Assembly (NCBI RefSeq): GCF_002313155.2
Contig: NZ_NWFK02000001.1
Span: forward strand, 2,604,001-2,668,000
Direction: 5' to 3'
DNA from: Psychrobacter sp. FDAARGOS_221
GTDB taxonomy: Bacteria; Pseudomonadota; Gammaproteobacteria; Pseudomonadales; Moraxellaceae
DNA: 64,000 bases
Position numbers and translations under genes: made by a program. Numbering within the stretch: the stretch's first letter is position 1; every line of letters starts with the position of its first letter. The notes under the pieces were generated by a model, which was given only the letters and a program-made list of their open reading frames with translations, was not told the DNA's origin and searched no databases. Below, in pieces: positions 1 to 64,000 of the stretch.

Positions 1-1864
<1,864 letters not shown>

Positions 1865-1870
1865 CAGACG

Positions 1871-2194
1871 ATTGAGTTAAGCTACCCAATTGATTTGTAT
1901 TACACCAAAGCAAGGTTATGGGGCACATTGAGTGGTGTGTTAGTTATGTTTATCGCTGGGTATTTTACAGTGGCAATGGATCGGGCTGATGCGGATTTGA
2001 CACTACTGCTGATAGGATGGGGGTTTATGCTGCTTTCTGGGTTAGGATTATTGATTCTAATAATCCGAACGGCGCTAAAAAAGCCGGCGTTACGAATCAA
2101 TGCAGACAGCTTAGAGTATTTCAATCTGTTTAAAGGTAATAAAAAAACTCATATTGGTTGGAATGAGCATTGTATTGCTGACTTTATGGTTTAA
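1871..2194 (+). pseudogene. Decayed STM3941-like small membrane protein
   Basis: The frame reads IELSYP, then two hydrophobic segments (GTLSGVLVMFIAGYF and LLLIGWGFMLLSGLGLLILI), then KPALRINADSLEYFN and IGWNE. That arrangement resembles proteins annotated as STM3941 family (about 160-180 residues with two N-terminal helices and a PH-like tail). A good Shine-Dalgarno, AAAGGA at 1859-1864, sits where it should, but the codon at the expected start is ATT (1871) with ACG before it, and no ATG lies upstream in frame before a stop at 1832. The frame ends about 60-70 residues early. Most likely a remnant with lost start and lost tail; a shorter protein from TTG at 1895 is possible. The family match is from memory. 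Confidence 0.5.
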
Positions 2195-2262
2195 ATACAC
2201 TTAACGCTTTTCAACACCATTAATTTCTTCTGCTATTAATCTTTACTACAGTTAGACTAAAC

Positions 2263-2292
2263 GTTTAGTGGTTTAGTGGTTTAGTGGTTTAG
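2263..2292. repeat. 8-bp tandem repeat GTTTAGTG, 3.75 copies
   Basis: Three perfect copies of GTTTAGTG (2263-2270, 2271-2278, 2279-2286) plus GTTTAG, ending 41 bp before the ArsC-like start codon. It lies in the likely promoter/leader region, so copy-number change could affect expression; that is inference. Confidence 0.8.
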
Positions 2293-2333
2293 TTAAATAG
2301 TTGAGTAAAATAATCAATCAAAAAGGAGCTATT

Positions 2334-2699
2334 ATGACAATCACCGTTTATGGCATTAAAGCTTGTAGCACCATGAAAAAAGCCTTTACCAAGCTTGATG
2401 AGATGGGCGTGGCGTATGACTTTCATGATTATAAAAAGCAAGGCATTGATAAGGACAGTGTTCAACGTTGGGTCGATGCGTTGGGCATTGCCAAAGTATT
2501 AAATAAACGTGGCACCACATGGCGTAATTTGACTGATGAGCAAAAAGCAGCGGCAGATGCCAGTGTCGATACTGCTATCGACTTGTTGGTAGAAAACACC
2601 AGCATGATTAAGCGCCCTATGATTGAGGGTGAGATTAATGGTAAATCGGTATGTCTGTGCGGCTTTGATGACGCAGAGTATGAGGCTGTTTTTGGATAA
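2334..2699 (+). CDS. ArsC/Spx-family thioredoxin-fold reductase-like protein
   Basis: A 121-residue member of the arsenate reductase (ArsC/Spx/YffB) family: small cytoplasmic thioredoxin-fold proteins with one N-terminal active-site cysteine. The sequence shows ITVYGIKACSTMKKAF with Cys10 where YffB-type proteins have GI..C.T.KKA, then the family patterns VLNKRGTTWRNL and SMIKRPMIE ahead of the C-terminal Arg/Pro loop. The start is set at ATG 2334 because AAAAGGAGC lies 5-8 bp upstream; the longer frame from 2301 adds eleven residues without family similarity. No arsenic resistance genes are nearby, so an arsenate role is unlikely; YffB-type proteins have no firmly known substrate. It appears monocistronic, preceded by an 8-bp tandem repeat. 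Confidence 0.88.
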   Translation: MTITVYGIKACSTMKKAFTKLDEMGVAYDFHDYKKQGIDKDSVQRWVDALGIAKVLNKRGTTWRNLTDEQKAAADASVDTAIDLLVENTSMIKRPMIEGEINGKSVCLCGFDDAEYEAVFG

Positions 2700-2842
2700 A
2701 GTTTGCTCAATTCGTTGAGTAAAGAGCACAATACAAGCCACATCAGGCATTAGCGATACAAAGCCTGAATGAAAAGTGTCTAATTAAAAAAGCCCTAATT
2801 AAAAGAGCCTAACTAAAAAGGCCTCTACAAAAAAGGAATGCT

Positions 2843-3205
2843 ATGAAAAATATTGCATCTGCGGCATCGCTTGTCATAACAGCGGCGCTGCTTGCTACCT
2901 CAGCTCAGGCAGCAGAACCAACGACTAAGCTTGTGTTTGCTAAAGGCAGTTATTGCGGCAGCTTCAGCGGTGACTTAAAGCGAGGAAAGCGCTTTAGTTT
3001 GTGGCTGCTGGCCAATCAAGAAGTGATTATTCGTAATACAGGTTATAGCAAAATCAAAGTGGCTTACATTGACTCACCCAACGGGCGTGTGAAGGGTGAG
3101 CATTTTGATAATATGACCTCTTTTTATACCACCAAAAGAGGCAATCACTATATTAAGATTTATGGCAGCGACCATCATAGTTCAGTTGAGATATGTGCCT
3201 ATTAG
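2843..3205 (+). CDS. Small secreted (periplasmic) hypothetical protein
   Basis: A 120-residue protein with a clear Sec signal peptide: basic MKN, a hydrophobic core (AASLVITAALLA) and a signal peptidase I site after SAQA near residue 23. The mature protein of about 97 residues is basic, has cysteines in SYCGSF and at the end (EICAY) that could form a disulfide, and is beta-rich by eye. A ribosome binding site (AAAAGGAA) precedes the ATG by about 4 bp. No domain family is recognised. It stands alone between the ArsC-like gene and the giant lipoprotein. The size and cysteine pair are compatible with a small periplasmic binding or inhibitor fold, but there is no direct evidence for either. Confidence 0.75.
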   Translation: MKNIASAASLVITAALLATSAQAAEPTTKLVFAKGSYCGSFSGDLKRGKRFSLWLLANQEVIIRNTGYSKIKVAYIDSPNGRVKGEHFDNMTSFYTTKRGNHYIKIYGSDHHSSVEICAY

Positions 3206-3723
3206 ATTGCCCTAGAAGTGTTGGGCGCTTTAGCTCAACGCCTCATCAATATTACGACTGATCAGTTTACCGACACCTTCATTGGTGAAGATTTCAAGAA
3301 TAGTTTTTATTACTTTTAAAAACCTTGAGTTGCTTAGAGGTAGCTTTGTTGTATTTTTATATTTCACTAAATACCAAGTTGTTCAGCTTTAACAATACGC
3401 AACTTATAAAGTTTTAATTATATTATTATCAACAACCTATAAGGTATAAGAATAAATTATATAATTAAAAATTCTAAAATAACTGATTAAATTACATTAA
3501 TAGTGGTGTCCGTAATATCAAATAAAGCTTGATATTATTAGTTTTTTGTATCATATTTCAAAGTGTAAATGTTTAGTTGTTTTTTGTATTTAAGCTAAAT
3601 GTAATAGAGTAAATGATAAAAAAAATTAAAGGTTTTCAAAAAATAGTGTTTAGTAAATAGCTAACTATAGGGTGTTTTAGTTAAATCATCTAATTTTATA
3701 TATATAAACAGGGAGATAGTTTA
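3206..3723. other. AT-rich leader region of the giant lipoprotein gene
   Basis: 518 bp with no credible coding frame, markedly more AT-rich than the flanks and full of A/T runs. It probably carries the promoter and upstream elements for the surface lipoprotein at 3724. GGGAG at 3711-3715 is the ribosome binding site, 8 bp before the ATG. No specific operator was identified. Confidence 0.55.
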
Positions 3724-6700
3724 ATGCTACCAAATAAACAGTCCATCTTAATGGACATAACAATAGATAAAATTAGTACCAAATTAAAACCAAGTGTTGT
3801 GTTATTGACATCGGTAATTCTTGCTTCATGTGGCGGCAGTGGTTCAGGAGGTAATTATACTAGCCCTACAGAGCTCGTTAGCACTACTGATTCATTGGCA
3901 CAAGCCCAAATAAGCGACGCTCAAAAAGCAGTCGACACTGCCAAGCGACAAGCCTTAGAAGCGCAAGCGGCAGCAAAAGCAGCCAAACAAGAAGCAGACC
4001 AAGCCAAAGCCGAAGCGCAAACAGCTAAACAGCAAGCCGAACAAGCAGGTAGTGACAATACCAAGCTAACCCAAGCGCTACAAAAAGCAGAAGCAGCCAA
4101 ACAAAGCGCAGAAACAGCAGCCACAGCAGCACAAACTGCTAAAGCAGCAGCAGAGGAAACACTAGCTAAAGCTCAAGCGGCAGCGCAACAAGCAATAGGC
4201 GCAGCCAAAGCAGACGCACAAGCCCAAGTTGACCAAGCCAAAGCAGAAGTTGCGGTTGCTAATGAAGCCTTACAAGCAGCAGAGCAAGCCAAGAATGAAG
4301 CACTAGCAGCAAAAGCACAGGCAGAAGCCGCCAAAGACACAGCCGTCAAACAAGCACAAGCCCAAATAAGCGACGCTCAAAAAGCAGTCGACACTGCCAA
4401 GCGACAAGCCTTAGAAGCGCAAGCGGCAGCAAAAGCAGCCAAACAAGAAGCAGACCAAGCCAAAGCCGAAGCGCAAACAGCTAAACAGCAAGCCGAACAA
4501 GCAGGTAGTGACAATACCAAGCTAACCCAAGCGCTACAAAAAGCAGAAGCAGCCAAACAAAGCGCAGAAACAGCAGCCACAGCAGCACAAACTGCTAAAG
4601 CAGCAGCAGAGGAAACACTAGCTAAAGCTCAAGCGGCAGCGCAACAAGCAATAGGCGCAGCCAAAGCAGACGCACAAGCCCAAGTTGACCAAGCCAAAGC
4701 AGAAGTTGCGGTTGCTAACGAAGCCTTACAAGCAGCAGAGCAAGCCAAGAATGAAGCACTAGCAGCAAAAGCACAGGCAGAAGCCGCCAAAGACACAGCC
4801 GTCAAACAAGCACAAGCCCAAATAAGCGACGCTCAAAAAGCAGTCGACACTGCCAAGCGACAAGCCTTAGAAGCGCAAGCGGCAGCAAAAGCAGCCAAAC
4901 AAGAAGCAGACCAAGCCAAAGCCGAAGCGCAAACAGCTAAACAGCAAGCCGAACAAGCAGGTAGTGACAATACCAAGCTAACCCAAGCGCTACAAAAAGC
5001 AGAAGCAGCCAAACAAAGCGCAGAAACAGCAGCCACAGCAGCACAAACTGCTAAAGCAGCAGCAGAGGAAACACTAGCTAAAGCTCAAGCGGCAGCGCAA
5101 CAAGCAATAGGCGCAGCCAAAGCAGACGCACAAGCCCAAGTTGACCAAGCCAAAGCAGAAGTTGCGGTTGCTAACGAAGCCTTACAAGCAGCAGAGCAAG
5201 CCAAGAATGAAGCACTAGCAGCAAAAGCACAGGCAGAAGCCGCCAAAGACACAGCCGTCAAACAAGCACAAGCCCAAATAAGCGACGCTCAAAAAGCAGT
5301 CGACACTGCCAAGCGACAAGCCTTAGAAGCGCAAGCGGCAGCAAAAGCAGCCAAACAAGAAGCAGACCAAGCCAAAGCCGAAGCGCAAACAGCTAAACAG
5401 CAAGCCGAACAAGCAGGTAGTGACAATACCAAGCTAACCCAAGCGCTACAAAAAGCAGAAGCAGCCAAACAAAGCGCAGAAACAGCAGCCACAGCAGCAC
5501 AAACTGCTAAAGCAGCAGCAGAGGAAACACTAGCTAAAGCTCAAGCGGCAGCGCAACAAGCAATAGGCGCAGCCAAAGCAGACGCACAAGCCCAAGTTGA
5601 CCAAGCCAAAGCAGAAGTTGCGGTTGCTAATGAAGCCTTACAAGCAGCAGAGCAAGCCAAGAATGAAGCACTAGCAGCAAAAGCACAGGCAGAAGCCGCC
5701 AAAGACACAGCCGTCAAACAAGCACAAGCCCAAATAAGCGACGCTCAAAAAGCAGTCGACACTGCCAAGCGACAAGCCTTAGAAGCGCAAGCGGCAGCAA
5801 AAGCAGCCAAACAAGAAGCAGACCAAGCCAAAGCCGAAGCGCAAACAGCTAAACAGCAAGCCGAACAAGCAGGTAGTGACAATACCAAGCTAACCCAAGC
5901 GCTACAAAAAGCAGAAGCAGCCAAACAAAGCGCAGAAACAGCAGCCACAGCAGCACAAACTGCTAAAGCAGCAGCAGAGGAAACACTAGCTAAAGCTCAA
6001 GCGGCAGCGCAACAAGCAATAGGCGCAGCCAAAGCAGACGCACAAGCCCAAGTTGACCAAGCCAAAGCAGAAGTTGCGGTTGCTAATGAAGCCTTACAAG
6101 CAGCAGAGCAAGCCAAGAATGAAGCACTAGCAGCATTGGCAGAAACAAGGCTGGGCAATTTTGTTTCACCAGACTCTGTTATATCAGGTGCACAGATTGT
6201 AGCGGTTGGGACAGCCTCTGGTGTATTTACTAGTTCGCCAGACAATTTTGATATGCAAAAAGTTAATGTTAATGATGTTAGTGACAAGTCGTCATTGGCA
6301 CCGCTTGATATTCAATTACGCGGTGAAGATGATACGGCGTACGGAGATGTAGAGGCAGGATTGAAACAGCACTCTGGCAGCCTAAGTTTCAAAGGTTATG
6401 ATGGTGTAATTACACTTTATAATCGTAGTTTAAACTATGATTCTATTTATAAAAACTTTGATGAAGTCATGCAGATAGGCCATATCAATGGCGACATTAA
6501 AAGTAGTATCTTTTTTAATCAGCCACTTGCTACCGTATATGCACAAGGGCGAGCCACGAACTTAGATGATTTTAATGAGCTGGCAGTTCGAGATGAAGGC
6601 AAAGTAAATTACAAAGGTATGGCGACTTATAAAGAGCAAGACACTGACGTTGTTAGTGGTAGTTCTGATTTTGATGTTGATTTTATTAATAAGTCAGTTA

Positions 6701-9591
6701 ATGGTACCTTAAAATTTAAAGACGCTGATTATCAATATATGCCTGAAGGTAATGAAATAGCAATTCAGGCTTTAATAGAAGGCAATAAGTTTCAAGGCAG
6801 TAGTCAGGGGATAGAAACATCGGGTGGGTTTTATGGATCAGGCGCCAAATACCTAGGTGGCGTCTATGCAAATTCAGGTGATAATAAGCAGTTTATAGGA
6901 ACCTATGGTGCTAAAAAGATAGCGCCACCTATCAATCCTGATACACCTGTGCAAGATGAGCTAACTGGCTTTCAAAGTAATACAGTCAGCAACTCTTCAG
7001 GATTCGTTGTCAGCGCCAAAATTAACACAGACATACATGATGATAAATCAGATTGGATAGAGACAGTAGAGGAAGATGGGCAGCTCATAGCGATAGACAA
7101 TCGTGAAGGAGATAATTTCACCAGTTATGATAGCTTTTTAATGCGTTCTGATATGACCAACGCTAAAAAAATCAAACAAAAAGTTGCCATCAATATTAAA
7201 GCTGATGATGATGCAAGTTATGGTAATGGATTTAAACTTCATAAAGATAAGACTGAAGTTAAAGGATCTTCTACCATGACTATGGATTATACGACGATTT
7301 ACAAAGACTTTGATGGTGCAATGCAACTGGGTCATGTCTATGGAGAGCCTGATGGTGGTTTTTGGGTAGGTAAAGATGCGAGGCTTTCAACTGTATTTGC
7401 TCAAGGTAATGCGACAAGTTTAGATGATATGCAGTATATGAAAGACTTGGCTCAGTATCAGATTGAAAGTGGTAATAGTGGTGATGGTAAGGTGAGTTAT
7501 GAAGGTGTTGCTACTTATCTAGAAAACATCCATCAAGGCGATAAAGTTCATACCGGACCTGTTGTCGATGGCGTTTCTAAGTTTGATGTTGATTTTGTCG
7601 GCAACTCAGTTAAAGGTGAGCTCTCATTTGATCAAGAGCTAGCTTATAACTCAAGTGGCAAGGTTCGTATTGAAGCGGTTATTGATGGAAATCAATTTTC
7701 TGGTAATACCAACAATATTGATGCCTCAGGTAGCTTTTATGGTGAAGATGCCAAGTATATAGGCGGTGTTTATCAACAAGTATTGACTGAAGGTGGCAAA
7801 GGAGATGAGCCTGGAACAGCAACTACTTTCCAAGGTACCTATGGTGCGACGCAAGTAGATGCTGTGGTAGTTGATCCTGCAGAGCCCGAAGTTCCAGCAG
7901 AACCAAAAAGCAATCAATCAGGTGTACAAACACTACAAGTAGCTGTTGATCTGTTAAACAAAAAGTTTGCAACCACAACTCGAGACTTCGAAGTTGATAA
8001 TGATAAGGTGGTCGCGCGTACAGATATTATTTCTAATGGGCTGTTACCAAAGCTAGATATTAATTTTAACAATGGTTCAGAAACAGATAGAGGTTTTAAT
8101 ACCGCCACTAATGACACCAGTATCAAGACCGAACTAGGCGAACTGCCAGTAACGTATCAGTCTGTATATAAAAATTACGATGATCAGATGATGATTGGTC
8201 AGATTGCTGGTAATGCTACCTTTGCGTCAATGGAGATTCCATTAGAAGGTGCATTTGCTGTCGGTAATGCAACTGCCACAGAGAATATGCCAAGCGAGGG
8301 TAGAGTATTATATAGCGGTGATGCGACTTATCGTGATATGAGACAAGCTGATAAGGTTGAGTTGGGCGAGTCATCATTTGTTACAGACTTTGTTGCAAAA
8401 GAAATGACAGGCAGCTTAAATTTTGCAGACAACAAAAAAGTAGACTTATCAGCAAGAATAGAGGGTAACCAGTTTTCAGGAACAGCTAGAAATAACAAGG
8501 GTTTTGAAACTTCTGGTAGTTTTTATGGTGATTTGGCTGAGCACTTAGGTGGGACGTATCAAGGCAATCATATTATAGGGAGCTATGGTGCGTCAAAGCA
8601 AGAAACCCCTGCACCAGACGTTTTACCGAAACCTGAGCCGGTCTTACCGGTTAATGTTGAGGTTGCGCCAGATACAGGATTAAGCGGATTTCAAAGTAAT
8701 ACATTAAGTAGTTCAAAAGGCTCATTTACAGATGATGCCATTGGTTATGTGCAAATTAGAAATGATAAATCAGATTGGGATGAAACCATAAAGCTAGGAG
8801 GACAGTTTGGTGATGTTGAGCTTGCTATTGATAATAAACAAGGTGATAACTTTACCAGCTATGACAGTTTTCTAGCCCGCGTAGACATGATAAATCCAGA
8901 CAGCATTAAGGATAAAGTGACGATAGCTGTTAAAGGAGAAAAGGATACTGATTATGGTGATGGCTTCAAAGAGCATCAAGACAGTGTAACAGTACAAGGT
9001 CCTATTGGCTTAACTTTGGCGTATTCAGCAGTATACAAAGACTTTGACTCGCAGATGCAAATTGGACATGTCTATGGCGACCCTGATGGCGGATTCTTTG
9101 TTGGCAAGCAAGCCAGATTTTCTAATGTATTTTCTCAAGGTAATGCGACGGATCTAGCTGACATGACCTATATGAAAAATTTAGCACAGTATAATTTAGA
9201 GACAGGTGTTAATGATGGCCTAATAAACTATACAGGTGTGGCTACTTATATGGAAAATTTACATCTAGGCGACGGCGCGCGTAGTGGACCGATAACCAAT
9301 GGAACCTCTACATTTGACGTGGACTTTATTAGTAATACGCTCACAGGAGAGTTGTCGTTTGCAGGTGACTTTAAGTATAACCCAAGCGGTAAAGTATTTA
9401 TCGAGGCGAATATAGAGGGCAATACATTTGCTGGCGATGCTAATAACATTGATACAGCAGGTGGTTTTTATGGAGAAGATGCAAAATATATCGGTGGTAT
9501 TTACCAGCAAGCTCTAGATATAGGTGGTAAAGGAGATGTACCTGGTACTGGTACTGCTTTCCAAGGTACGTTTGGTGCTGAGAAGCAATAA
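3724..9591 (+). CDS. Giant surface lipoprotein: repeat coiled-coil stalk plus four TbpB-like barrels
   Basis: A 1955-residue predicted outer-membrane lipoprotein. The N-terminus has basic residues (DKISTKLKP), a hydrophobic run and a lipobox ending VILASC, with Cys36 as the lipid-attachment residue, then a Gly/Ser tether. Residues about 60-804 are an Ala/Lys/Gln/Glu-rich coiled-coil stalk made of a 152-residue repeat present 4.9 times. Residues about 805-1955 hold four related domains, each ending in the TbpB-like signature G-G/S-FYG..A..(L/I)GG.Y followed by G(T/S)(Y/F)GA (near 6828-6915, 7731-7851, 8514-8595 and 9462-9582). Domains 2 and 4 are close copies. Such barrels occur in Slam-dependent surface lipoproteins of Neisseria and Moraxella (TbpB, HpuA, fHbp). 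Surface display and ligand binding are inferences; no Slam gene is in the window. Confidence 0.85.
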   Translation: MLPNKQSILMDITIDKISTKLKPSVVLLTSVILASCGGSGSGGNYTSPTELVSTTDSLAQAQISDAQKAVDTAKRQALEAQAAAKAAKQEADQAKAEAQTAKQQAEQAGSDNTKLTQALQKAEAAKQSAETAATAAQTAKAAAEETLAKAQAAAQQAIGAAKADAQAQVDQAKAEVAVANEALQAAEQAKNEALAAKAQAEAAKDTAVKQAQAQISDAQKAVDTAKRQALEAQAAAKAAKQEADQAKAEAQTAKQQAEQAGSDNTKLTQALQKAEAAKQSAETAATAAQTAKAAAEETLAKAQAAAQQAIGAAKADAQAQVDQAKAEVAVANEALQAAEQAKNEALAAKAQAEAAKDTAVKQAQAQISDAQKAVDTAKRQALEAQAAAKAAKQEADQAKAEAQTAKQQAEQAGSDNTKLTQALQKAEAAKQSAETAATAAQTAKAAAEETLAKAQAAAQQAIGAAKADAQAQVDQAKAEVAVANEALQAAEQAKNEALAAKAQAEAAKDTAVKQAQAQISDAQKAVDTAKRQALEAQAAAKAAKQEADQAKAEAQTAKQQAEQAGSDNTKLTQALQKAEAAKQSAETAATAAQTAKAAAEETLAKAQAAAQQAIGAAKADAQAQVDQAKAEVAVANEALQAAEQAKNEALAAKAQAEAAKDTAVKQAQAQISDAQKAVDTAKRQALEAQAAAKAAKQEADQAKAEAQTAKQQAEQAGSDNTKLTQALQKAEAAKQSAETAATAAQTAKAAAEETLAKAQAAAQQAIGAAKADAQAQVDQAKAEVAVANEALQAAEQAKNEALAALAETRLGNFVSPDSVISGAQIVAVGTASGVFTSSPDNFDMQKVNVNDVSDKSSLAPLDIQLRGEDDTAYGDVEAGLKQHSGSLSFKGYDGVITLYNRSLNYDSIYKNFDEVMQIGHINGDIKSSIFFNQPLATVYAQGRATNLDDFNELAVRDEGKVNYKGMATYKEQDTDVVSGSSDFDVDFINKSVNGTLKFKDADYQYMPEGNEIAIQALIEGNKFQGSSQGIETSGGFYGSGAKYLGGVYANSGDNKQFIGTYGAKKIAPPINPDTPVQDELTGFQSNTVSNSSGFVVSAKINTDIHDDKSDWIETVEEDGQLIAIDNREGDNFTSYDSFLMRSDMTNAKKIKQKVAINIKADDDASYGNGFKLHKDKTEVKGSSTMTMDYTTIYKDFDGAMQLGHVYGEPDGGFWVGKDARLSTVFAQGNATSLDDMQYMKDLAQYQIESGNSGDGKVSYEGVATYLENIHQGDKVHTGPVVDGVSKFDVDFVGNSVKGELSFDQELAYNSSGKVRIEAVIDGNQFSGNTNNIDASGSFYGEDAKYIGGVYQQVLTEGGKGDEPGTATTFQGTYGATQVDAVVVDPAEPEVPAEPKSNQSGVQTLQVAVDLLNKKFATTTRDFEVDNDKVVARTDIISNGLLPKLDINFNNGSETDRGFNTATNDTSIKTELGELPVTYQSVYKNYDDQMMIGQIAGNATFASMEIPLEGAFAVGNATATENMPSEGRVLYSGDATYRDMRQADKVELGESSFVTDFVAKEMTGSLNFADNKKVDLSARIEGNQFSGTARNNKGFETSGSFYGDLAEHLGGTYQGNHIIGSYGASKQETPAPDVLPKPEPVLPVNVEVAPDTGLSGFQSNTLSSSKGSFTDDAIGYVQIRNDKSDWDETIKLGGQFGDVELAIDNKQGDNFTSYDSFLARVDMINPDSIKDKVTIAVKGEKDTDYGDGFKEHQDSVTVQGPIGLTLAYSAVYKDFDSQMQIGHVYGDPDGGFFVGKQARFSNVFSQGNATDLADMTYMKNLAQYNLETGVNDGLINYTGVATYMENLHLGDGARSGPITNGTSTFDVDFISNTLTGELSFAGDFKYNPSGKVFIEANIEGNTFAGDANNIDTAGGFYGEDAKYIGGIYQQALDIGGKGDVPGTGTAFQGTFGAEKQ
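3901..6135 (+). repeat. 456-bp in-frame tandem repeat, about 4.9 copies, nearly identical
   Basis: Copies begin at 3901, 4357, 4813, 5269 and 5725; the fifth ends after about 411 bp, near 6135. The period is exactly 456 bp (152 codons), so gain or loss of units keeps the frame. The only difference I could see between copies is one silent T/C site: T at 4263, 5631 and 6087, C at 4719 and 5175. Such uniformity points to very recent expansion or ongoing gene conversion. The unit encodes an Ala-rich helical stalk segment. Confidence 0.95.
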
Positions 9592-9650
9592 AGTAGTCTG
9601 TACTCGTTGCAGTTGACAGTAATTTATTTGTCATAATAATAATGAATGAA

Positions 9651-9691
9651 CAAAAAGGCAGTTATAATTAATTATAGCTGCCTTTTTTTAT
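9651..9691 (+). terminator. Rho-independent terminator after the giant lipoprotein gene
   Basis: An inverted repeat pairs AAAAAGGCAG with CTGCCTTTTT around an AT-rich centre, followed by a T run at 9682-9689. It lies 60 bp after the stop codon, and its A-rich left arm could also let it work on the minus strand. Confidence 0.85.
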
Positions 9692-9722
9692 CTCTATGTT
9701 CCCTACTAATATAAGTTTGTTT

Positions 9723-10383
9723 CAATATAAGTATTCTGATAAGGACATCCAGGCTCGATATAGTCAATGTAGATACCGTGAGTCGATGCCCAATCAGTGA
9801 ATGTGCTAGATGTAAACTTACTGCCGTTATCCACACGAATTTGCTTAGGATAGCTATGCCACTCAGCTAACTAATCAAGGTAGCGAATTACTCGGAGTGA
9901 AGGCATATTGGTACTAATATCAATACCTAATACTTCACGGTTGTAATCATCAATCACATTAAAGGTTCGAAAGCGAATATTGTCATGCAGTTTGTCGCTC
10001 ATGAAATCCATAAACCAAGTATGCCCTAATACACTTGGCGCACTTAGCGGCTGAGGATTGCGTATTGGTAGCCGTCTTTTAGATTTACGGTGAAGATTCA
10101 AGTTTAACGCTGTGTAAACACGGTGTACGCGCTTATGATTCCATGAGTAGCCAAGCTTGCGTATGCATTTTAAGCACTTTGGGAAACCCCAACGATTATG
10201 CTTGTCCGTAAGCTTATTTAAGACATCAACAATCTCGCTATCATCAGATAGTTTAGGCTTATAGTAGTAAGTGGTTCGACTCATGTAGACCACCTGACAA
10301 CTTACCGCAATACTGACACCATACTGCGCCTGTAACTTTTGCGCCCAGACTTTGCGATCGCAAGCAGGCGCTATAGCTTTTTT
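9723..10383 (-). pseudogene. IS3-family transposase OrfB, broken
   Basis: The DDE integrase-type transposase subunit. The readable frame includes VSCQVVYMSRTTYYYKPKL, LTDKHNRWGFPKC, YSWNHKRVHRVY and FRTFNVIDDYNREVLGIDI (second catalytic-Asp region), then RYLD followed by an in-frame TAG at 9871 where relatives have Gln. After the stop, similarity resumes (LAEWHSYPKQIRVDNG, TDWASTHGIYIDYIEPG) and then breaks off at YIE, before the conserved catalytic region is complete. A nonsense mutation plus a 3' deletion make it inactive. Translation would have depended on a -1 frameshift from orfA at A6G (10377-10383). Confidence 0.9.
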
Positions 10384-10695
10384 ATGATCTCTTCCTGCAT
10401 TTGCGATTTGAGGCTTAAATCAGCATACATCTGTTTAAGCCTACGGTTTTCTTCTTCAAGCTCTTTTAGTCGTTTGACGTCAGAGGCGCTTCTATACAGC
10501 CGTATTTCGATTTAACTTCGCTATCGTTCCGTCTTGCGTCACTAAAACAGTCCCTCAGACTGTTTCTTAACGTCTCTTATTATAAAAAGTTGAATTAGCA
10601 GTCCCACATTTACGGCACAGCTCTTTAGCAGGTATTCCTGCTTTTGATTCTTTTAAAATCGATACTATTTACGTTTAAGTCATTTGTTTGCTCAT
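10377..10695 (-). pseudogene. IS3-family OrfA (helix-turn-helix protein), broken
   Basis: The DNA-binding subunit of the IS. Recognisable pieces are IVSILKESKAGIPAKELCRK with STFYNKR (helix-turn-helix) and ASDVKRLKELEEENRRLKQM (leucine zipper). In-frame stops follow the start (ATG at 10695), and a 59-bp insertion at 10512-10570 splits the helix-turn-helix from the zipper. The frame ends at EEIIKKL-stop, overlapping orfB at the slippery heptamer A_AAA_AAG typical of the family. Confidence 0.85.
10512..10570. repeat. Small hairpin insertion inside orfA, bounded by TTAA
   Basis: A 59-bp segment interrupts orfA between the TFYNKR and SKYG coding parts. TTAA lies at both ends (10512-10515 and 10567-10570), and it holds a perfect 8-bp stem, AAACAGTC/GACTGTTT (10545-10552 and 10558-10565), with a 5-nt loop. 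It looks like a small mobile or REP-type insert with a 4-bp target duplication; no other copy was seen in the window. Confidence 0.6.
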
Positions 10696-10750
10696 ATCAA
10701 AACTGCTTAAGGGTATGGTATTTTATAAGAAATTCTACGTTTGAGCTGTG

Positions 10751-12529
10751 CTATTTTAGGGGATAGTTACACAATCTTATTATCCCAAAACCTTGGTCAA
10801 AATCCAAACGTAAGCCATCAATGCAGCTGAGACGTACTTTCTCAGGGGCGAAGTTGAGGTTTAAGGTTTCAGGATGTTGTTGTAGCCGTTGGCACAACTG
10901 GCTTAGTTTATCACGGACCAGTTGTACTGGGTTTTTACTATTAACTGAATCGGCAACTTTCGCCGGAAATTCATGCGTGTCAGTGTATTTTCCTGCTGCA
11001 GACATCTCATCCGGAGAGGCTGTTTCATTCGACAAATCAGGTTCAAGCTCAGACTCAGATAGGCCGGGGCTTAAAGCTAGGTCAGTTAAGCCTGATAGCG
11101 GTAAGTACTCATCTGCGGTGCTGACCAGTGGCGGTAGACCATCTAAGATGTCTGACAGTTGTAGCGATTTGTTTGTCACTAACTGATAGCGCTGGGTGTT
11201 ATAAACCAACCAGTTTAATAGGCGTAATCCAGCATACATCGCATCATCGTGCAATAAGAAGTAGCCATCGTTGAATAAGAAGTGACCGGATAATTCACCG
11301 GCAAATAGGGGGCCTTGCTCTTCAGCGTCAGTTGAGTCAGCAGGAGAATAGTTATCGGCTAACTGACGGCTTTTGGCATATACCGCATGACGCAAGATGC
11401 TGCTGCCGGTTTTGCTCATTTGCCCAGTCGCACCGATTTGTTCTAATAGCTGTGGCACTTGATGTGCGCATTTAACATCAAAGATGACAATCGGTTTTTG
11501 ATTGCTATTGTTATTTGCAGCAGATACTTCTACGCGACTGTTAGTATCGTGATTTAAGTCAACATTGTGCTTGTGACCTAAGTAATAGTCCTCTACCGCC
11601 ACTTGCGCCAATAGATAAAGCAGATGATCCGGTGCTAATGGTCGACCCAGATTATCGACGACCATTAAGCGGTCACCATCACCATCAAAGCCAAGGCCGA
11701 TATCGGCTTGATGTTCAATCACCGATGCTTGCAATTCACGCAAGCGATGGGGCTGAGTCGGGTCAGGATCACCTTTTGGGAACTGCCCGTTGGGATCTTG
11801 GTTTAATAACACAGCCTCAGCACACAGATTTGACAGTTGACCAAAAAACAACGGCGCAAACGGTCCAGTAGCCCCATTTAGGCAGTCAATGACTACCTTT
11901 AATGGCTGAGCATTGGGAATGGCAGTATTGGACGCCATATGTGTGAGCTGCGCTTGATACAGCGGTTGGATATGATCGATGGCTTGTTTGGCGCTAGCAA
12001 AATAGGGTGCTGTCACTTGTTCACGGCTTAGCGTGATTAAATGAGTAGGGTCTAAGTTAGTAAGGTCAGCAGCTAATTCAGTGGTTTCAAGTTCAGGAGA
12101 CAGCTCATAAGTCTCGGTCGCCAGTTGATCATACAGGGCGATAATATCTTCGCTACTGGGCGACTGCCCATGCACCACCCACTTAATGCCATTGATAAAA
12201 CGGGTCGAATGACTGGCAGTAGTAATCAGACCATGTCCCTGATATTGGTTGGCCCAGAACACCATAATCGGTGTGGTCACCAGCCCCAACCAGATGACCT
12301 CAACACCCGCCTGACGACAACTGAGCGCAAATTGCTCAGCAATCGTCTGACTATCTTGACGCATATCATAGCCAATCACAATCTGCGACGCGCCAATGCT
12401 ATCACGCAAATAGCGGGCAAAAACGCGGCTTAACGCGGCAACAAAAGGCGGGGTGAACAGCGCATGTTTACCACGAATATCATAGGCTTTAAACAAGGGG
12501 CGCTGAGCGACAAAAGGATGTGAGGGCAA
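10751..12529 (-). CDS. Phosphomannomutase/phosphoglucomutase family protein, C-terminus cut by IS
   Basis: An alpha-D-phosphohexomutase (AlgC/ManB type), which interconverts hexose 6- and 1-phosphates for LPS and exopolysaccharide synthesis. Of 592 residues, PLFKAYDIRG near residue 11 is the N-terminal signature, LITTASHSTRFINGIKW carries the phosphoserine (Ser106; the usual TGSHNP reads TASHST), FDGDGDRLMVVD is the metal site, and GELSGHFLFNDGYF is the sugar-binding loop. A Ser/Glu-rich insert of about 70 residues (near 470-540) makes it longer than the usual 460. Domain 4 stops at GFGIIRLCNYPLK: the phosphate-binding R-x-S-N-T-x-P loop is broken and about 30 residues are missing, exactly where the IS begins. 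It lies downstream of dut. Activity is probably impaired. Confidence 0.85.
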   Translation of the reverse strand: MPSHPFVAQRPLFKAYDIRGKHALFTPPFVAALSRVFARYLRDSIGASQIVIGYDMRQDSQTIAEQFALSCRQAGVEVIWLGLVTTPIMVFWANQYQGHGLITTASHSTRFINGIKWVVHGQSPSSEDIIALYDQLATETYELSPELETTELAADLTNLDPTHLITLSREQVTAPYFASAKQAIDHIQPLYQAQLTHMASNTAIPNAQPLKVVIDCLNGATGPFAPLFFGQLSNLCAEAVLLNQDPNGQFPKGDPDPTQPHRLRELQASVIEHQADIGLGFDGDGDRLMVVDNLGRPLAPDHLLYLLAQVAVEDYYLGHKHNVDLNHDTNSRVEVSAANNNSNQKPIVIFDVKCAHQVPQLLEQIGATGQMSKTGSSILRHAVYAKSRQLADNYSPADSTDAEEQGPLFAGELSGHFLFNDGYFLLHDDAMYAGLRLLNWLVYNTQRYQLVTNKSLQLSDILDGLPPLVSTADEYLPLSGLTDLALSPGLSESELEPDLSNETASPDEMSAAGKYTDTHEFPAKVADSVNSKNPVQLVRDKLSQLCQRLQQHPETLNLNFAPEKVRLSCIDGLRLDFDQGFGIIRLCNYPLK

Positions 12530-13058
12530 GAGACAACTCCATAAACGAACGCAGTCATTAGCACAGTGCTACTTACCCGTGATGGCCACAGAGCGGCCTA
12601 ATTTAAGGTAAACCAGTTATTGGTATGGTCCGTTTACGAGTACGGGTATCAAAGTCCACTGTCAATACAGCAGGCAATAATGCAACTGCTATCTTTAAAT
12701 ATAGCACCCGGCACTCGAGTTTGACAATACACACTCTGTTACAGTCTCAGAGCAAGGCATTTATGGATAATTTTTGTAGGTTGCAAATCAATAAAAGGGG
12801 CGAATAGTCGTTAACAATGACTACTAACCACTGTCAAAACTAGGCTTAGGAGCCAATCGTGCTATCCGCTCATATCTGCATCACTCATGGCGTGCAGACT
12901 ATCGTGGCCAGAGTCATTGCTGTTATCTCGACACTGTCTCTAGCCACAGTCCGCATCGCCATGACTTACTGCAGGATAGCCGCTACTATCACGGCTAAAC
13001 TCCCGCTTCAGACTCTAATAATGTGCCACACTGTCACAATCATGCAACAATGCAGGCG
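12530..13058. other. Long spacer between dut and the phosphohexomutase gene
   Basis: 529 bp without a supported gene. Plus-strand frames at 12625-12807, 12859-13065 and 13023-13307 lack ribosome binding sites and family likeness. On the minus strand the stretch is interrupted by stops. It may hold the promoter for the phosphohexomutase gene, but nothing specific was identified. Confidence 0.5.
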
Positions 13059-13523
13059 TTACTGACGACCAGAATGTCCAAAGCCGCCAGCACCGCGCGC
13101 GCTTTGTTCATCGAATTCTTCCACGATAGCAAATTCAGGGCGCACAACGGGCACTACCATATACTGCGCCATACGTTCAGCAGGATTCAGCACAAAGTCA
13201 CTGTCGCTACGGTTCCAGACACTCACCATCAGCTCACCTTGATAATCGGCATCAATCAGACCAACCAAGTTGCCCAGCACGATGCCATGCTTATGACCCA
13301 AGCCTGAGCGTGGCAGAATGATACCGGCATAGTTAGGATCGGCGATATAAATGGCTAAGCCAGTGCCGATTAGTTGAGTTTCACCAGCTTTAATCGTGAT
13401 TGGCTCATCAATGCAAGCGCGTAAATCAATACCAGCTGAGCCGTCAGTGGCACGCGTTGGCAGTGGGAAGTTTGGGTCGTTACCAATTTTTGGGTTTAAG
13501 ATTTTTACTTGTACAGAATTCAT
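13059..13523 (-). CDS. dut: Deoxyuridine 5'-triphosphate nucleotidohydrolase (dUTPase)
   Basis: Hydrolyses dUTP to dUMP and pyrophosphate, keeping uracil out of DNA and feeding dTMP synthesis. The 154-residue protein has all five trimeric dUTPase motifs in order: [10 protein letters not shown] (about 27-36), [22 protein letters not shown] (catalytic Asp), ERMAQ, and the flexible C-terminal [10 protein letters not shown] that closes the active site. Length matches the family (about 150). The ATG at 13523 is preceded on the minus strand by AAAGGACAG. It lies 54 bp downstream of mgtE on the same strand, so co-transcription is possible, and upstream of the phosphohexomutase gene. Confidence 0.97.
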
Positions 13524-13577
13524 GACTGTCCTTTGGTTTTATAATATAAGTTTTATAGTATAAATAGTGAGGCTCGA

Positions 13578-14969
13578 TTATAAGATAAGCAAACTTGCTA
13601 AGCCTAAGAATGACATAAAGCCGACGATATCAGTGACTGTGGTCAAGATGACTGAGGCCGATAGCGCAGGGTCAATATCCATCCGCTTGAGCATTAATGG
13701 GATACTGATACCGGCCACATTGGCAGCGGTCATATTAATGGCAATCGCAAGGCCAATAACCACGCTAATCATCGGCGTATGGAACCAGAACTGAGCGATA
13801 ATGGCCATGATAATCGCCCAGATGATGCCATTTAACGCACCGACCCACAGCTCTTTGTTCAATAACCAGATTCGGTTAGAACCACCAATTTGACCCATCG
13901 CCAAACCGCGGATGACGACGGTTAATGTCTGGCTTCCAGCGATACCGCCCATACTGGCGACCACTGGCATCAGTACTGCCAACGCTACCACATGTGCCAA
14001 GACCTCTTCAAACTGACCAATCACCGAAGCGGCGAGTAGGGCGGTCAATAAGTTAATACCGAGCCACACGCTACGGCTTTTGGCACTGCGCAAGATAGGC
14101 GCGAACAGCTCTTCTTCATCACTCACACCGGCTAAGTGCTTCATGGTACTATCGACGTCATCTTGGATAATTTCCATAATATCTTCAGCGTTAAGTTGAC
14201 CGACCAGCTCGCCAAAGCTGTTAACGACGGGGGCGTAGCGAATATCTGATGAGCGAAAGACCGCAGCCGCATCTTGAATATCCATCCGATCATTAATGGT
14301 CACTGCAGGGTCAATCCACTGTTCAACCAACGACTGCTGTGGGTATTTAATCAAATCGACTAAGCTTAATAGCCCCAACAGCTGATGACTGGCATCGACC
14401 ACGATCAGCTCTTGAGTTTGGTCATCCAGCAGGTCTTCGTCTTGACGCAGCCAGTCTTGAACTTGTTCTAGAGTAATATTGCCTTGAATCTGAATGGTGT
14501 CGGGGTCCATATAGTCACCGACCTCGTACTCTTCATAGGTGTTTAGCTGACTGACCTGTAGTCGAATGTCATCATCAAGATTCGACATCACCTCAGAGCG
14601 CACCTTGTCATCAACGGTGTCTAGAATCTCAGCAATGTCTTGTGCATCTAGATCTTCAGCAAGCGTTTCAATTTCGCCGGCTTGCATATTCTCCATCAGT
14701 GACGGACGAATATCATCCTCAACTTCGGCCAGTACCTCCCCTTTAATATCTATCGGGACTTGTGTCCAAATCAGCTTACGATCATCGCTAGGGAAAGATT
14801 CTAGTAGGTTGGCAATCTCATATTCAGACTGCTCCTCTAAGAAATCAGCCATAAGCGTCAAGTCATTATCTGCGACCAAGGTCTGCAAATAAATGAGCTT
14901 ATCTTCGGCGCGGTCGTAACCTTCAGGGGGAATATCTTGCTTGGATGTGTGCTCAGTATTACTCGACAT
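13578..14969 (-). CDS. mgtE: Magnesium transporter MgtE
   Basis: Inner-membrane Mg2+ channel of the MgtE/SLC41 family, 463 residues, the usual length. The N-terminal superhelical domain (about 20-140) contains NLLESFPSDDRKLIWTQVP and DDIRLQVSQL. A CBS pair follows (about 145-270), with VGDYMDPDTIQIQGNITLEQ and the second CBS with YAPVVNSFGELVGQL. Five membrane helices are at about 300-463, including LMPVVASMGGIAGSQTLTVV and the pore-lining SIPLMLKRMDIDPALSASV, where the Asp is the expected Mg2+ ligand. The acidic cytoplasmic part senses intracellular Mg2+ in characterised homologues. It precedes dut on the minus strand and is separated from the upstream WG-repeat gene by a terminator at 15020-15049. 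Window also encodes CorA. Confidence 0.96.
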   Translation of the reverse strand: MSSNTEHTSKQDIPPEGYDRAEDKLIYLQTLVADNDLTLMADFLEEQSEYEIANLLESFPSDDRKLIWTQVPIDIKGEVLAEVEDDIRPSLMENMQAGEIETLAEDLDAQDIAEILDTVDDKVRSEVMSNLDDDIRLQVSQLNTYEEYEVGDYMDPDTIQIQGNITLEQVQDWLRQDEDLLDDQTQELIVVDASHQLLGLLSLVDLIKYPQQSLVEQWIDPAVTINDRMDIQDAAAVFRSSDIRYAPVVNSFGELVGQLNAEDIMEIIQDDVDSTMKHLAGVSDEEELFAPILRSAKSRSVWLGINLLTALLAASVIGQFEEVLAHVVALAVLMPVVASMGGIAGSQTLTVVIRGLAMGQIGGSNRIWLLNKELWVGALNGIIWAIIMAIIAQFWFHTPMISVVIGLAIAINMTAANVAGISIPLMLKRMDIDPALSASVILTTVTDIVGFMSFLGLASLLIL

Positions 14970-15019
14970 ACGCGCCCCTAATAGAGTTGATGGTAGATTG
15001 GATGATTGATAGTAGAAAC

Positions 15020-15049
15020 AAAAATGACAGGAGTGACTCCTGCCATTTT
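15020..15049 (-). terminator. Terminator between the rep/WG-repeat genes and mgtE
   Basis: A strong hairpin: AAAATGACAGGAG pairs with CTCCTGCCATTTT with one mismatch and a 3-nt loop. On the minus strand it is followed by a T run. It lies 63 bp after the WG-repeat stop and 50 bp before the mgtE start. Confidence 0.8.
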
Positions 15050-15111
15050 GAGGTTATTTTACAATATTAACCGACAATACGTTAAGTTTTATTGACACTT
15101 ATAAGCGGGTA

Positions 15112-16605
15112 TTAATAAATTTTTAAACCCAGTAATGAGTGAGTTGACCCAAAAGCCTGCGTCTTGATAGTGGTCATTGTATGACCTTTGAAGTTGAGCT
15201 TTATCCAGTCACCATCCAAGGTTTTAACCTGAATTAATCCATAGGATTGGCGACCTACCATATCAAAACGATAGGGAATGACCAACTTTCCAGAGGTGTT
15301 GATAAAACCTAAAACACCGTCTTGCTCAACCGCTGCCAACCCATTTTCAAAGCAATAGGCCATGTCATAGTCAAATGCAATAAGCGGCTCGCCTTTACGA
15401 TTAATAAATCCATATTTGTCATTGAGTTGAACCGGTGCCAAGCCGGCAACAAAAGCAGCAGCACTTTGATAATTAAAGCCAATAACCACCTTACCTTGAT
15501 GGTCTAAATAGCCCCAGCTGCCATTTTTATTGGCGGCAATTAATCCCTCACTAAAATAGCCTATCTCGTCATATTCTATGGGAATGATGATATTGCGTTG
15601 CGTATCGATGACGCCCCATTTACCAGCTTTATTGACTCTAGCTAATCCATCAATAAAGTCAAAATAGGCCATATCAAATTCAAAAGCTATGACGGTATCG
15701 CCTGCGGTATTGATGACACCGGATTTACCGTGTTTTCTCACAGTGCTTAGACCATCACGGAACAGGCTTGCATTATCGTAAAGCGGAAAGGCTAATTCGC
15801 CATTTAAATGGATAAATCCCCATTGTTCACCGATCTTCACACGAGCCAGATTGCCGTCAGAAAATGCATGAGCATGATCAAATTTAAAAGGGATAACGAC
15901 CTCATTATTGCGATTTATAAAGCCAAACTTACCCTGCTTTTCAACAGGCGCGAGTCCCTGTGAGAACGCATAGCCATTTTCATACTCGAGAGGTATGACC
16001 GTTTCACCCTCAAGATTGATATAGCCAGATAAGATATCAACATCGTCTTTGTCATATTTAATAACTTGGACGCCGATTAGCCCCTCTGAGAAGCTGGTGA
16101 TACCATCATATTTAGCAGCAATAATGATATCTCCAGATTGGTTTATCAGACCATACTTTTCATTTTGTTCAAAAATGGCTAAGCCGTCTGTGAATTCGAC
16201 ATAACTTTGCAGCTTATATTTCGAAACTACGACCCCGCTGCGGTTGATAAAGGTATAACGAAATGAGTCACAGACTAAAGCTTGACCGTTGTTAAATGAC
16301 TCGGCATAGTCAAACTTAAACCCAATAACCTCATTGCCATGTTGATCAATGTATCCATATTGATTGTCTAACGATACTGCCGCTAAGCCTTCAGAGAACG
16401 TGGCAGCATCCTCATATTTAAAGTCAATAACAATGTCATGATTGTGATTAACATAACCATATTTGCCATCTCTAGACGCTAACAATAGGTCGTTCGGTAG
16501 CTCGCTTTGTGATTGACACCCATATACGAAAATATTGTTAGCCTCATCGTAGCAATCACTCACTGCCACGGCTTGAGCGTTTTGCCTCATCAGTATCGAC
16601 ATCAT
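15112..16605 (-). CDS. WG-repeat protein
   Basis: A 497-residue protein made almost entirely of about twelve WG (KWG) beta repeats of 35-45 residues. Each has the core (K/Q)(Y/W)G(Y/F)I followed by G..VI...(Y/F)D.A..F..GLA.V; examples are KYGYVNHNHDIVIDFKYEDA, KFGFINRNNEVVIPFKFDHA and KWGVIDTQRNIIIPIEYDEI. No signal peptide or membrane helix is evident; the short N-terminal part contains two cysteines. WG repeats are thought to form beta-propeller-like or beta-solenoid scaffolds, and their function is largely unknown. The gene starts 18 bp after the rep stop on the same strand and ends before a terminator, so it is probably co-transcribed with rep. The start codon is uncertain because the ribosome binding site is weak (AAGATA). 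Confidence 0.85.
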   Translation of the reverse strand: MMSILMRQNAQAVAVSDCYDEANNIFVYGCQSQSELPNDLLLASRDGKYGYVNHNHDIVIDFKYEDAATFSEGLAAVSLDNQYGYIDQHGNEVIGFKFDYAESFNNGQALVCDSFRYTFINRSGVVVSKYKLQSYVEFTDGLAIFEQNEKYGLINQSGDIIIAAKYDGITSFSEGLIGVQVIKYDKDDVDILSGYINLEGETVIPLEYENGYAFSQGLAPVEKQGKFGFINRNNEVVIPFKFDHAHAFSDGNLARVKIGEQWGFIHLNGELAFPLYDNASLFRDGLSTVRKHGKSGVINTAGDTVIAFEFDMAYFDFIDGLARVNKAGKWGVIDTQRNIIIPIEYDEIGYFSEGLIAANKNGSWGYLDHQGKVVIGFNYQSAAAFVAGLAPVQLNDKYGFINRKGEPLIAFDYDMAYCFENGLAAVEQDGVLGFINTSGKLVIPYRFDMVGRQSYGLIQVKTLDGDWIKLNFKGHTMTTIKTQAFGSTHSLLGLKIY

Positions 16606-16623
16606 TGTAGAATCAGGTATCTT

Positions 16624-18663
16624 CTATTTTTTCTTTTTTTGTAATAGCGCTTTAATGTTGGCCATATACTCATTGGCGACCACTTGTGGATCACGCTCTG
16701 CTTTTTTCTTTTTGGCATTGGCTGGCCAGTCTAGATGCTCTTCGGGCAGCTCTTCTAAGAAGCGGCTTTGAGTGGTCGTTCGCATTTGACCGCCGCCACG
16801 ACGTTGAGCCGCCAAGGTTAAGGTCAGCTCACGGCGAGCACGGGTAATGCCCACATACATCAAGCGGCGTTCTTCTTCGATGGTCTCACCAATAATAGAG
16901 TTGCGATGTGGCAACAGCTCTTCTTCAAGCCCCATAATGTAGACAAAGTCAAACTCTAGACCTTTGGCAGCGTGCAAGGTCATTAAGTTAACCTTGTTGG
17001 TATTTTCTTCTTCTTGTTGCTGCTCTAGCATATCGAGGAGCACCAGCTTACGAATGACAGCATCAATGGTCTTGTCATCGTCATCATCAGCACGGTTGAT
17101 TAGCGCTTGAATACTGGTATACAGCATTTCGATGTTATCGAGACGGTTTTTCTCTTGCTGCGGGGTTTTGGAGTCGCTGCGAACAAAGTCAATATAACCG
17201 GTCTCATCGATCATTTGACGCACTAAAGGCACTGGATCTGGATGCTGATCTAGCTCACGGGTGTAATGCTCGATAAAGTCACCGAAGTCTTTGAGCGTGC
17301 TATAGGCTTTGGTTGGCAGCACATGAGGCAGGCCACCGTGAGTACAGGCAGCCAGCAACGACACGCTATGCTCCTGCGCAAATAGCCCCAGTTTCTCTAA
17401 AGTGGCTGGACCCAATCCACGTTTTGGAGTATTGACGATACGCAAAAAGGCACTGTCATCTTCAGGGTTTAGGATAAGGCGCAAATAACCCATCACGTCT
17501 TTAATTTCACTGCGTGCGAAGAAAGATTGCCCGCCAGAGAGCTTATAAGGCACCTGTAACTGACGCAGCTGCGCTTCTAGCATTCGTGCTTGGAAGTTAC
17601 TGCGATACAGTACCGCATATTGCTCCCACTCATTGCCATGACGCAGTTTGTGAGTGACGATTTCTTTCGCTACACGCTCTGACTCATCATCATCGTTGCG
17701 ACAGTTAATAATGCGAATCTTCTCGCCTTGACCTTTGTCCGACCATAATGCTTTTTCGAACAAATGCTCATTGTTCATGATGACCGTATTGGCTGCGTTT
17801 AGAATACGGTTGGTTGAGCGGTAGTTTTGCTCAAGCTTAATCACTTTAAGCTTAGGGAAGTCTTGTTTAAGCAGTGCCATGTTTTCTGGTCTGGCACCAC
17901 GCCAAGCATAAATAGACTGGTCATCATCACCTACCACTGTAAACTTACCGGTCGGCCCAACAATCAACTTAATCAGCTCATACTGAGCGGTGTTGGTATC
18001 TTGATATTCATCGACCAATAAGTAACGGATACGGTTTTGCCACTTGTCACGCAGCTGTGCATTTTCACGTAAGATTTTGGCGGGCAACACAATCAGATCA
18101 TCAAAGTCTACCGCATTATAAGCACGCAAATTACGCTCATATAAGGCATATAAGTTGGCAAAAATCATGTCTTCTGGATCGTCTAAGGTATCCATGGCTT
18201 TATCAGGTTCAATTAAGTCGTTTTTCCAATCAGAGATAAACTTAATGGCTTTGCCAACCAGTTCACGGCTCTCAGCACCTGATAGGTTGTCACGCATCAT
18301 CAGCTCCATTAATAGACGCTTACTGTCTTCAGCATCCATAATAGAGAAGTTACCTTTTAAGGGGGTGTGTAGCAGCTCATAGCGCAAAAACTGTAGGCCA
18401 AATTGGTGGAAGGTCGATACGGTTAAGCCACGGGTCTTTTCTTTAGGCAGCAAAGTGGTTACCCTGGCTTTCATCTCACGCGCTGCCTTATTAGTAAAGG
18501 TAACCGCAGTAATACGCTCAGCAGGAATGTTGCACTGTTCAATCAGATAAGCAATCTTACGGGTAATAACAGAAGTTTTACCTGAGCCTGCACCCGCTAG
18601 AACCAGTAGGGGACCGGATACATAAGTCATGGCCTCTTGTTGTTTGGGATTGAGCTTGCTCAT
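16624..18663 (-). CDS. rep: ATP-dependent DNA helicase Rep (UvrD/Rep superfamily 1)
   Basis: A 3'-5' DNA translocase that helps replication forks pass protein roadblocks. At 679 residues it matches Rep (about 670) rather than UvrD (about 720). Seen in order: Q-motif LNPKQQEAM, Walker A LAGAGSGKTSV (about 22-32), motif Ia TFTNKAAREMK, TFHQFGLQFLR, Walker B DEYQDTN, motif III GDDDQSIYAWRGARP, LEQNYRST (motif IV), LMTLHAAKGLEF (motif V) and YVGITRARREL (motif VI). The C-terminus is lysine-rich (ALLQKKKK). The WG-repeat gene follows after 18 bp. Confusion with UvrD is the main alternative. Confidence 0.93.
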   Translation of the reverse strand: MSKLNPKQQEAMTYVSGPLLVLAGAGSGKTSVITRKIAYLIEQCNIPAERITAVTFTNKAAREMKARVTTLLPKEKTRGLTVSTFHQFGLQFLRYELLHTPLKGNFSIMDAEDSKRLLMELMMRDNLSGAESRELVGKAIKFISDWKNDLIEPDKAMDTLDDPEDMIFANLYALYERNLRAYNAVDFDDLIVLPAKILRENAQLRDKWQNRIRYLLVDEYQDTNTAQYELIKLIVGPTGKFTVVGDDDQSIYAWRGARPENMALLKQDFPKLKVIKLEQNYRSTNRILNAANTVIMNNEHLFEKALWSDKGQGEKIRIINCRNDDDESERVAKEIVTHKLRHGNEWEQYAVLYRSNFQARMLEAQLRQLQVPYKLSGGQSFFARSEIKDVMGYLRLILNPEDDSAFLRIVNTPKRGLGPATLEKLGLFAQEHSVSLLAACTHGGLPHVLPTKAYSTLKDFGDFIEHYTRELDQHPDPVPLVRQMIDETGYIDFVRSDSKTPQQEKNRLDNIEMLYTSIQALINRADDDDDKTIDAVIRKLVLLDMLEQQQEEENTNKVNLMTLHAAKGLEFDFVYIMGLEEELLPHRNSIIGETIEEERRLMYVGITRARRELTLTLAAQRRGGGQMRTTTQSRFLEELPEEHLDWPANAKKKKAERDPQVVANEYMANIKALLQKKKK

Positions 18664-19904
18664 GGTGCACCTTTTGTGTTGTCGATTAAATAGGGGTCAA
18701 TCAGTGATAAGTGGTTCAATAATGTCGTTCAGTAGTCGTGTCGTCGTAAAGACCAAGAGTCCGTAGCCATTATCGTCATAAATACAATAATCATACACGG
18801 CATAAATGCAGCTTGATGACATTAGATTGATAGGATTGTGGTTTTTGAGTCACTATATTTATAAGTGTTTATAAGTCACTTGATATTTAGATAATCGGTT
18901 AAAGCGACTGTATTGTATTAATAACAGGGTATTTATAACGAGGTCTTAAATTATCGGTAAATAGGCTATTAATATAGCAGTGATAGACGATACGTTAATG
19001 ACGTTAAAGGTTATCAATGGGGAAGATGTATTATAGGGGGAAATGCTGAAATCACAACCGGTTAGCGTGAGAAAAAAGTCCTAATGTCGTTTTAGCTTAT
19101 CAGTCCACTAACAATACCAATGTACCCAAATCAAGCCTCATTAACCGGCGTTTAACTGGTTGTAAAGCCTTGAATTTTGTTATTATTGATACCTTTTATA
19201 CAGGTTTTTTGTTACCAGAACTATCATTGCTTAGGTTTTTTTATGGTTATTCTGAGTAGTTTTTGGTTTTATTATCTAATCAAAATTAGGGCGTTATGTC
19301 GGAATGCCAGTTAAAACTCTCAATGATGATCTATATAAAAGTATACGATCTAATCTGGGCGCCAGGCCTGATATGACCTATGCATAGTGGCTATTAACAG
19401 TTACTTAATTCTCTGAATTTAATGATTAGGTTGATGATTTACAAACTATTTAACAGTAGGTTGTGTTGGTTATATATAGGTCCAAAGATAAGTAAAATGA
19501 GGTTATGTTTTTTTGCATATTATTAACGCAGTGCCCTATTTTGTTGAATCAATATGTTTGTCTATTACAAAGCTATTCTGTTATAATAAGCTGATTATAA
19601 GTTTTGTTATTGTACCTAAATGTGAAGGTGTGAGGGTTTAATTTAGCTAAGCACTTGTCTTACTCGTTTGTAGGTATCAACCTACAAACTTGGTAGGGTC
19701 GACTGTGAAGTCGTATGTTTTTAGTTAAAAAACCTTACTCTTTTTGAGGGTATGTAATATAATAGACTTAGGCGGTTAGGAATCACAACAAGCCAGATTC
19801 TAACTGTTTAGATGTCAATAAATAAGCGCAAACACTTTTAGGTTGTTTAATTAAGCTGAAATGATGCGCTTTTACCTATGTACTTAAATTAAGTTGAGGA
19901 TACT
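18664..19904. other. 1.24-kb gene-free region between rep and ompW
   Basis: No coding frame with a ribosome binding site or family likeness was found on either strand, and no RNA gene was recognised. The region is AT-rich. The left part should contain the rep promoter. The right 300 bp hold a perfect palindrome (19666-19689), a -10-like TATAAT (19758-19763), and a spaced inverted repeat AAGCGCA/TGCGCTT (19824-19830 and 19865-19871) that could fold the ompW leader. The length is unusual for this otherwise compact window; an undetected small RNA is possible. Confidence 0.6.
19666..19689. promoter_or_regulatory. Perfect 10-bp palindrome upstream of ompW
   Basis: GTTTGTAGGT and ACCTACAAAC form a perfect inverted repeat around ATCA. 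It lies 216 bp before the ompW ATG and about 70 bp upstream of a TATAAT box at 19758-19763. It lacks a T run, so an operator for a dimeric regulator is more likely than a terminator. The regulator is unknown. Confidence 0.5.
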
Positions 19905-20528
19905 ATGATTAAACGTCAAGCATTACTATTAGCTGCTCTAGCTGGTCTAAGCATGACATCTGCAATGGCAGAAACCGCTGGTACGTGGACAGTTGGTGCT
20001 GGTGCAGCTTATGTTGACCCAAAAAGCAACAACGGTACTTTAGATAACGGTCTTAAAGTAGAAGTTGATTCAGACATCAAACCTACTTTAACTACTGAAT
20101 ACTTTGTTGCTGACAACGTTGGTGTTGAGCTATTATTAGCACACCCATTCCGTCATGACATCGAATTAAAAGATGCTAACGGTGACATCACTAAAGCTAA
20201 AACTCAGTTGTTACCACCAACGCTATCTTTACAGTATCACTTTGACAGCGTTCATAACAACATCAAACCATTTATCGGTGTTGGCGCGAACTACACTGCA
20301 TTCTTTAAAGAGCGCTTACAAGGTTCTGATGCTGATCTTGAGCTGAAAAACAAATGGGCAGTTGCTGGCCATGCTGGTGTTGACTTCAAAGTGACTCCAA
20401 CTGATGCAATCCGTTTAGACGCTCGTTACATCGACCTAGATACTGATGTACGTGTTGACGGTGACAAGCTAGGTAAAGTTGAGCTTAAGCCATGGGTATA
20501 TGGCATCTCTTACGTAAAACGTTTCTAA
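19905..20528 (+). CDS. ompW: OmpW-family outer-membrane protein
   Basis: Predicted eight-stranded outer-membrane beta barrel of the OmpW family, thought to pass small hydrophobic molecules; in Acinetobacter and relatives it is linked to iron, stress and anaerobic responses. The 207-residue protein has a signal peptide (MIKRQALLLAALAG) cleaved after AMA at residue 22, the N-terminal GTWTVGAGAAYVDPKS typical of the family, TTEYFVADNVGVELLLAHPF, PPTLSLQYHF, an extracellular loop, and a C-terminal Phe strand (YGISYVKRF) recognised by the BAM complex. AGTTGAGGA about 8 bp before the ATG is a good ribosome binding site. It is followed by a strong terminator and preceded by the long leader described above. 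Confidence 0.95.
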   Translation: MIKRQALLLAALAGLSMTSAMAETAGTWTVGAGAAYVDPKSNNGTLDNGLKVEVDSDIKPTLTTEYFVADNVGVELLLAHPFRHDIELKDANGDITKAKTQLLPPTLSLQYHFDSVHNNIKPFIGVGANYTAFFKERLQGSDADLELKNKWAVAGHAGVDFKVTPTDAIRLDARYIDLDTDVRVDGDKLGKVELKPWVYGISYVKRF

Positions 20529-20596
20529 TCGAAACTTAATTTACGAAATGCTATTTAGTGTTTAACCTTTATTCGTTACTCATTAATAGCTAGAGA

Positions 20597-20634
20597 ATAA
20601 AAAAATCCCCGTAAAATTTACGGGGATTTTTTTA
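20597..20634. terminator. Bidirectional terminator between ompW and hemB
   Basis: AAAAAATCCCCGTAAA pairs with TTTACGGGGATTTTTT around a short AT loop, with A and T runs on both sides. It sits between the convergent ompW and hemB genes and can serve both. Confidence 0.92.
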
Positions 20635-20753
20635 TTCTCTATTAGGGTTAAATAACTGATTTGGCTGTACTAACTTGGCTGACTAATACTGTAGCATCAA
20701 AGCGCTTACAAGATTTAGCCAGCCAACTACTGCATGTTGTTTTTTCAACTATC

Positions 20754-22151
<1,398 letters not shown>

Positions 22152-23297
22152 ATGGGCAATCAAAAGCCAGATCAGAACATGATTAATATTAAGCGCAGAC
22201 AGCTGTTAACCTACACCTTACTAGGTGCAAGTGGTGCTAATGGCTTAAGTGCAGCCAGTGCGCAAAATAGTAGCTCCTTTGCTATTAATCCAAACAGCGC
22301 GGCCTTTTATCCGACAGTTGATACCTCAACGGCTGTGGCGACGCGTCTATTTTCATGCTCTAACCTGGTCCCTGACCCCAGTCCGAATGACTCAGTAATA
22401 AGACGCATGGCGCAAGCGGGGTTTGTTATTGAAAATGGTGATATTGTGCCGCGTAGACACCTTCGCTTTGGTGGTACTGATGAGCAGCGCGCCAATGATT
22501 TGCAGCAGGTAGCAAACGAACAAGTAGCCACACCTAAGCTGCTATGGGCGGTGCGCGGTGGCTATGGCGCAATGAGACTGCTAGAATCTGTCGATTGGCA
22601 GCGACTGGGGCAGGTGATGCGGGAGCGCGGTACTATATTGGCCGGCTTTAGTGATGTGACTGCCATACAGTGTGCGCTGCTGGCGCAAGGCGGCATGAGC
22701 AGCTTGGCAGCACCGATGCTGTATAGTGAATTTAACAAACCCGAGCCTGACCAAGTCAGCTGTCAAGGTTTTGTCGATGCTTTAACCAATCCCAATCTAA
22801 CCATTAAGCTAAAAGATGCTGCACCAGTCGGATCAGAAACATCACTATCCGGTGTATTGTGGGGCGGTAATCTTAGCGTGGTCGCTGCGTTAGCAGGCAC
22901 TGATTATATGCCAAATCCAGACGGCGGTATTGTATTCTTAGAAGAAGTGGGTGAGCAGCCATTTCGTATTGAGCGTATGCTGTATAGCTTGTATTTGTCT
23001 GGTGTCTTTAACAATCAACAAGCCATCGTATTGGGTAGCTTTAGCAATGTCGGCACTGATGGCTATAACAGTAGCTATGGGCTATCTGAAGTCATCAAGC
23101 AGCTGCAACAGATGACTAAATTACCAGTGTATACCGGTCTGCCGTTTGGGCATACACCCAATAAGCACAGCTTTCCATTGGGAGCGCAGTGTCAGCTAAA
23201 CGCCACGTCTGAGGGCGTAACTCTAAAGTTTAGCGGTTATCCTGTGATTGACAGTCGTCGTATCAATGCCCAAGCCCTGTGGGAGACGCCTTTATAA
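22152..23297 (+). CDS. LD-carboxypeptidase (peptidase S66, LdcA-like), probable Tat export
   Basis: Serine LD-carboxypeptidase that removes the terminal D-Ala from murein tetrapeptides in peptidoglycan recycling. Of 381 residues, the first 40 look like a Tat signal: twin Arg in KRRQLL (residues 15-16), a hydrophobic stretch, and a site near ASA. This is unusual, since the classical LdcA is cytoplasmic. Family features are VRGGYGAMRLLE, the nucleophile Ser in GFSDVTAIQCAL, LWGGNLSVVAAL, the catalytic Glu in FLEEVGEQPFRIERML, and the catalytic His in GLPFGHTPNKHSFPLG. AGAAGAAGG precedes the ATG. It appears monocistronic. It could act in the periplasm on murein or as a microcin C7 self-immunity-type enzyme (MccF relatives share the fold), but the LdcA assignment fits better. 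Confidence 0.9.
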   Translation: MGNQKPDQNMINIKRRQLLTYTLLGASGANGLSAASAQNSSSFAINPNSAAFYPTVDTSTAVATRLFSCSNLVPDPSPNDSVIRRMAQAGFVIENGDIVPRRHLRFGGTDEQRANDLQQVANEQVATPKLLWAVRGGYGAMRLLESVDWQRLGQVMRERGTILAGFSDVTAIQCALLAQGGMSSLAAPMLYSEFNKPEPDQVSCQGFVDALTNPNLTIKLKDAAPVGSETSLSGVLWGGNLSVVAALAGTDYMPNPDGGIVFLEEVGEQPFRIERMLYSLYLSGVFNNQQAIVLGSFSNVGTDGYNSSYGLSEVIKQLQQMTKLPVYTGLPFGHTPNKHSFPLGAQCQLNATSEGVTLKFSGYPVIDSRRINAQALWETPL

Positions 23298-23516
23298 AAG
23301 CAGATAGCCGTTAATACAGACAGTCATTAACAAGTCATAACACCGTTATAAAAGCAAACAATCGTTTGGTTATAGCCAATCTGCATATGCTTATGCCCAA
23401 TTGTCGCCAATACTGGCTTTAAGTTTATAAATTTAGCACTATGATAGAGCCACTATACTGATGCGTGTTTTACAACACCATTATTTATTGACAAGCGATT
23501 GTTTTTTGAGGCGATT

Positions 23517-24776
23517 ATGAAAACATCACAAACGGTTCATGTGACGGATATACCGTCAAGCCGTCCATCCGCATCCTCCTTGCAGCTTGCTGCACCACAA
23601 AAAGGCTTGGTGGCTGGCGGCAGCTTGGTAGGGCTGGCATTGGTAGTTTATTTGTTTGCGACCCAGCAACTGTCACAACCGATATTAATGATATTGGGCT
23701 TTTTACTCGGATTTACTTTATTTCATGCCCGTTTTGGGTTTACCTCTGCTTTTCGGCGCATGACCTCAGTGGGTAACGGCCAAGCCCTGCGTGCGCATAT
23801 GCTAATGCTGGCCATTGCAGTGAGCTTGTTTGCGCCTATTTTGGCGTATGGCATCAGCTTCTTTGGCGGCCCGGTTGCCGGTTATGTGGCGCCAGTGGGG
23901 GTAAGCTTACTGGTTGGCTCATTTATGTTCGGTATTGGGATGCAGCTGGGTGGCGGTTGTGCGTCAGGCACCTTATATGCAGTCGGCGGCGGTCGCTCGG
24001 TGATGTTTATTACCTTAATTTTCTTTATTATCGGCGCAACCATTGGCGCCTACCACTTACCGTTTTGGACAGAAGAGATGCCGTCAATGGGCGCTTATTC
24101 GCTAGCGACCTCGACCGGCCTTGGCTATGGCGGCGCTTGGGCTGTATCTCTTGTGTTGTTTGCTTTGATTGCCTGGATAACTTGGGTGATCGAGAAGAAG
24201 AAACATGCGCCCAAAATGGCACCACTGCCAACAGCACAAGGCTGGGTACGTATCTTTCGTGGTGCATGGCCTTTATTTGCGGCAGCCATCGTGTTGGCGG
24301 TGCTTAATGCGTTAACTTTAATGACCCGTGGCGAGCCTTGGGGTGTAACCTCAGCCTTTGCCCTGTGGGGCTCTAAGATTGCCAGTCTCGGCGGCTTTGA
24401 TGTGGCCAACTGGGGCTATTGGCAAGGCGATAATGCGGCTGCTTTACAGTCGTCTATCTTTGCTGATTCAACCACTGTATTAAACTTTGGCATTATGATC
24501 GGTGCGTTTGTGGCATCGGCTGCTGGCGGTTTGTTTAAGTTTACTCAGATTACTTTTGGTAATTTCTTGGCCTCAGTAATTGGCGGTTTGTTAATGGGCT
24601 ATGGCGCACGTTTGGCATTTGGCTGTAACATTGGTGCTTACTTCGGTGGTATCGCCTCGTTTAGTTTGCATGGCTATATTTGGGGTGTATTGGCGATGGC
24701 AGGTACTTTTTTAGCCTTATATCTGCGTCCTATATTTGGTTTGTCTGTGCCGAAGATTACCGATTCGTTTTGCTAG
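23517..24776 (+). CDS. YeeE/YedE-family sulfur (thiosulfate-type) transporter
   Basis: Polytopic inner-membrane protein, 419 residues and about ten helices, made of two YeeE/YedE (DUF395) halves. Homologues such as TsuA import thiosulfate through conserved membrane cysteines; here they are in LGGGCASGTLYAVGGG (first half) and ARLAFGCNIGAYFGGIAS (second half). The start is ATG 23517, since GAGGCG precedes it by about 6 bp; a TTG at 23499 would add six residues. The N-terminal 35 residues are cytoplasmic and Ser-rich. No tusA/yeeD gene adjoins, although these often travel with the transporter. It ends in a terminator (24817-24849) that marks the edge of the accessory island. Confidence 0.9.
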   Translation: MKTSQTVHVTDIPSSRPSASSLQLAAPQKGLVAGGSLVGLALVVYLFATQQLSQPILMILGFLLGFTLFHARFGFTSAFRRMTSVGNGQALRAHMLMLAIAVSLFAPILAYGISFFGGPVAGYVAPVGVSLLVGSFMFGIGMQLGGGCASGTLYAVGGGRSVMFITLIFFIIGATIGAYHLPFWTEEMPSMGAYSLATSTGLGYGGAWAVSLVLFALIAWITWVIEKKKHAPKMAPLPTAQGWVRIFRGAWPLFAAAIVLAVLNALTLMTRGEPWGVTSAFALWGSKIASLGGFDVANWGYWQGDNAAALQSSIFADSTTVLNFGIMIGAFVASAAGGLFKFTQITFGNFLASVIGGLLMGYGARLAFGCNIGAYFGGIASFSLHGYIWGVLAMAGTFLALYLRPIFGLSVPKITDSFC

Positions 24777-24816
24777 CCATCGTTTGGTTTAGCAATAAAT
24801 CTAGTAGTGTTAACTT

Positions 24817-24849
24817 AAAAAGAGCTGAAAGATTCAGCTCTTTTTTTAT
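24817..24849 (+). terminator. Terminator after the YeeE/YedE gene
   Basis: AGAGCTGAA and TTCAGCTCT form a perfect 9-bp stem with a 3-nt loop, followed by a T run. It lies 40 bp after the stop codon. Confidence 0.92.
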
Positions 24850-24995
24850 GCTAAATACAAACTGGCTGTGTTATGTTTGCTTAAGCGAATTTAATTCTAT
24901 GAGCTAAGATAAATGTTGTTTTTATAAATCAAACTATGATAAATCAAGCTGGTATTAAATCCATTCAAAATATAACGGAGAAGGATAAATAATAT

Positions 24996-25271
24996 ATGGA
25001 TACAGTCATAATTATGGTCTGTACCGCAGTTATTATAATGTGGAGAATTAAAGGCCATCCTTATTTAACTGCTATTATTAAATGTTTCATATTCGCCCTA
25101 GGTATATTTTTAAGTGATGTAGGCTCGTATCAACAACAAAACATGACATTAGAGGTTTTAAAAAAAGATTTGATATTTTGCTTACTGATATTTTTAGTAC
25201 TAGTACCAATTACGTTGTTTAGTGTTAAGGTCCGGCAGATCATTAGAGAAGACTTAGATAATCCTCAGTGA
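24996..25271 (+). CDS. Small membrane protein, unknown function
   Basis: A 91-residue protein with three hydrophobic segments (residues 1-17, about 26-40 and 58-77) and a charged C-terminal tail (VRQIIREDLDNPQ). GGAGAAGG at about 24978-24985 is a convincing ribosome binding site. No family is recognised. It opens the toxin/immunity island, and small membrane proteins in such places are often immunity factors, so that role is possible but unproven. Base composition is AT-rich like the rest of the island. Confidence 0.6.
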   Translation: MDTVIIMVCTAVIIMWRIKGHPYLTAIIKCFIFALGIFLSDVGSYQQQNMTLEVLKKDLIFCLLIFLVLVPITLFSVKVRQIIREDLDNPQ

Positions 25272-25329
25272 ATAAACAATACTAGAATAAGGGTATTTAA
25301 ATGTCAGCAACCCGTAGATTGAAACTAAA

Positions 25330-25549
25330 ATGAAAAAAAGTAAGTTACTGATTTTTGGAGTAGGGGTGCTGATATTGTTATTAGCATACCCGCTAATTAT
25401 TAGAGTTGTACTATCTACGATGAGCCTTTGAGTGAGAGTAAAGTTATCACTACGAGCTATTTAATATGACAAGCTAAATAAGATTCCGAAAGTTTTTAAT
25501 CCTGAAACAGGACTTTCATCTCCTATAAAACCTAAGCAGAAGAAATAAG
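25330..25549 (+). pseudogene. Frameshifted single-TM protein remnant
   Basis: ATG 25330 opens a 33-codon frame (MKKSKLLIFGVGVLILLLAY, one membrane helix) that stops at 25431. A different frame carries on with DEPLSESKVITTSYLI, then, after more stops, KIPKVFNPETGLSSPIKPKQ and ends at TAA 25549. The pieces read like one small membrane-anchored protein broken by frameshifts and stops. AGAAATAAGAGG after the end serves the next gene. No family is recognised; it may be a decayed immunity or toxin-associated protein. Confidence 0.45.
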
Positions 25550-25559
25550 AGGTATTATT

Positions 25560-25787
25560 ATGAAAGAGTATTTAACACATGAAGAAGCTTATAAAGCGAT
25601 GTTCGTTTTTTTAGAGAGTTATTATGATAGGTCAAAGTCTGATGATATAGGTGGGCTTTTAGGTTCCATGTCTTTAGTTGAAGGAAAGCCAATTGATCAA
25701 GCGCTTTGGGATGACTGGTATGAAGCTATAGACACTTCACTTAAAGCCCATGATAGAGCAAAATTTGAACTATCAGATAAAAAATAA
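25560..25787 (+). CDS. Small acidic cytoplasmic protein, candidate immunity factor
   Basis: A 75-residue acidic protein, MKEYLTHEEAYKAMFVFLES at its start, with the central SKSDDIGGLLGSMSL and the Trp-rich ALWDDWYEAID. The pattern (MF.FLE.YY.R..SDDIG.LLG.M) is one I associate with a widespread family of short uncharacterised proteins found beside Rhs/CDI loci; that is memory, not a search. AGAGG precedes the ATG by about 7 bp. It lies directly before the CdiA-like pre-toxin segment at 25788 and likely belonged to an upstream toxin cassette whose toxin is gone. Confidence 0.65.
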   Translation: MKEYLTHEEAYKAMFVFLESYYDRSKSDDIGGLLGSMSLVEGKPIDQALWDDWYEAIDTSLKAHDRAKFELSDKK

Positions 25788-26258
25788 GATTACTATTGTT
25801 TTCAAAATCAAAATACAGACCTTGCAGGGGTTAATAGCCCACAGCATCTACTCGCTCATGCCATATTAGGTGCAGCAGTGAGCTATGCTACTGGCAATGA
25901 TATGGTTACTGGTGGATTGGGTGCCAGTGCTGGAGAAGGAACAGCTATTCTATTAACTAAATATATCTACAAAGTAGATAGCCCAAGTGAATTGACCGCT
26001 GAACAAAAGGATACCATAAGTAATATCACTACTTTAGCAGGAGTGGCGATTGGCTCTACCACAGGAGAAGTTACTGATGCAGTGAATGCGGGTGAAACGG
26101 CTAAGGTGGCGGTTGAGGATAATTATTTAACAGAAGCTCAGGATCGCTCATACTCCATACTACATAATTCTCAAAATGAGCTAAGAATATTAACATTTGT
26201 AATTGGTTTGATTGGCGCAGGTGTAGCTGAATTTACTTCATTAAAAATAAGCTGTTGA
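25788..26258 (+). pseudogene. Headless CdiA/FHA fragment: pre-toxin VENN-type region
   Basis: The frame opens after a stop at 25785 without a start codon and reads NSPQHLLAHAILGAAVSYAT, GGLGASAGEG, SELTAEQKDTISNITTLAGV, TGEVTDAVNAGETAKVAVEDN. This matches the pre-toxin region of contact-dependent inhibition exoproteins (CdiA, MafB-like), where the VENN motif, here VEDN, marks the toxin junction. After it comes YLTEAQDRSYSILHNSQNEL and a hydrophobic tail (ILTFVIGLIGAGVAEF). The huge N-terminal secretion and stick regions are absent and no CdiB is near, so it is a displaced C-terminal cassette. Translation from GTG 25878 (126 residues) is possible but has no good ribosome binding site. Confidence 0.75.
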
Positions 26259-26287
26259 TATCTTATCTTTAGTTTAAATGATAGTAG

Positions 26288-26354
26288 TCTGGGTTTTTAG
26301 CTCAGCCTTCTTTGAGTAAAGGATTCTATAAGTTATGCAGGATAATCATAAATT
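26288..26354 (+). repeat. Island module copy A: terminator plus leader plus start codon
   Basis: Copy A of a repeated intergenic module: a hairpin related to GGCTGGGC...GCTCAGCC, a T-rich stretch, GAGTAAAGGATTCTATA and an ATG (26335) that starts MQDNHKL. This copy's hairpin has diverged (TCTGGGTTTTTAGCTCAGCC). The ATG opens a 25-codon frame ending at 26412, probably the truncated start of a lost gene. Copies B and C are at 29462 and 30268. Confidence 0.8.
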
Positions 26355-26414
26355 AAAAGCTTATCATCAACTAATGAAATATAAAAAAATTTTATATGTT
26401 TACCATTTCTGACT

Positions 26415-26645
26415 ATGTTTTTAGGCATAAATATATTAGAAATACTAAATTTACCGATAGTTATTTTAATTATTATATTAGCAATTCAGTTATATATCAG
26501 TATGTTTATTTTTCTCTCAAAAAATATCTGCCCGTGGTGTGGGCTTCCTTTTTTTGCTTTCGGCAAGTATGGTTTGAGTTGGAATGGCATTAAGTTTATT
26601 TTTCAAAAAAAATGTATAAATTGTCAACAGCCAGATATTGAGTAG
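26415..26645 (+). CDS. Small membrane protein with CxxC pairs, copy 1
   Basis: A 76-residue protein with one strong membrane helix (LNLPIVILIIILAIQLYISM, about 11-33) followed by ICPWCGLPFFAFGKYG and KKCINCQQPD. The two CxxC pairs could bind zinc as a small ribbon. About 50 N-terminal residues and some 190 bp of DNA, including 30 bp upstream of the start, recur at 27513-27706, where they are fused to a different C-terminus. The ribosome binding site is poor. It may be a membrane immunity protein; no family is recognised. Confidence 0.5.
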   Translation: MFLGINILEILNLPIVILIIILAIQLYISMFIFLSKNICPWCGLPFFAFGKYGLSWNGIKFIFQKKCINCQQPDIE

Positions 26646-26647
26646 GT

Positions 26648-26728
26648 TGGAACAAGGTTTATAAGGCTGAAAGACGCTATCATTCTTTTAGTGATATGAC
26701 ATCTGTCGAGTATAGGCAGGAGGCTTAG
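26648..26728 (+). pseudogene. Transposase C-terminal scar (IS3-type)
   Basis: A 26-codon stretch reads YKAERRYHSFSDMTSVEYRQ and ends at TAG 26728. This resembles the last residues of IS3-family OrfB proteins (RRxHS...M(T/S)P.EYR). Nothing else of the element is recognisable. It marks an old insertion between immunity-type genes. Confidence 0.5.
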
Positions 26729-26798
26729 CTGATGCTACACCGTTAATAAATTACGGCAAACGCCTTGGGGTAAATGTAATCATAAAGGGGTATAAATA

Positions 26799-27506
26799 AT
26801 GAGTTATAACGCATGCCTTGTTTTTAAGAAGAGCTTTCAAGATGCTAAAAAGGTCTGGGATTGTATTTCACCTCTAATGGTGTCAGAAAAAGTAGATGTT
26901 TTTAATTTTGAAAAAAATAAATTAACAAAAAACAAGGTAAGAATGCTAATTGCTAGTGATTTTAATGTGGAGTTTGACGGTTATGAAATCGATTTTACTT
27001 ATATTGCAAATAGTAAAATAAATATATTAATTATAAAAAATATAGAAATTGGTTTTAATGAGTTAGAGAATATATTGATACCTTTATTTAAGAGTTCGTA
27101 TTTTCTGCAAGGTCGAGTTTATGATGAAGATTATGATACATGGCAAAATATGGATGATGTTAGTTATTATGAAGTCAACGGAAGAAATTATTCAATGTTA
27201 CCAAAAAAAAGTAATAGACTACCTTATCCTTTAGATAGAACAATTATTGATACGTCTTCAAATCCTGGACGTTATACTTTTCACAACGGATACATCGAGT
27301 TTATTGGTTCTGTTATGTGGTTTAGTAAAGAGCTACTTGATTTATTACAATCAGATATAAAAGGACTAAAAGAACATAGTTTTATAAGCCTAGAAGATTG
27401 TGATAGTTATATTAAAATAACATCTCATGATCAACTGTTTCTTGAAAATGACGGCTCAGAAAATAAACAGTTTATTTTAAGAAAGTTAATATATCCAGTT
27501 TTCTAA
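26799..27506 (+). CDS. Hypothetical protein, candidate immunity protein
   Basis: A 235-residue, AT-rich-coded, soluble acidic protein with no signal peptide or membrane helix. AAAGGGG about 8 bp before the ATG is a good ribosome binding site. Visible segments are MSYNACLVFKKSFQDAKKVW, a run of alternating beta-like hydrophobic patches (KINILIIKNIEIGF), an acidic DEDYDTWQNMDDVSYYEVNG and a C-terminal LFLENDGSENKQF. No family was recognised. Its place among toxin tails and SUKH genes, its size and its low GC fit an immunity protein whose toxin has been lost; this is context only. Confidence 0.65.
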   Translation: MSYNACLVFKKSFQDAKKVWDCISPLMVSEKVDVFNFEKNKLTKNKVRMLIASDFNVEFDGYEIDFTYIANSKINILIIKNIEIGFNELENILIPLFKSSYFLQGRVYDEDYDTWQNMDDVSYYEVNGRNYSMLPKKSNRLPYPLDRTIIDTSSNPGRYTFHNGYIEFIGSVMWFSKELLDLLQSDIKGLKEHSFISLEDCDSYIKITSHDQLFLENDGSENKQFILRKLIYPVF

Positions 27507-27551
27507 ATTAATGGCATATAAAAAAATTTTATATGTTTGCCATTTCTGACT

Positions 27552-28031
27552 ATGATTTTAGGCATGACATTATTAGAAACACTAAATTTACCCATATATA
27601 TTTTAATTATTATATTAGCAATACAGTTATATATCAGCACCATATTCTTTTACTCAAAAAATATCTGCCCATGGTGTGGGCTCCCATTTTTTATTTTCGG
27701 CAAGTATAACGTCAGCACCAGTGCCCTTAATGAAAACAATGGTATTGTTAGGGGAGAGGGTCCTAATGGTGAATTAGGCAACAAGCCTGGCGTTTGTGCT
27801 GAACCTGCTTGTGCTATGGTAGCAGGTAATAACCCTAGCCCTGCTACGGGTTCGGCAACGCTATGGTGCGGAAAAGATGGCAATCCATATACAGATAAAG
27901 ATGCTGATATACTAGATAATCAACAGATGGACCCCTGTTTAACGTGCGCCGAACCAAACATTCAACAGATTTATCAAGATACAGCAATACCAAAACGACA
28001 AGGACCCAACCTTTTCAAAGGAGAAGAATAA
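27552..28031 (+). CDS. Chimeric ORF: membrane/CxxC head fused to a Cys-rich candidate toxin tail
   Basis: A 159-residue frame. Residues 1-50 copy the small membrane protein at 26415 (NLPIYILIIILAIQLYIS, ICPWCGLPFFIFGKY). After GKYN the sequence changes to a Gly/Asn/Pro-rich, cysteine-rich region: GEGPNGELGNKPGVCAEPAC, GNNPSPATGSATLWCGKDGN, DNQQMDPCLTCAEPN, ending KRQGPNLFKGEE. Its stop overlaps the next start (TAATG), so a SUKH-like gene is translationally coupled to it, the usual order for a toxin tip and its immunity gene. I infer that the second half is the end of a secreted effector to which the duplicated head was joined by recombination. The start ATG 27552 corresponds to copy 1; TTG 27537 is possible. 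Tail family unknown. Confidence 0.6.
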   Translation: MILGMTLLETLNLPIYILIIILAIQLYISTIFFYSKNICPWCGLPFFIFGKYNVSTSALNENNGIVRGEGPNGELGNKPGVCAEPACAMVAGNNPSPATGSATLWCGKDGNPYTDKDADILDNQQMDPCLTCAEPNIQQIYQDTAIPKRQGPNLFKGEE

Positions 28032-28687
28032 TGGACCTAGTCACCTATATCACAGAGCGTCTGATTTCTTATGCTGATGATATTGTGCCTGTCGATAGGC
28101 AGGAGATTATTGATTTTTTTGAATCTGAAAATGCCCCTTATCGTGAAGACCATGTTGATTTTTTAGCAAGGTTTGGGGGTAATCACTTTACCACTTTTTT
28201 GAAAAATCAAAATGCAAATTTTTCATTTCAGGAAATAAAAGAGCTGTATCAAGCTGATAAAGATTATCCTGATGAGGTTGAGCTGGCAGAGGGGTGTTGT
28301 CACTTTGCTAATCCATATGTTGATAATTGGTATTGTATTGAACAAGCCACAGGCATCATATATCGTGAAGCGGTGGATGAGGATAATAATCCGATATTAT
28401 CAGAGGTGGTATGGTGTAATATTAAAAGTTTATTGTTTATGTCTTCTTTGTACTATTTGGATAGAGTAGGTACTAGGTTATCCATAAAAGACAACTTAAC
28501 AGATGAGTTCGTTCAGATATTCCAAGATGAAAACAGAGGATATCGTTTGGATGTGTCGCTTTATGGGGCTTATTATATTAAAGAAGATATGTTCTATTAC
28601 CTATCATTAACGAGGAATTTTCTGACTCCAACCAAATTACACCCATGGTTTTACGAAGAACTAAAAAACTTTAAAGCCAGTCAATAA
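28031..28687 (+). CDS. SMI1/KNR4 (SUKH)-like immunity protein
   Basis: A 218-residue acidic cytoplasmic protein. The N-terminal part (ADDIVPVDRQEIIDFFESEN, DHVDFLARFGGNHFTTFL) has the SUKH pattern of an alpha segment, a D/P-rich turn, FL..(Y/F)GG and beta strands; later parts include YVDNWYCIEQATGIIYREAV and NRGYRLDVSLYGAYYIKEDM. SUKH proteins bind and neutralise diverse secreted nuclease and other toxins. AAAGGAGAAG lies just upstream and the ATG overlaps the stop of the Cys-rich chimeric ORF. About 250 bp of its 5' end are duplicated at 28724. The SUKH assignment is by pattern and moderately certain. Confidence 0.7.
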   Translation: MDLVTYITERLISYADDIVPVDRQEIIDFFESENAPYREDHVDFLARFGGNHFTTFLKNQNANFSFQEIKELYQADKDYPDEVELAEGCCHFANPYVDNWYCIEQATGIIYREAVDEDNNPILSEVVWCNIKSLLFMSSLYYLDRVGTRLSIKDNLTDEFVQIFQDENRGYRLDVSLYGAYYIKEDMFYYLSLTRNFLTPTKLHPWFYEELKNFKASQ

Positions 28688-28723
28688 CAACCCATTCTTT
28701 ATTTGTAGTAAGCAGGTTAAATA

Positions 28724-29023
28724 ATGGATCTAGTCACCTATATCACAGAGCATCTGATTTCGTATGCTGATGATATTGTGCCTGTCGATAGGCAGGAGAT
28801 TATTGATTTTTTTGAATCTGAAAATGCCCCTTATCGAGATGACCATGTTGATTATTTAGCAAGGTTTGGGGGCAACAATTTTACCAAGTTCTTAAGTAGT
28901 CAAGATGTGAATTTCACATTCAAAAAAATAAAAGAGCTGTATCAAGATACCAAAGATTATCCTGATGAGGTTGAACTGGCAGAAGAGATTAATCAGACTT
29001 TTTTAAGTGACAGCAACCCATAG
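28724..29023 (+). pseudogene. Truncated duplicate of the SUKH-like immunity gene
   Basis: Codons 1-86 repeat the gene at 28031 with a few changes (ERLISYADD becomes EHLISYADD; NQNANFSFQEIK becomes SQDVNFTFKKIK), then the sequence diverges after PDEVELAE and stops at 29023. The result is a 99-residue stub lacking the C-terminal 130 residues. Substitutions are scattered and the frame is open, so it is not very recent. The break joins directly to the next gene, suggesting replacement of the downstream part by recombination. It could still be made, but it lacks most of the fold. Confidence 0.75.
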
Positions 29024-29036
29024 TTTAGTAAACCCA

Positions 29037-29420
29037 ATGTTAAAAAAGTTAGATATAGAAGAGAAGTTGAGTTTATTGAGAGATCCGAAGATCAATATTC
29101 TAACTAAATATCAATTAGCTATTACCTTATCAGATACAAAGAATGAGCGAGTTTATTATGCATTATGTGAATTAATAAATGATAATGCTTATTTAAATAA
29201 AAGAGGGACTTTTGTACATTGTCTTCGTAACTATCCTCCTGAGAAGTCCTTTGATTTAGCCGTAGATTTAATTTTAAATGGAAACTTTGAGGTCTCACAT
29301 GAAGCATTTGAGATTATTGATCATTTTGAAAATAAAATAGAAGGTGAGAAAGTTAAATTAAACTACAACAAATTGATAGGCTTTTATAACAGTCATAAAA
29401 CAGTGAGGGTTGGCGTTTAA
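29037..29420 (+). CDS. HEAT-like repeat protein, candidate immunity protein
   Basis: A 127-residue all-helical protein from ATG 29037 (a GTG at 29007 would extend it into the preceding stub). The sequence shows repeated helix pairs: KLSLLRDPKINILTKYQLAI, ERVYYALCELINDNAYLNKR, SFDLAVDLILNGNFEVSHEA, a spacing typical of short HEAT or ARM-type repeats. No signal peptide. Such small helical-repeat proteins occur among immunity genes of polymorphic toxin loci; here it sits after the truncated SUKH duplicate and before repeat module B. Function unknown. Confidence 0.65.
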   Translation: MLKKLDIEEKLSLLRDPKINILTKYQLAITLSDTKNERVYYALCELINDNAYLNKRGTFVHCLRNYPPEKSFDLAVDLILNGNFEVSHEAFEIIDHFENKIEGEKVKLNYNKLIGFYNSHKTVRVGV

Positions 29421-29461
29421 GATTAATAGAAACAACATTGAAGATGTTTGATTAGAGTTGA

Positions 29462-29533
29462 TAGGCTGGGCATGTAGCTCAGCCTTTTTTGAGTAAAGGA
29501 TGATATAGGTTATGCAGGATAGTCATAAATTAA
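29462..29533 (+). repeat. Island module copy B: terminator plus leader plus start codon
   Basis: Contains AGGCTGGGCATGTAGCTCAG with CCTTTTTT (stem GGCTGGGC/GCTCAGCC and a T run), then GAGTAAAGGATGATATAGG and an ATG at 29512 that starts MQDSHKL, a 25-codon frame ending at 29589. It terminates the preceding gene and carries a leader shared with copies A and C. Confidence 0.85.
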
Positions 29534-29614
29534 CAATGCATGAGATTGAGTTTAAAGCAATACCATTCGACTATAAAATACTAATATAAGTATCATCGAT
29601 AAGGCAGATGAACA

Positions 29615-30061
29615 ATGAGTTATATAATATTTTTAATAGTTAATTTATTAGCAGTTGCTTTGTTCATAACCTATATGACTAATAACTTCCTTATCAATAC
29701 TATAAGTTTGGCAGGAAGTTTTTATTTCAGCATGTGTGCGACATTAATCGCCTCATATTTCGTCTTGAGTAAGAAACACGATAAAAAAATTATAGCTCTT
29801 ATAGCTTCTATTATTCTTTTTATATTTAGCTTACTCGCAATTACTAAAAAAGAGGTGATGGTAAATTATTTGGGAGAAGCTTTTTTAAACATATCGATGA
29901 TAATTTATATTTTATCGGGAATTATATTTTTCTATCTCATAAATCTTATATACAGTTTTTTTCTTACTACAAATAAAGATCATGCATTTGTATGGTCTAC
30001 GACTATCGTTATAGCTCTTGTATATTTTATCTGCTCACCTACCATTTATTTTATGTTCTAG
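29615..30061 (+). CDS. Four-helix membrane protein, candidate immunity protein
   Basis: A 148-residue hydrophobic protein with four predicted membrane helices (about 3-20, 30-52, 60-77 and 90-117), possibly a fifth at the C-terminus (VWSTTIVIALVYFICSPTIY). Charged loops are short (LSKKHDKK). The weak upstream signal AAGGCAG is the only ribosome binding site candidate. No family recognised. In the toxin/immunity setting, a polytopic membrane protein would suit immunity against a pore-forming or membrane-acting toxin, but there is no direct evidence. Its 3' end runs into a DUF3298 remnant. Confidence 0.6.
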   Translation: MSYIIFLIVNLLAVALFITYMTNNFLINTISLAGSFYFSMCATLIASYFVLSKKHDKKIIALIASIILFIFSLLAITKKEVMVNYLGEAFLNISMIIYILSGIIFFYLINLIYSFFLTTNKDHAFVWSTTIVIALVYFICSPTIYFMF

Positions 30062-30239
30062 CAGCCTTGGGACTCAAGCTGAGAGTGCGCTTTCTATCAG
30101 TGATGAGTTTTATTTTGGTGAAGAAGGTTTGGTACTGGTATATCAGCCGTATGAGTTAGGCTCCTTTGCACAGGGCTTTATCGAGTTAACTATTCCGTAT
30201 GCGATGTTAGAGGGTGTGCTTAGACCGGAATATTTGTAA
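30062..30239 (+). pseudogene. C-terminal remnant of a DUF3298-type protein
   Basis: Without a start codon, this frame reads ISDEFYFGEEGLVLVYQPYE, LGSFAQGFIELTIPY and ends LEGVLRPEYL. This is the characteristic end of DUF3298 (RsiV-like) periplasmic or lipoprotein domains (F.L...GL...Y.PYE.....G.....IPY..L...L.P). The N-terminal 150-200 residues are missing and the preceding DNA belongs to the membrane-protein gene. It is followed by module C. Evidence that unrelated chromosomal genes have been cut during island rearrangement. Confidence 0.7.
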
Positions 30240-30267
30240 GTTTAGTCGAGATTAGAAGATGAGCGAA

Positions 30268-30330
30268 AGGCTGGGCATGTAGCTCAGCCTTTTTTTGAGT
30301 AAAGGATTCTATAGGTTATGCATGGCATCA
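30268..30330 (+). repeat. Island module copy C: terminator plus leader
   Basis: AGGCTGGGCATGTAGCTCAG with CCTTTTTTT, then GAGTAAAGGATTCTATAGG and TTATGCA, nearly identical to copy B up to the ATG, after which the sequence changes to a WHH nuclease tail. The change point at about 30322 looks like a recombination junction. Confidence 0.85.
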
Positions 30331-30433
30331 TAATGCACAATCAGCACCAAATAATATGCAATTAGTACCAGAAAATATTCACAATATACATGTTCCACAT
30401 ACAGGTCAAAATTCTTTAAAGGAAGGTAAATAG
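30299..30433 (+). pseudogene. WHH/HNH nuclease toxin stub
   Basis: A frame without a start codon reads SIGYAWHHNAQSAPNNMQLV, then PENIHNIHVPHTGQNSLKEG and stops at 30433. W-H-H ... M-Q-L-V-P ..I(H) ..HTG is the C-terminal signature of WHH-type HNH/endonuclease VII-fold toxins found at the tips of Rhs, CdiA and T7SS effectors. The upstream toxin body is gone; module C lies directly before it. A SUKH immunity gene begins 3 bp after its stop, which is the standard pairing for these nucleases. Confidence 0.75.
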
Positions 30434-30436
30434 GAA

Positions 30437-30913
30437 ATGCATATAAGCGTATACAAAGATAATGGTTTGAATGATGTTAATAATATATCTCTGATTGAAA
30501 AACAACTTAACTATAGTTTGCCTCAATCTTATAAAGATATAGTCAAGGATCATGACGCTCTAAGACCAGAGAATGATATTTTCGATTTTGTTGATATTTA
30601 TGGAAAGCCTGATGACAGAGATGTTAGTTTTTATAGTTTTAAGCAAAACCATATAGATGGTTTTATTATTGAAGAACAAGTTAATATTAATGATCAAGAT
30701 AATGGAGGTATAAAAGGTTTAGTCACATTTGCATTTACTGCCAATGGTGATTATATATGTTTTGACTATCGAGAAAATCCTAACGGTGATAACCCAAAAG
30801 TTGTTTTAGTTTATCATGATAATATTATTGAAAATAAAGATGGAGCGACTTCAATGGTTGTAAATTTTGTAGCAGATAATTTTGAAGAGTTTATGAGTAT
30901 GTTACATGACTAG
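30437..30913 (+). CDS. SMI1/KNR4 (SUKH) immunity protein, partner of the WHH nuclease stub
   Basis: A 158-residue acidic protein with a complete SUKH-1 pattern: ISLIEKQLNYSLPQSYKDIV (N-terminal helix and L-P..Y), HDALRPENDIFDF, GLVTFAFTANGDYICFDYRE (the conserved strand with GD.ICFDYR), NPKVVLVYHD, and a C-terminal FVADNFEEFMSMLHD helix. It probably binds and blocks a WHH/HNH nuclease, because the tail of such a toxin ends 3 bp upstream. AAGGAAGG lies about 10 bp before the ATG. The gene is intact although its toxin is not, so it now acts as an orphan immunity gene, useful only against nuclease-bearing neighbours. Confidence 0.85.
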   Translation: MHISVYKDNGLNDVNNISLIEKQLNYSLPQSYKDIVKDHDALRPENDIFDFVDIYGKPDDRDVSFYSFKQNHIDGFIIEEQVNINDQDNGGIKGLVTFAFTANGDYICFDYRENPNGDNPKVVLVYHDNIIENKDGATSMVVNFVADNFEEFMSMLHD

Positions 30914-30927
30914 ATATTAAAGCTTTA

Positions 30928-32373
30928 ATGAAACTTAGTGTTGAGTTAAGAGATAAAATATTGGAGTTAACAGGCGATAGAATATGGAACTTGACCTTTA
31001 CTCTATATCCTGATGGTCAGTTCGAAATTGACTATGATTATGATAAACCTGATGCTAAAGATTTGCCTGATGTTAACAAAGAAAGACCGGAAACACCAAA
31101 TAACAACCATACAGATACGCGAAATAATGGTGTTCCTGATCCCGTTAGCTGTTCATTCCGTGGTGACATGATGGTTAAAACGATTGCGGGCTTTAAACCT
31201 ATTGAGCAGATACAAATAGGTGAGTTAGTTTGGTCACGCAATCAAATAACGGGATTAATGAGTTTTAATAAAGTCCTACAGACCATCAGCAGTATCGACC
31301 CAGATACCGCTTATGTAACCATCGCAGATGAAAATGGCAACAGTCAAACCATCGTATCAGATAGCCGTCATCCTTACTTTGGCAACTATGGCGGAGACGC
31401 AACTCCACCAAAACCATCACCAGAAAAAGACTATCTAGGCGACATACAAAATGCTTACTGGATAAATGCAGGTGACTTAGAAGTTGGACACAAAGTGCTA
31501 GACGATGACGGCAACTGGCAAACCGTCACAAGTGTACGAGTAGAACAAAAACCACTCAACAGTTATAACCTAGAAGTCAATATAGATCACACCTTCTTTA
31601 TCCGTGGTATTGGTGGCTTAGATGGTATTTGGGTGCATAATAAGAATTGTTTTGATGAGTTACCAAAGAATGTTGGTGAACCCGTTCGCATTGACGGTAA
31701 GGATGTTTATACCATCAAACATCCATTAGATGAATCAAAAACAGTTAAGTTAATATTGAACCCTGATGAAGCAGCCAGAGCAAGAGGTCAAAGGTATGTT
31801 GAGGTTGATGTTAAGCCTAGAAAAGGTGAGGTGACAATAAAAGAACCTAACAAACCAACCAATACGTTTGTAAGCTCTCCTTCCAGAACTATTATTGCTG
31901 AGGCGGGACAAAAAGGTAACTGGAATAGGTTATTAAATAATTATGACCAATATCCAAATGCCACTATACACACAACAAGAGGTCAAGAATTTAAAATAGA
32001 CTCTCAAGGTCGAGTAGAAAATGTAACGGCAAAACTTTTTAAAGAAACCAATGACCGTAACGGCAATCAACAAGTAAAAGCAGGGGGTAGCGATAGGCTA
32101 GATAACGACCATGGCGGGCATTTATTGGCGGCCATGTTTGGAGGGCCGGGCGAAGGCATTAACTTAGTCGCTATGAACAAAAAGTTTAATGGTTCAGGCG
32201 GAGACTGGGGCACATTTGAACGCAGATTAAAGGAAGCAAGAGATAACAATCAAGATGTCATCGTCAACATTAAACCCGTTTATTCAGGCACCAGCAAACG
32301 CCCTGATAGATTTGATGTTACCTATTCAATTGATGGTGTAAGACAGAAAGCCATTAGGTTAAATAATAAATAG
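30928..32373 (+). CDS. Immunity-tail / HINT / DNA-RNA non-specific endonuclease chimera
   Basis: A 481-residue ORF in three parts. Residues 1-42 (ELRDKILELTGDRIW, FTLYPDGQFEIDYDYDKPD) resemble the tail of a YezG/DUF600-like immunity protein. Residues 75-241 are a pre-toxin HINT autoprocessing domain, starting SCSFRGDMMVKTIAGFKPIE with Cys75 as nucleophile and ending YNLEVNIDHTFFIRGIGG, IWVHNKNC. Residues about 325-480 are a DNA/RNA non-specific endonuclease toxin (NS_2 type) with the catalytic DNDHGGH (392-398), FGGPGEGINLVAMN and KPVYSGTSKRPDRF. The effector's secretion region is absent, and the usual N-terminus has been replaced by immunity debris. Start ATG 30928 has a weak ribosome binding site. 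An immunity gene follows after 8 bp. Confidence 0.82.
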   Translation: MKLSVELRDKILELTGDRIWNLTFTLYPDGQFEIDYDYDKPDAKDLPDVNKERPETPNNNHTDTRNNGVPDPVSCSFRGDMMVKTIAGFKPIEQIQIGELVWSRNQITGLMSFNKVLQTISSIDPDTAYVTIADENGNSQTIVSDSRHPYFGNYGGDATPPKPSPEKDYLGDIQNAYWINAGDLEVGHKVLDDDGNWQTVTSVRVEQKPLNSYNLEVNIDHTFFIRGIGGLDGIWVHNKNCFDELPKNVGEPVRIDGKDVYTIKHPLDESKTVKLILNPDEAARARGQRYVEVDVKPRKGEVTIKEPNKPTNTFVSSPSRTIIAEAGQKGNWNRLLNNYDQYPNATIHTTRGQEFKIDSQGRVENVTAKLFKETNDRNGNQQVKAGGSDRLDNDHGGHLLAAMFGGPGEGINLVAMNKKFNGSGGDWGTFERRLKEARDNNQDVIVNIKPVYSGTSKRPDRFDVTYSIDGVRQKAIRLNNK

Positions 32374-32381
32374 AGGAATTT

Positions 32382-33092
32382 ATGACAGCAAAACAATTAA
32401 ACGCAACGGTTATTCAACTGGTTAAAAAGCTGTTAGCCAATCATGGTGACAAAGTGGTTTTTCAAGGTTCAGTTTATCCTGAGCATTGGGGAGTATTATT
32501 CTATTGGCTCATTGATGGTAAAAGACATGATTATGGTTTTGATGATGAACCACATGAAGTTGATGAGATTTTAGAACTGATGAGAAAAGAACTAGATTAT
32601 GAACAGTTCACCATTACAGCAGATAAATCAGGAGAGATTACCTTTGAAACAAGGCATATCCCAGAAGAAGACAGTTGGCCTGGCTTACATATGCGCAGGG
32701 TCAGTGAACTTGAGGAACATGAATTAGGCTCTCCTATTTTCATACCTAAAAAAGACTGGGAAGAAAGAAAAGCCCTAGCTGAAATGCCTGATAATGAACG
32801 CATCACTATTTTATTAGGAGATGAATTAAATGCGCATATAGATGGTGAACAAGGCGTTCAACTTAAAGTAGATATGACGGATGACGCTAATCCAACCGTT
32901 AAACTAGCTCGACTGATGAAAGACGGCAGTATTAACGATATAGAATTGCATCCTCTAACCAAAGCATGGCTAATCAAACAAAGCAGAGAACTAAGAGCCA
33001 GCCCACCCTATGCAAAAACCCCATGGGCAAAAATGACCGTAAACTTAGATAATCAAGGTGAAATAAAAATGAACTTTGAGTATTTGGATTAG
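32382..33092 (+). CDS. Immunity protein for the HINT-endonuclease toxin
   Basis: A 236-residue acidic protein starting 8 bp after the endonuclease ORF with AGAGGA about 6 bp before its ATG, so it is almost certainly co-expressed with the toxin and protects against it. The first 75 residues (SVYPEHWGVLFYWLIDGKRH, DYGFDDEP) and the last 40 (LIKQSRELRA, MTVNLDNQGEIKMNFEYLD) have the layout of YezG/DUF600-type immunity proteins; the final strand pattern is also seen in residues 20-40 of the preceding chimeric ORF. It looks like two related halves joined by a linker near residue 120. Family naming is tentative; the toxin partnership is strong on context. Confidence 0.75.
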   Translation: MTAKQLNATVIQLVKKLLANHGDKVVFQGSVYPEHWGVLFYWLIDGKRHDYGFDDEPHEVDEILELMRKELDYEQFTITADKSGEITFETRHIPEEDSWPGLHMRRVSELEEHELGSPIFIPKKDWEERKALAEMPDNERITILLGDELNAHIDGEQGVQLKVDMTDDANPTVKLARLMKDGSINDIELHPLTKAWLIKQSRELRASPPYAKTPWAKMTVNLDNQGEIKMNFEYLD

Positions 33093-33233
33093 TCATTTTA
33101 ATCGTAGATACTACTTTGATTTTGTTTATCAGCCTTAGCAAAGGGTAAGGCCTAATTTAGGCTGCTATGATTACTGTTTCTTTAAAATACTCTAAGTTAA
33201 AATGCTAGTATCACAGCAGCTAAAGCACTTAAT

Positions 33234-33857
33234 CTAAGCTTTAATCACTTTTCGAATACTAGCATCCTGCCACTTTCTAAATAAGACAACAAAAACAGTC
33301 GCCCCAATCAACGCCATAAACATATCAGACTGAGTATCCCAAACATAACCCTGCGTGCCCAAAAACGCCTCAGCATCTTCACCAACTGCAATCGCCACCC
33401 ACCACTCAATCATCTCATAAAACGCACTAAATGCCAGACAAAATGAGATGACAAAGGTCGTACGCCAGCGTTCATTTTTTACCACATTAAAGCGTATCAA
33501 AAGCTCTCTGGCGATACAGGCAGGCACAAAGCCTTGGACAAAATGACCCACTTTATCATAATGATTGCGCCCCCAGCCAAACCATTCCGCCAACGTATCG
33601 AACAAAGGCACTTCGGCATAAGTATAATGACCGCCGACCATCAGCACGATGCAATGCAATAATATCAAGGTGTAGGTCAGCCCTGATAGCGGGAATTTGC
33701 GGTAGCTCATTGCCAAGATAATCAAGGCCATAATGGCTGGGGCAACCTCCAAAAACCACGTAAAATAACTTTTGGGTGCGATACCTGACCAAGTTAATAC
33801 TGCAAAAAATACAGTCAGCCATAGATAGGCTCGGGTAGGAAGGTTGGCTTGACTCAT
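33234..33857 (-). CDS. DUF2238 (YjdF-like) inner-membrane protein
   Basis: A 207-residue polytopic membrane protein with about six helices. It carries the family core GGHYTYAEVPLFDTL, WFGWGRNHYDKVGHFVQGFV, ARELLIRFNVV and the C-terminal GYVWDTQSDMFMALIGATVF. The histidines and acidic residues in the YDKVGHF region recall metal-dependent membrane enzymes, but the function of DUF2238 proteins is not established. It is the only minus-strand gene in the island, sits as a single unit, and its base composition is less AT-rich than its neighbours, suggesting it is a native gene around which toxin cassettes accumulated. Confidence 0.88.
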   Translation of the reverse strand: MSQANLPTRAYLWLTVFFAVLTWSGIAPKSYFTWFLEVAPAIMALIILAMSYRKFPLSGLTYTLILLHCIVLMVGGHYTYAEVPLFDTLAEWFGWGRNHYDKVGHFVQGFVPACIARELLIRFNVVKNERWRTTFVISFCLAFSAFYEMIEWWVAIAVGEDAEAFLGTQGYVWDTQSDMFMALIGATVFVVLFRKWQDASIRKVIKA

Positions 33858-33923
33858 AGGGTGTTTGCCTGTCTGTGCTGATAGTCAGATGTTGTGATGA
33901 CTCAATTATATAGGATAGCTTAG

Positions 33924-34037
33924 ATGAAACCGCATGTTTTTAACAGCTTGCTACTATTATTGATAGCAATCACTGTGCCAAAGCTGATTTATCCAAAAGC
34001 GAGTGTTGATACGGTATATCTACAACTGGAAAGCTAA
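33924..34037 (+). CDS. Possible 37-residue peptide
   Basis: ATG 33924 opens a 37-codon frame with a hydrophobic run (NSLLLLLIAIT) resembling a signal or anchor segment, ending LQLES. It overlaps a longer open frame that reads as a toxin tail (33988-34107) and may be a chance ORF or the cut head of another gene. No ribosome binding site beyond TAGGATAGC is apparent. Confidence 0.2.
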   Translation: MKPHVFNSLLLLLIAITVPKLIYPKASVDTVYLQLES

Positions 34038-34107
34038 AATAAGTTGGACAAGTAGAGAGGGCTCACATGTTAGTGTTTCTTTAGATGGGAAGGTCAAACA
34101 TAAGTGA
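33988..34107 (+). pseudogene. Putative toxin C-terminal tail, family unassigned
   Basis: An open frame without a start reads KRVLIRYIYNWKAKI, then SWTSREGSHVSVSLDGKVKH and stops at TGA 34105. Its stop overlaps the GTG start of the next gene by 4 bp (GTGA), typical of toxin-immunity coupling. The GSHV.V...GK.KH ending resembles ends of small RNase-type toxin domains, but the family is unassigned. Confidence 0.4.
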
Positions 34108-34433
34108 TAATATTATTTTTAAAAACATATTGTATATGCGAAGATAAAAAAGTTGCTGAAAAAATTGCAAAGCAAATGCAACGTCGAATTAATAAATTTG
34201 GTAAAGCTTCTTTATTTAAAATTGCTAACTATTGGAAGATAAGTAATTATTATGAGATTTCTTTTGAGATTGACAGTAATCTGAAGATTGATGCTGTATC
34301 TAAATTAATAGCCAATAAATGGGAGCGACATGGAAGTTTCTATATTTGTAATTATGAAAAAGAATACTGTTTATTATCTGATAAAGTACGTTGGGCTTCT
34401 TTAGAATATATAGAGCCGGCTGTGTCAGGATAG
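34104..34433 (+). CDS. Small hypothetical protein, candidate immunity protein
   Basis: A 109-residue basic-to-neutral protein with Cys in TYCICED and FYICNYEKEYC. The layout (IILFLKTYCICEDKKVAEKI, NYYEISFEIDSN, EYCLLSDKVRWASLEYIEP) alternates strands and helices like small alpha/beta immunity proteins. It begins at GTG 34104, overlapping the stop of the unassigned toxin tail by 4 bp, which supports both the start choice and the immunity idea. GGGAAGG lies upstream near 34088. No family recognised. Confidence 0.6.
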   Translation: MIILFLKTYCICEDKKVAEKIAKQMQRRINKFGKASLFKIANYWKISNYYEISFEIDSNLKIDAVSKLIANKWERHGSFYICNYEKEYCLLSDKVRWASLEYIEPAVSG

Positions 34434-34529
34434 TTATTAGCCAGGATTCTTTACGCTGAATAAAAAAAACGTCAGGCTGAAAAAGTGGTGTGTAATGAAT
34501 GAGCTTATGATGAGTAGGAGTTAATCAAT

Positions 34530-34916
34530 ATGAACTTTAAGTTTTGTTATTTCAAGTTCCCTGACTCTGAAGATTTAAACCCTACTGTCTGTCCTAGCAC
34601 AACAGAAAGTGATGAAGAGAGTTTAATCTCATCGTACCTGATAGATAGTGGAGGGGTGTCGATAAAATCGCATATTGATTATTTGACAGAGTGTTTAAGG
34701 TGTTTAAAAGACATCTCAATATATAACGCAGATATCAGCAGTAACTCCTACGGGGTTGAGATAGATGGTGATAATGTAAAAATATATTTTTTATACAGTA
34801 AGAATGAGGAAGCCATAGTAGATCGCTTCAAATTAGGAAAGCTACTATATGCATGGATATTATTCTTAAAAAGAGAACCAAAGCAATGGTATGAAGAGAT
34901 TGCCAATATAGACTAG
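34530..34916 (+). CDS. Small acidic hypothetical protein, candidate immunity protein
   Basis: A 128-residue acidic protein with TAGGAG about 10 bp before the ATG. Visible parts are FCYFKFPDSEDLNPTV, a Ser/Glu-rich loop (CPSTTESDEESLISSYL), YGVEIDGDNVKIYFLYSKN (two beta strands) and FKLGKLLYAWILFLKREPKQ (an amphipathic helix). No signal peptide. No family is recognised with certainty. It is the last gene of the toxin/immunity island, just before a terminator and two tRNA genes, and no toxin remnant was seen in the 96 bp before it. Confidence 0.65.
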   Translation: MNFKFCYFKFPDSEDLNPTVCPSTTESDEESLISSYLIDSGGVSIKSHIDYLTECLRCLKDISIYNADISSNSYGVEIDGDNVKIYFLYSKNEEAIVDRFKLGKLLYAWILFLKREPKQWYEEIANID

Positions 34917-34974
34917 CAAGCGTAGGCTGGGCTGTCAGCCCAACATAATTAAGCTTAATAAAACCCACACAAAG

Positions 34975-35007
34975 AAAAAAGGCTTCCAATTGCTTGGAAG
35001 CCTTTTT
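34975..35007. terminator. Bidirectional terminator between island and tRNA genes
   Basis: GGCTTCCAA and TTGGAAGCC form a perfect 9-bp stem with a 4-nt loop, flanked by an A run on the left and a T run on the right. It can end transcription from the island and from the minus-strand tRNA genes. Confidence 0.9.
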
Positions 35008-35029
35008 CTGTTTTCATCGTGCTATATAA

Positions 35030-35116
35030 TGGTACCCGGAGCCGGACTTGAACCGGCACGATCTTGCGATCGAGGGATTTTAAATCCCTTGTGTCTACCA
35101 ATTTCACCACCCGGGC
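35030..35116 (-). tRNA. tRNA-Leu (anticodon UAA)
   Basis: The minus strand folds as a class II tRNA with a long variable arm. It starts GCCCGGGTGGTGAAATTGG, has the anticodon loop TTTAAAA (anticodon TAA) in stem AGGGA/TCCCT, the T-arm GGTTCAAGTCC and an encoded CCA. It matches bacterial tRNA-Leu(UAA) closely, reads UUA/UUG codons, and lies downstream of tRNA-Cys on the same strand. Confidence 0.97.
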
Positions 35117-35242
35117 AAAACTTTTTAATCTTTTATAACTAAGTTCTTGGTAGTGAACTCGTTAAGTGCGCGTATATTAGCATAAAAATAATATTCGTCA
35201 ACACTTTTTTTCTTTAACTTATTAAAAGTTTAAAAAAAAATT

Positions 35243-35316
35243 TGGAGGCTGAGGTCGGAATCGAACCGGCGTCCACGGATTTGCAATCCGCTGCATAACC
35301 ACTCTGCCACCCAGCC
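35243..35316 (-). tRNA. tRNA-Cys (anticodon GCA)
   Basis: 74 nt on the minus strand, starting GGCTGGGTGGCAGAGTGG, with anticodon loop TTGCAAA (GCA) in stem CGGAT/ATCCG, T-arm GGTTCGATTCC and encoded CCA. Acceptor arms GGCTGGG and CTCAGCC pair with one or two wobble pairs. It likely shares a transcript with tRNA-Leu(UAA), 126 bp downstream. Confidence 0.97.
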
Positions 35317-35552
35317 ATTTGAGGTGACTTATAATACCAAAAAAAAATTAAAATACAAGCCATATTAGCAATATATTTCAAATTAATCGGCCAAACTAGT
35401 AAAAATTGAGCAAAAGTCGCATTTTGATGGTAAGCGACTCGGATTATTGGTGCATCATGGGTTACAATATAGCCGTTATAATGGATTTGATTATCCTGTT
35501 GTTGATTATCCCGTTTTAATCCTTTCAGATTTTAGACATGATGGAGCCAGAT

Positions 35553-36416
35553 ATGACTGATGCCACCGCAACACGCCTTGATGGTAAAGCACTTGCGAAA
35601 CAAATTGAGACAGACTTAAGCCAGCGCGTTGCTGCCCTTATCGAAAAAACAGGTCGTACCCCTATATTGGCGACCATTTTGGTTGGTGATGATCCGGCAT
35701 CAGCGACTTACGTACGCATGAAAGGCAATGCCTGTAAGCGTGTGGGTATGGAGTCTATCAAGGTTGAAATGCCAGCCAGTACCACCACTGAGGAGCTGTT
35801 GGCCAAGATTGATGAGCTTAATAATAATCCAGATGTACACGGTATCTTGCTACAGCATCCAGTACCTGAGCAGATCGATGAGCGTGCTTGCTTTGACGCT
35901 ATTGATTTAGCGAAAGATGTGGACGGCGTGACCTCACTGGGCTTTGGTCGTATGAGTATGGGTGAGCCAGCTTATGGTTCATGTACCCCTCAAGGTATTA
36001 TGTATCTACTTGAGCATTATGGTATTGAATTTTCAGGTAAAAATGCAGTGGTCGTCGGCCGTAGTGCTATCCTAGGTAAGCCAATGGCACAAATGCTATT
36101 AAATGCCAACTGCACTGTGACTACTTGCCACTCTCGCACTGAAAACCTTGCTGAACACGTTGGCCGTGCTGACATTATCGTCGGTGCTGTGGGCGTGCCT
36201 GAGTTGATCAAAAAAGACTGGATTAAACCAGGTGCTGTAGTAGTCGATGCCGGCTTCCATCCGACTGATAATGGTGGTGTCGGTGATATCGAGTTGACGG
36301 GTATTGAGTCGATTGCATCCGCTTACACCCCTGTACCAGGCGGAGTGGGTCCAATGACAATTAATACCTTAATTCGCCAAACTGTAGAAGCAGCGGAAAA
36401 AGCAGCTGGTTTATAG
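35553..36416 (+). CDS. folD: Bifunctional methylenetetrahydrofolate dehydrogenase/cyclohydrolase FolD
   Basis: Interconverts methylene- and formyl-tetrahydrofolate, supplying one-carbon units with NADPH. The 287-residue protein has the catalytic Tyr/Lys pair in [15 protein letters not shown], the substrate loop [27 protein letters not shown], the NADP-binding [18 protein letters not shown] and the terminal signature [18 protein letters not shown]. Start ATG 35553 is chosen because GGAG lies 6 bp upstream; ATGs at 35538/35541 would add five residues. It appears to be a single-gene unit downstream of two divergent tRNA genes. Confidence 0.96.
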
Positions 36417-36615
36417 TTTATAGAGGTTTGCTTTAGACAGTCCGCTTTTGTTGTTGACCGCTAATTAGGAATGTTCACTCACTGCTATTGGCTAATTGCT
36501 GACTTAGCGGTCGTTAAAAAATAAAGAAAACTCAACCACTTAACTGGTTATATAGTGTTTATTCTTAAATTAAGAGCAGCATGTCTTTAAGTTAACAAAA
36601 CAAGTAAAGGTGTTT

Positions 36616-37104
36616 ATGCAGCCTAAAAGCGACTGGGATAGTAAGATTCAAGCACTGGGCGAGCTATTGGTTGATGTCAGCCATTATATTGCGCTGTTGG
36701 TGATTGGATTTGTAGTGATATGGGCCGCTGGCAGTGAGTTTATCGGTATTATTCAAAACGGTAAAGCAGCATTAAAAGACATTTTGATGCTGTTTATTTA
36801 TCTTGAGCTGTTGGCAATGATTGGTATCTATTTTAAAACCCATCGCTTGCCGGTACAGTTCTTAATTTATATTGCGATTACCGCCTTGTCCCGACATTTG
36901 GTTGTGGATGTGCAGGCGGTATCCGATACCTTCCATCTGTGGCTACTGATTACCATTACGGTGTCTATCTTTATTCTAAGTTTGGCAGTGTTTTTATTGA
37001 CCTGGACCGCCAGCTTGTATGGTCGCCCTGATGATAATCTGCCATCAGTAGATCACGCTAAACCAAAGTCTGATCCTAAAACACCAGAAAAGCTAACTGA
37101 GTAG
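36616..37104 (+). CDS. PsiE-family (phosphate-starvation-inducible) membrane protein
   Basis: A 162-residue inner-membrane protein with four helices: about 20-45 (VSHYIALLVIGFVVIWAAGS), LKDILMLFIYLELLAMIGIY, FLIYIAITALSRHL and a C-terminal one, followed by a polar tail (PKSDPKTPEKL). The pattern LLMLFIYLE..AMI..YF...R.P.....YI.ITA..RHL is the PsiE family hallmark. The family's role is unknown; E. coli psiE responds to phosphate starvation and cAMP-CRP. ATG 36616 follows AAAGG by about 7 bp; a GTG at 36610 would add two residues. No Pho box was identified. It lies 200 bp after folD. Confidence 0.85.
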   Translation: MQPKSDWDSKIQALGELLVDVSHYIALLVIGFVVIWAAGSEFIGIIQNGKAALKDILMLFIYLELLAMIGIYFKTHRLPVQFLIYIAITALSRHLVVDVQAVSDTFHLWLLITITVSIFILSLAVFLLTWTASLYGRPDDNLPSVDHAKPKSDPKTPEKLTE

Positions 37105-37182
37105 TATAACTATTTGGTTCAAACAATATCTGGTCCAATCAATATCTTGTCCAAACAGGCGTTGCAACCAAGCGCTATAGCT

Positions 37183-38604
37183 TTATAGCCAACCTGATTT
37201 TTTAAACTGATAATACAATATCAAACAGGTGACGAAGATGGTGCCTAGAATCACAAAATAGGCATACTCATAATGAAGCTCTGGCATGAAGTCAAAGTTC
37301 ATGCCATATATCCCCGCCACCGCAGTCGGCACCGCTAAGATACCCGCCCAAGCAGCCAGCTTACGTACTACCTCGTTTTGCCCCATATTCACCACTGCTA
37401 AGTAAGTGTCCATCGCGACGCTGAGCATTTCGTTGAGTCCATTGACCGCATCTAAAGCGCGTAGTAGGTGATCGTTGACGTCACGGAAGTAGGGCTTGGC
37501 GGCATTGGGGAAGGTAGACACTAAGTCGTCTTTTTTGTGATTAATAAAGAAGTTACAGATGTCTTGTACCGGTAACATTACTGCACGCATGTGAACCAGT
37601 TGCGATTTTAGCTTGTATAGGCTTTTTAAGGTGTCTTTACTAAAGGTATAAGAGAAGATATTACGCTCTTGTTCGCGCAGATACTCACCTAAGCTGTCGG
37701 TAATCGGCAAGTAGCTGTCGACCACATAGTCAAGCACCGCATGCAGCACAAATACTGGCCCCATCGCCATCTTTTCAGGGCGGCGGTGACAGTAAGCTCG
37801 CACTGGCGCATAAGAGTTTGAAGCACCAGTGCGGATGGTAATGATGTAGTTATTGCCCATAAACATCGAAGTGGCACCATAATGAATATGGTTATTGGCC
37901 AAAAAGGCAGTTCTGACCACCACGAAAATGGAGTTATTGCCATAGTTTTCGATTTTGGCGCGCTGATTTTCATTAAACGCGTCTTCTAATGCTAGCTCAT
38001 GGATATCAAACGCGCGTTGCACAGTTTGTACCGTCTCGATACTGGGGTCATACAGGCCGAGCCAAATAAAGTTACTTTTATTGGTCAAGGTGCGACTGAC
38101 TTCATCTAAGCCAATTTTTTCAACAAACTCACCGGTTTTACGCGAGTAAACGCAGCAGTTAATAACCTCATTAATCCCTGAGTGTTCAAAGTCTTCGATA
38201 CGTTCTGCATCTGGATCATAGACGGCCATGGTTGAAGACATAATCTCTTTGGCAGCCTCAGGGTCTAGTAGTTGTGTATAGTCGTTATAAATATCACCGG
38301 TCATCACGGGTTGCTGCTCTGGCTTGGGCTTGCGTTTTAATCTGTCTGCTATTATCCGCTTTTTTTTGGGTTTTATGGTTGCAGAATGATGACTGTTGGC
38401 AGCACTGCTTTCGGCTGAGGACTGCTGGACTGAGGATTGTTGAACTGAGCCTTTCGCAGAGGTTTGTTGGGCTTGATTGTTATCAGCCACATTGCGGCTG
38501 CGGCTAGCCAAGTCGTTATCGGTCAAGTGAGTGTCGACTGAGTCGTTCGTTGAATTATTACGAGCTAAATCATTATTGGCTGGGTCATTATTTGGATTGG
38601 TCAT
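37183..38604 (-). CDS. corA: Magnesium/cobalt transporter CorA
   Basis: A homopentameric Mg2+/Co2+ channel of the inner membrane. Its 473 residues are 130-150 more than typical CorA because of an N-terminal extension of about 100 residues rich in Asn, Ser, Gln and Asp, then a basic stretch (IKPKKKRIIADRLKRKPKP). The core has the soluble funnel domain (NFIWLGLYDPS, DAFNENQRAKIENYG), the long stalk helix, and two membrane helices with the selectivity motif in VAGIYGMNFDFMPEL (GMN) and a basic end (YYQFKKSGWL). It is monocistronic. With MgtE it gives the cell two Mg2+ import systems in this window. Confidence 0.95.
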   Translation of the reverse strand: MTNPNNDPANNDLARNNSTNDSVDTHLTDNDLASRSRNVADNNQAQQTSAKGSVQQSSVQQSSAESSAANSHHSATIKPKKKRIIADRLKRKPKPEQQPVMTGDIYNDYTQLLDPEAAKEIMSSTMAVYDPDAERIEDFEHSGINEVINCCVYSRKTGEFVEKIGLDEVSRTLTNKSNFIWLGLYDPSIETVQTVQRAFDIHELALEDAFNENQRAKIENYGNNSIFVVVRTAFLANNHIHYGATSMFMGNNYIITIRTGASNSYAPVRAYCHRRPEKMAMGPVFVLHAVLDYVVDSYLPITDSLGEYLREQERNIFSYTFSKDTLKSLYKLKSQLVHMRAVMLPVQDICNFFINHKKDDLVSTFPNAAKPYFRDVNDHLLRALDAVNGLNEMLSVAMDTYLAVVNMGQNEVVRKLAAWAGILAVPTAVAGIYGMNFDFMPELHYEYAYFVILGTIFVTCLILYYQFKKSGWL

Positions 38605-38769
38605 GATATTTTCGCAGTTAAATGAGACTCAGTTGTCAGTGGTGAAATGACAGACGTCACTGTTTAAACAAAACATTAACTATTTAGTTAAATAAAGCAG
38701 TCAGTTATATAGAGCAAGCCGTTAAATATAGGCGTCTGAATAAAAGCCGAACGAATAGACACTACTAAG

Positions 38770-39156
38770 TTACAGCGAATAGCGCTTTAGTGTCTCTATA
38801 TCTACCAGCTCAAGCAAACTCTCATGGCAAGCTTCAAGCTTAATATTAGGTGCTACGCCATGATCTAAAGCATCTAACCAACGTAGGGCACAAACACACC
38901 AGTAATCACCTGCCTTTAAACCCGGAAAGCCGAATTCTGGCATCGGTGTGACTAAATCATTGCCGGTTTTGACTGAAAAGTTTAAAAACTCACTGGTCAT
39001 CTTTGCACAAACGGTATGCAATCCAACATCTTGTGGCCCAGTATGACAAAAACCGTTACGATAAAAGCCGGTGATAGGGTCAAAGCAGCAGCTGGCAAGG
39101 GCAGTACCTAGGACGTTTCTTTGATTTAATTGTGGATCGGGATGTGGTGATGACAT
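38770..39156 (-). CDS. DUF2237 family protein
   Basis: A small soluble protein of about 128 residues with the family's conserved features in order: NVLGTALASCCFDPITGFYR, GFCHTGPQDVGLHTVCA, TPMPEFGFPGLKAGD, YWCVCALRW and LEACHESLLELV. The four or more conserved cysteines suggest metal binding or redox function, but none is proven. The start is placed at ATG 39156 (MSSPHPDPQ), since family members begin just before NVLG; an upstream ATG at 39228 would add 24 basic residues and has no ribosome binding site. Monocistronic by position. Confidence 0.87.
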   Translation of the reverse strand: MSSPHPDPQLNQRNVLGTALASCCFDPITGFYRNGFCHTGPQDVGLHTVCAKMTSEFLNFSVKTGNDLVTPMPEFGFPGLKAGDYWCVCALRWLDALDHGVAPNIKLEACHESLLELVDIETLKRYSL

Positions 39157-39228
39157 AAAGCGCAATCTCTTATATAGCGGTGAACTTACAGTGAACGCAT
39201 TTAAACGATTTGCGACACGTTTAAGCAT

Positions 39229-39856
39229 ATTGTTTCTGTCTAAAATGGTAACATATCTTGTTCAATAAGACTCAGCTCGTATTGCTCTGTTACATACAAT
39301 TGCTCTATGGCATAGACCACTATATAGCCTATGTATTATAGATAGGCGTGCAATAACGATTATAGAAGGGCGGTTAATATCCTAGTCTCTTATTACTTTA
39401 GTTACTCATTAGCTTTAGTCACTCGTTAGCATTGATCCCCCATAAGCATAATTTCGATGAACGCATTGGGCAGATGACACTTTAATAAAATGTTATCATT
39501 TTTAATAAAATTAGACTGTTTCTCTAGTCGAAAGTGACCAGCTATGCTAGACTAAAAAGGTTGTGCTTGTTTTATAACGTTGTCAGATAAAAGTGCGATA
39601 ATAAAGCAATCTATCTTAAACTTAATGATGCCGCTGACCGATTGATGCTAATGATAGCTTGGAGTCAATGGTCTAAAATGTTGGCCAAACTGTCATAGAT
39701 AGCTGTTATTGATGACGGTTATTATTGATTGTCATTAAAGTTTAAACCATTCAACGTCCCGATTACTTATACTTTAACTAACACACTTTAACTAACGATT
39801 TGGTCATGACGCATAAATTTGTATAATGAAGTGTCACTCCCAAACAAGGATTACTT
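39229..39856. other. Intergenic region before hisZ
   Basis: About 628 bp with no credible coding frame on either strand. The right half should contain the promoter of the hisZ-purA unit. AAGGATT lies 6-8 bp before the GTG start of hisZ. No operator, attenuator or RNA gene was recognised. Confidence 0.5.
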
Positions 39857-41152
39857 GTGTCTGAAAGTTCTATCTCCTCAAGCAAAAGTCAAATTCAATC
39901 GTCCAATAAATTAGCGCATGTCTCTGATACAGATAACATTTGGTTGCTACCTGATGGGGTTAGCGATTTATTGTCTGATGAGGCGCAAAAGCAAGAGTGG
40001 TTGCGTTATAAGTTGACCCGCTTATTAATTAGCCGTGGTTATGAGCTGATTTGTCCGCCGATGATTGAGTTTACCGAGTCATTGTTAGGTAATGCCTCAG
40101 AAGATTTGAAACGTCAAACTTTTAAAATTATTGATCAGTTGTCTGGACGATTAATGGGGGTGCGCGCCGATATTACGCCGCAAATCCTACGTATTGATGC
40201 CCACTTAAATAAAATGGGTAAAGCCAATGAAATCGCCCGTTACTGCTATGCCGGTCACGTGATTCGTACCTTGCCAAATGGCTTGTTCGGCTCACGCACA
40301 CCGTTACAGTTGGGTGCTGAAATCTTCGGTAGTGATAGTTTAGATGCTGATATCGAGCTAATTGATGTACTTTATGCTTTGATTGATAACTTGAACTTGA
40401 AAGATCATTTGCACATAGACATCGGCCACGTCGCTATCTTTGCACGCCTAAAAGAGCTGGCAGGATTATCAGACAGTGATGCCGACGTATTAATGAATTT
40501 ATACGCCAATAAAGCGCTGCCAGAGCTACAGCATATCTGTGCTGATCTACCGATGGGCAGTGACTTTTATCAATTGGCTGTGCATGGTCATGACATGGCG
40601 GCGCTAAAGCAAGCTTTATCAGATACTGCTACCCAAGATGACGCTATTATTAAAGCGGTGAAAGAAGTTCAGACCATGGTTGCTCACATTAAACAAACAT
40701 ATCAGAGCAATGTCAGTGTTGATATTACTGAGCTTGGCTACCATTATCATACCGGTATTGTGTTTAATGCCTACTTTGATAATGAATCGCAAGCGGTGGT
40801 GCGTGGCGGACGCTTTAATGGCGAAAGCTTTAGTGCCGCAGCGCAGCAACAGACAGCGATCGCAGAAGAGTTGCCATCACGCAGTGCCACAGGCTTTAGC
40901 TTAGAAGTAACGCGTTTGCAGCGCTATATTAGCTTAAATGAAGCTAAGCTGGTGCTGGTACGCTTTGCCGATATGCAAGGGGTGCGTGCTGATGACAATA
41001 CGCAATTAGCAAAAGACTTGGATAACAAAATCGCAGAATTACGTGATTTAGGTCACAAAGTGGTGCGTCCATTAAGCGAGCACGATGTGCCCAATAATGT
41101 GACCCATCAATTGGTTCTAGAAGATGGTGAGTGGGTTTTAACCGCGGTTTAA
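39857..41152 (+). CDS. hisZ: ATP phosphoribosyltransferase regulatory subunit HisZ
   Basis: A catalytically inactive HisRS paralogue that activates the short-form HisG, the first enzyme of histidine synthesis, and takes part in its feedback control. Of 431 residues, the HisRS-like fold is seen in WLLPDGVSDLLSDEAQKQEW, RGYELICPPMIEF (motif 1), the motif 2 region FKIIDQLSGRLMGVRADITP with RYCYAGHVIRT, and VVRGGRFNGESFS near the motif 3 equivalent. The first 25 residues are a Ser-rich extension. It starts with GTG (39857) after AAGGATT. purA follows after 104 bp; the hisZ-purA pair is common in gamma-proteobacteria. Confidence 0.94.
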   Translation: MSESSISSSKSQIQSSNKLAHVSDTDNIWLLPDGVSDLLSDEAQKQEWLRYKLTRLLISRGYELICPPMIEFTESLLGNASEDLKRQTFKIIDQLSGRLMGVRADITPQILRIDAHLNKMGKANEIARYCYAGHVIRTLPNGLFGSRTPLQLGAEIFGSDSLDADIELIDVLYALIDNLNLKDHLHIDIGHVAIFARLKELAGLSDSDADVLMNLYANKALPELQHICADLPMGSDFYQLAVHGHDMAALKQALSDTATQDDAIIKAVKEVQTMVAHIKQTYQSNVSVDITELGYHYHTGIVFNAYFDNESQAVVRGGRFNGESFSAAAQQQTAIAEELPSRSATGFSLEVTRLQRYISLNEAKLVLVRFADMQGVRADDNTQLAKDLDNKIAELRDLGHKVVRPLSEHDVPNNVTHQLVLEDGEWVLTAV

Positions 41153-41247
41153 CAGGCAGCGTAACGCCGAATTAAACAGCAAAAAGCCTAAAAAGATGCG
41201 CCACTAATGACGCAGTTTAATTTTTACAGTTCAATACAAGTGGTTAA

Positions 41248-42546
<1,299 letters not shown>

Positions 42547-42650
42547 TCATATAGACTAATAGCGATATAACCGTCTTAACTGATTCGTTTAGCCGCCTAA
42601 ATCGCTGTAACGGTCGTATGAATGGCTACTTACGATAAGTGGCTTGATAA

Positions 42651-42687
42651 AAGACCCTGTGTTATCTTAAACGCGGGGTCTTTTTTA
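42651..42687 (+). terminator. Terminator after purA
   Basis: AAGACCC and GGGTCTT flank a loop and are followed by a T run at 42681-42686. It lies 104 bp after the purA stop. Confidence 0.82.
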
Positions 42688-42798
42688 TAATTATTTAGTT
42701 AAGAGTTAACTGTTTAAAATCCATCTCCGACTTTTGATTTTAAAAAAAGAAAGCAGATAAAAATTTTCATGATCAACTATAACTAGGAGAGAATCATA

Positions 42799-43287
42799 AT
42801 GGTGCAGCAATTGTATCTTGAAGATATCAACGTAGGGGACAGTTGGGTCAGCCGTGAAGAAACTATTAGCGAAGCGGAAATCAAAGCTTTTGCTAAAGAT
42901 TATGACCCACAGCCGTATCACCTAGATAATGAGCGCGCCAAAGATACTTTCTTCGGCACTTTAGTTGCCAGTGGTTGGCATACTGCCGGGGTAACCATGC
43001 GTTTGATGGTGGAGAGCATTCCAATTGCAACCGGTCTGATTGGCGCCGGAGCGCAAATGAGCTGGCCGATGCCGACCTATCCAGGTGATGTGCTGCATAT
43101 CAAAGCAGAGGTGGTTGAGATTAAAGCGTCAAAGTCTAAGCCAGATCAGGGTATGGTTGTGGTACAAATTGACACCTATAATCAAGACAATAACATTGTG
43201 CAGCATTTTACTTGCACCATGCTGGCGTTTAAACGCAGTGCTGGTATTGTGCCGTTAAATAATGAGCGACTGTTAGGGACTCAATAA
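42799..43287 (+). CDS. MaoC-like (R)-specific enoyl-CoA hydratase/dehydratase
   Basis: A hot-dog fold protein of 162 residues in the MaoC-like dehydratase family, acting on acyl-CoA (hydration of enoyl-CoA) in fatty-acid or related metabolism. The hydratase-2 motif is visible as AFAKDYDPQPYHLDNERA, with catalytic Asp and His, then FFGTLVASGWHTAGVTMRL. MSWPMPTYPGDVLHIKAEVV completes the fold. AGGAGAGAA about 6 bp before the ATG is a strong ribosome binding site. Substrate cannot be told from sequence. It is probably a single-gene unit; a CTAA microsatellite lies between it and rnz. Confidence 0.9.
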   Translation: MVQQLYLEDINVGDSWVSREETISEAEIKAFAKDYDPQPYHLDNERAKDTFFGTLVASGWHTAGVTMRLMVESIPIATGLIGAGAQMSWPMPTYPGDVLHIKAEVVEIKASKSKPDQGMVVVQIDTYNQDNNIVQHFTCTMLAFKRSAGIVPLNNERLLGTQ

Positions 43288-43320
43288 CTGGCTTCTTTAA
43301 GCTTATAGCTGACTAATTAA

Positions 43321-43372
43321 CTAACTCACTAACTCACTAACTCACTAACTAACTAACTAACTAACTAACTAA
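43321..43372. repeat. Microsatellite: CTAACTCA x3 then CTAA x7
   Basis: Three perfect CTAACTCA units (43321-43344) run into seven CTAA units (43345-43372), 53 bp before the rnz start. Tetranucleotide tracts mutate by slippage; here the tract is in a spacer, so copy number would alter promoter or leader spacing for rnz rather than a reading frame. Confidence 0.9.
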
Positions 43373-43425
43373 CCCTGACTCACATTGTAACCCGTACTTA
43401 TATTGATAGGATAATCACTCAAGCT

Positions 43426-44499
43426 ATGCTGCAATTGACCTTCTTGGGCACCTCAGCCGGTATTCCCACCAAGCACCGCAATGTCACGGCGTTGGCGGTT
43501 GAATGTATCAATCCCTTTGCTTCTAAGCGTAGTCAGCAAAGCGGCAGCAAAAAGCCTTGGGTATTAATCGATTGTGGCGAAGCAACCCAGCATCAGCTGT
43601 TACATACCAAGCTGAGCGGTCAGCAGTTGGCAGCAGTTTGTATTACCCACGTGCATGGCGATCATTGCTATGGTCTACCGGGGCTGTTAGCCAGTTTGGC
43701 TATGGCAGGACGCACTGAGCCTTTGACTATCATTGCTCCGAAAGCTATTGAGCAGTTTATGAGTGCGATACAGCAGACCACTGAGCTGTATTTACCCTAT
43801 GCGATAACCTATATCGCTACTGAAAACTTAGTTGCTGAAAGCGGTCAATCTAATCAGCCTGTGTTATTCGATTTATCAGCCACGCATCAGCTTCAAATTG
43901 AGGTAACTAAGTTATCGCATCGTGTTGATTCTTATGCCTATAGCTTGACCCAAAGCGTCGAAACCATTGCGCTAGATAAAGATAAATTACTGGCCTCTGG
44001 TATCGAGCCGAGTCCAATTTGGGGGCAGCTGCAAGCGGGCGAAGATGTGATTACTGAAGAAGGGCAGCGACTGGCTTCGGTTGATTTTACACTGCGCAAA
44101 CAGCAGCAGCTTAAGATAGTCGTCGCCGGTGACAATGACAGTCCAAATCTATTACGACAAGCGGTACAGGGCGCAAGCTTGCTGGTTCATGAAGCCACTT
44201 ATACTCAAGCGGTGGCGGATAAAATTGCTATGCGTGTTGATGGCTTTGACCCGATGCACACTACTGCAAAAAGTGTGGCACAGTTTGCGCAAGCGGTTAA
44301 TTTGCCACATTTAATAGTGACTCACTTTAGCGCCCGTTATCAGCCGTACGATGACCCAGACAGTAAGGTTTCCAATATGGCCGATATACGCCAAGAGGTT
44401 GAGAAGTTTTATCAGGGCAATGTATGGCTAGCACGTGATTTTGCACAGTTTGAAGTCAGCGCAGATGGTGTTAAGTCTAATGCGAAGGATAAGGTTTAG
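43426..44499 (+). CDS. rnz: Ribonuclease Z (MBL-fold tRNA 3' processing endonuclease)
   Basis: Zinc-dependent beta-lactamase-fold nuclease that trims tRNA 3' ends (or acts as RNase BN on other RNAs where CCA is encoded, as for the tRNAs here). Of 357 residues, LTFLGTSAGIPTKHRNVTAL is the family start, VLIDCGEATQHQLL follows, and the metal site is in CITHVHGDHCYGLPGLL. The second half has LLVHEATYTQAVADK, DPMHTTAKSVAQFA and LIVTHFSARY with further ligands. It is slightly longer than E. coli ElaC (305). The ATG at 43426 has only a weak upstream AGGATAATC. A GNAT gene follows after 2 bp, implying co-translation. Confidence 0.93.
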   Translation: MLQLTFLGTSAGIPTKHRNVTALAVECINPFASKRSQQSGSKKPWVLIDCGEATQHQLLHTKLSGQQLAAVCITHVHGDHCYGLPGLLASLAMAGRTEPLTIIAPKAIEQFMSAIQQTTELYLPYAITYIATENLVAESGQSNQPVLFDLSATHQLQIEVTKLSHRVDSYAYSLTQSVETIALDKDKLLASGIEPSPIWGQLQAGEDVITEEGQRLASVDFTLRKQQQLKIVVAGDNDSPNLLRQAVQGASLLVHEATYTQAVADKIAMRVDGFDPMHTTAKSVAQFAQAVNLPHLIVTHFSARYQPYDDPDSKVSNMADIRQEVEKFYQGNVWLARDFAQFEVSADGVKSNAKDKV

Positions 44500-44501
44500 A
44501 G

Positions 44502-45020
44502 ATGACATTGACCATTCGCAATGCAACTCATGCAGATATTCCTAAACTGATAGACATCTTTGAACAATCCATTTTGGCAATTGACGACTTGATATACTCT
44601 AAGGCGCAAAAAAGAGCATGGATGACAGTAGAAACAGGACTGGCTACACCCGAGGACTTTTGGAAGCATCGTTTTGCCCGCACTCAGCCATCGGTTGCTG
44701 AAAGCGCAGCAGGGGAAGTCGTAGGGTTTATTGAATATTTGCTGTATAAAAATCAGAGCAGTGAAAATGATCCTCAGTGCGCCTATATCGATGGGCTATT
44801 TGTACACCCAAATTATCAGCGTCAAGGTGTTGCCCAAGCGTTATATGATAAGACAGTATTCAACCCCTACGGTATGAGTATCAATACTGTCTGGGTGCAC
44901 GCCTCAAAGCTTGCGTATCCTTTCTTTTTAAAACAAGGATTTGAGGTTGTTGAGCAGCAACAGGTTGAGCGCCATAATGTGACATTATCGCGCTATCTAA
45001 TGCGCAAGTTCATTAAGTAG
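44502..45020 (+). CDS. GNAT-family N-acetyltransferase
   Basis: A 172-residue acetyl-CoA-dependent acetyltransferase. It begins LTIRNATHADIPKLIDIFEQ and carries the acetyl-CoA motif A in YIDGLFVHPNYQRQGVAQAL (Q-x-x-G-x-A pattern), then ASKLAYPFFLKQGFEVVEQQ, the usual motif B end. The substrate is unknown; the layout is like putative acetyltransferases such as E. coli YafP. It begins 2 bp after the rnz stop, with the ribosome binding site inside rnz (AAGGATAAGG), so the two genes are co-transcribed. Whether the enzyme relates to RNA processing is unknown. Confidence 0.88.
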   Translation: MTLTIRNATHADIPKLIDIFEQSILAIDDLIYSKAQKRAWMTVETGLATPEDFWKHRFARTQPSVAESAAGEVVGFIEYLLYKNQSSENDPQCAYIDGLFVHPNYQRQGVAQALYDKTVFNPYGMSINTVWVHASKLAYPFFLKQGFEVVEQQQVERHNVTLSRYLMRKFIK

Positions 45021-45046
45021 GTTAAATTTATGGAGTAAGTGTTAGC

Positions 45047-45991
45047 TTAGCTGTCTTGATTTAACAGCTTCTGACCAACCCAGTGTCTTGCAAACTGATA
45101 CGCCACACGCCCTGAGCGCCCGCCACGAGAAGAGGCCCACATCAGCGCTTGTCCGCGTACCGCCTCGTCATATTCTAGGTTTTGTGCCTGTAAATAATGC
45201 GCCACAATATTCAAATAAGTCTCTTGATTCATTGGATAGAACGACAACCACAGCCCAAAGCGATCCGATAAAGACACGGTTTCATCAATGGTCTCATACG
45301 GATTGACCTCATCGGTTTGGCCGTCATAGATATTGACATTATCCTTCATCAGCTGCGGTAGCAAATGGCGTCGATTACTGGTCGCATATACCAGTAGCTT
45401 ATCTTGCTCAGAGTCCAGCGCTCCATCGAGTACGCTTTTTAGGGTACGATAATTCTCATCTTGGCCATTAAATGCCAAATCATCACAATATACGATATAA
45501 CGACAGCCGGCATCTTCGGGTAGCGCACTGATGGCTTGACGAATCTTATCTAGCATCTGCAAATCATCGCGTGCGACTTCAATCATACGCAGGCCATCGG
45601 CTTTGAATTCGTTTAACAGTGCTCGAATCAGCGATGATTTACCGGCACCACGGGTACCTGTCATTAGTACATGGTTGGCCGGATAGCCGGCTAAAAACTG
45701 ACGCGTGTTTTGGCTAATTTTTGCCTTTTGCGTATCCACTCCGATTAAGTCATCTAAGCTAAGCAGTGAGCTAACTTCAATCGGTTCTAGTCGACCTTGA
45801 CGGCCACCGACCCAGCGGTAGGCGACTTGCTTAGGGTCTAGTTCAATGGTGGGTGTCACCTGCTGTCTTAAATAATCTCGCAATAATCCTGCCAGCTCAT
45901 TATCCAAGTTTAAGCTATTGACTGTTGTGCTGTTGTTTTGATTTTCGTTTTGGCTCTCGTTTTGATTCTTGTTTTGGTTGATATTTGACAT
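45047..45991 (-). CDS. DUF815 AAA-type ATPase
   Basis: A 314-residue P-loop ATPase of the DUF815 family. Walker A is in VLMTGTRGAGKSSLIRALL, Walker B in RYIVYCDDLAFNGQDENYRT, the sensor region in LLVYATSNRRHLLPQL, and an arginine-containing C-terminal lid at ASSRGGRSGRVAYQFARHWV. The N-terminal 30 residues are Asn/Gln repeats (NQNKNQNESQNENQN), low complexity. The family function is unknown. The start is taken as ATG 45991; a GTG at 46006 would add five residues. It is convergent with the rnz-GNAT pair, with 26 bp between the stop codons. Confidence 0.9.
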   Translation of the reverse strand: MSNINQNKNQNESQNENQNNSTTVNSLNLDNELAGLLRDYLRQQVTPTIELDPKQVAYRWVGGRQGRLEPIEVSSLLSLDDLIGVDTQKAKISQNTRQFLAGYPANHVLMTGTRGAGKSSLIRALLNEFKADGLRMIEVARDDLQMLDKIRQAISALPEDAGCRYIVYCDDLAFNGQDENYRTLKSVLDGALDSEQDKLLVYATSNRRHLLPQLMKDNVNIYDGQTDEVNPYETIDETVSLSDRFGLWLSFYPMNQETYLNIVAHYLQAQNLEYDEAVRGQALMWASSRGGRSGRVAYQFARHWVGQKLLNQDS

Positions 45992-46194
45992 TGGTATCGC
46001 ACCCACATATTTAAGTTAAAAACCTATACAGCAAAAATAGTGCCAGTAACCCTGACCGAAAGCAAGCGTTATCACAGCAGTTCATACTAAACTAAGACTT
46101 TAAAATAGGGGTGTAAACAATAAAATATCACTTTATAAAACGGGCTATGTTTTAAGTTAATCAAGTCATCGGTAATTTTTTTTCAAAAAAATGC

Positions 46195-46222
46195 TTGCCA
46201 ACTGAAATTAAATCTATATAAT
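46195..46222 (+). promoter_or_regulatory. Promoter of the first tRNA-Leu(UAG) gene
   Basis: TTGCCA (46195-46200) and TATAAT (46217-46222) with 16 bp between them, about 74 bp before the tRNA. The same pair recurs before the second copy, which supports it. Confidence 0.8.
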
Positions 46223-46295
46223 AGTCAGCCACTGAGACACACTAACCCAGTGTGTAGATTCGTTATAACAAGCGAAACTACAGAGATAGTAAAAT

Positions 46296-46380
46296 GGGGA
46301 TGTGGCGGAATTGGTAGACGCACCAGATTTAGGTTCTGGCGCCGAGAGGTGTGAGAGTTCGAGTCTCTCCATCCCCACCA
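46296..46380 (+). tRNA. tRNA-Leu (anticodon UAG), copy 1
   Basis: Class II tRNA of 85 nt with acceptor GGGGATG/CATCCCC, D-arm GGCGGAATTGGTAGACGC, anticodon loop TTTAGGT (TAG) in stem CCAGA/TCTGG, long variable arm, T-arm AGTTCGAGTCT and encoded CCA. Reads CUN codons. It has its own promoter and terminator and is identical to copy 2. Confidence 0.98.
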
Positions 46381-46413
46381 TTTTTAGCGGTTAGTACTCT
46401 CACAGCATATATT

Positions 46414-46440
46414 AAATCCCGCTTTTGGCGGGTTTTTTAT
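46414..46440 (+). terminator. Terminator of tRNA-Leu copy 1
   Basis: CCCGC and GCGGG around TTTTG, followed by a T run (46434-46439). Matching unit in copy 2. Confidence 0.85.
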
Positions 46441-46548
46441 TGCCTAAAATTTTAAATAGATTGCTTGTATAAAGGTAAGCGAAACCATAAGTTGGGTTAA
46501 GCCATCAATTAAGCTCAAACTTATTGGCGATAAATTGCGAAAAAATGC

Positions 46549-46576
46549 TTGCCAACTGAAATTAAATCTATATAAT
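46549..46576 (+). promoter_or_regulatory. Promoter of the second tRNA-Leu(UAG) gene
   Basis: TTGCCA (46549-46554) and TATAAT (46571-46576), 16-bp spacing, inside a block copied from the first unit. Confidence 0.8.
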
Positions 46577-46652
46577 ACACAACCACTGAGACACACTAAC
46601 CCAGTGTTGTATGATTCGTTATAACAAGCGAGCATACAAAGAAAGTAGAAAT

Positions 46653-46737
46653 GGGGATGTGGCGGAATTGGTAGACGCACCAGATTTAGGTTCTGGCGCC
46701 GAGAGGTGTGAGAGTTCGAGTCTCTCCATCCCCACCA
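46653..46737 (+). tRNA. tRNA-Leu (anticodon UAG), copy 2
   Basis: Identical to copy 1 over its 85 nt, including the encoded CCA. The copied block runs from about 10 bp upstream of the -35 box to the terminator; small differences lie in the leader (around 46577 and 46611-46617) and the terminator stem. Confidence 0.98.
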
Positions 46738-46772
46738 TTTTTAGCGGTTAGTTACTCTCATACCGAATATTT

Positions 46773-46800
46773 GAAACCCGCTCTTAAGCGGGTTTTTTAT
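46773..46800 (+). terminator. Terminator of tRNA-Leu copy 2
   Basis: ACCCGCT and AGCGGGT around a CTTA loop, followed by a T run (46793-46798). Confidence 0.87.
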
Positions 46801-46881
46801 TGCCTAATGTTTTATATTCTCGAAAATCCTTAGCATCCTAAGTCATAGGCACTGTTTGATCATTTTGTCGGTCTCTGTTGG

Positions 46882-47964
46882 TTATTGTCTTTGCAGCTGA
46901 CTGACATCAGAGCACACCTCATCCATACACTGATAGCGGTTATCGACTTGTTTTGCCAATAGCTTATCCATTATCACCTGAAGAGCAGGAACTTGTTTGC
47001 TTAATGGCTCTGACAGTAAAGGCAGAGGTTGCTGGCAATGTGATTGCGCCCAACCAGACAGCTTATTGGCTACAAACGGTTTTTCTCCCATAAACACCTC
47101 ATACAAAGTGATGCCAAGCGCATAGATATCGCTTTGCTCACTTTTTGGCTGACCTTGCCAGCATTCAGGTGGCATATAAGCAGCGGTACCCGACAAGGTA
47201 GCTAGGGCGGTTGAAGTGGCATTTGTATTATCGTTTACTTGAAACGCACAAGACAAATCGCTGAGATAAGTGCTGAAATCGGTGTTTGTGCTGCTTATTA
47301 AAAAATTGCTCGGCTTAATATCGCCATGCACCCAGCCTAATTGATGCAGTTGTCTTAAGTTGCTAACCATCGCCTGTGCTAGCTTTATTTTATGATGAAT
47401 ATCTAGGCTGTTTTGGTGCAGGTTATTATGTGAGGCTAAGTAGTGTTTAACGCTGCCTTGAGCAAAATAAGGCATCATAAAGCCAACCCCTTGCCAGCGG
47501 TGAGCTTGCTCAGTATCAGACAGTATAAAATTATTATCATAAACAAGGATAGGCACTACCGGTGAGCCAGAGTCTATTGAGCTCGTCAAGTGATGAGCTG
47601 ACCGGCTCTGGTGATGAATAGACTGTAAACACTCTATTTCTTGATATAAGCCAAAAGTAAGATGTGGGCTTTGCTGCTGTTGTTCGTATTTGTTTTGCGA
47701 TTGTAGCTGCGCTTGAGAATGGCATGGCGACAGTTGCCATTTATAAACATAGGCTGGGCTACCCTCAGATGCAGTGGACAAAACTGCCGATGTCGACTGT
47801 GTTACCAGTGTTAAACCTTGGTAGAAGACATCGATTGGCATCCCATCTTTTTGGTTATTGTGGTTGTCAGCACTGTGCTGGCTTAGGCGCAAGTGCTTAC
47901 TGATTTGATAGCCTCGTTTTGCCAAATGCTGACTGATCAGATTGAGTATCGTTTTATTTGTCAT
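46882..47964 (-). CDS. Hanks-type serine/threonine kinase downstream of ntrBC
   Basis: A 360-residue cytoplasmic eukaryotic-like protein kinase. The catalytic loop is VHGDIKPSNFLIS (Asp215, Lys217, Asn220; HRD reads HGD). The Mg-binding DFG is replaced by DLS (LSDLSCAFQ, residues 236-238). The activation segment ends TAAYMPPECW, then SDIYALGITLYEVFMGEKPF. A candidate ATP lysine is in AYVYKWQLS, but the Gly-rich loop is not obvious. Gln/His-rich spacers (about 85-125) enlarge the N-lobe. No membrane or sensor domain. The gene starts 14 bp after the ntrC stop, so it is likely in the ntrBC operon. Whether it phosphorylates a nitrogen regulator is speculation; altered DFG leaves activity open. 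Confidence 0.85.
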   Translation of the reverse strand: MTNKTILNLISQHLAKRGYQISKHLRLSQHSADNHNNQKDGMPIDVFYQGLTLVTQSTSAVLSTASEGSPAYVYKWQLSPCHSQAQLQSQNKYEQQQQSPHLTFGLYQEIECLQSIHHQSRSAHHLTSSIDSGSPVVPILVYDNNFILSDTEQAHRWQGVGFMMPYFAQGSVKHYLASHNNLHQNSLDIHHKIKLAQAMVSNLRQLHQLGWVHGDIKPSNFLISSTNTDFSTYLSDLSCAFQVNDNTNATSTALATLSGTAAYMPPECWQGQPKSEQSDIYALGITLYEVFMGEKPFVANKLSGWAQSHCQQPLPLLSEPLSKQVPALQVIMDKLLAKQVDNRYQCMDEVCSDVSQLQRQ

Positions 47965-47978
47965 TTATCTGTTTATTC

Positions 47979-49763
47979 TTAAGCCAAGTTATTATCTAAG
48001 CCAAGCAGTTTAATTTTTCGAGTCAAGGTATTGCGTCCCCAACCGAGCAGTTCAGCGGCATCGCCTTTGCGCCCATTGCTGTGCGCCAATGCCACTTCAA
48101 TCAATACTGCCTCAAACTCAGGGGCCGCTTGTTGCAAGATATCGGTTTGGCCTTCATGCAGTGCATGGGTTGCCCAAGTGCGTAGTTGCTGCTGCCAGCT
48201 TAGACTATCAACAGTGGGTAGGTTGTGAGCATGAGCAGACGCTAGGTTGTTAGCGCTATTGTTAGAATGGATATTGTGGCTATCCAATTGGTTATTATTG
48301 GATACCTCAGAGTTCAGAGCAGGGTCATTTGTGCTATGAGTAGTAAACTCCGCTGTTTGCGACTCTGGCGCTAAATAACGGGTAGCAAATTCGGTCAAAT
48401 CTGGCGGCAAGTCTTCAACCGTTAGCATATCGCCTGTGGCCATCACGGTGATCCAGCGGCAGGCATTTTCAAGTTGGCGCACATTACCTGGCCAATCAAA
48501 GGCTTGCATGATTGCCATTGCCTGTGCTGACAGCTGCTTGACCTCAGTGCCCATTTCTTTGGCTGCTTTAATCATAAAGAAATCAACCAGTTCAGCGATG
48601 TCATCTGGTCGCTCACGCAACGGTGGTAGTGGCAGACGAATCACATTGAGGCGGTAAAACAAATCCTCACGGAATTTGCCTTCTTTCACCAACTGCTCTA
48701 AGTTTTGATGAGTAGCGGCAATGATACGCACATCGACTTTGATGGGCTGCTGGCCGCCAACACGGAAAAACTCACCATTGGCCAGTACCCGCAGCAGCCG
48801 GGTTTGGGTGCTAAACGGCATGTCTCCAATCTCATCTAAAAACAGAGTGCCGCCATTGGCCTGTTCAAACCGGCCTTGACGCTGAGTGGTCGCGCCAGTA
48901 AACGCACCTTTTTCATGACCAAATAATTCTGACTCTATCAGCTCATGCGGAATAGCCGCCATGTTTAAGGCAATAAACGGCTTTTTGCTGCGAGGTGAGT
49001 TTTGGTGTAATGCGCCAGCGACCAATTCTTTACCGGTACCAGATTCACCTGTGATTAAGACGGTAATCGGTGAGGCGGCGAGGCGGCCAATGGCTCGAAA
49101 CACAGTTTGCATCGCCACAGATTGACCAATGATGGGCGAGGTGTTTTCAGCGTGGTGATGGCTAGTCGCTGCTTTGGATAGAGCTGGTTTAGATGATGCA
49201 GGTTTGAATGGTTTTACGACTGATGGCTTTTTAGGGTCGGTGCTTATGTTGTCGGCGGCTGTGTCTTTTGTATTTTTAGTGTTTTTATTTATATTTGGGC
49301 TTGGGTTTGGATCTGTCTGTAGGTTAGAACTGAATGGCTGTTTGGCGTTTGCTTTAGCCGCAGTTGGATTGGATTGAATCGCTTTTTTAACAACCAATAC
49401 CGCATGGTCTAAATCAAAAGGCTTGGGCAGATATTCAAACGCTCCGGTGTCATAGCTATCAACCGCTGATTTTAAATCAGAGTGAGCAGTCATGATAATC
49501 ACTGGCAGTTGTGGGAAGTTTTTATGCATCCATTGACTAAAAGACAGCCCATCCATCATCGGCATGCGAATGTCAGTTAAAATGACATCCGGCAGGCTGT
49601 CTACTGGCTGTTGACCTTTTAGTACTTGGTTAAGCTTGGTCCAAGCGCCTTTGGCATTAGAAAACGGGTGTACCATTAACCCAGCATCATTGAAGGTATC
49701 TTCTAAGATAAGACGTAATGCAGGATCATCATCGATTAACCAAATGCTGTGTTGCGTCGTCAT
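47979..49763 (-). CDS. glnG: Nitrogen regulator NtrC (sigma-54 activator)
   Basis: Response regulator that activates sigma-54 promoters of nitrogen-assimilation genes. Of 594 residues (about 125 more than usual), the receiver domain has WLIDDDPALRLILEDTF and phospho-acceptor Asp64 in DVILTDIRMPMMDG. A low-complexity Asn/Ser/Lys linker (about 140-210) follows. The AAA+ domain has LITGESGTGKELVAGALHQN (Walker A), the sigma-54 contact GAFTGAT, GGTLFLDEIGDMPF (Walker B) and FREDLFYRLNVIRLPLPPLR. A second Asn/Ser-rich spacer precedes the Fis-type helix-turn-helix HSNGRKGDAAELLGWGRNTL. It lies 141 bp downstream of ntrB and 14 bp upstream of the kinase gene. Confidence 0.95.
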   Translation of the reverse strand: MTTQHSIWLIDDDPALRLILEDTFNDAGLMVHPFSNAKGAWTKLNQVLKGQQPVDSLPDVILTDIRMPMMDGLSFSQWMHKNFPQLPVIIMTAHSDLKSAVDSYDTGAFEYLPKPFDLDHAVLVVKKAIQSNPTAAKANAKQPFSSNLQTDPNPSPNINKNTKNTKDTAADNISTDPKKPSVVKPFKPASSKPALSKAATSHHHAENTSPIIGQSVAMQTVFRAIGRLAASPITVLITGESGTGKELVAGALHQNSPRSKKPFIALNMAAIPHELIESELFGHEKGAFTGATTQRQGRFEQANGGTLFLDEIGDMPFSTQTRLLRVLANGEFFRVGGQQPIKVDVRIIAATHQNLEQLVKEGKFREDLFYRLNVIRLPLPPLRERPDDIAELVDFFMIKAAKEMGTEVKQLSAQAMAIMQAFDWPGNVRQLENACRWITVMATGDMLTVEDLPPDLTEFATRYLAPESQTAEFTTHSTNDPALNSEVSNNNQLDSHNIHSNNSANNLASAHAHNLPTVDSLSWQQQLRTWATHALHEGQTDILQQAAPEFEAVLIEVALAHSNGRKGDAAELLGWGRNTLTRKIKLLGLDNNLA

Positions 49764-49904
49764 GAGTGCTCTTCCATTGTGTGATGTGGGGTTAAAAAAA
49801 TCGTGTTGTTTTATTGGATTAAACTTTTTATTGAGCTAAATGCTTTATAGGTCTAGATATATTATGGGTATAGAGCAGTAGATAGTTAGACTCTAACACC
49901 AAAC

Positions 49905-51227
49905 CTAACCAGAAGCAGAGGGTGGATCAACGATAGTCAACGGCAGATACACCGTAAACTGGGTATCGCCTGGCTGTGAAGCAACCTCAATGCTGCCTTG
50001 GTGACGATGCACTATCTCTTGCACCAGCGCTAACCCCAACCCTGTGCCATTCGCTCTTGCCGTCACTAAAGGAAAAAAGATGCGCCCAATTAACGCATGA
50101 CTGATACCGGCGCCATTGTCTTGCACACTCACTTTAATGACCTGTTTGTGATGCACAGTACCTATGGTGTATTGGTGCTCAATACGAGTGGTGATGGTCA
50201 GTTGCGGCTGATAGTCTGCGCTCAACGTATTGCTGTCTTGCTCAAGCATCGCCTCACAGGCATTGTTGACGAGGTTTAAAAATACTTGAATCAACTGGTT
50301 GTTATCCGCCATCAGTTCCGGCAAAGATAAATCGTAGTCTCTTTTTATATTGACGCTGGGATGCTGAGTTTGAGTCAGTAGTAACACATGCTCTAACGGT
50401 TGATGGATATTAATAAGTGCAAATTCGGGCAGTTGATTGGAACCCAGTAACTGCTCAATCAGTTTGGTCAGGCGGTCGGTCTCACTGATAACAATATTGG
50501 CATATGTGGTTAGCTTATTAGCATCGACCATCACCGTGGGCTGTTGCTCAGTATGTGTCAAATCAGAATTCGCCGCTAAGCTAGAGCGGGCTTGACGAAT
50601 CAATAACTGTGCGGCACCACGGATACCGGCCAGCGGATTTTTCACTTCGTGGGCAACGGAGCGTAGCATTTCGCGTGAGACGTCATGTTGTTCTTGAAGC
50701 TGCTGTTCTTTGTCCAGTCGATTGCGGCGATCACCATGCCAGATCTCAATCAAAAAGTAAGGCAGGCCCTCTTGCTCAACCGGGGTAACGCTATAGTGCA
50801 GGTCTAAAGGCTGATGAATACCACGGATTTGGCGATTATATTCTATAAAGGGCTGCTGGTAGTATTGGGCGTTATGAAACTGGGTTTGCAGCTTGTTATA
50901 GGCTTCGGTCAAGGTCGGCAAATGGGGCGTTTGTTTTTCTACTATTGAGTGAGGGTCGTCATTTTTTTCACTGTCATCTAAACGATTGCCGTTAGACGTT
51001 TGATGCGGAGGTAATGTGTTTTTTGTATCAATGGATTCTGTGCGGTCAGGGGTTAAATGAACAGGTAATAATAAATCGATAATATTAAGCCCAATCAAGC
51101 GTGAAGCGCTGACCGATAAGATTTGCTCGGTTTGGGTATTGACCCAAGCAATACGCAAGTCGTGGCTGACCCAGATCACACCGGTATATAGGTGTTGCAG
51201 TAATAGGCGTGGATTGGGTGCGGTCAT
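49905..51227 (-). CDS. glnL: Nitrogen sensor histidine kinase NtrB
   Basis: Cytoplasmic sensor kinase/phosphatase partner of NtrC, normally controlled by the PII protein. Of 440 residues, a PAS domain occupies about 10-190 (HLYTGVIWVSHDLRIAWVN, ASRLIGLNIIDLLLPVHL) with a Ser/Asp-rich insert near 70-100. The phospho-acceptor His is in LRSVAHEVKNPLAGIRGAAQ, the N box in LVNNACEAMLEQ, and ATP-binding G boxes in VQDNGAGISHALIGRIFFPL and ANGTGLGLALVQEIVHRHQG. No membrane helices, as expected. Located upstream of ntrC in the same orientation; no glnA is nearby. Confidence 0.94.
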   Translation of the reverse strand: MTAPNPRLLLQHLYTGVIWVSHDLRIAWVNTQTEQILSVSASRLIGLNIIDLLLPVHLTPDRTESIDTKNTLPPHQTSNGNRLDDSEKNDDPHSIVEKQTPHLPTLTEAYNKLQTQFHNAQYYQQPFIEYNRQIRGIHQPLDLHYSVTPVEQEGLPYFLIEIWHGDRRNRLDKEQQLQEQHDVSREMLRSVAHEVKNPLAGIRGAAQLLIRQARSSLAANSDLTHTEQQPTVMVDANKLTTYANIVISETDRLTKLIEQLLGSNQLPEFALINIHQPLEHVLLLTQTQHPSVNIKRDYDLSLPELMADNNQLIQVFLNLVNNACEAMLEQDSNTLSADYQPQLTITTRIEHQYTIGTVHHKQVIKVSVQDNGAGISHALIGRIFFPLVTARANGTGLGLALVQEIVHRHQGSIEVASQPGDTQFTVYLPLTIVDPPSASG

Positions 51228-51705
51228 AAGCGGGCTTTTCGGTTGTGGAGTTATGGGGTTATTCAGTTAGGTAGTTGTTGTGACGAGTTGTGAGCAATAG
51301 AAACTGGTTTAACGGTTAATTATTCACAATTATCAATGATAGCAGAGGTTAGAATAACAAGTTTGCACTCTAATAGTGCAGAGTTTGCGGTTATTTTTAT
51401 ATTATGATTTATTTTAGTGCATTTTTTGATGTGGTTGTTGTTGATTTTGACTGAGGCCTGCCTATTTTCAAGCTATATTTAACTCGTTTTCAGCCTGTGT
51501 TTAACCAGTAACCACTCATTTTTAGCTTATGCAAGGCTACATCAATAGGGATGGGATGCAGAAGTCAAGTTGATAGGGTTGATGAAAATAAGATGAATAA
51601 TATTTTGACACTGGTATCATGCGGTTAAAATTCGTACAATGCACCACACAACAAATACGTATTGCGCTTTGTTATACTCCTCATTATTTAAAAAAGTATT
51701 CTTTT
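51228..51705. other. Divergent region ntrB / rimO
   Basis: About 480 bp between the ntrB start and the preferred rimO start. An in-frame ATG at 51619 would extend RimO by 29 residues into this region ([10 protein letters not shown]...). No other gene, operator or clear NtrC site was identified. Confidence 0.5.
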
Positions 51706-53319
51706 ATGCCAAGCAAATCTTCTATGCCAAGCGATTCTTCATCAGATCCTGTCTCTATTTATGTGCCCAATGCATCTAAAGCAACGAGTGCACCTAAAAC
51801 AACGAGTCAAGCGCCAGATGCTTCACAGCCGGCCAATTCTTCAGAGTCAGAAACAGCCACTGAGGCCTATCACCACAAGGCCAATCATAATCAAAATCGT
51901 AGTGTTAGCGACAGTAGCCAACATGCGGCTCAATCACAACCAGTGACTGCAAAAACAGCCCCCAAAGTCGGTTTTGTGTCTTTAGGCTGTCCTAAAGCGT
52001 TGGTTGACAGTGAGCGCATTATCACTGAGCTGACTCGTGATGGCTATCAAGTGGCATCAGATTATGATGGTGCAGACTTGGTCGTGGTTAACACTTGCGG
52101 CTTTATTGAATCAGCAGTACAAGAATCATTAGATGCCATCGGCGAGGCGATTAGCCAAAATGGTAAAGTTATCGTTACCGGTTGCTTGGGTAAAGATGCG
52201 GATAAAATCCGTCAAATGCACCCGGCGGTATTATCAGTGACCGGCGCACATGCGTATGATGAAGTGATTACTGCTGTATCTACCCATGCGCCAATTGCTA
52301 AATCTGATAAGCAGCGCAGCTATGATCCCAAAATTGATTTAATTAATGATGCGGGTGTTAAGCTGACCCCAAGCCATTATGCTTATCTCAAAATATCTGA
52401 AGGTTGTAACCACAGATGTACCTTCTGTATCATTCCTAGCTTACGCGGCGACTTGGTATCACGTCCGATTGATAGCGTGATGAATGAAGCCATGGCACTC
52501 AAAAAAGCAGGCGTCAAAGAGCTGCTCATCATCTCTCAAGACACCTCAGCGTACGGCGTTGACTTAAAATACAAAACCACGTTTTGGAATGGCATGCCGC
52601 TTAAGTCGAAGTTCTTTGACTTATGCGAAGCGTTAGCCAAAGTGGGCATTTGGGTACGTCTGCATTATGTCTATCCTTATCCGCATGTAGATAAAGTGGT
52701 TGAGTTGATGGCCAAGCCTACGGATCAAGGCGGTCTGCTACCATACTTGGATATTCCACTGCAGCATGCCAGTCCGCGTATCTTAAAAGCTATGAAACGC
52801 CCAGCGCACAGTGAAAACACCTTAGCGCGCATTCAAAAATGGCGTGAAATAAACCCTGATATCGTGATTCGCTCAACCTTTGTGGTTGGCTTCCCAGGCG
52901 AAACTGAAGAAGACTTCGAGTATTTATTAGACTGGCTGAAGCAAGCCAGATTGGACCGTGTCGGCTGCTTTACTTATTCAGAAATTGAAGGCGCCGTCGC
53001 CAATGATCTGCCCAATCCGGTGCCAGAAGAGATTAAGCAACAGCGCTATGAGCGTTTTATGGCGGTGCAGCAGCAAATCTCTGAGCAAAAGCTACAAGAA
53101 AAAGTTGGCAAGCGCATGAATGTGTTAGTCGATGAGATTGATGTGGCCGAACAGATTGCCATTTGCCGCAGCTATGCCGATGCGCCTGAGATTGATGGTC
53201 ATGTGTATGTCGATAATATCGTACAAAATGGCCAAATAGCGGTAAAAGTAGGGGACATGCTGCAAGTCACCATCGATGAGGCCAGTGAGTATGACTTATT
53301 TGCCTCGTTAGCAAATTAG
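51706..53319 (+). CDS. rimO: Ribosomal protein S12 methylthiotransferase RimO
   Basis: Radical-SAM enzyme that adds a methylthio group to Asp88 of ribosomal protein S12 using two iron-sulfur clusters. The UPF0004 domain starts [20 protein letters not shown] with cluster cysteines here, in [20 protein letters not shown] and in VIVTGCLGK. The radical-SAM cluster is in [20 protein letters not shown] (CxxxCxxC). The TRAM-like end has NVLVDEI and [11 protein letters not shown]. The protein is about 537 residues against the usual 440 because of a roughly 90-residue Ser/Thr/Gln-rich N-terminal extension. The start is uncertain: ATG 51706 is preferred, while 51619 adds 29 residues and ATG 51724 is also possible. 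Confidence 0.94.
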
Positions 53320-53467
53320 CGCTATAAGCAGATAGCGTTTTTTGGTAAACTTTACCGAATTTAGCTTGGTTTTTTGGCCGGCTAACCAGTTTTTAAACCA
53401 TATATGCCATTATAAGATAAGCAATTAATACGTTCGTCTTTCATCAGTTAAAACAAAAAGGTGCCTT

Positions 53468-54193
53468 ATGTCTGATAAAAATCCACAATTTTCTCGTATC
53501 TTACTTAAACTATCAGGCGAAGCTTTAGCCGGTAATCAGGGTATGGGTATTGATGCCTCGGTACTTGATAAAATGAGCTTGGCCATTGCTCACCTATGCG
53601 GGCTTGGTGTACAAGTTGGTATCGTGGTCGGCGGCGGTAACTTATATCGTGGCAGTCAATTACAAAAAGAAGGTTTGGTTGGCCGAGTCACCGGTGATCA
53701 AATGGGTATGCTAGCCACTGTGATGAACGGTCTGGCCATGCGTGATGCGCTAGAGCGTCGTAATATCAACACCCGCTTAATGTCAGCGTTACCGATTGGT
53801 GAAGTGACTGAAAGCTATAGTAGCCGTAACGCTATTCGTTATTTAAAAAATGGTGATGTGTGTATCTTTGTTGCTGGCACCGGCAACCCATTCTTCACCA
53901 CAGATACCGCTGCCTGCTTACGTGGTATCGAAATTGAAGCTGGCGTGATTTTAAAAGCGACCAAAGTTGATGGCGTTTATGACAAAGACCCAAGTGTCCA
54001 CGATGACGCTAATAAATATGACGCGCTGACCTTTGATGAAGTGTTAGAGCAAAAACTAGGTGTGATGGATTTAACCGCCATTGCCCTATGCCGTGAGCAC
54101 AATGTGCCACTACAAGTATTTGACATGAATAAGCCCAACTCATTGCTGAATGTGATCATGGGCGAAAATGAAGGCACCCGTGTGTTCCATTAA
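53468..54193 (+). CDS. pyrH: UMP kinase
   Basis: Phosphorylates UMP to UDP, feeding pyrimidine nucleotides and UDP-sugars; bacterial PyrH is a hexameric amino-acid-kinase-fold enzyme regulated by GTP and UTP. The 241 residues show [71 protein letters not shown] and [12 protein letters not shown], all classical. AAAAAGGTG precedes the ATG. It begins the pyrH-frr-uppS-cdsA-dxr-rseP-bamA-lpxD cluster, which is conserved in gamma-proteobacteria; tsf and rpsB, often upstream, are not here. Confidence 0.98.
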
Positions 54194-54284
54194 TTTGTTA
54201 TGGTGTTAGTTAATAGTTAGCAGTAACCAAATCACATTGTCTTTACACGTTGATTTTAATAGATAAGTTGAGAAGGAAAAGATT

Positions 54285-54839
54285 ATGATTAATGATATTA
54301 AAAAAGATGGCGAAGATCGCATGAAAAAAACCATCGAAGCACTAGAAAATGCCTTTAGCAAAGTCCGCACAGGACGTGCGCACCCAGGCATGTTATCTGG
54401 TGTGATGGTTAACTACTATGGCGCAGACACCCCACTAAACCAAGTGGCCAGCGTTAACGTTGAAGACTCACGTACTCTGCTAGTGCAGCCATTTGAGCGC
54501 TCTATGGTACAAGCGGTAGACAAAGCCATTCGTGAAGCAGATTTGGGTTTAAACCCAATGACCGCAGACGTGATTCGTGTGCCAATGCCAGCACTAACCG
54601 AAGAAACACGCCGTGACATGCAGAAATTAGCGCGTGCTGAAGCTGAAAACAGCCGTGTTTCTATCCGTAACGTGCGCCGTGATATGTTAGGTGACATCAA
54701 AGACTTGGCGAAAGAAAAAGAAATTAGTGAAGATGAAGAGCGCCGCGCCAGTGATGACATCCAAAAGTTAACCGACAAATATATCGCTAGCATCGACGGC
54801 AAACTTGATGCCAAAGAAAAAGAGCTAATGGAAGTTTAA
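54285..54839 (+). CDS. frr: Ribosome recycling factor
   Basis: Works with EF-G and IF3 to split post-termination ribosomes. The 184-residue protein has the three-helix-bundle and hinge features of [78 protein letters not shown] and the C-terminal [29 protein letters not shown] about 7 bp upstream is a strong ribosome binding site. It follows pyrH by 91 bp and is probably in the same transcript. Confidence 0.98.
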
Positions 54840-54959
54840 TACTGTATTTTAGTTCCGTTCGTTCCTATCCTAATGCCAATCAAAACAAGCAGCTGTCTAG
54901 CGAGTGACGCTAGGCGGCTGTAGACCGACACCTACTATTCTATTCAGATACCTACTATT

Positions 54960-55760
54960 ATGACCAAGCCACAACCGTCACCATCTGCATCACATCACGC
55001 CACTGAACCAACACTGGCAACGCCGGCCGTCTTACCGAAGCATATTGCGGTAATTATGGATGGCAACAACCGCTACGGCAAAGCTCATGGGATGGCAAAA
55101 GGCCAAGGTCATGTGGCCGGTAAAGAAGCGCTTGATCCCTTGGTTGAGTATTGCGTGGCAACGGGTATTGAAGTGTTAACCGTTTTTGCTTTTTCTAGTG
55201 AGAACTGGCAGCGCCCGGCCAACGAAGTAGCATTGTTAATGCGCCTATTGTCAGCGACCATTACCGAACAAATGCCGCGCATGCAAAAGTATCACATTCG
55301 CCTAAGATTTATCGGTGATAGAAGTCAGTTAAGCCCAGAGCTGCAACAGCAAATGGCTGATGCAGAAGCTAAGACTGCAGAAAATGACGCCATGACACTG
55401 GTGATCGCCATCAGTTACGGTGGTCAGTGGGATATTGCCAATGCCGCAAGTATCTTGGCTGATCAGGTGGCAAACGGTCAGTTGACGCCTGATGAGGTGA
55501 CGGTTGATGCGCTAAATCAGCATGTGCAGCTTGCTGATGTGCCGGATGTGGATATGCTGATTCGTACCGGTGGGGAATACCGTATTTCTAACTTTTTATT
55601 ATGGCAGTCAGCCTATGCGGAGCTGTTTTTCACTGATACCTTATGGCCTGATTTTACGCCCAAAGAGCTCAATACTATGCTGTTTGAGTTTTCGCGCCGT
55701 CAGCGCCGCTTTGGTAAAACCAGTGAGCAAATTGAAGAACAGGCTGGCTCAGCCAGTTAA
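54960..55760 (+). CDS. uppS: Undecaprenyl diphosphate synthase
   Basis: Cis-prenyltransferase that makes undecaprenyl diphosphate, the lipid carrier for peptidoglycan and O-antigen. In 266 residues the catalytic Asp is in KHIAVIMDGNNRYGKA, followed by GHVAGKEALDPLVEY, LTVFAFSSENWQRP, LRFIGDRSQLSPELQ, LVIAISYGGQWDIA and the terminal DMLIRTGGEYRISNFLLWQS, all family signatures. The first 25 residues are an added Ser/Pro/Thr-rich segment. It lies 120 bp after frr without a strong ribosome binding site. Product feeds the envelope functions of the rest of the cluster. Confidence 0.97.
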   Translation: MTKPQPSPSASHHATEPTLATPAVLPKHIAVIMDGNNRYGKAHGMAKGQGHVAGKEALDPLVEYCVATGIEVLTVFAFSSENWQRPANEVALLMRLLSATITEQMPRMQKYHIRLRFIGDRSQLSPELQQQMADAEAKTAENDAMTLVIAISYGGQWDIANAASILADQVANGQLTPDEVTVDALNQHVQLADVPDVDMLIRTGGEYRISNFLLWQSAYAELFFTDTLWPDFTPKELNTMLFEFSRRQRRFGKTSEQIEEQAGSAS

Positions 55761-55949
55761 TTATTAAGGCGTATCTTATTAAAGAGTACAGATAATAGTC
55801 GTTAAGATGCGCGCGATAGGAAAACAAGGTCTTAATAAACAGACCTGAAAAGATAGAATTTAATAGACTGATTTAAACAGACCGATCTTAATAAAAATCG
55901 ATATCCATAGAAGGATGTCAATAAATGAAGAATATAAAGGTGCTCGAAT

Positions 55950-56762
55950 ATGTGGACACGTATTAAAACGGCTATCGTTTTGGTTATCATCGTCGGTATC
56001 GCACTGTTCGCAAGCGAAACACCTTATTTGATCGTTCCATTATTGGCAGTTGGGGTCACCGTTGCTGCCTATGAATGGACCAAGATGATGCCAAAATGGC
56101 ACATTCCCTTGTTGTTTGTCGTCCTGGTATTGGCCATTACTTTAGTGACACTGCTTGCGCCGCATACCTGGCCTGCTTGGTGGGCGTTGTCGGCGATTAT
56201 TTGGCTGATGGCCTTATATTGGGTCGGCCGCTTTCCTGCCTCAACGCCTTGGTATGGCAAACAGCTGTCAGTGATAGGGCTGGTGCTGCTAACCGCTGCG
56301 ATTAGCGCCATGTTTTATCTATGGCAGTTCTCGCCATTTTGGTTATTGTATGTCTTTTTATTGGTGTGGTGTGCAGACAGTGGCGCCTACTTCGTGGGTC
56401 GCAAATTGGGACGACGCAAAATGGCGCCCAATGTATCACCTAATAAGAGTATGGAAGGGCTGGCAGGCGGATTGGCAACCGGATTTGCGGTAGTCATTGC
56501 CATTAGTGTGTTTCAGTTAAAGTTAACCGGCACTATTTTGGTATTGTTTGTCGGACTGTCGCTAATCACAATTTTATCCTCCGTATTGGGCGACTTGCTT
56601 GAGTCGATGCTGAAGCGCAAAGCGGGCATTAAAGACTCAGGCACTATCTTGCCAGGGCACGGCGGAGTATTAGACCGCATTGACTCTCTATTGGCGGCAA
56701 CCCCGATATTTGCACTGGGCTTTTGGGCGCTACAGCACGCGGGCTTATTGGTCATTCAATAG
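55950..56762 (+). CDS. cdsA: Phosphatidate cytidylyltransferase (CDP-diglyceride synthase)
   Basis: Integral membrane enzyme that makes CDP-diacylglycerol from phosphatidic acid and CTP, the branch point for all phospholipids. Of 270 residues, about eight helices span the protein. The cytidylyltransferase signature covers the C-terminal half: CADSGAYFVGRKLGRRKM, VSPNKSMEGLAGGL, and GDLLESMLKRKAGIKDSGTI with LPGHGGVLDRIDSLL (metal-binding acidic residues). AAAGGTG precedes the ATG. It sits 189 bp after uppS and 190 bp before dxr. Confidence 0.96.
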   Translation: MWTRIKTAIVLVIIVGIALFASETPYLIVPLLAVGVTVAAYEWTKMMPKWHIPLLFVVLVLAITLVTLLAPHTWPAWWALSAIIWLMALYWVGRFPASTPWYGKQLSVIGLVLLTAAISAMFYLWQFSPFWLLYVFLLVWCADSGAYFVGRKLGRRKMAPNVSPNKSMEGLAGGLATGFAVVIAISVFQLKLTGTILVLFVGLSLITILSSVLGDLLESMLKRKAGIKDSGTILPGHGGVLDRIDSLLAATPIFALGFWALQHAGLLVIQ

Positions 56763-56952
56763 TCTGTTTGATGTCTATCTTAGCAATCCAAGTTTGATCT
56801 AAGTTGCCATATTTTTAAAGGTCAGTTTGATTTTTTAAAGGTCAGTTTATTTTTTAAAAGCCAATATGTACGGCCCAAAGTTTGCACTTGTAAGTACGCT
56901 TGTAGATAACAGTTTGTTTAAAAATTTGCAGTTAACGTTTGAAAGGTAAGTT

Positions 56953-58248
56953 ATGACCCAACGCATTGCCGTCCTCGGGGCAACCGGTTCTATCGGTGAC
57001 AGCACCCTGTCTATATTGGCTGATCACCCTGAGCTATACCAAGTCTATGCCTTATCAGGTCATGGTCGACTGGACAAATTATTTGCCCTGTGTCAGCAGT
57101 TCCAGCCTTCACGTGTGGCAGTTCCTGATGACAAGGTAGATGAGTTTGCAGTACGCTTGCAACAGGCCGGACTACACTGTGATGTGGTCGGCGGTCAAGC
57201 AGGATTAGATGAGCTCGCTGCTGATCCACAAGTGGATACAGTGGTGGCCGCTATTGTTGGCGCCGCTGGATTGTCATCGACATTGACCGCTGCGCGTGCT
57301 GGCAAACGTGTTTTATTGGCCAATAAAGAAGCGTTAGTAATGGCCGGCAGCCTGATGATGCAGGCAGTCAAAGCGCATGGGGCAACCTTATTACCCTTAG
57401 ACTCTGAGCACAATGCCATTTTTCAGTGCTTACCTTCAAAAGTGCAGCAACAAAATACTGACATTCATAATGCGGATTACGGCGTCAAAAAGCTGTGGTT
57501 AACCGCTTCTGGTGGTCCATTTTTACATAAAAATCTGCAGCAAATGCAAACAGCCAGTGTCAGTGAAGCGGTTAAGCATCCCAACTGGTCGATGGGGCAA
57601 AAGATATCTGTCGATTCTGCAACCATGATGAACAAAGGCTTAGAGCTGATCGAGGCCTGTCATTTGTTTGATCTGGCTGAATCAGATATTCAAGTGGTCA
57701 TTCATCCACAAAGTATTATTCACTCCATGGTAGAGTACACCGATGGTAGTTTCTTAGCGCAAATGGGTAGTCCTGATATGCGCACACCCATTGCACATGC
57801 TTTAGCATATCCCAATCGTATTGCCGCCGGAGTTGAGCCACTAGATTTATTTAAGTTATCGGCTCTGGAATTCATTGAACCAGATTTAGAAAAATTTGCC
57901 TGTCTAAAATTGGCACGTCAGGCCATGCAATCAGGGCAAGCAGCGACCATTGCTTTAAACGCGTCCAATGAAGTAGCAGTGGAGGCGTTTATAAAACAGC
58001 AAGTTTCTTTAACCGATATTGCCTTGATTAATGCAAGGGTATTAGACAAGATGCTAGACGGCGATACAGTGGCTGAGGTCAATCAAAAATCACAAACTAG
58101 CAGGGACAAATCTTGTAATCGTGTTGGTTTAAGCCACGGTATTGATCCAAATTTTTCAATGAATATAAACGAGTTAGAAGATATTTTGAATATAGATAAG
58201 TTGGCACGTAAGCAAGCGCAGCAAGCCATACAGGAGTGTCGCGGTTAA
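56953..58248 (+). CDS. dxr: 1-deoxy-D-xylulose 5-phosphate reductoisomerase
   Basis: Second step of the MEP isoprenoid pathway: NADPH-dependent conversion of DXP to MEP. The 431-residue protein has the NADPH loop IAVLGATGSIGDSTLSILAD, the LLANKEALVMAG segment, metal/substrate residues in LPLDSEHNAIFQCLP, LTASGGPF, KHPNWSMGQKISVDSATMMN and HPQSIIHSMVEYTDGSFLAQ. A short insert near residue 380 (VNQKSQTSRDKSCNRVG) makes it slightly longer than the E. coli enzyme (398). AAAGG precedes the ATG. Its stop overlaps the rseP start (TAATG), so the two are translationally coupled. Confidence 0.97.
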   Translation: MTQRIAVLGATGSIGDSTLSILADHPELYQVYALSGHGRLDKLFALCQQFQPSRVAVPDDKVDEFAVRLQQAGLHCDVVGGQAGLDELAADPQVDTVVAAIVGAAGLSSTLTAARAGKRVLLANKEALVMAGSLMMQAVKAHGATLLPLDSEHNAIFQCLPSKVQQQNTDIHNADYGVKKLWLTASGGPFLHKNLQQMQTASVSEAVKHPNWSMGQKISVDSATMMNKGLELIEACHLFDLAESDIQVVIHPQSIIHSMVEYTDGSFLAQMGSPDMRTPIAHALAYPNRIAAGVEPLDLFKLSALEFIEPDLEKFACLKLARQAMQSGQAATIALNASNEVAVEAFIKQQVSLTDIALINARVLDKMLDGDTVAEVNQKSQTSRDKSCNRVGLSHGIDPNFSMNINELEDILNIDKLARKQAQQAIQECRG

Positions 58249-59768
58249 TGTCATTTATGTTAATTGCGTTGGCGTTTATTGCCGTTTTAGGTCCATTAGT
58301 CGCGCTGCATGAGTGGGGCCATTATATTGTGGCTCGCTTATGCGGCGTTAAAGTGTTGACCTATTCCATTGGGTTTGGCCCTAAGTTGGCCAGTTGGACC
58401 AGCAAGAAGTCTGGCATCGACTATCGTATCTCAGCTTTGCCATTAGGCGGCTACGTGAAGATGCTCGATGAGCGTGAAGCAGAGGTAGCCGATAGCGAAA
58501 AACACTTGGCCTTTAACAATCAGCATCCGCTAAAAAAGATTGCCATTGTGGCCGCCGGTCCGATAATGAACTTTATTATCGCCATTGCTTTGTTTTGGGT
58601 GTTGTTCTTAGTGCCTAGCGAGCAGCTAAATACTCGCATTGGCTCTGTGCTGCCTGACAGTCCAGCTGCAAGCGTCAGCCTGCCTGTTGGTGATAAAATC
58701 GTAGCTGTTGATGGTCATGCTGTAAAAACCTGGGAAGAGGTCAATTATCGCTTGGCTGATCGCATGGGCGAAACCGGTAGTGTTCGCGTGACATTACAAC
58801 CAATGGATACGACGTCCATCACGAAGCAGACTAGCACTGCATCAGACGCAGATAGCCAGAAGCCAGTTGCTTCGGAAGCGGCTGTTACAGAATCGGCTAG
58901 TACAGAATTGGCTAGCAAAGAGACGGCTACAGAGTCAGTCAATCAACAGCCAGCCAAGCAAGTAAACGTGCCTATTAGAGACTTTTTACAAGGCTCAGAG
59001 TCTGGCAAAGACACTTTATCTGGATTAGGGATACTGCCATGGCAGCCCCATATTGAGCCAATTGTTGCTCAGTTAACCGAAGATGGTGCGGCTATTCGTC
59101 AAGGCATGAAAGTTGGTGACAAAATTATCGCCATTGAGGGCCAACCGATCGACGATTGGATAGATGCCACTCACATTATTCGGGATAACCCAGAAAAGCT
59201 GCTTAACTTTACGGTGCAGCGCAAAAACGACGCTGGCGAGATGCAGCAAGTTGATTTGCAAATTATGCCGCAAGGTAAAAAAGCGCAAGCCGGTCAGCGC
59301 TATGGCCAAATTGGCGCTGGTGTTGATCCGGGTGAGATTGTTGTACCTGATGAGTACAAAACGATGGTATCCTACGGACCTATTGGTGCGATTACGCAGT
59401 CTTTTGCCAAGACCGGTCAATTGGCTACCATGACCTTAAACTCAATGGGTAAGATGATTACCGGCAAAGTAGGCTTAGAGAATCTATCTGGTCCGATTTC
59501 AATTGCCGTCGTGAGTAAACAAAGCTTTGATATTAGCTGGAAACAGGTGCTATCAACCGCGGCTATTATTAGCCTAAGCCTTGCTGTGCTTAATCTGTTG
59601 CCCATACCTGTATTAGATGGCGGTCACTTGGTTTATTACTTGATTGAATTGATCCGAGGTAAGCCATTGCCAGAGCATATGCAAGCCATTGGCTTTAATA
59701 TTGGTTTTTTATTGCTGATAGGGTTTATGATTCTGGCGATAACCAATGATTTTAGTCGCTATTTTTAA
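58248..59768 (+). CDS. rseP: Site-2 intramembrane metalloprotease RseP
   Basis: Inner-membrane zinc protease that cleaves transmembrane anti-sigma factors (RseA type) and signal-peptide remnants. The zinc site is VALHEWGHYIVARLCGVKVL (HExxH) with the third ligand in LLPIPVLDGGHLVYYLIEL. Two PDZ domains lie between. The first contains a Ser/Thr/Ala/Glu-rich insert of about 50 residues (near 190-240, TESASTELASKETATES), making 506 residues against about 450 in E. coli. ATG 58248 overlaps the dxr stop; an in-frame GTG at 58236 would add four residues. It lies 282 bp before bamA, as in the conserved envelope cluster. Confidence 0.96.
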   Translation: MSFMLIALAFIAVLGPLVALHEWGHYIVARLCGVKVLTYSIGFGPKLASWTSKKSGIDYRISALPLGGYVKMLDEREAEVADSEKHLAFNNQHPLKKIAIVAAGPIMNFIIAIALFWVLFLVPSEQLNTRIGSVLPDSPAASVSLPVGDKIVAVDGHAVKTWEEVNYRLADRMGETGSVRVTLQPMDTTSITKQTSTASDADSQKPVASEAAVTESASTELASKETATESVNQQPAKQVNVPIRDFLQGSESGKDTLSGLGILPWQPHIEPIVAQLTEDGAAIRQGMKVGDKIIAIEGQPIDDWIDATHIIRDNPEKLLNFTVQRKNDAGEMQQVDLQIMPQGKKAQAGQRYGQIGAGVDPGEIVVPDEYKTMVSYGPIGAITQSFAKTGQLATMTLNSMGKMITGKVGLENLSGPISIAVVSKQSFDISWKQVLSTAAIISLSLAVLNLLPIPVLDGGHLVYYLIELIRGKPLPEHMQAIGFNIGFLLLIGFMILAITNDFSRYF

Positions 59769-60050
59769 AAAAACTAACGTTAATTAATTTTATAACCACA
59801 AATAGTTTGTTATATTAAATGCTTTCAAATATATGCTTTTATAGAAAGCTTAACAGTATACAAACACGCTTAAATACCTGATGTGTACTTTACGCTCACA
59901 TTGGTAGCTTAAGAAGTGGTTAGTGGTTATACCAAATGCTAAGAAATCATATTAATATAAGCACCCAAACATAACGTGCTTCGACATTTATTTGACACAT
60001 AACAGTATTACCTCACCTTAAGCAAGTTCTTTGAATTACGGATTGTATGT

Positions 60051-62525
60051 ATGCAAACGTCTTTATTAAAAAAAGCCCAACGAGTAGCAGTGCCTGCTTT
60101 TGTTGCCATGATGGCCATATCAGCACATGCGGCAGACGAAGTATTAACGGATATTGAATTTGTTGGTCTTCAGCGTTTAACCCCAGAAAGCTTATACCCT
60201 TTATTAACCACCGAAGTGGGTGGTGTGGTTACCGATCAGGATTTAGCGAACAGTATTCAAGCGCTTTATGCAACAGGTGACTTTGCCAACATTCAAGCCA
60301 AACAAGATGAGGGTCGCATTACTTACTTCGTAGTTGAGCGTCCTATCGTGGCGGAAGTGAACTTTGAAGGCAATAAGCTGATTCCTAAGCAAGGCTTAGA
60401 AGAAGGTTTAAAATACGCCGGTATTTCTGTTGGTGATGTTTTAAAGCAATCAACTGTTCAAAACGTTGCCAATGAGCTGCAACAACAATATATCAGCCAA
60501 GGCTATTACAACAGCGACATCGAAGTTGATCAAGAGCTGCTAGAAGGTAATCGTGCTAAGCTGACCATTCGTTTTATTGAAGGTAAGCCAGCCAAAGTAG
60601 TCGATATCAATGTGATTGGTAACGAGTACTTTAGCGAAGACGATATCAAAGACGTATTTGCGGTAAAAGAATCGTCATGGACCCGTTTTTTATCCAAATC
60701 TGACCGTTATGCCAAAGAAAAATTGGCTGCCAGTTTGGAAAACTTAAAAGCCATGTATTTAAACGAAGGCTTTGTTAACTTCAGTGTTGATAATGCCACG
60801 TTAAATATTAATGAAGAAAAAAATAAAGTCTTTATTGAAGTAAGCGTCACTGAAGGCGAACAGTACCAGTTTGGTGAAGTCAGCTTCTTAGGTAAGCCAA
60901 GCTATGATACTGCTGAACTGTTTGAACAAGTAGAGTTCCAGCAAGGCGAGCGCTTCTCACAAGCCAAACTTGAAGCGTCAACAGCAGCTCTTGAAAATCA
61001 TTATGGTGATGACGGCTTCTATTTTGCCCAAATTCGCCCTGTGCCGCGTATCAACGAAGATACCAAAACCGTTGATATTGATTACTTTATTGATCCTGCA
61101 CGCCCAGTATATGTGCGTCGTATTAACTTTAACGGCAATATCAAAACTGAAGATGAAGTATTACGCCGAGAGCTGCGCCAACTTGAAGGGGCATTGGCAT
61201 CAAGCGAGAAGATTCAGACTTCACGCGTGCGTTTAATGCGTACCGGCTTCTTTAAAGCGGTCAACGTTGATGTGCGCCCAGTTCCTAATACCCCTGATCA
61301 GGTAGATATTAACTTTACGGTTGAAGAGCAGCCATCTGGTAGTTCAACCATTGCCGCCGGTTATTCGCAAAGTGGCGGTGTGACCTTCCAGCTAGACTTC
61401 AGTCAGCGTAACTTTATGGGTACTGGTAACCGAGTTAATGCAGCGTTTTCACGCTCGCAAACGCGTGACTCTTATAGCTTAGGTTTTACCGACCCTTACT
61501 TCACCGCTAACGGTGTGTCACAAGGGCTAAGCGCTTACTACCGTAATACCAAATATGATGATCGTAACGTGAGTAACTATGTTCTAGACTCTTATGGTGC
61601 GACCTTAAGCTACAGCTACCCAATTGATGAAACCAAACGTATTAGCGCTGGCTTTAACTTTGATAATACTGAGGTCAGTGGTGGCCGCTTTATGGGATTA
61701 TCAAACGTTTCTGAGCTGTTAAAAGAAGATGGCAAAATGACAGCGTATGAAAGTACTGATGCTAACGGTAATGTTGATAGATTATCCAGTGCCAGCTTTA
61801 AGAACGACTATAATACCTATAACCTATTATTAGGCTGGGATTATAGTACCTTAGATCGCCCAGTATTCCCGACCAAGGGGATGAGTCATGATATCAGCGC
61901 TACTTTAGGTTTTGGTGATCAGACTTACCAAAAACTAATCTACCGTGGTAATATTTATTTCCCATTGGCCAAAGACTTTGTTGCTCGTGGTTATGCAAAA
62001 CTAGGTTATGGTAATAAGCTACCGTTTTATGAAAACTTTTATGCCGGTGGTTATGGTTCAGTCCGTGGTTATGAGGCGTCAAGCCTAGGCCCACGTTCTC
62101 CAGTCTTTGATTACGCTGCTAACGGTAGCTCTTATCCAAATGGCTTTATCGATGAAGAGGAAGTGGGTGGTAACGCGTTGGCAACCTTTGGTGCTGAGCT
62201 TATCTTACCCATGCCATTTAAAGGCGATTGGGCTGACCAAGTGCGCCCTGTTATCTTCGTTGAAGGTGGTCAAGTATTTGATACTACCGATAAAAAAGAC
62301 CAGACCTTTGAGTTAAAAGGTGAGTATGCCGGTTATAATGACAACTTAGATAAGAAACAAGTACCGCTATTAAGTCGTGATGATGACTTGCGTTATAGTG
62401 CCGGTGCGGGTATTACTTGGTTTACGCCAATTGGTCCAATTTCTATCAGTTACGCTAAGCCATTTGGTGATAAAGAAGGCGATAAAACTGAAGAAGTACA
62501 ATTCCAGATCGGTAGTACATTCTAA
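60051..62525 (+). CDS. bamA: Outer-membrane protein assembly factor BamA
   Basis: Central subunit of the BAM complex that folds beta-barrel proteins into the outer membrane, including OmpW-type barrels. The 824-residue protein has a signal peptide (RVAVPAFVAMMAISAHA, cleaved near residue 27), then five POTRA domains (about 28-430; e.g. LTDIEFVGLQRLTPESLYP, VVDINVIGNEYFSEDDIK, VYVRRINFNGNIKTEDEVLR) and a 16-strand barrel. Loop 6 carries the conserved VRGYEASSLGPRS, and the protein ends QFQIGSTF with terminal Phe. No skp (ompH) gene follows before lpxD, unlike many relatives. Confidence 0.97.
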   Translation: MQTSLLKKAQRVAVPAFVAMMAISAHAADEVLTDIEFVGLQRLTPESLYPLLTTEVGGVVTDQDLANSIQALYATGDFANIQAKQDEGRITYFVVERPIVAEVNFEGNKLIPKQGLEEGLKYAGISVGDVLKQSTVQNVANELQQQYISQGYYNSDIEVDQELLEGNRAKLTIRFIEGKPAKVVDINVIGNEYFSEDDIKDVFAVKESSWTRFLSKSDRYAKEKLAASLENLKAMYLNEGFVNFSVDNATLNINEEKNKVFIEVSVTEGEQYQFGEVSFLGKPSYDTAELFEQVEFQQGERFSQAKLEASTAALENHYGDDGFYFAQIRPVPRINEDTKTVDIDYFIDPARPVYVRRINFNGNIKTEDEVLRRELRQLEGALASSEKIQTSRVRLMRTGFFKAVNVDVRPVPNTPDQVDINFTVEEQPSGSSTIAAGYSQSGGVTFQLDFSQRNFMGTGNRVNAAFSRSQTRDSYSLGFTDPYFTANGVSQGLSAYYRNTKYDDRNVSNYVLDSYGATLSYSYPIDETKRISAGFNFDNTEVSGGRFMGLSNVSELLKEDGKMTAYESTDANGNVDRLSSASFKNDYNTYNLLLGWDYSTLDRPVFPTKGMSHDISATLGFGDQTYQKLIYRGNIYFPLAKDFVARGYAKLGYGNKLPFYENFYAGGYGSVRGYEASSLGPRSPVFDYAANGSSYPNGFIDEEEVGGNALATFGAELILPMPFKGDWADQVRPVIFVEGGQVFDTTDKKDQTFELKGEYAGYNDNLDKKQVPLLSRDDDLRYSAGAGITWFTPIGPISISYAKPFGDKEGDKTEEVQFQIGSTF

Positions 62526-62664
62526 GGGTTAGCCTAAGTAATCATTAGACTATTGAGGTAAGTCTACTCATCTTTTATCTTGAACCAACACTAAGCTCTT
62601 TATAATGACAAAGGGCTTAGTTTGTTTTCTTCGCAGTGTTTTAATAAGGATACGGTTTATCACT

Positions 62665-63708
62665 ATGGTCTCATTTGAATCTCAAGTTAGCTTAGCTGAA
62701 ATCATTGCTGCCATTAACACGCGTCAGCCGGTTTTAAATGAGCAGAAGCTAACCAATCAGCAGCTGACCGTATCTGGTATTGGTAGCCTTAATGATGCCA
62801 ATGCCCAACAGCTGAGTTTTTTAACCGATAAAGCCTATGCTTCAGCACTGCCAACCTCTCAGGCAGCCATCATATTGGTAGCTGAGGCTTTTGCCGATCA
62901 AGTTCCTGACAGCAGCGTAGCTGTCATCGTGGCAAATCCTTATGCGGCTTATGCCAGTGTCACACATTTGTTTGATCCACAGCCTGATGCGGCTAACGAG
63001 CTCTTTATTCATCCCACGGCGCAGATAGCTGACACTGCGGTATTGGGCGATAACGTGCATATTGGACCTTTTTGCGTAATTGGTGAGCAGGTACAGATAG
63101 GTACAGGCACTCAATTAAAGTCACAGGTTCACATTGAAGCGCACGCTCAAATTGGTGAGCATTGTGTGATTTACCCTAATGTCTTTATCGGTCATCGTTG
63201 TCAGATTGGTAATCGAGCGCGCCTATATCCTGGCGCCAGTATTGGCTCAGAGGGTTTTGGCTTTGCACCACTGCCCCCAACTGACACTCAAGGTTGGGAA
63301 CGTATTGTGCAGCTTGGTCGAGTCATTATTGGGAATCAAGTACGGGTTGGCAGTCATACTTGTATTGATCGTGGCGCCATTGGTGATACCGTCATTGGAG
63401 ACAATGTCATTATCGATAATCTGGTTCAGGTTGGACACAATGTTAAGATAGGTGCAGGTACTGCCATTGCCGGTAATGCCGGTATTGCTGGTAGTACCAG
63501 TATTGGCAAACGTTGTATGATAGGTGGTAATGTAGGAATTTCCGGACATATTAATATCTGTGATGATGTGGCGCTTTCAGGCATGACCATGGTGATCAAG
63601 TCTATTAAGCAAGCTGGGGTTTATTCTTCCGGGCTGCCTGCAATGCCAGCAATGGATTGGCGCAGAATGGCAGTAAAAGTAAGAGCGCTGGGCAAAAAAG
63701 AGGGTTAA
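62665..63708 (+). CDS. lpxD: UDP-3-O-(3-hydroxyacyl)glucosamine N-acyltransferase LpxD
   Basis: Third enzyme of lipid A synthesis, transferring an acyl chain from acyl-ACP to UDP-3-O-acyl-glucosamine. About 347 residues from ATG 62665; an earlier ATG at 62605 would add 20 residues unlike the family. The N-terminal uridine-binding domain (VSLAEIIAAINTRQPVL, LSFLTDKAYASAL) leads into a left-handed beta helix of hexapeptide repeats (GDNVHIGPFCVIGEQVQIG, GSEGFGFAPLP, RVGSHTCIDRGAIGDTVIGD). The catalytic His is in NLVQVGHNVKIGAG. The C-terminal helix ends KVRALGKKEG. It follows bamA by 139 bp; fabZ and lpxA would be expected downstream. Confidence 0.96.
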   Translation: MVSFESQVSLAEIIAAINTRQPVLNEQKLTNQQLTVSGIGSLNDANAQQLSFLTDKAYASALPTSQAAIILVAEAFADQVPDSSVAVIVANPYAAYASVTHLFDPQPDAANELFIHPTAQIADTAVLGDNVHIGPFCVIGEQVQIGTGTQLKSQVHIEAHAQIGEHCVIYPNVFIGHRCQIGNRARLYPGASIGSEGFGFAPLPPTDTQGWERIVQLGRVIIGNQVRVGSHTCIDRGAIGDTVIGDNVIIDNLVQVGHNVKIGAGTAIAGNAGIAGSTSIGKRCMIGGNVGISGHINICDDVALSGMTMVIKSIKQAGVYSSGLPAMPAMDWRRMAVKVRALGKKEG

Positions 63709-63862
63709 TCATCAATTGCTAAAGGCTATTTAAAAGTACATTTAGTCTTAGGGCTTTATATAATATAAATTTAACCCCCAATTAACCCTCAATAACTGGC
63801 ATACTGATTGTATCGATATAGTAGTGTATTAAATGATATCTGATGTGATGTAAGGATGAGCA

Positions 63863-64000
63863 ATGAGCAAAAGTTCTGATAGTGGTGCAATCCAGCAGGC
63901 GTCATCGCCAATGGTAACTCGACCAAAAGGGTGGGGTGATGATTGGGAGATGAGTGAGCTTGATGAGCAGTTTTTGGCTCAGAACTCTGTTCGCATGCCG
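63863..64000 (+). CDS. Start of an unrecognised protein (cut by window edge)
   Basis: An open frame of 46 codons from ATG 63863, after TAAGGATGAG (good ribosome binding site, about 6 bp spacing). The visible part is polar and acidic: MSKSSDSGAIQQASSPMVTR, then PKGWGDDWEMSELDE and FLAQNSVRMP. It is not recognisable yet. By synteny with other gamma-proteobacteria the next gene after lpxD is often fabZ; this could be an N-terminal extension of FabZ, in line with the extended N-termini seen on other proteins here, but that is a guess. Confidence 0.6.
   Translation, partial: MSKSSDSGAIQQASSPMVTRPKGWGDDWEMSELDEQFLAQNSVRMP

Follow-up and report, generated by a model that had tools for sequence, protein, structure and literature searches.

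The 64,000-nucleotide window analysed here, that is, the whole stretch of DNA taken from the single contig of Psychrobacter sp. FDAARGOS_221 (3,160,997 bases, completeness given as 100%), carries a gene with a long, near-perfect tandem repeat. This raises the question of what kind of protein bears such an array, how the array arose and what its length might mean for the protein. Outside the array, the gene is organised as follows:

3724..9591, + strand: gene for a 1955-aa lipoprotein of the Slam-dependent surface lipoprotein type (open frame, Pfam, NF041636)
3724..3831, + strand: signal peptide with lipobox LASC (residues 33-36), Cys36 predicted to be lipidated (pattern match)
3832..3897, + strand: 22-residue linker from Cys36 to the array (translation)
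6595..6918, + strand: TbpB-type barrel 1 (PF01298, 63.8 bits)
7483..7851, + strand: TbpB-type barrel 2 (PF01298, 51.8 bits), placed together with barrel 4 by the domain tree
8287..8598, + strand: TbpB-type barrel 3 (PF01298, 74.3 bits)
9217..9585, + strand: TbpB-type barrel 4, C-terminal
9652..9687, + strand: terminator-like hairpin 3' of the lipoprotein gene (16 pairs and a T run; consensus match only)

The encoded protein matches the NCBI curated model NF041636 (slam_lipo) at 179.4 bits (cut-off 80) and the Pfam family TbpB_B_D (PF01298) in four stretches at 171.5 bits (cut-off 26), and its first 57 residues are 53% identical to the leader of a 2404-aa sister lipoprotein. A structure model of its C-terminal part matches the TbpB C-lobe, and a profile search matches TbpB and hemophilin chains by sequence. 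The lipobox with Cys36 supports the description of the product as a lipoprotein in an earlier note on this DNA and, together with the array and the TbpB-type barrels, its view of the stalk as a spacer separating lipid anchor and folded domains. Judged from its sequence, the protein would be an outer-membrane surface lipoprotein of the Slam/T11SS type, presumably exposed via Slam, with barrel 4 as the putative Slam-targeting end by analogy with TbpB as described in excerpts of PMC12282271. Two other assignments were rejected: the match to Lpp/OprI-type alanine-zipper lipoproteins reached 27.5 bits, below the cut-off of 43, and, for a trimeric autotransporter, Pfam searches at E values up to 0.1 returned TbpB_B_D only and no YadA-type anchor.

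The genome contains 13 TbpB-type matches, of which the 3724-9591 gene accounts for four, a cluster at 2.45-2.46 Mb for eight and a gene at 1.70 Mb for the last. It also has two Slam genes (PF04575; 233 and 224.8 bits, cut-off 22), neither of which adjoins the 3724-9591 gene; the nearer ends approximately 143 kb from the start of this gene. In the sister cluster, three lipoproteins (557, 734 and 2404 aa) are followed by this nearer Slam gene, and the repeats comprise a 48-bp unit (10 copies, L009 4863-5341) and a 30-bp unit (9.7 copies, L009 6917-7208), both in spacers, as well as coil-plus-barrel modules of 1656 bp. The second Slam gene comes after the TbpB-type gene at 1.70 Mb, at a locus flanked by a pair of proteins, named by eye as Sel1-like repeat proteins, parts of which are very similar to each other (L010 3330-3776 and 6827-7696). 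As for a TbpA-type receptor, TIGR01776 aligns with two separately scored pieces of one 838-aa frame, at 165.3 and 108.8 bits, each short of the cut-off of 468.8, and no match in any of 14 control genomes exceeds this cut-off either.

Tandem Repeats Finder placed a repeat of period 456 bp at 3898-6135, with 4.9 copies and 99% matches, and base-by-base comparison resolved it into four complete units plus a shorter fifth one of 414 bases:

3898..6135, + strand: whole array, 4.9 units of 456 bp, predicted Ala-rich helical spacer, residues 59-804 (repeat finder, comparison, helix model of the first two units)
3898..4353, + strand: unit 1, T at 4263 (base-by-base comparison)
4354..4809, + strand: unit 2, C at 4719 (base-by-base comparison)
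4810..5265, + strand: unit 3, C at 5175 (base-by-base comparison)
5266..5721, + strand: unit 4, T at 5631 (base-by-base comparison)
5722..6135, + strand: partial unit 5, 414 of 456 bp, T at 6087 (base-by-base comparison)

The lone variable site lies at unit position 366 and reads T, C, C, T, T along the array; in every unit it is the third base of an Asn codon (AAT or AAC), so that the change is silent and the units are identical in protein sequence. The earlier note had thus described the array correctly in its period and copy number, in its single silent T/C site (T in copies 1, 4 and 5, C in 2 and 3) and in its frame, since 456 is a multiple of three and the array is in frame with the surrounding gene; only the start, given as 3901, has to be moved three bases upstream. 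With approximately 107 synonymous sites per unit and one that varies, chance can be ruled out as the cause of unit identity, and either copying was recent, as that note had proposed, or uniformity has been kept by recombination. The 2404-aa sister gene, by comparison, has 22 differing codons, 13 of them silent, among the 878 compared between its first two modules of 1656 bp. The suggestion that the array is antigenic, in the sense of sequence change, finds no support in units of a single protein sequence. An 8-bp sequence, CATTGGCA, is found in the same frame at both array edges (3893-3900 and 6134-6141) and also at 6293, 13718 and 61192; a role for it in the mechanism was rejected.

Shorter repeats occur elsewhere in the window. 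An ACTA tetranucleotide tract of 15.5 copies (43312-43373), a possible length-variable control element, lies between ORFs named by eye as MaoC-like (42799-43287) and metal-dependent hydrolase-like (43426-44499), and 3.9 copies of the 8-bp unit GTTTAGTG (2263-2293) lie just upstream of the ArsC-like ORF.

The stalk slice at residues 59-805 (747 residues) contains 290 alanines and no proline. A single-sequence AlphaFold model on this low-complexity input, beginning at Cys36 and covering the first two units (pTM 0.57), has pLDDT below 50 at residues 1-9 and predicts helices at model residues 13-72, 77-224 and 229-327, one of which is complete (148 residues); the four-residue breaks between them would fall once per unit, at Gly-Ser-Asp-Asn. 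The hydrophobic periodicity of the unit peaks near 3.54 residues, a peak reached by none of 1000 shuffles, and power at the exact heptad period of 3.5 is low (0.82), which leaves a canonical heptad coiled coil unsupported. The predicted breaks bear on how unit number would act, since the stalk may fold back at the break in each unit and extra units might then not extend its reach. Each unit would in that case be a 148-residue helix turning back at GSDN, and added units would thicken, or zigzag within, a compact bundle approximately 22 nm in length instead of lengthening a ruler. The model helices and their breaks are consistent with such folding, as are the highest-Z structure matches, mostly to model residues 120-328 or so, among which are chemoreceptor and Smc coiled coils, known as antiparallel hairpins, and the loose pattern of a Gly-rich motif after Ala matched by 79 of 83 relatives. 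We regard the bundle as a possible but rather unlikely arrangement; were the units to fold back, the placing of the barrels would depend on whether the unit number is odd or even, and such a length code had no precedent in the literature excerpts consulted.

To place the array within its family, we surveyed genomes and databases for the C-terminal domain and for the 152-aa unit separately. Of 105 genus genomes, 22 possess the C-terminal domain, counting the present one, and the present one is the only genome in which the unit was found, at E values up to 0.001; in a large protein database, the unit was found in one protein, its own, among 7988 scored candidates. Variation at the 3724-9591 locus itself was therefore not observed. 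Composition-corrected blastp of the unit against the sister cluster coils gave no match at E up to 1, and the short DNA matches between them (68-95% identical) are indistinguishable from shared composition. From fetched loci we recovered 54 matching family frames, of which 13 were dropped as open-ended or lacking a lipobox or barrel motif, leaving 41 complete ones. Their estimated anchor-to-barrel spacers, whose end was set 220 residues ahead of the first barrel motif found and which are thus overestimated where the first barrel has no motif, range from 32 to 777 residues (median 165), with the 3724-9591 gene the longest. By eye, the spacers are of several unrelated repeat types, including Ala-rich coils, Pro-Thr, Pro-Thr-Asp, Gly-Thr-Gly-Asp and Gly-Ala-Thr; a sister lipoprotein of another genome, G061, combines a collagen-like Gly-Ala-Thr spacer with a 753-bp tandem module (L056 9480-12743).

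A search among the 7991 candidates with most shared words yielded 83 barrel-region proteins, the 1955-aa protein and its 2404-aa sister among them. Repeats of 535-560 residues, corresponding to a coil-plus-barrel module, are found in 23 of the 83, and coil-only repeats, of 142 and 164 residues, in two. Forty pairs passed a similarity prefilter and were aligned globally, 38 of them at over 85% identity. In two sets of pairs, near-identical proteins differ by a whole unit or module. P0059 carries 142 additional residues in its N-terminal coil relative to P0057 and P0058, to which it is otherwise 99.0 and 98.8% identical over 1297 residues, apart from lacking a 22-residue stretch elsewhere; the additional stretch shares 87% identity with the sequence lying 142 residues downstream. 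P0003 exceeds P0009, P0011, P0013 and P0014 by 542 residues, is otherwise 98.6-99.0% identical to them, and the additional stretch is 100% identical to the next coil-plus-barrel module; the entries P0003 and P0011 carry the species name P. glaciei. Database entries for relatives may be misassembled, and contig sizes of 1.15 Mb (P0003), 494 kb (P0009), 319 kb (P0011) and 3.4 Mb (P0014) make this less likely for the 542-residue case. P0061 and P0064 (95.9% identical over 1523 residues) differ by 161 coil residues, slightly fewer than the 164 of the repeat in P0061, and 15-residue differences occur early in the spacer of P0009 versus P0011 and P0022 versus P0024. Other differences do not correspond to units: P0051, named partial, lacks its N-terminal part, P0067 and P0069 diverge at the N terminus, P0029 is 44 residues longer than P0028, and P0042 lacks a 128-residue stretch that P0037, P0041 and P0047 have within a module and that in P0037 is 94% identical to a stretch 540 residues earlier.

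Together, the relatives one whole unit apart suggest, on comparison of their sequences, that the spacer length of such lipoproteins can change by recombination. The change of length that the earlier note had envisaged is thereby supported for relatives that gain or lose one in-frame unit or module, as in the P0059 and P0003 pairs, but not at this locus, where the unit is confined to one genome. These pairs provide the idea with its best support, although from other members of the family.

The surroundings of the gene bear on its origin. The genes flanking the site, which we take to be ArsC-like and phosphomannomutase-like, are both present in 96 genomes and lie on one contig in 91. In this genome 8057 bp separate them; in the other 90 the gap has a median of 1688 bp and does not exceed 2725 bp. 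The G032 gap holds argB, and the argB coordinates of G003, G036 and G092 likewise fall within the gaps (four genomes examined). Two relics flank the lipoprotein gene in our window:

3233..3304, - strand: 24-codon 3' argB remnant (75% identity to residues 280-303 of the G032 argB product, E 0.0016)
9690..10760, - strand: decayed IS3-family element with broken frames (NF033516, 83.8 bits, under the cut-off of 160)

The lipoprotein gene and the IS3 relic, 87% identical pieces of which occur at eight other places in the genome, fill the site where relatives have argB (region 2301-12529), indicating that the gene probably reached this position as a copy, through relocation or insertion. A plasmid origin was rejected, as tblastn of the C-terminal domain against PLSDB returned no plasmid match. 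The argB model exceeds its cut-off in 101 of the 105 genus genomes but not here or in G062, G067 and G075; with argB reduced to 24 codons and argC and argH kept in this genome, a need for arginine is predicted unless the step is bypassed. The site also holds a secreted-looking 120-aa ORF (2843-3205). Neither Pfam nor NCBIfam matched it at E values up to 0.1, and G032 has a relative of it at the corresponding position (L074 1238-1672).

A relocated copy could have acquired its array as a passing accident, through recent neutral amplification without selection for arm length. The confinement of the unit to one of 105 genomes, and the position of the gene beside a decayed IS3 element where argB was lost, fit this explanation. 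The frame, however, has been kept over 1955 codons, one-unit differences are found in other family members and long spacers recur with unrelated sequences, and we consider a purely neutral origin doubtful. An assembly artefact, in which the true unit number is not 4.9 or the array was collapsed or expanded, is very improbable, for although short reads cannot resolve identical 456-bp units, the genome is a single contig, the variable site follows the ordered pattern T, C, C, T, T and one-unit differences also occur in relatives.

The explanation we favour, and consider likely, is that of a Slam/T11SS-type surface lipoprotein with a helical spacer made by recent tandem amplification. An N-terminal lipid would anchor the protein, and four TbpB-like barrels would lie beyond the Ala-rich spacer of approximately 747 residues. 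The spacer would have formed by recent amplification of one 152-residue helical unit, through recombination between identical in-frame copies or replication slippage, and we infer recombination as the cause of the array; a like change would add or remove a coil unit or a coil-plus-barrel module elsewhere in the family. Its likely role is to hold the barrels off the outer membrane and to set their distance and freedom. Several findings weigh against parts of this explanation: the gene does not adjoin a Slam gene, the unit was found in no other genome or protein among those searched, the stalk may fold back and no TbpA-type match passed its cut-off. Excerpts of PMC9090332 report that Slam1 translocates unfolded TbpB, so that a long spacer could conceivably be exported as well.

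More broadly, we tentatively propose that Psychrobacter possesses a family of modular lipoproteins for display, with the place between lipid anchor and barrels taken by any of several exchangeable repeat types (Ala-rich helices, Pro-Thr, Pro-Thr-Asp, Gly-Thr-Gly-Asp, collagen-like Gly-Ala-Thr). Units or modules may be gained and lost so rapidly that even near-identical proteins differ in them; these lipoproteins would be a Slam-exported, lipid-anchored counterpart of Periscope Proteins. Slam/T11SS cargo has been studied for the ligands of its barrels, and the distance of these barrels from the membrane may also change by recombination. Short-read assemblies are likely to miss variation in spacer length, and near-identical proteins one unit apart make it testable.

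The lipoprotein family itself is known, and it is the nearly perfect helical spacer array that is unusual. The protein shares with TbpB the fold of the C-terminal lobe, from which it departs in its four barrels and long helical spacer. It resembles trimeric autotransporter adhesins, such as Moraxella UspA1, in a predicted coiled-coil stalk that could change length, but it is a lipoprotein, its only Pfam family is TbpB_B_D and it has no YadA-type anchor. Closer relatives are found in a survey of T11SS cargo (PMC12282271), excerpts of which name Psychrobacter surface proteins with approximately 12 Pro-Thr-Asp repeats and two to three handle-barrel pairs, as well as Pls-like cargo with helical repeats. 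Our protein agrees with the Psychrobacter group described there in genus, lipobox, N-terminal low-complexity or repeat region, several TbpB-type barrels and Slam genes, and differs from it in a predicted Ala-rich helix of approximately 747 residues, near-perfect 152-aa units and four barrels; its proline-free stalk has no Pro-Thr-Asp repeats. Change in unit number was not found in these excerpts, the words Psychrobacter, stalk, coiled and linker do not occur in those of the Slam family paper (PMC5449769), and no report of repeat-number change in Slam cargo or Psychrobacter appeared among the open-licence papers listed, which for one query were 20 of 693.

The closest functional concept is that of Periscope Proteins, for which repeat-number change by intragenic recombination has been proposed (excerpts of PMC8201768 and PMC9704523), and whose review, in the part excerpted, excludes coiled-coil trimeric adhesins. 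As excerpted, Periscope repeats fold individually into an elongated monomer rod and their number differs between close strains, whereas the stalk modelled here would be an Ala-rich helix with breaks and possible fold-back, its length variation is seen only in family relatives and the anchor is an N-terminal lipid of the Slam type. What the two have in common, given the surface attachment predicted here and Periscope Proteins as excerpted, is a series of long, highly identical in-frame tandem repeats placed between the anchor and the distal domains.
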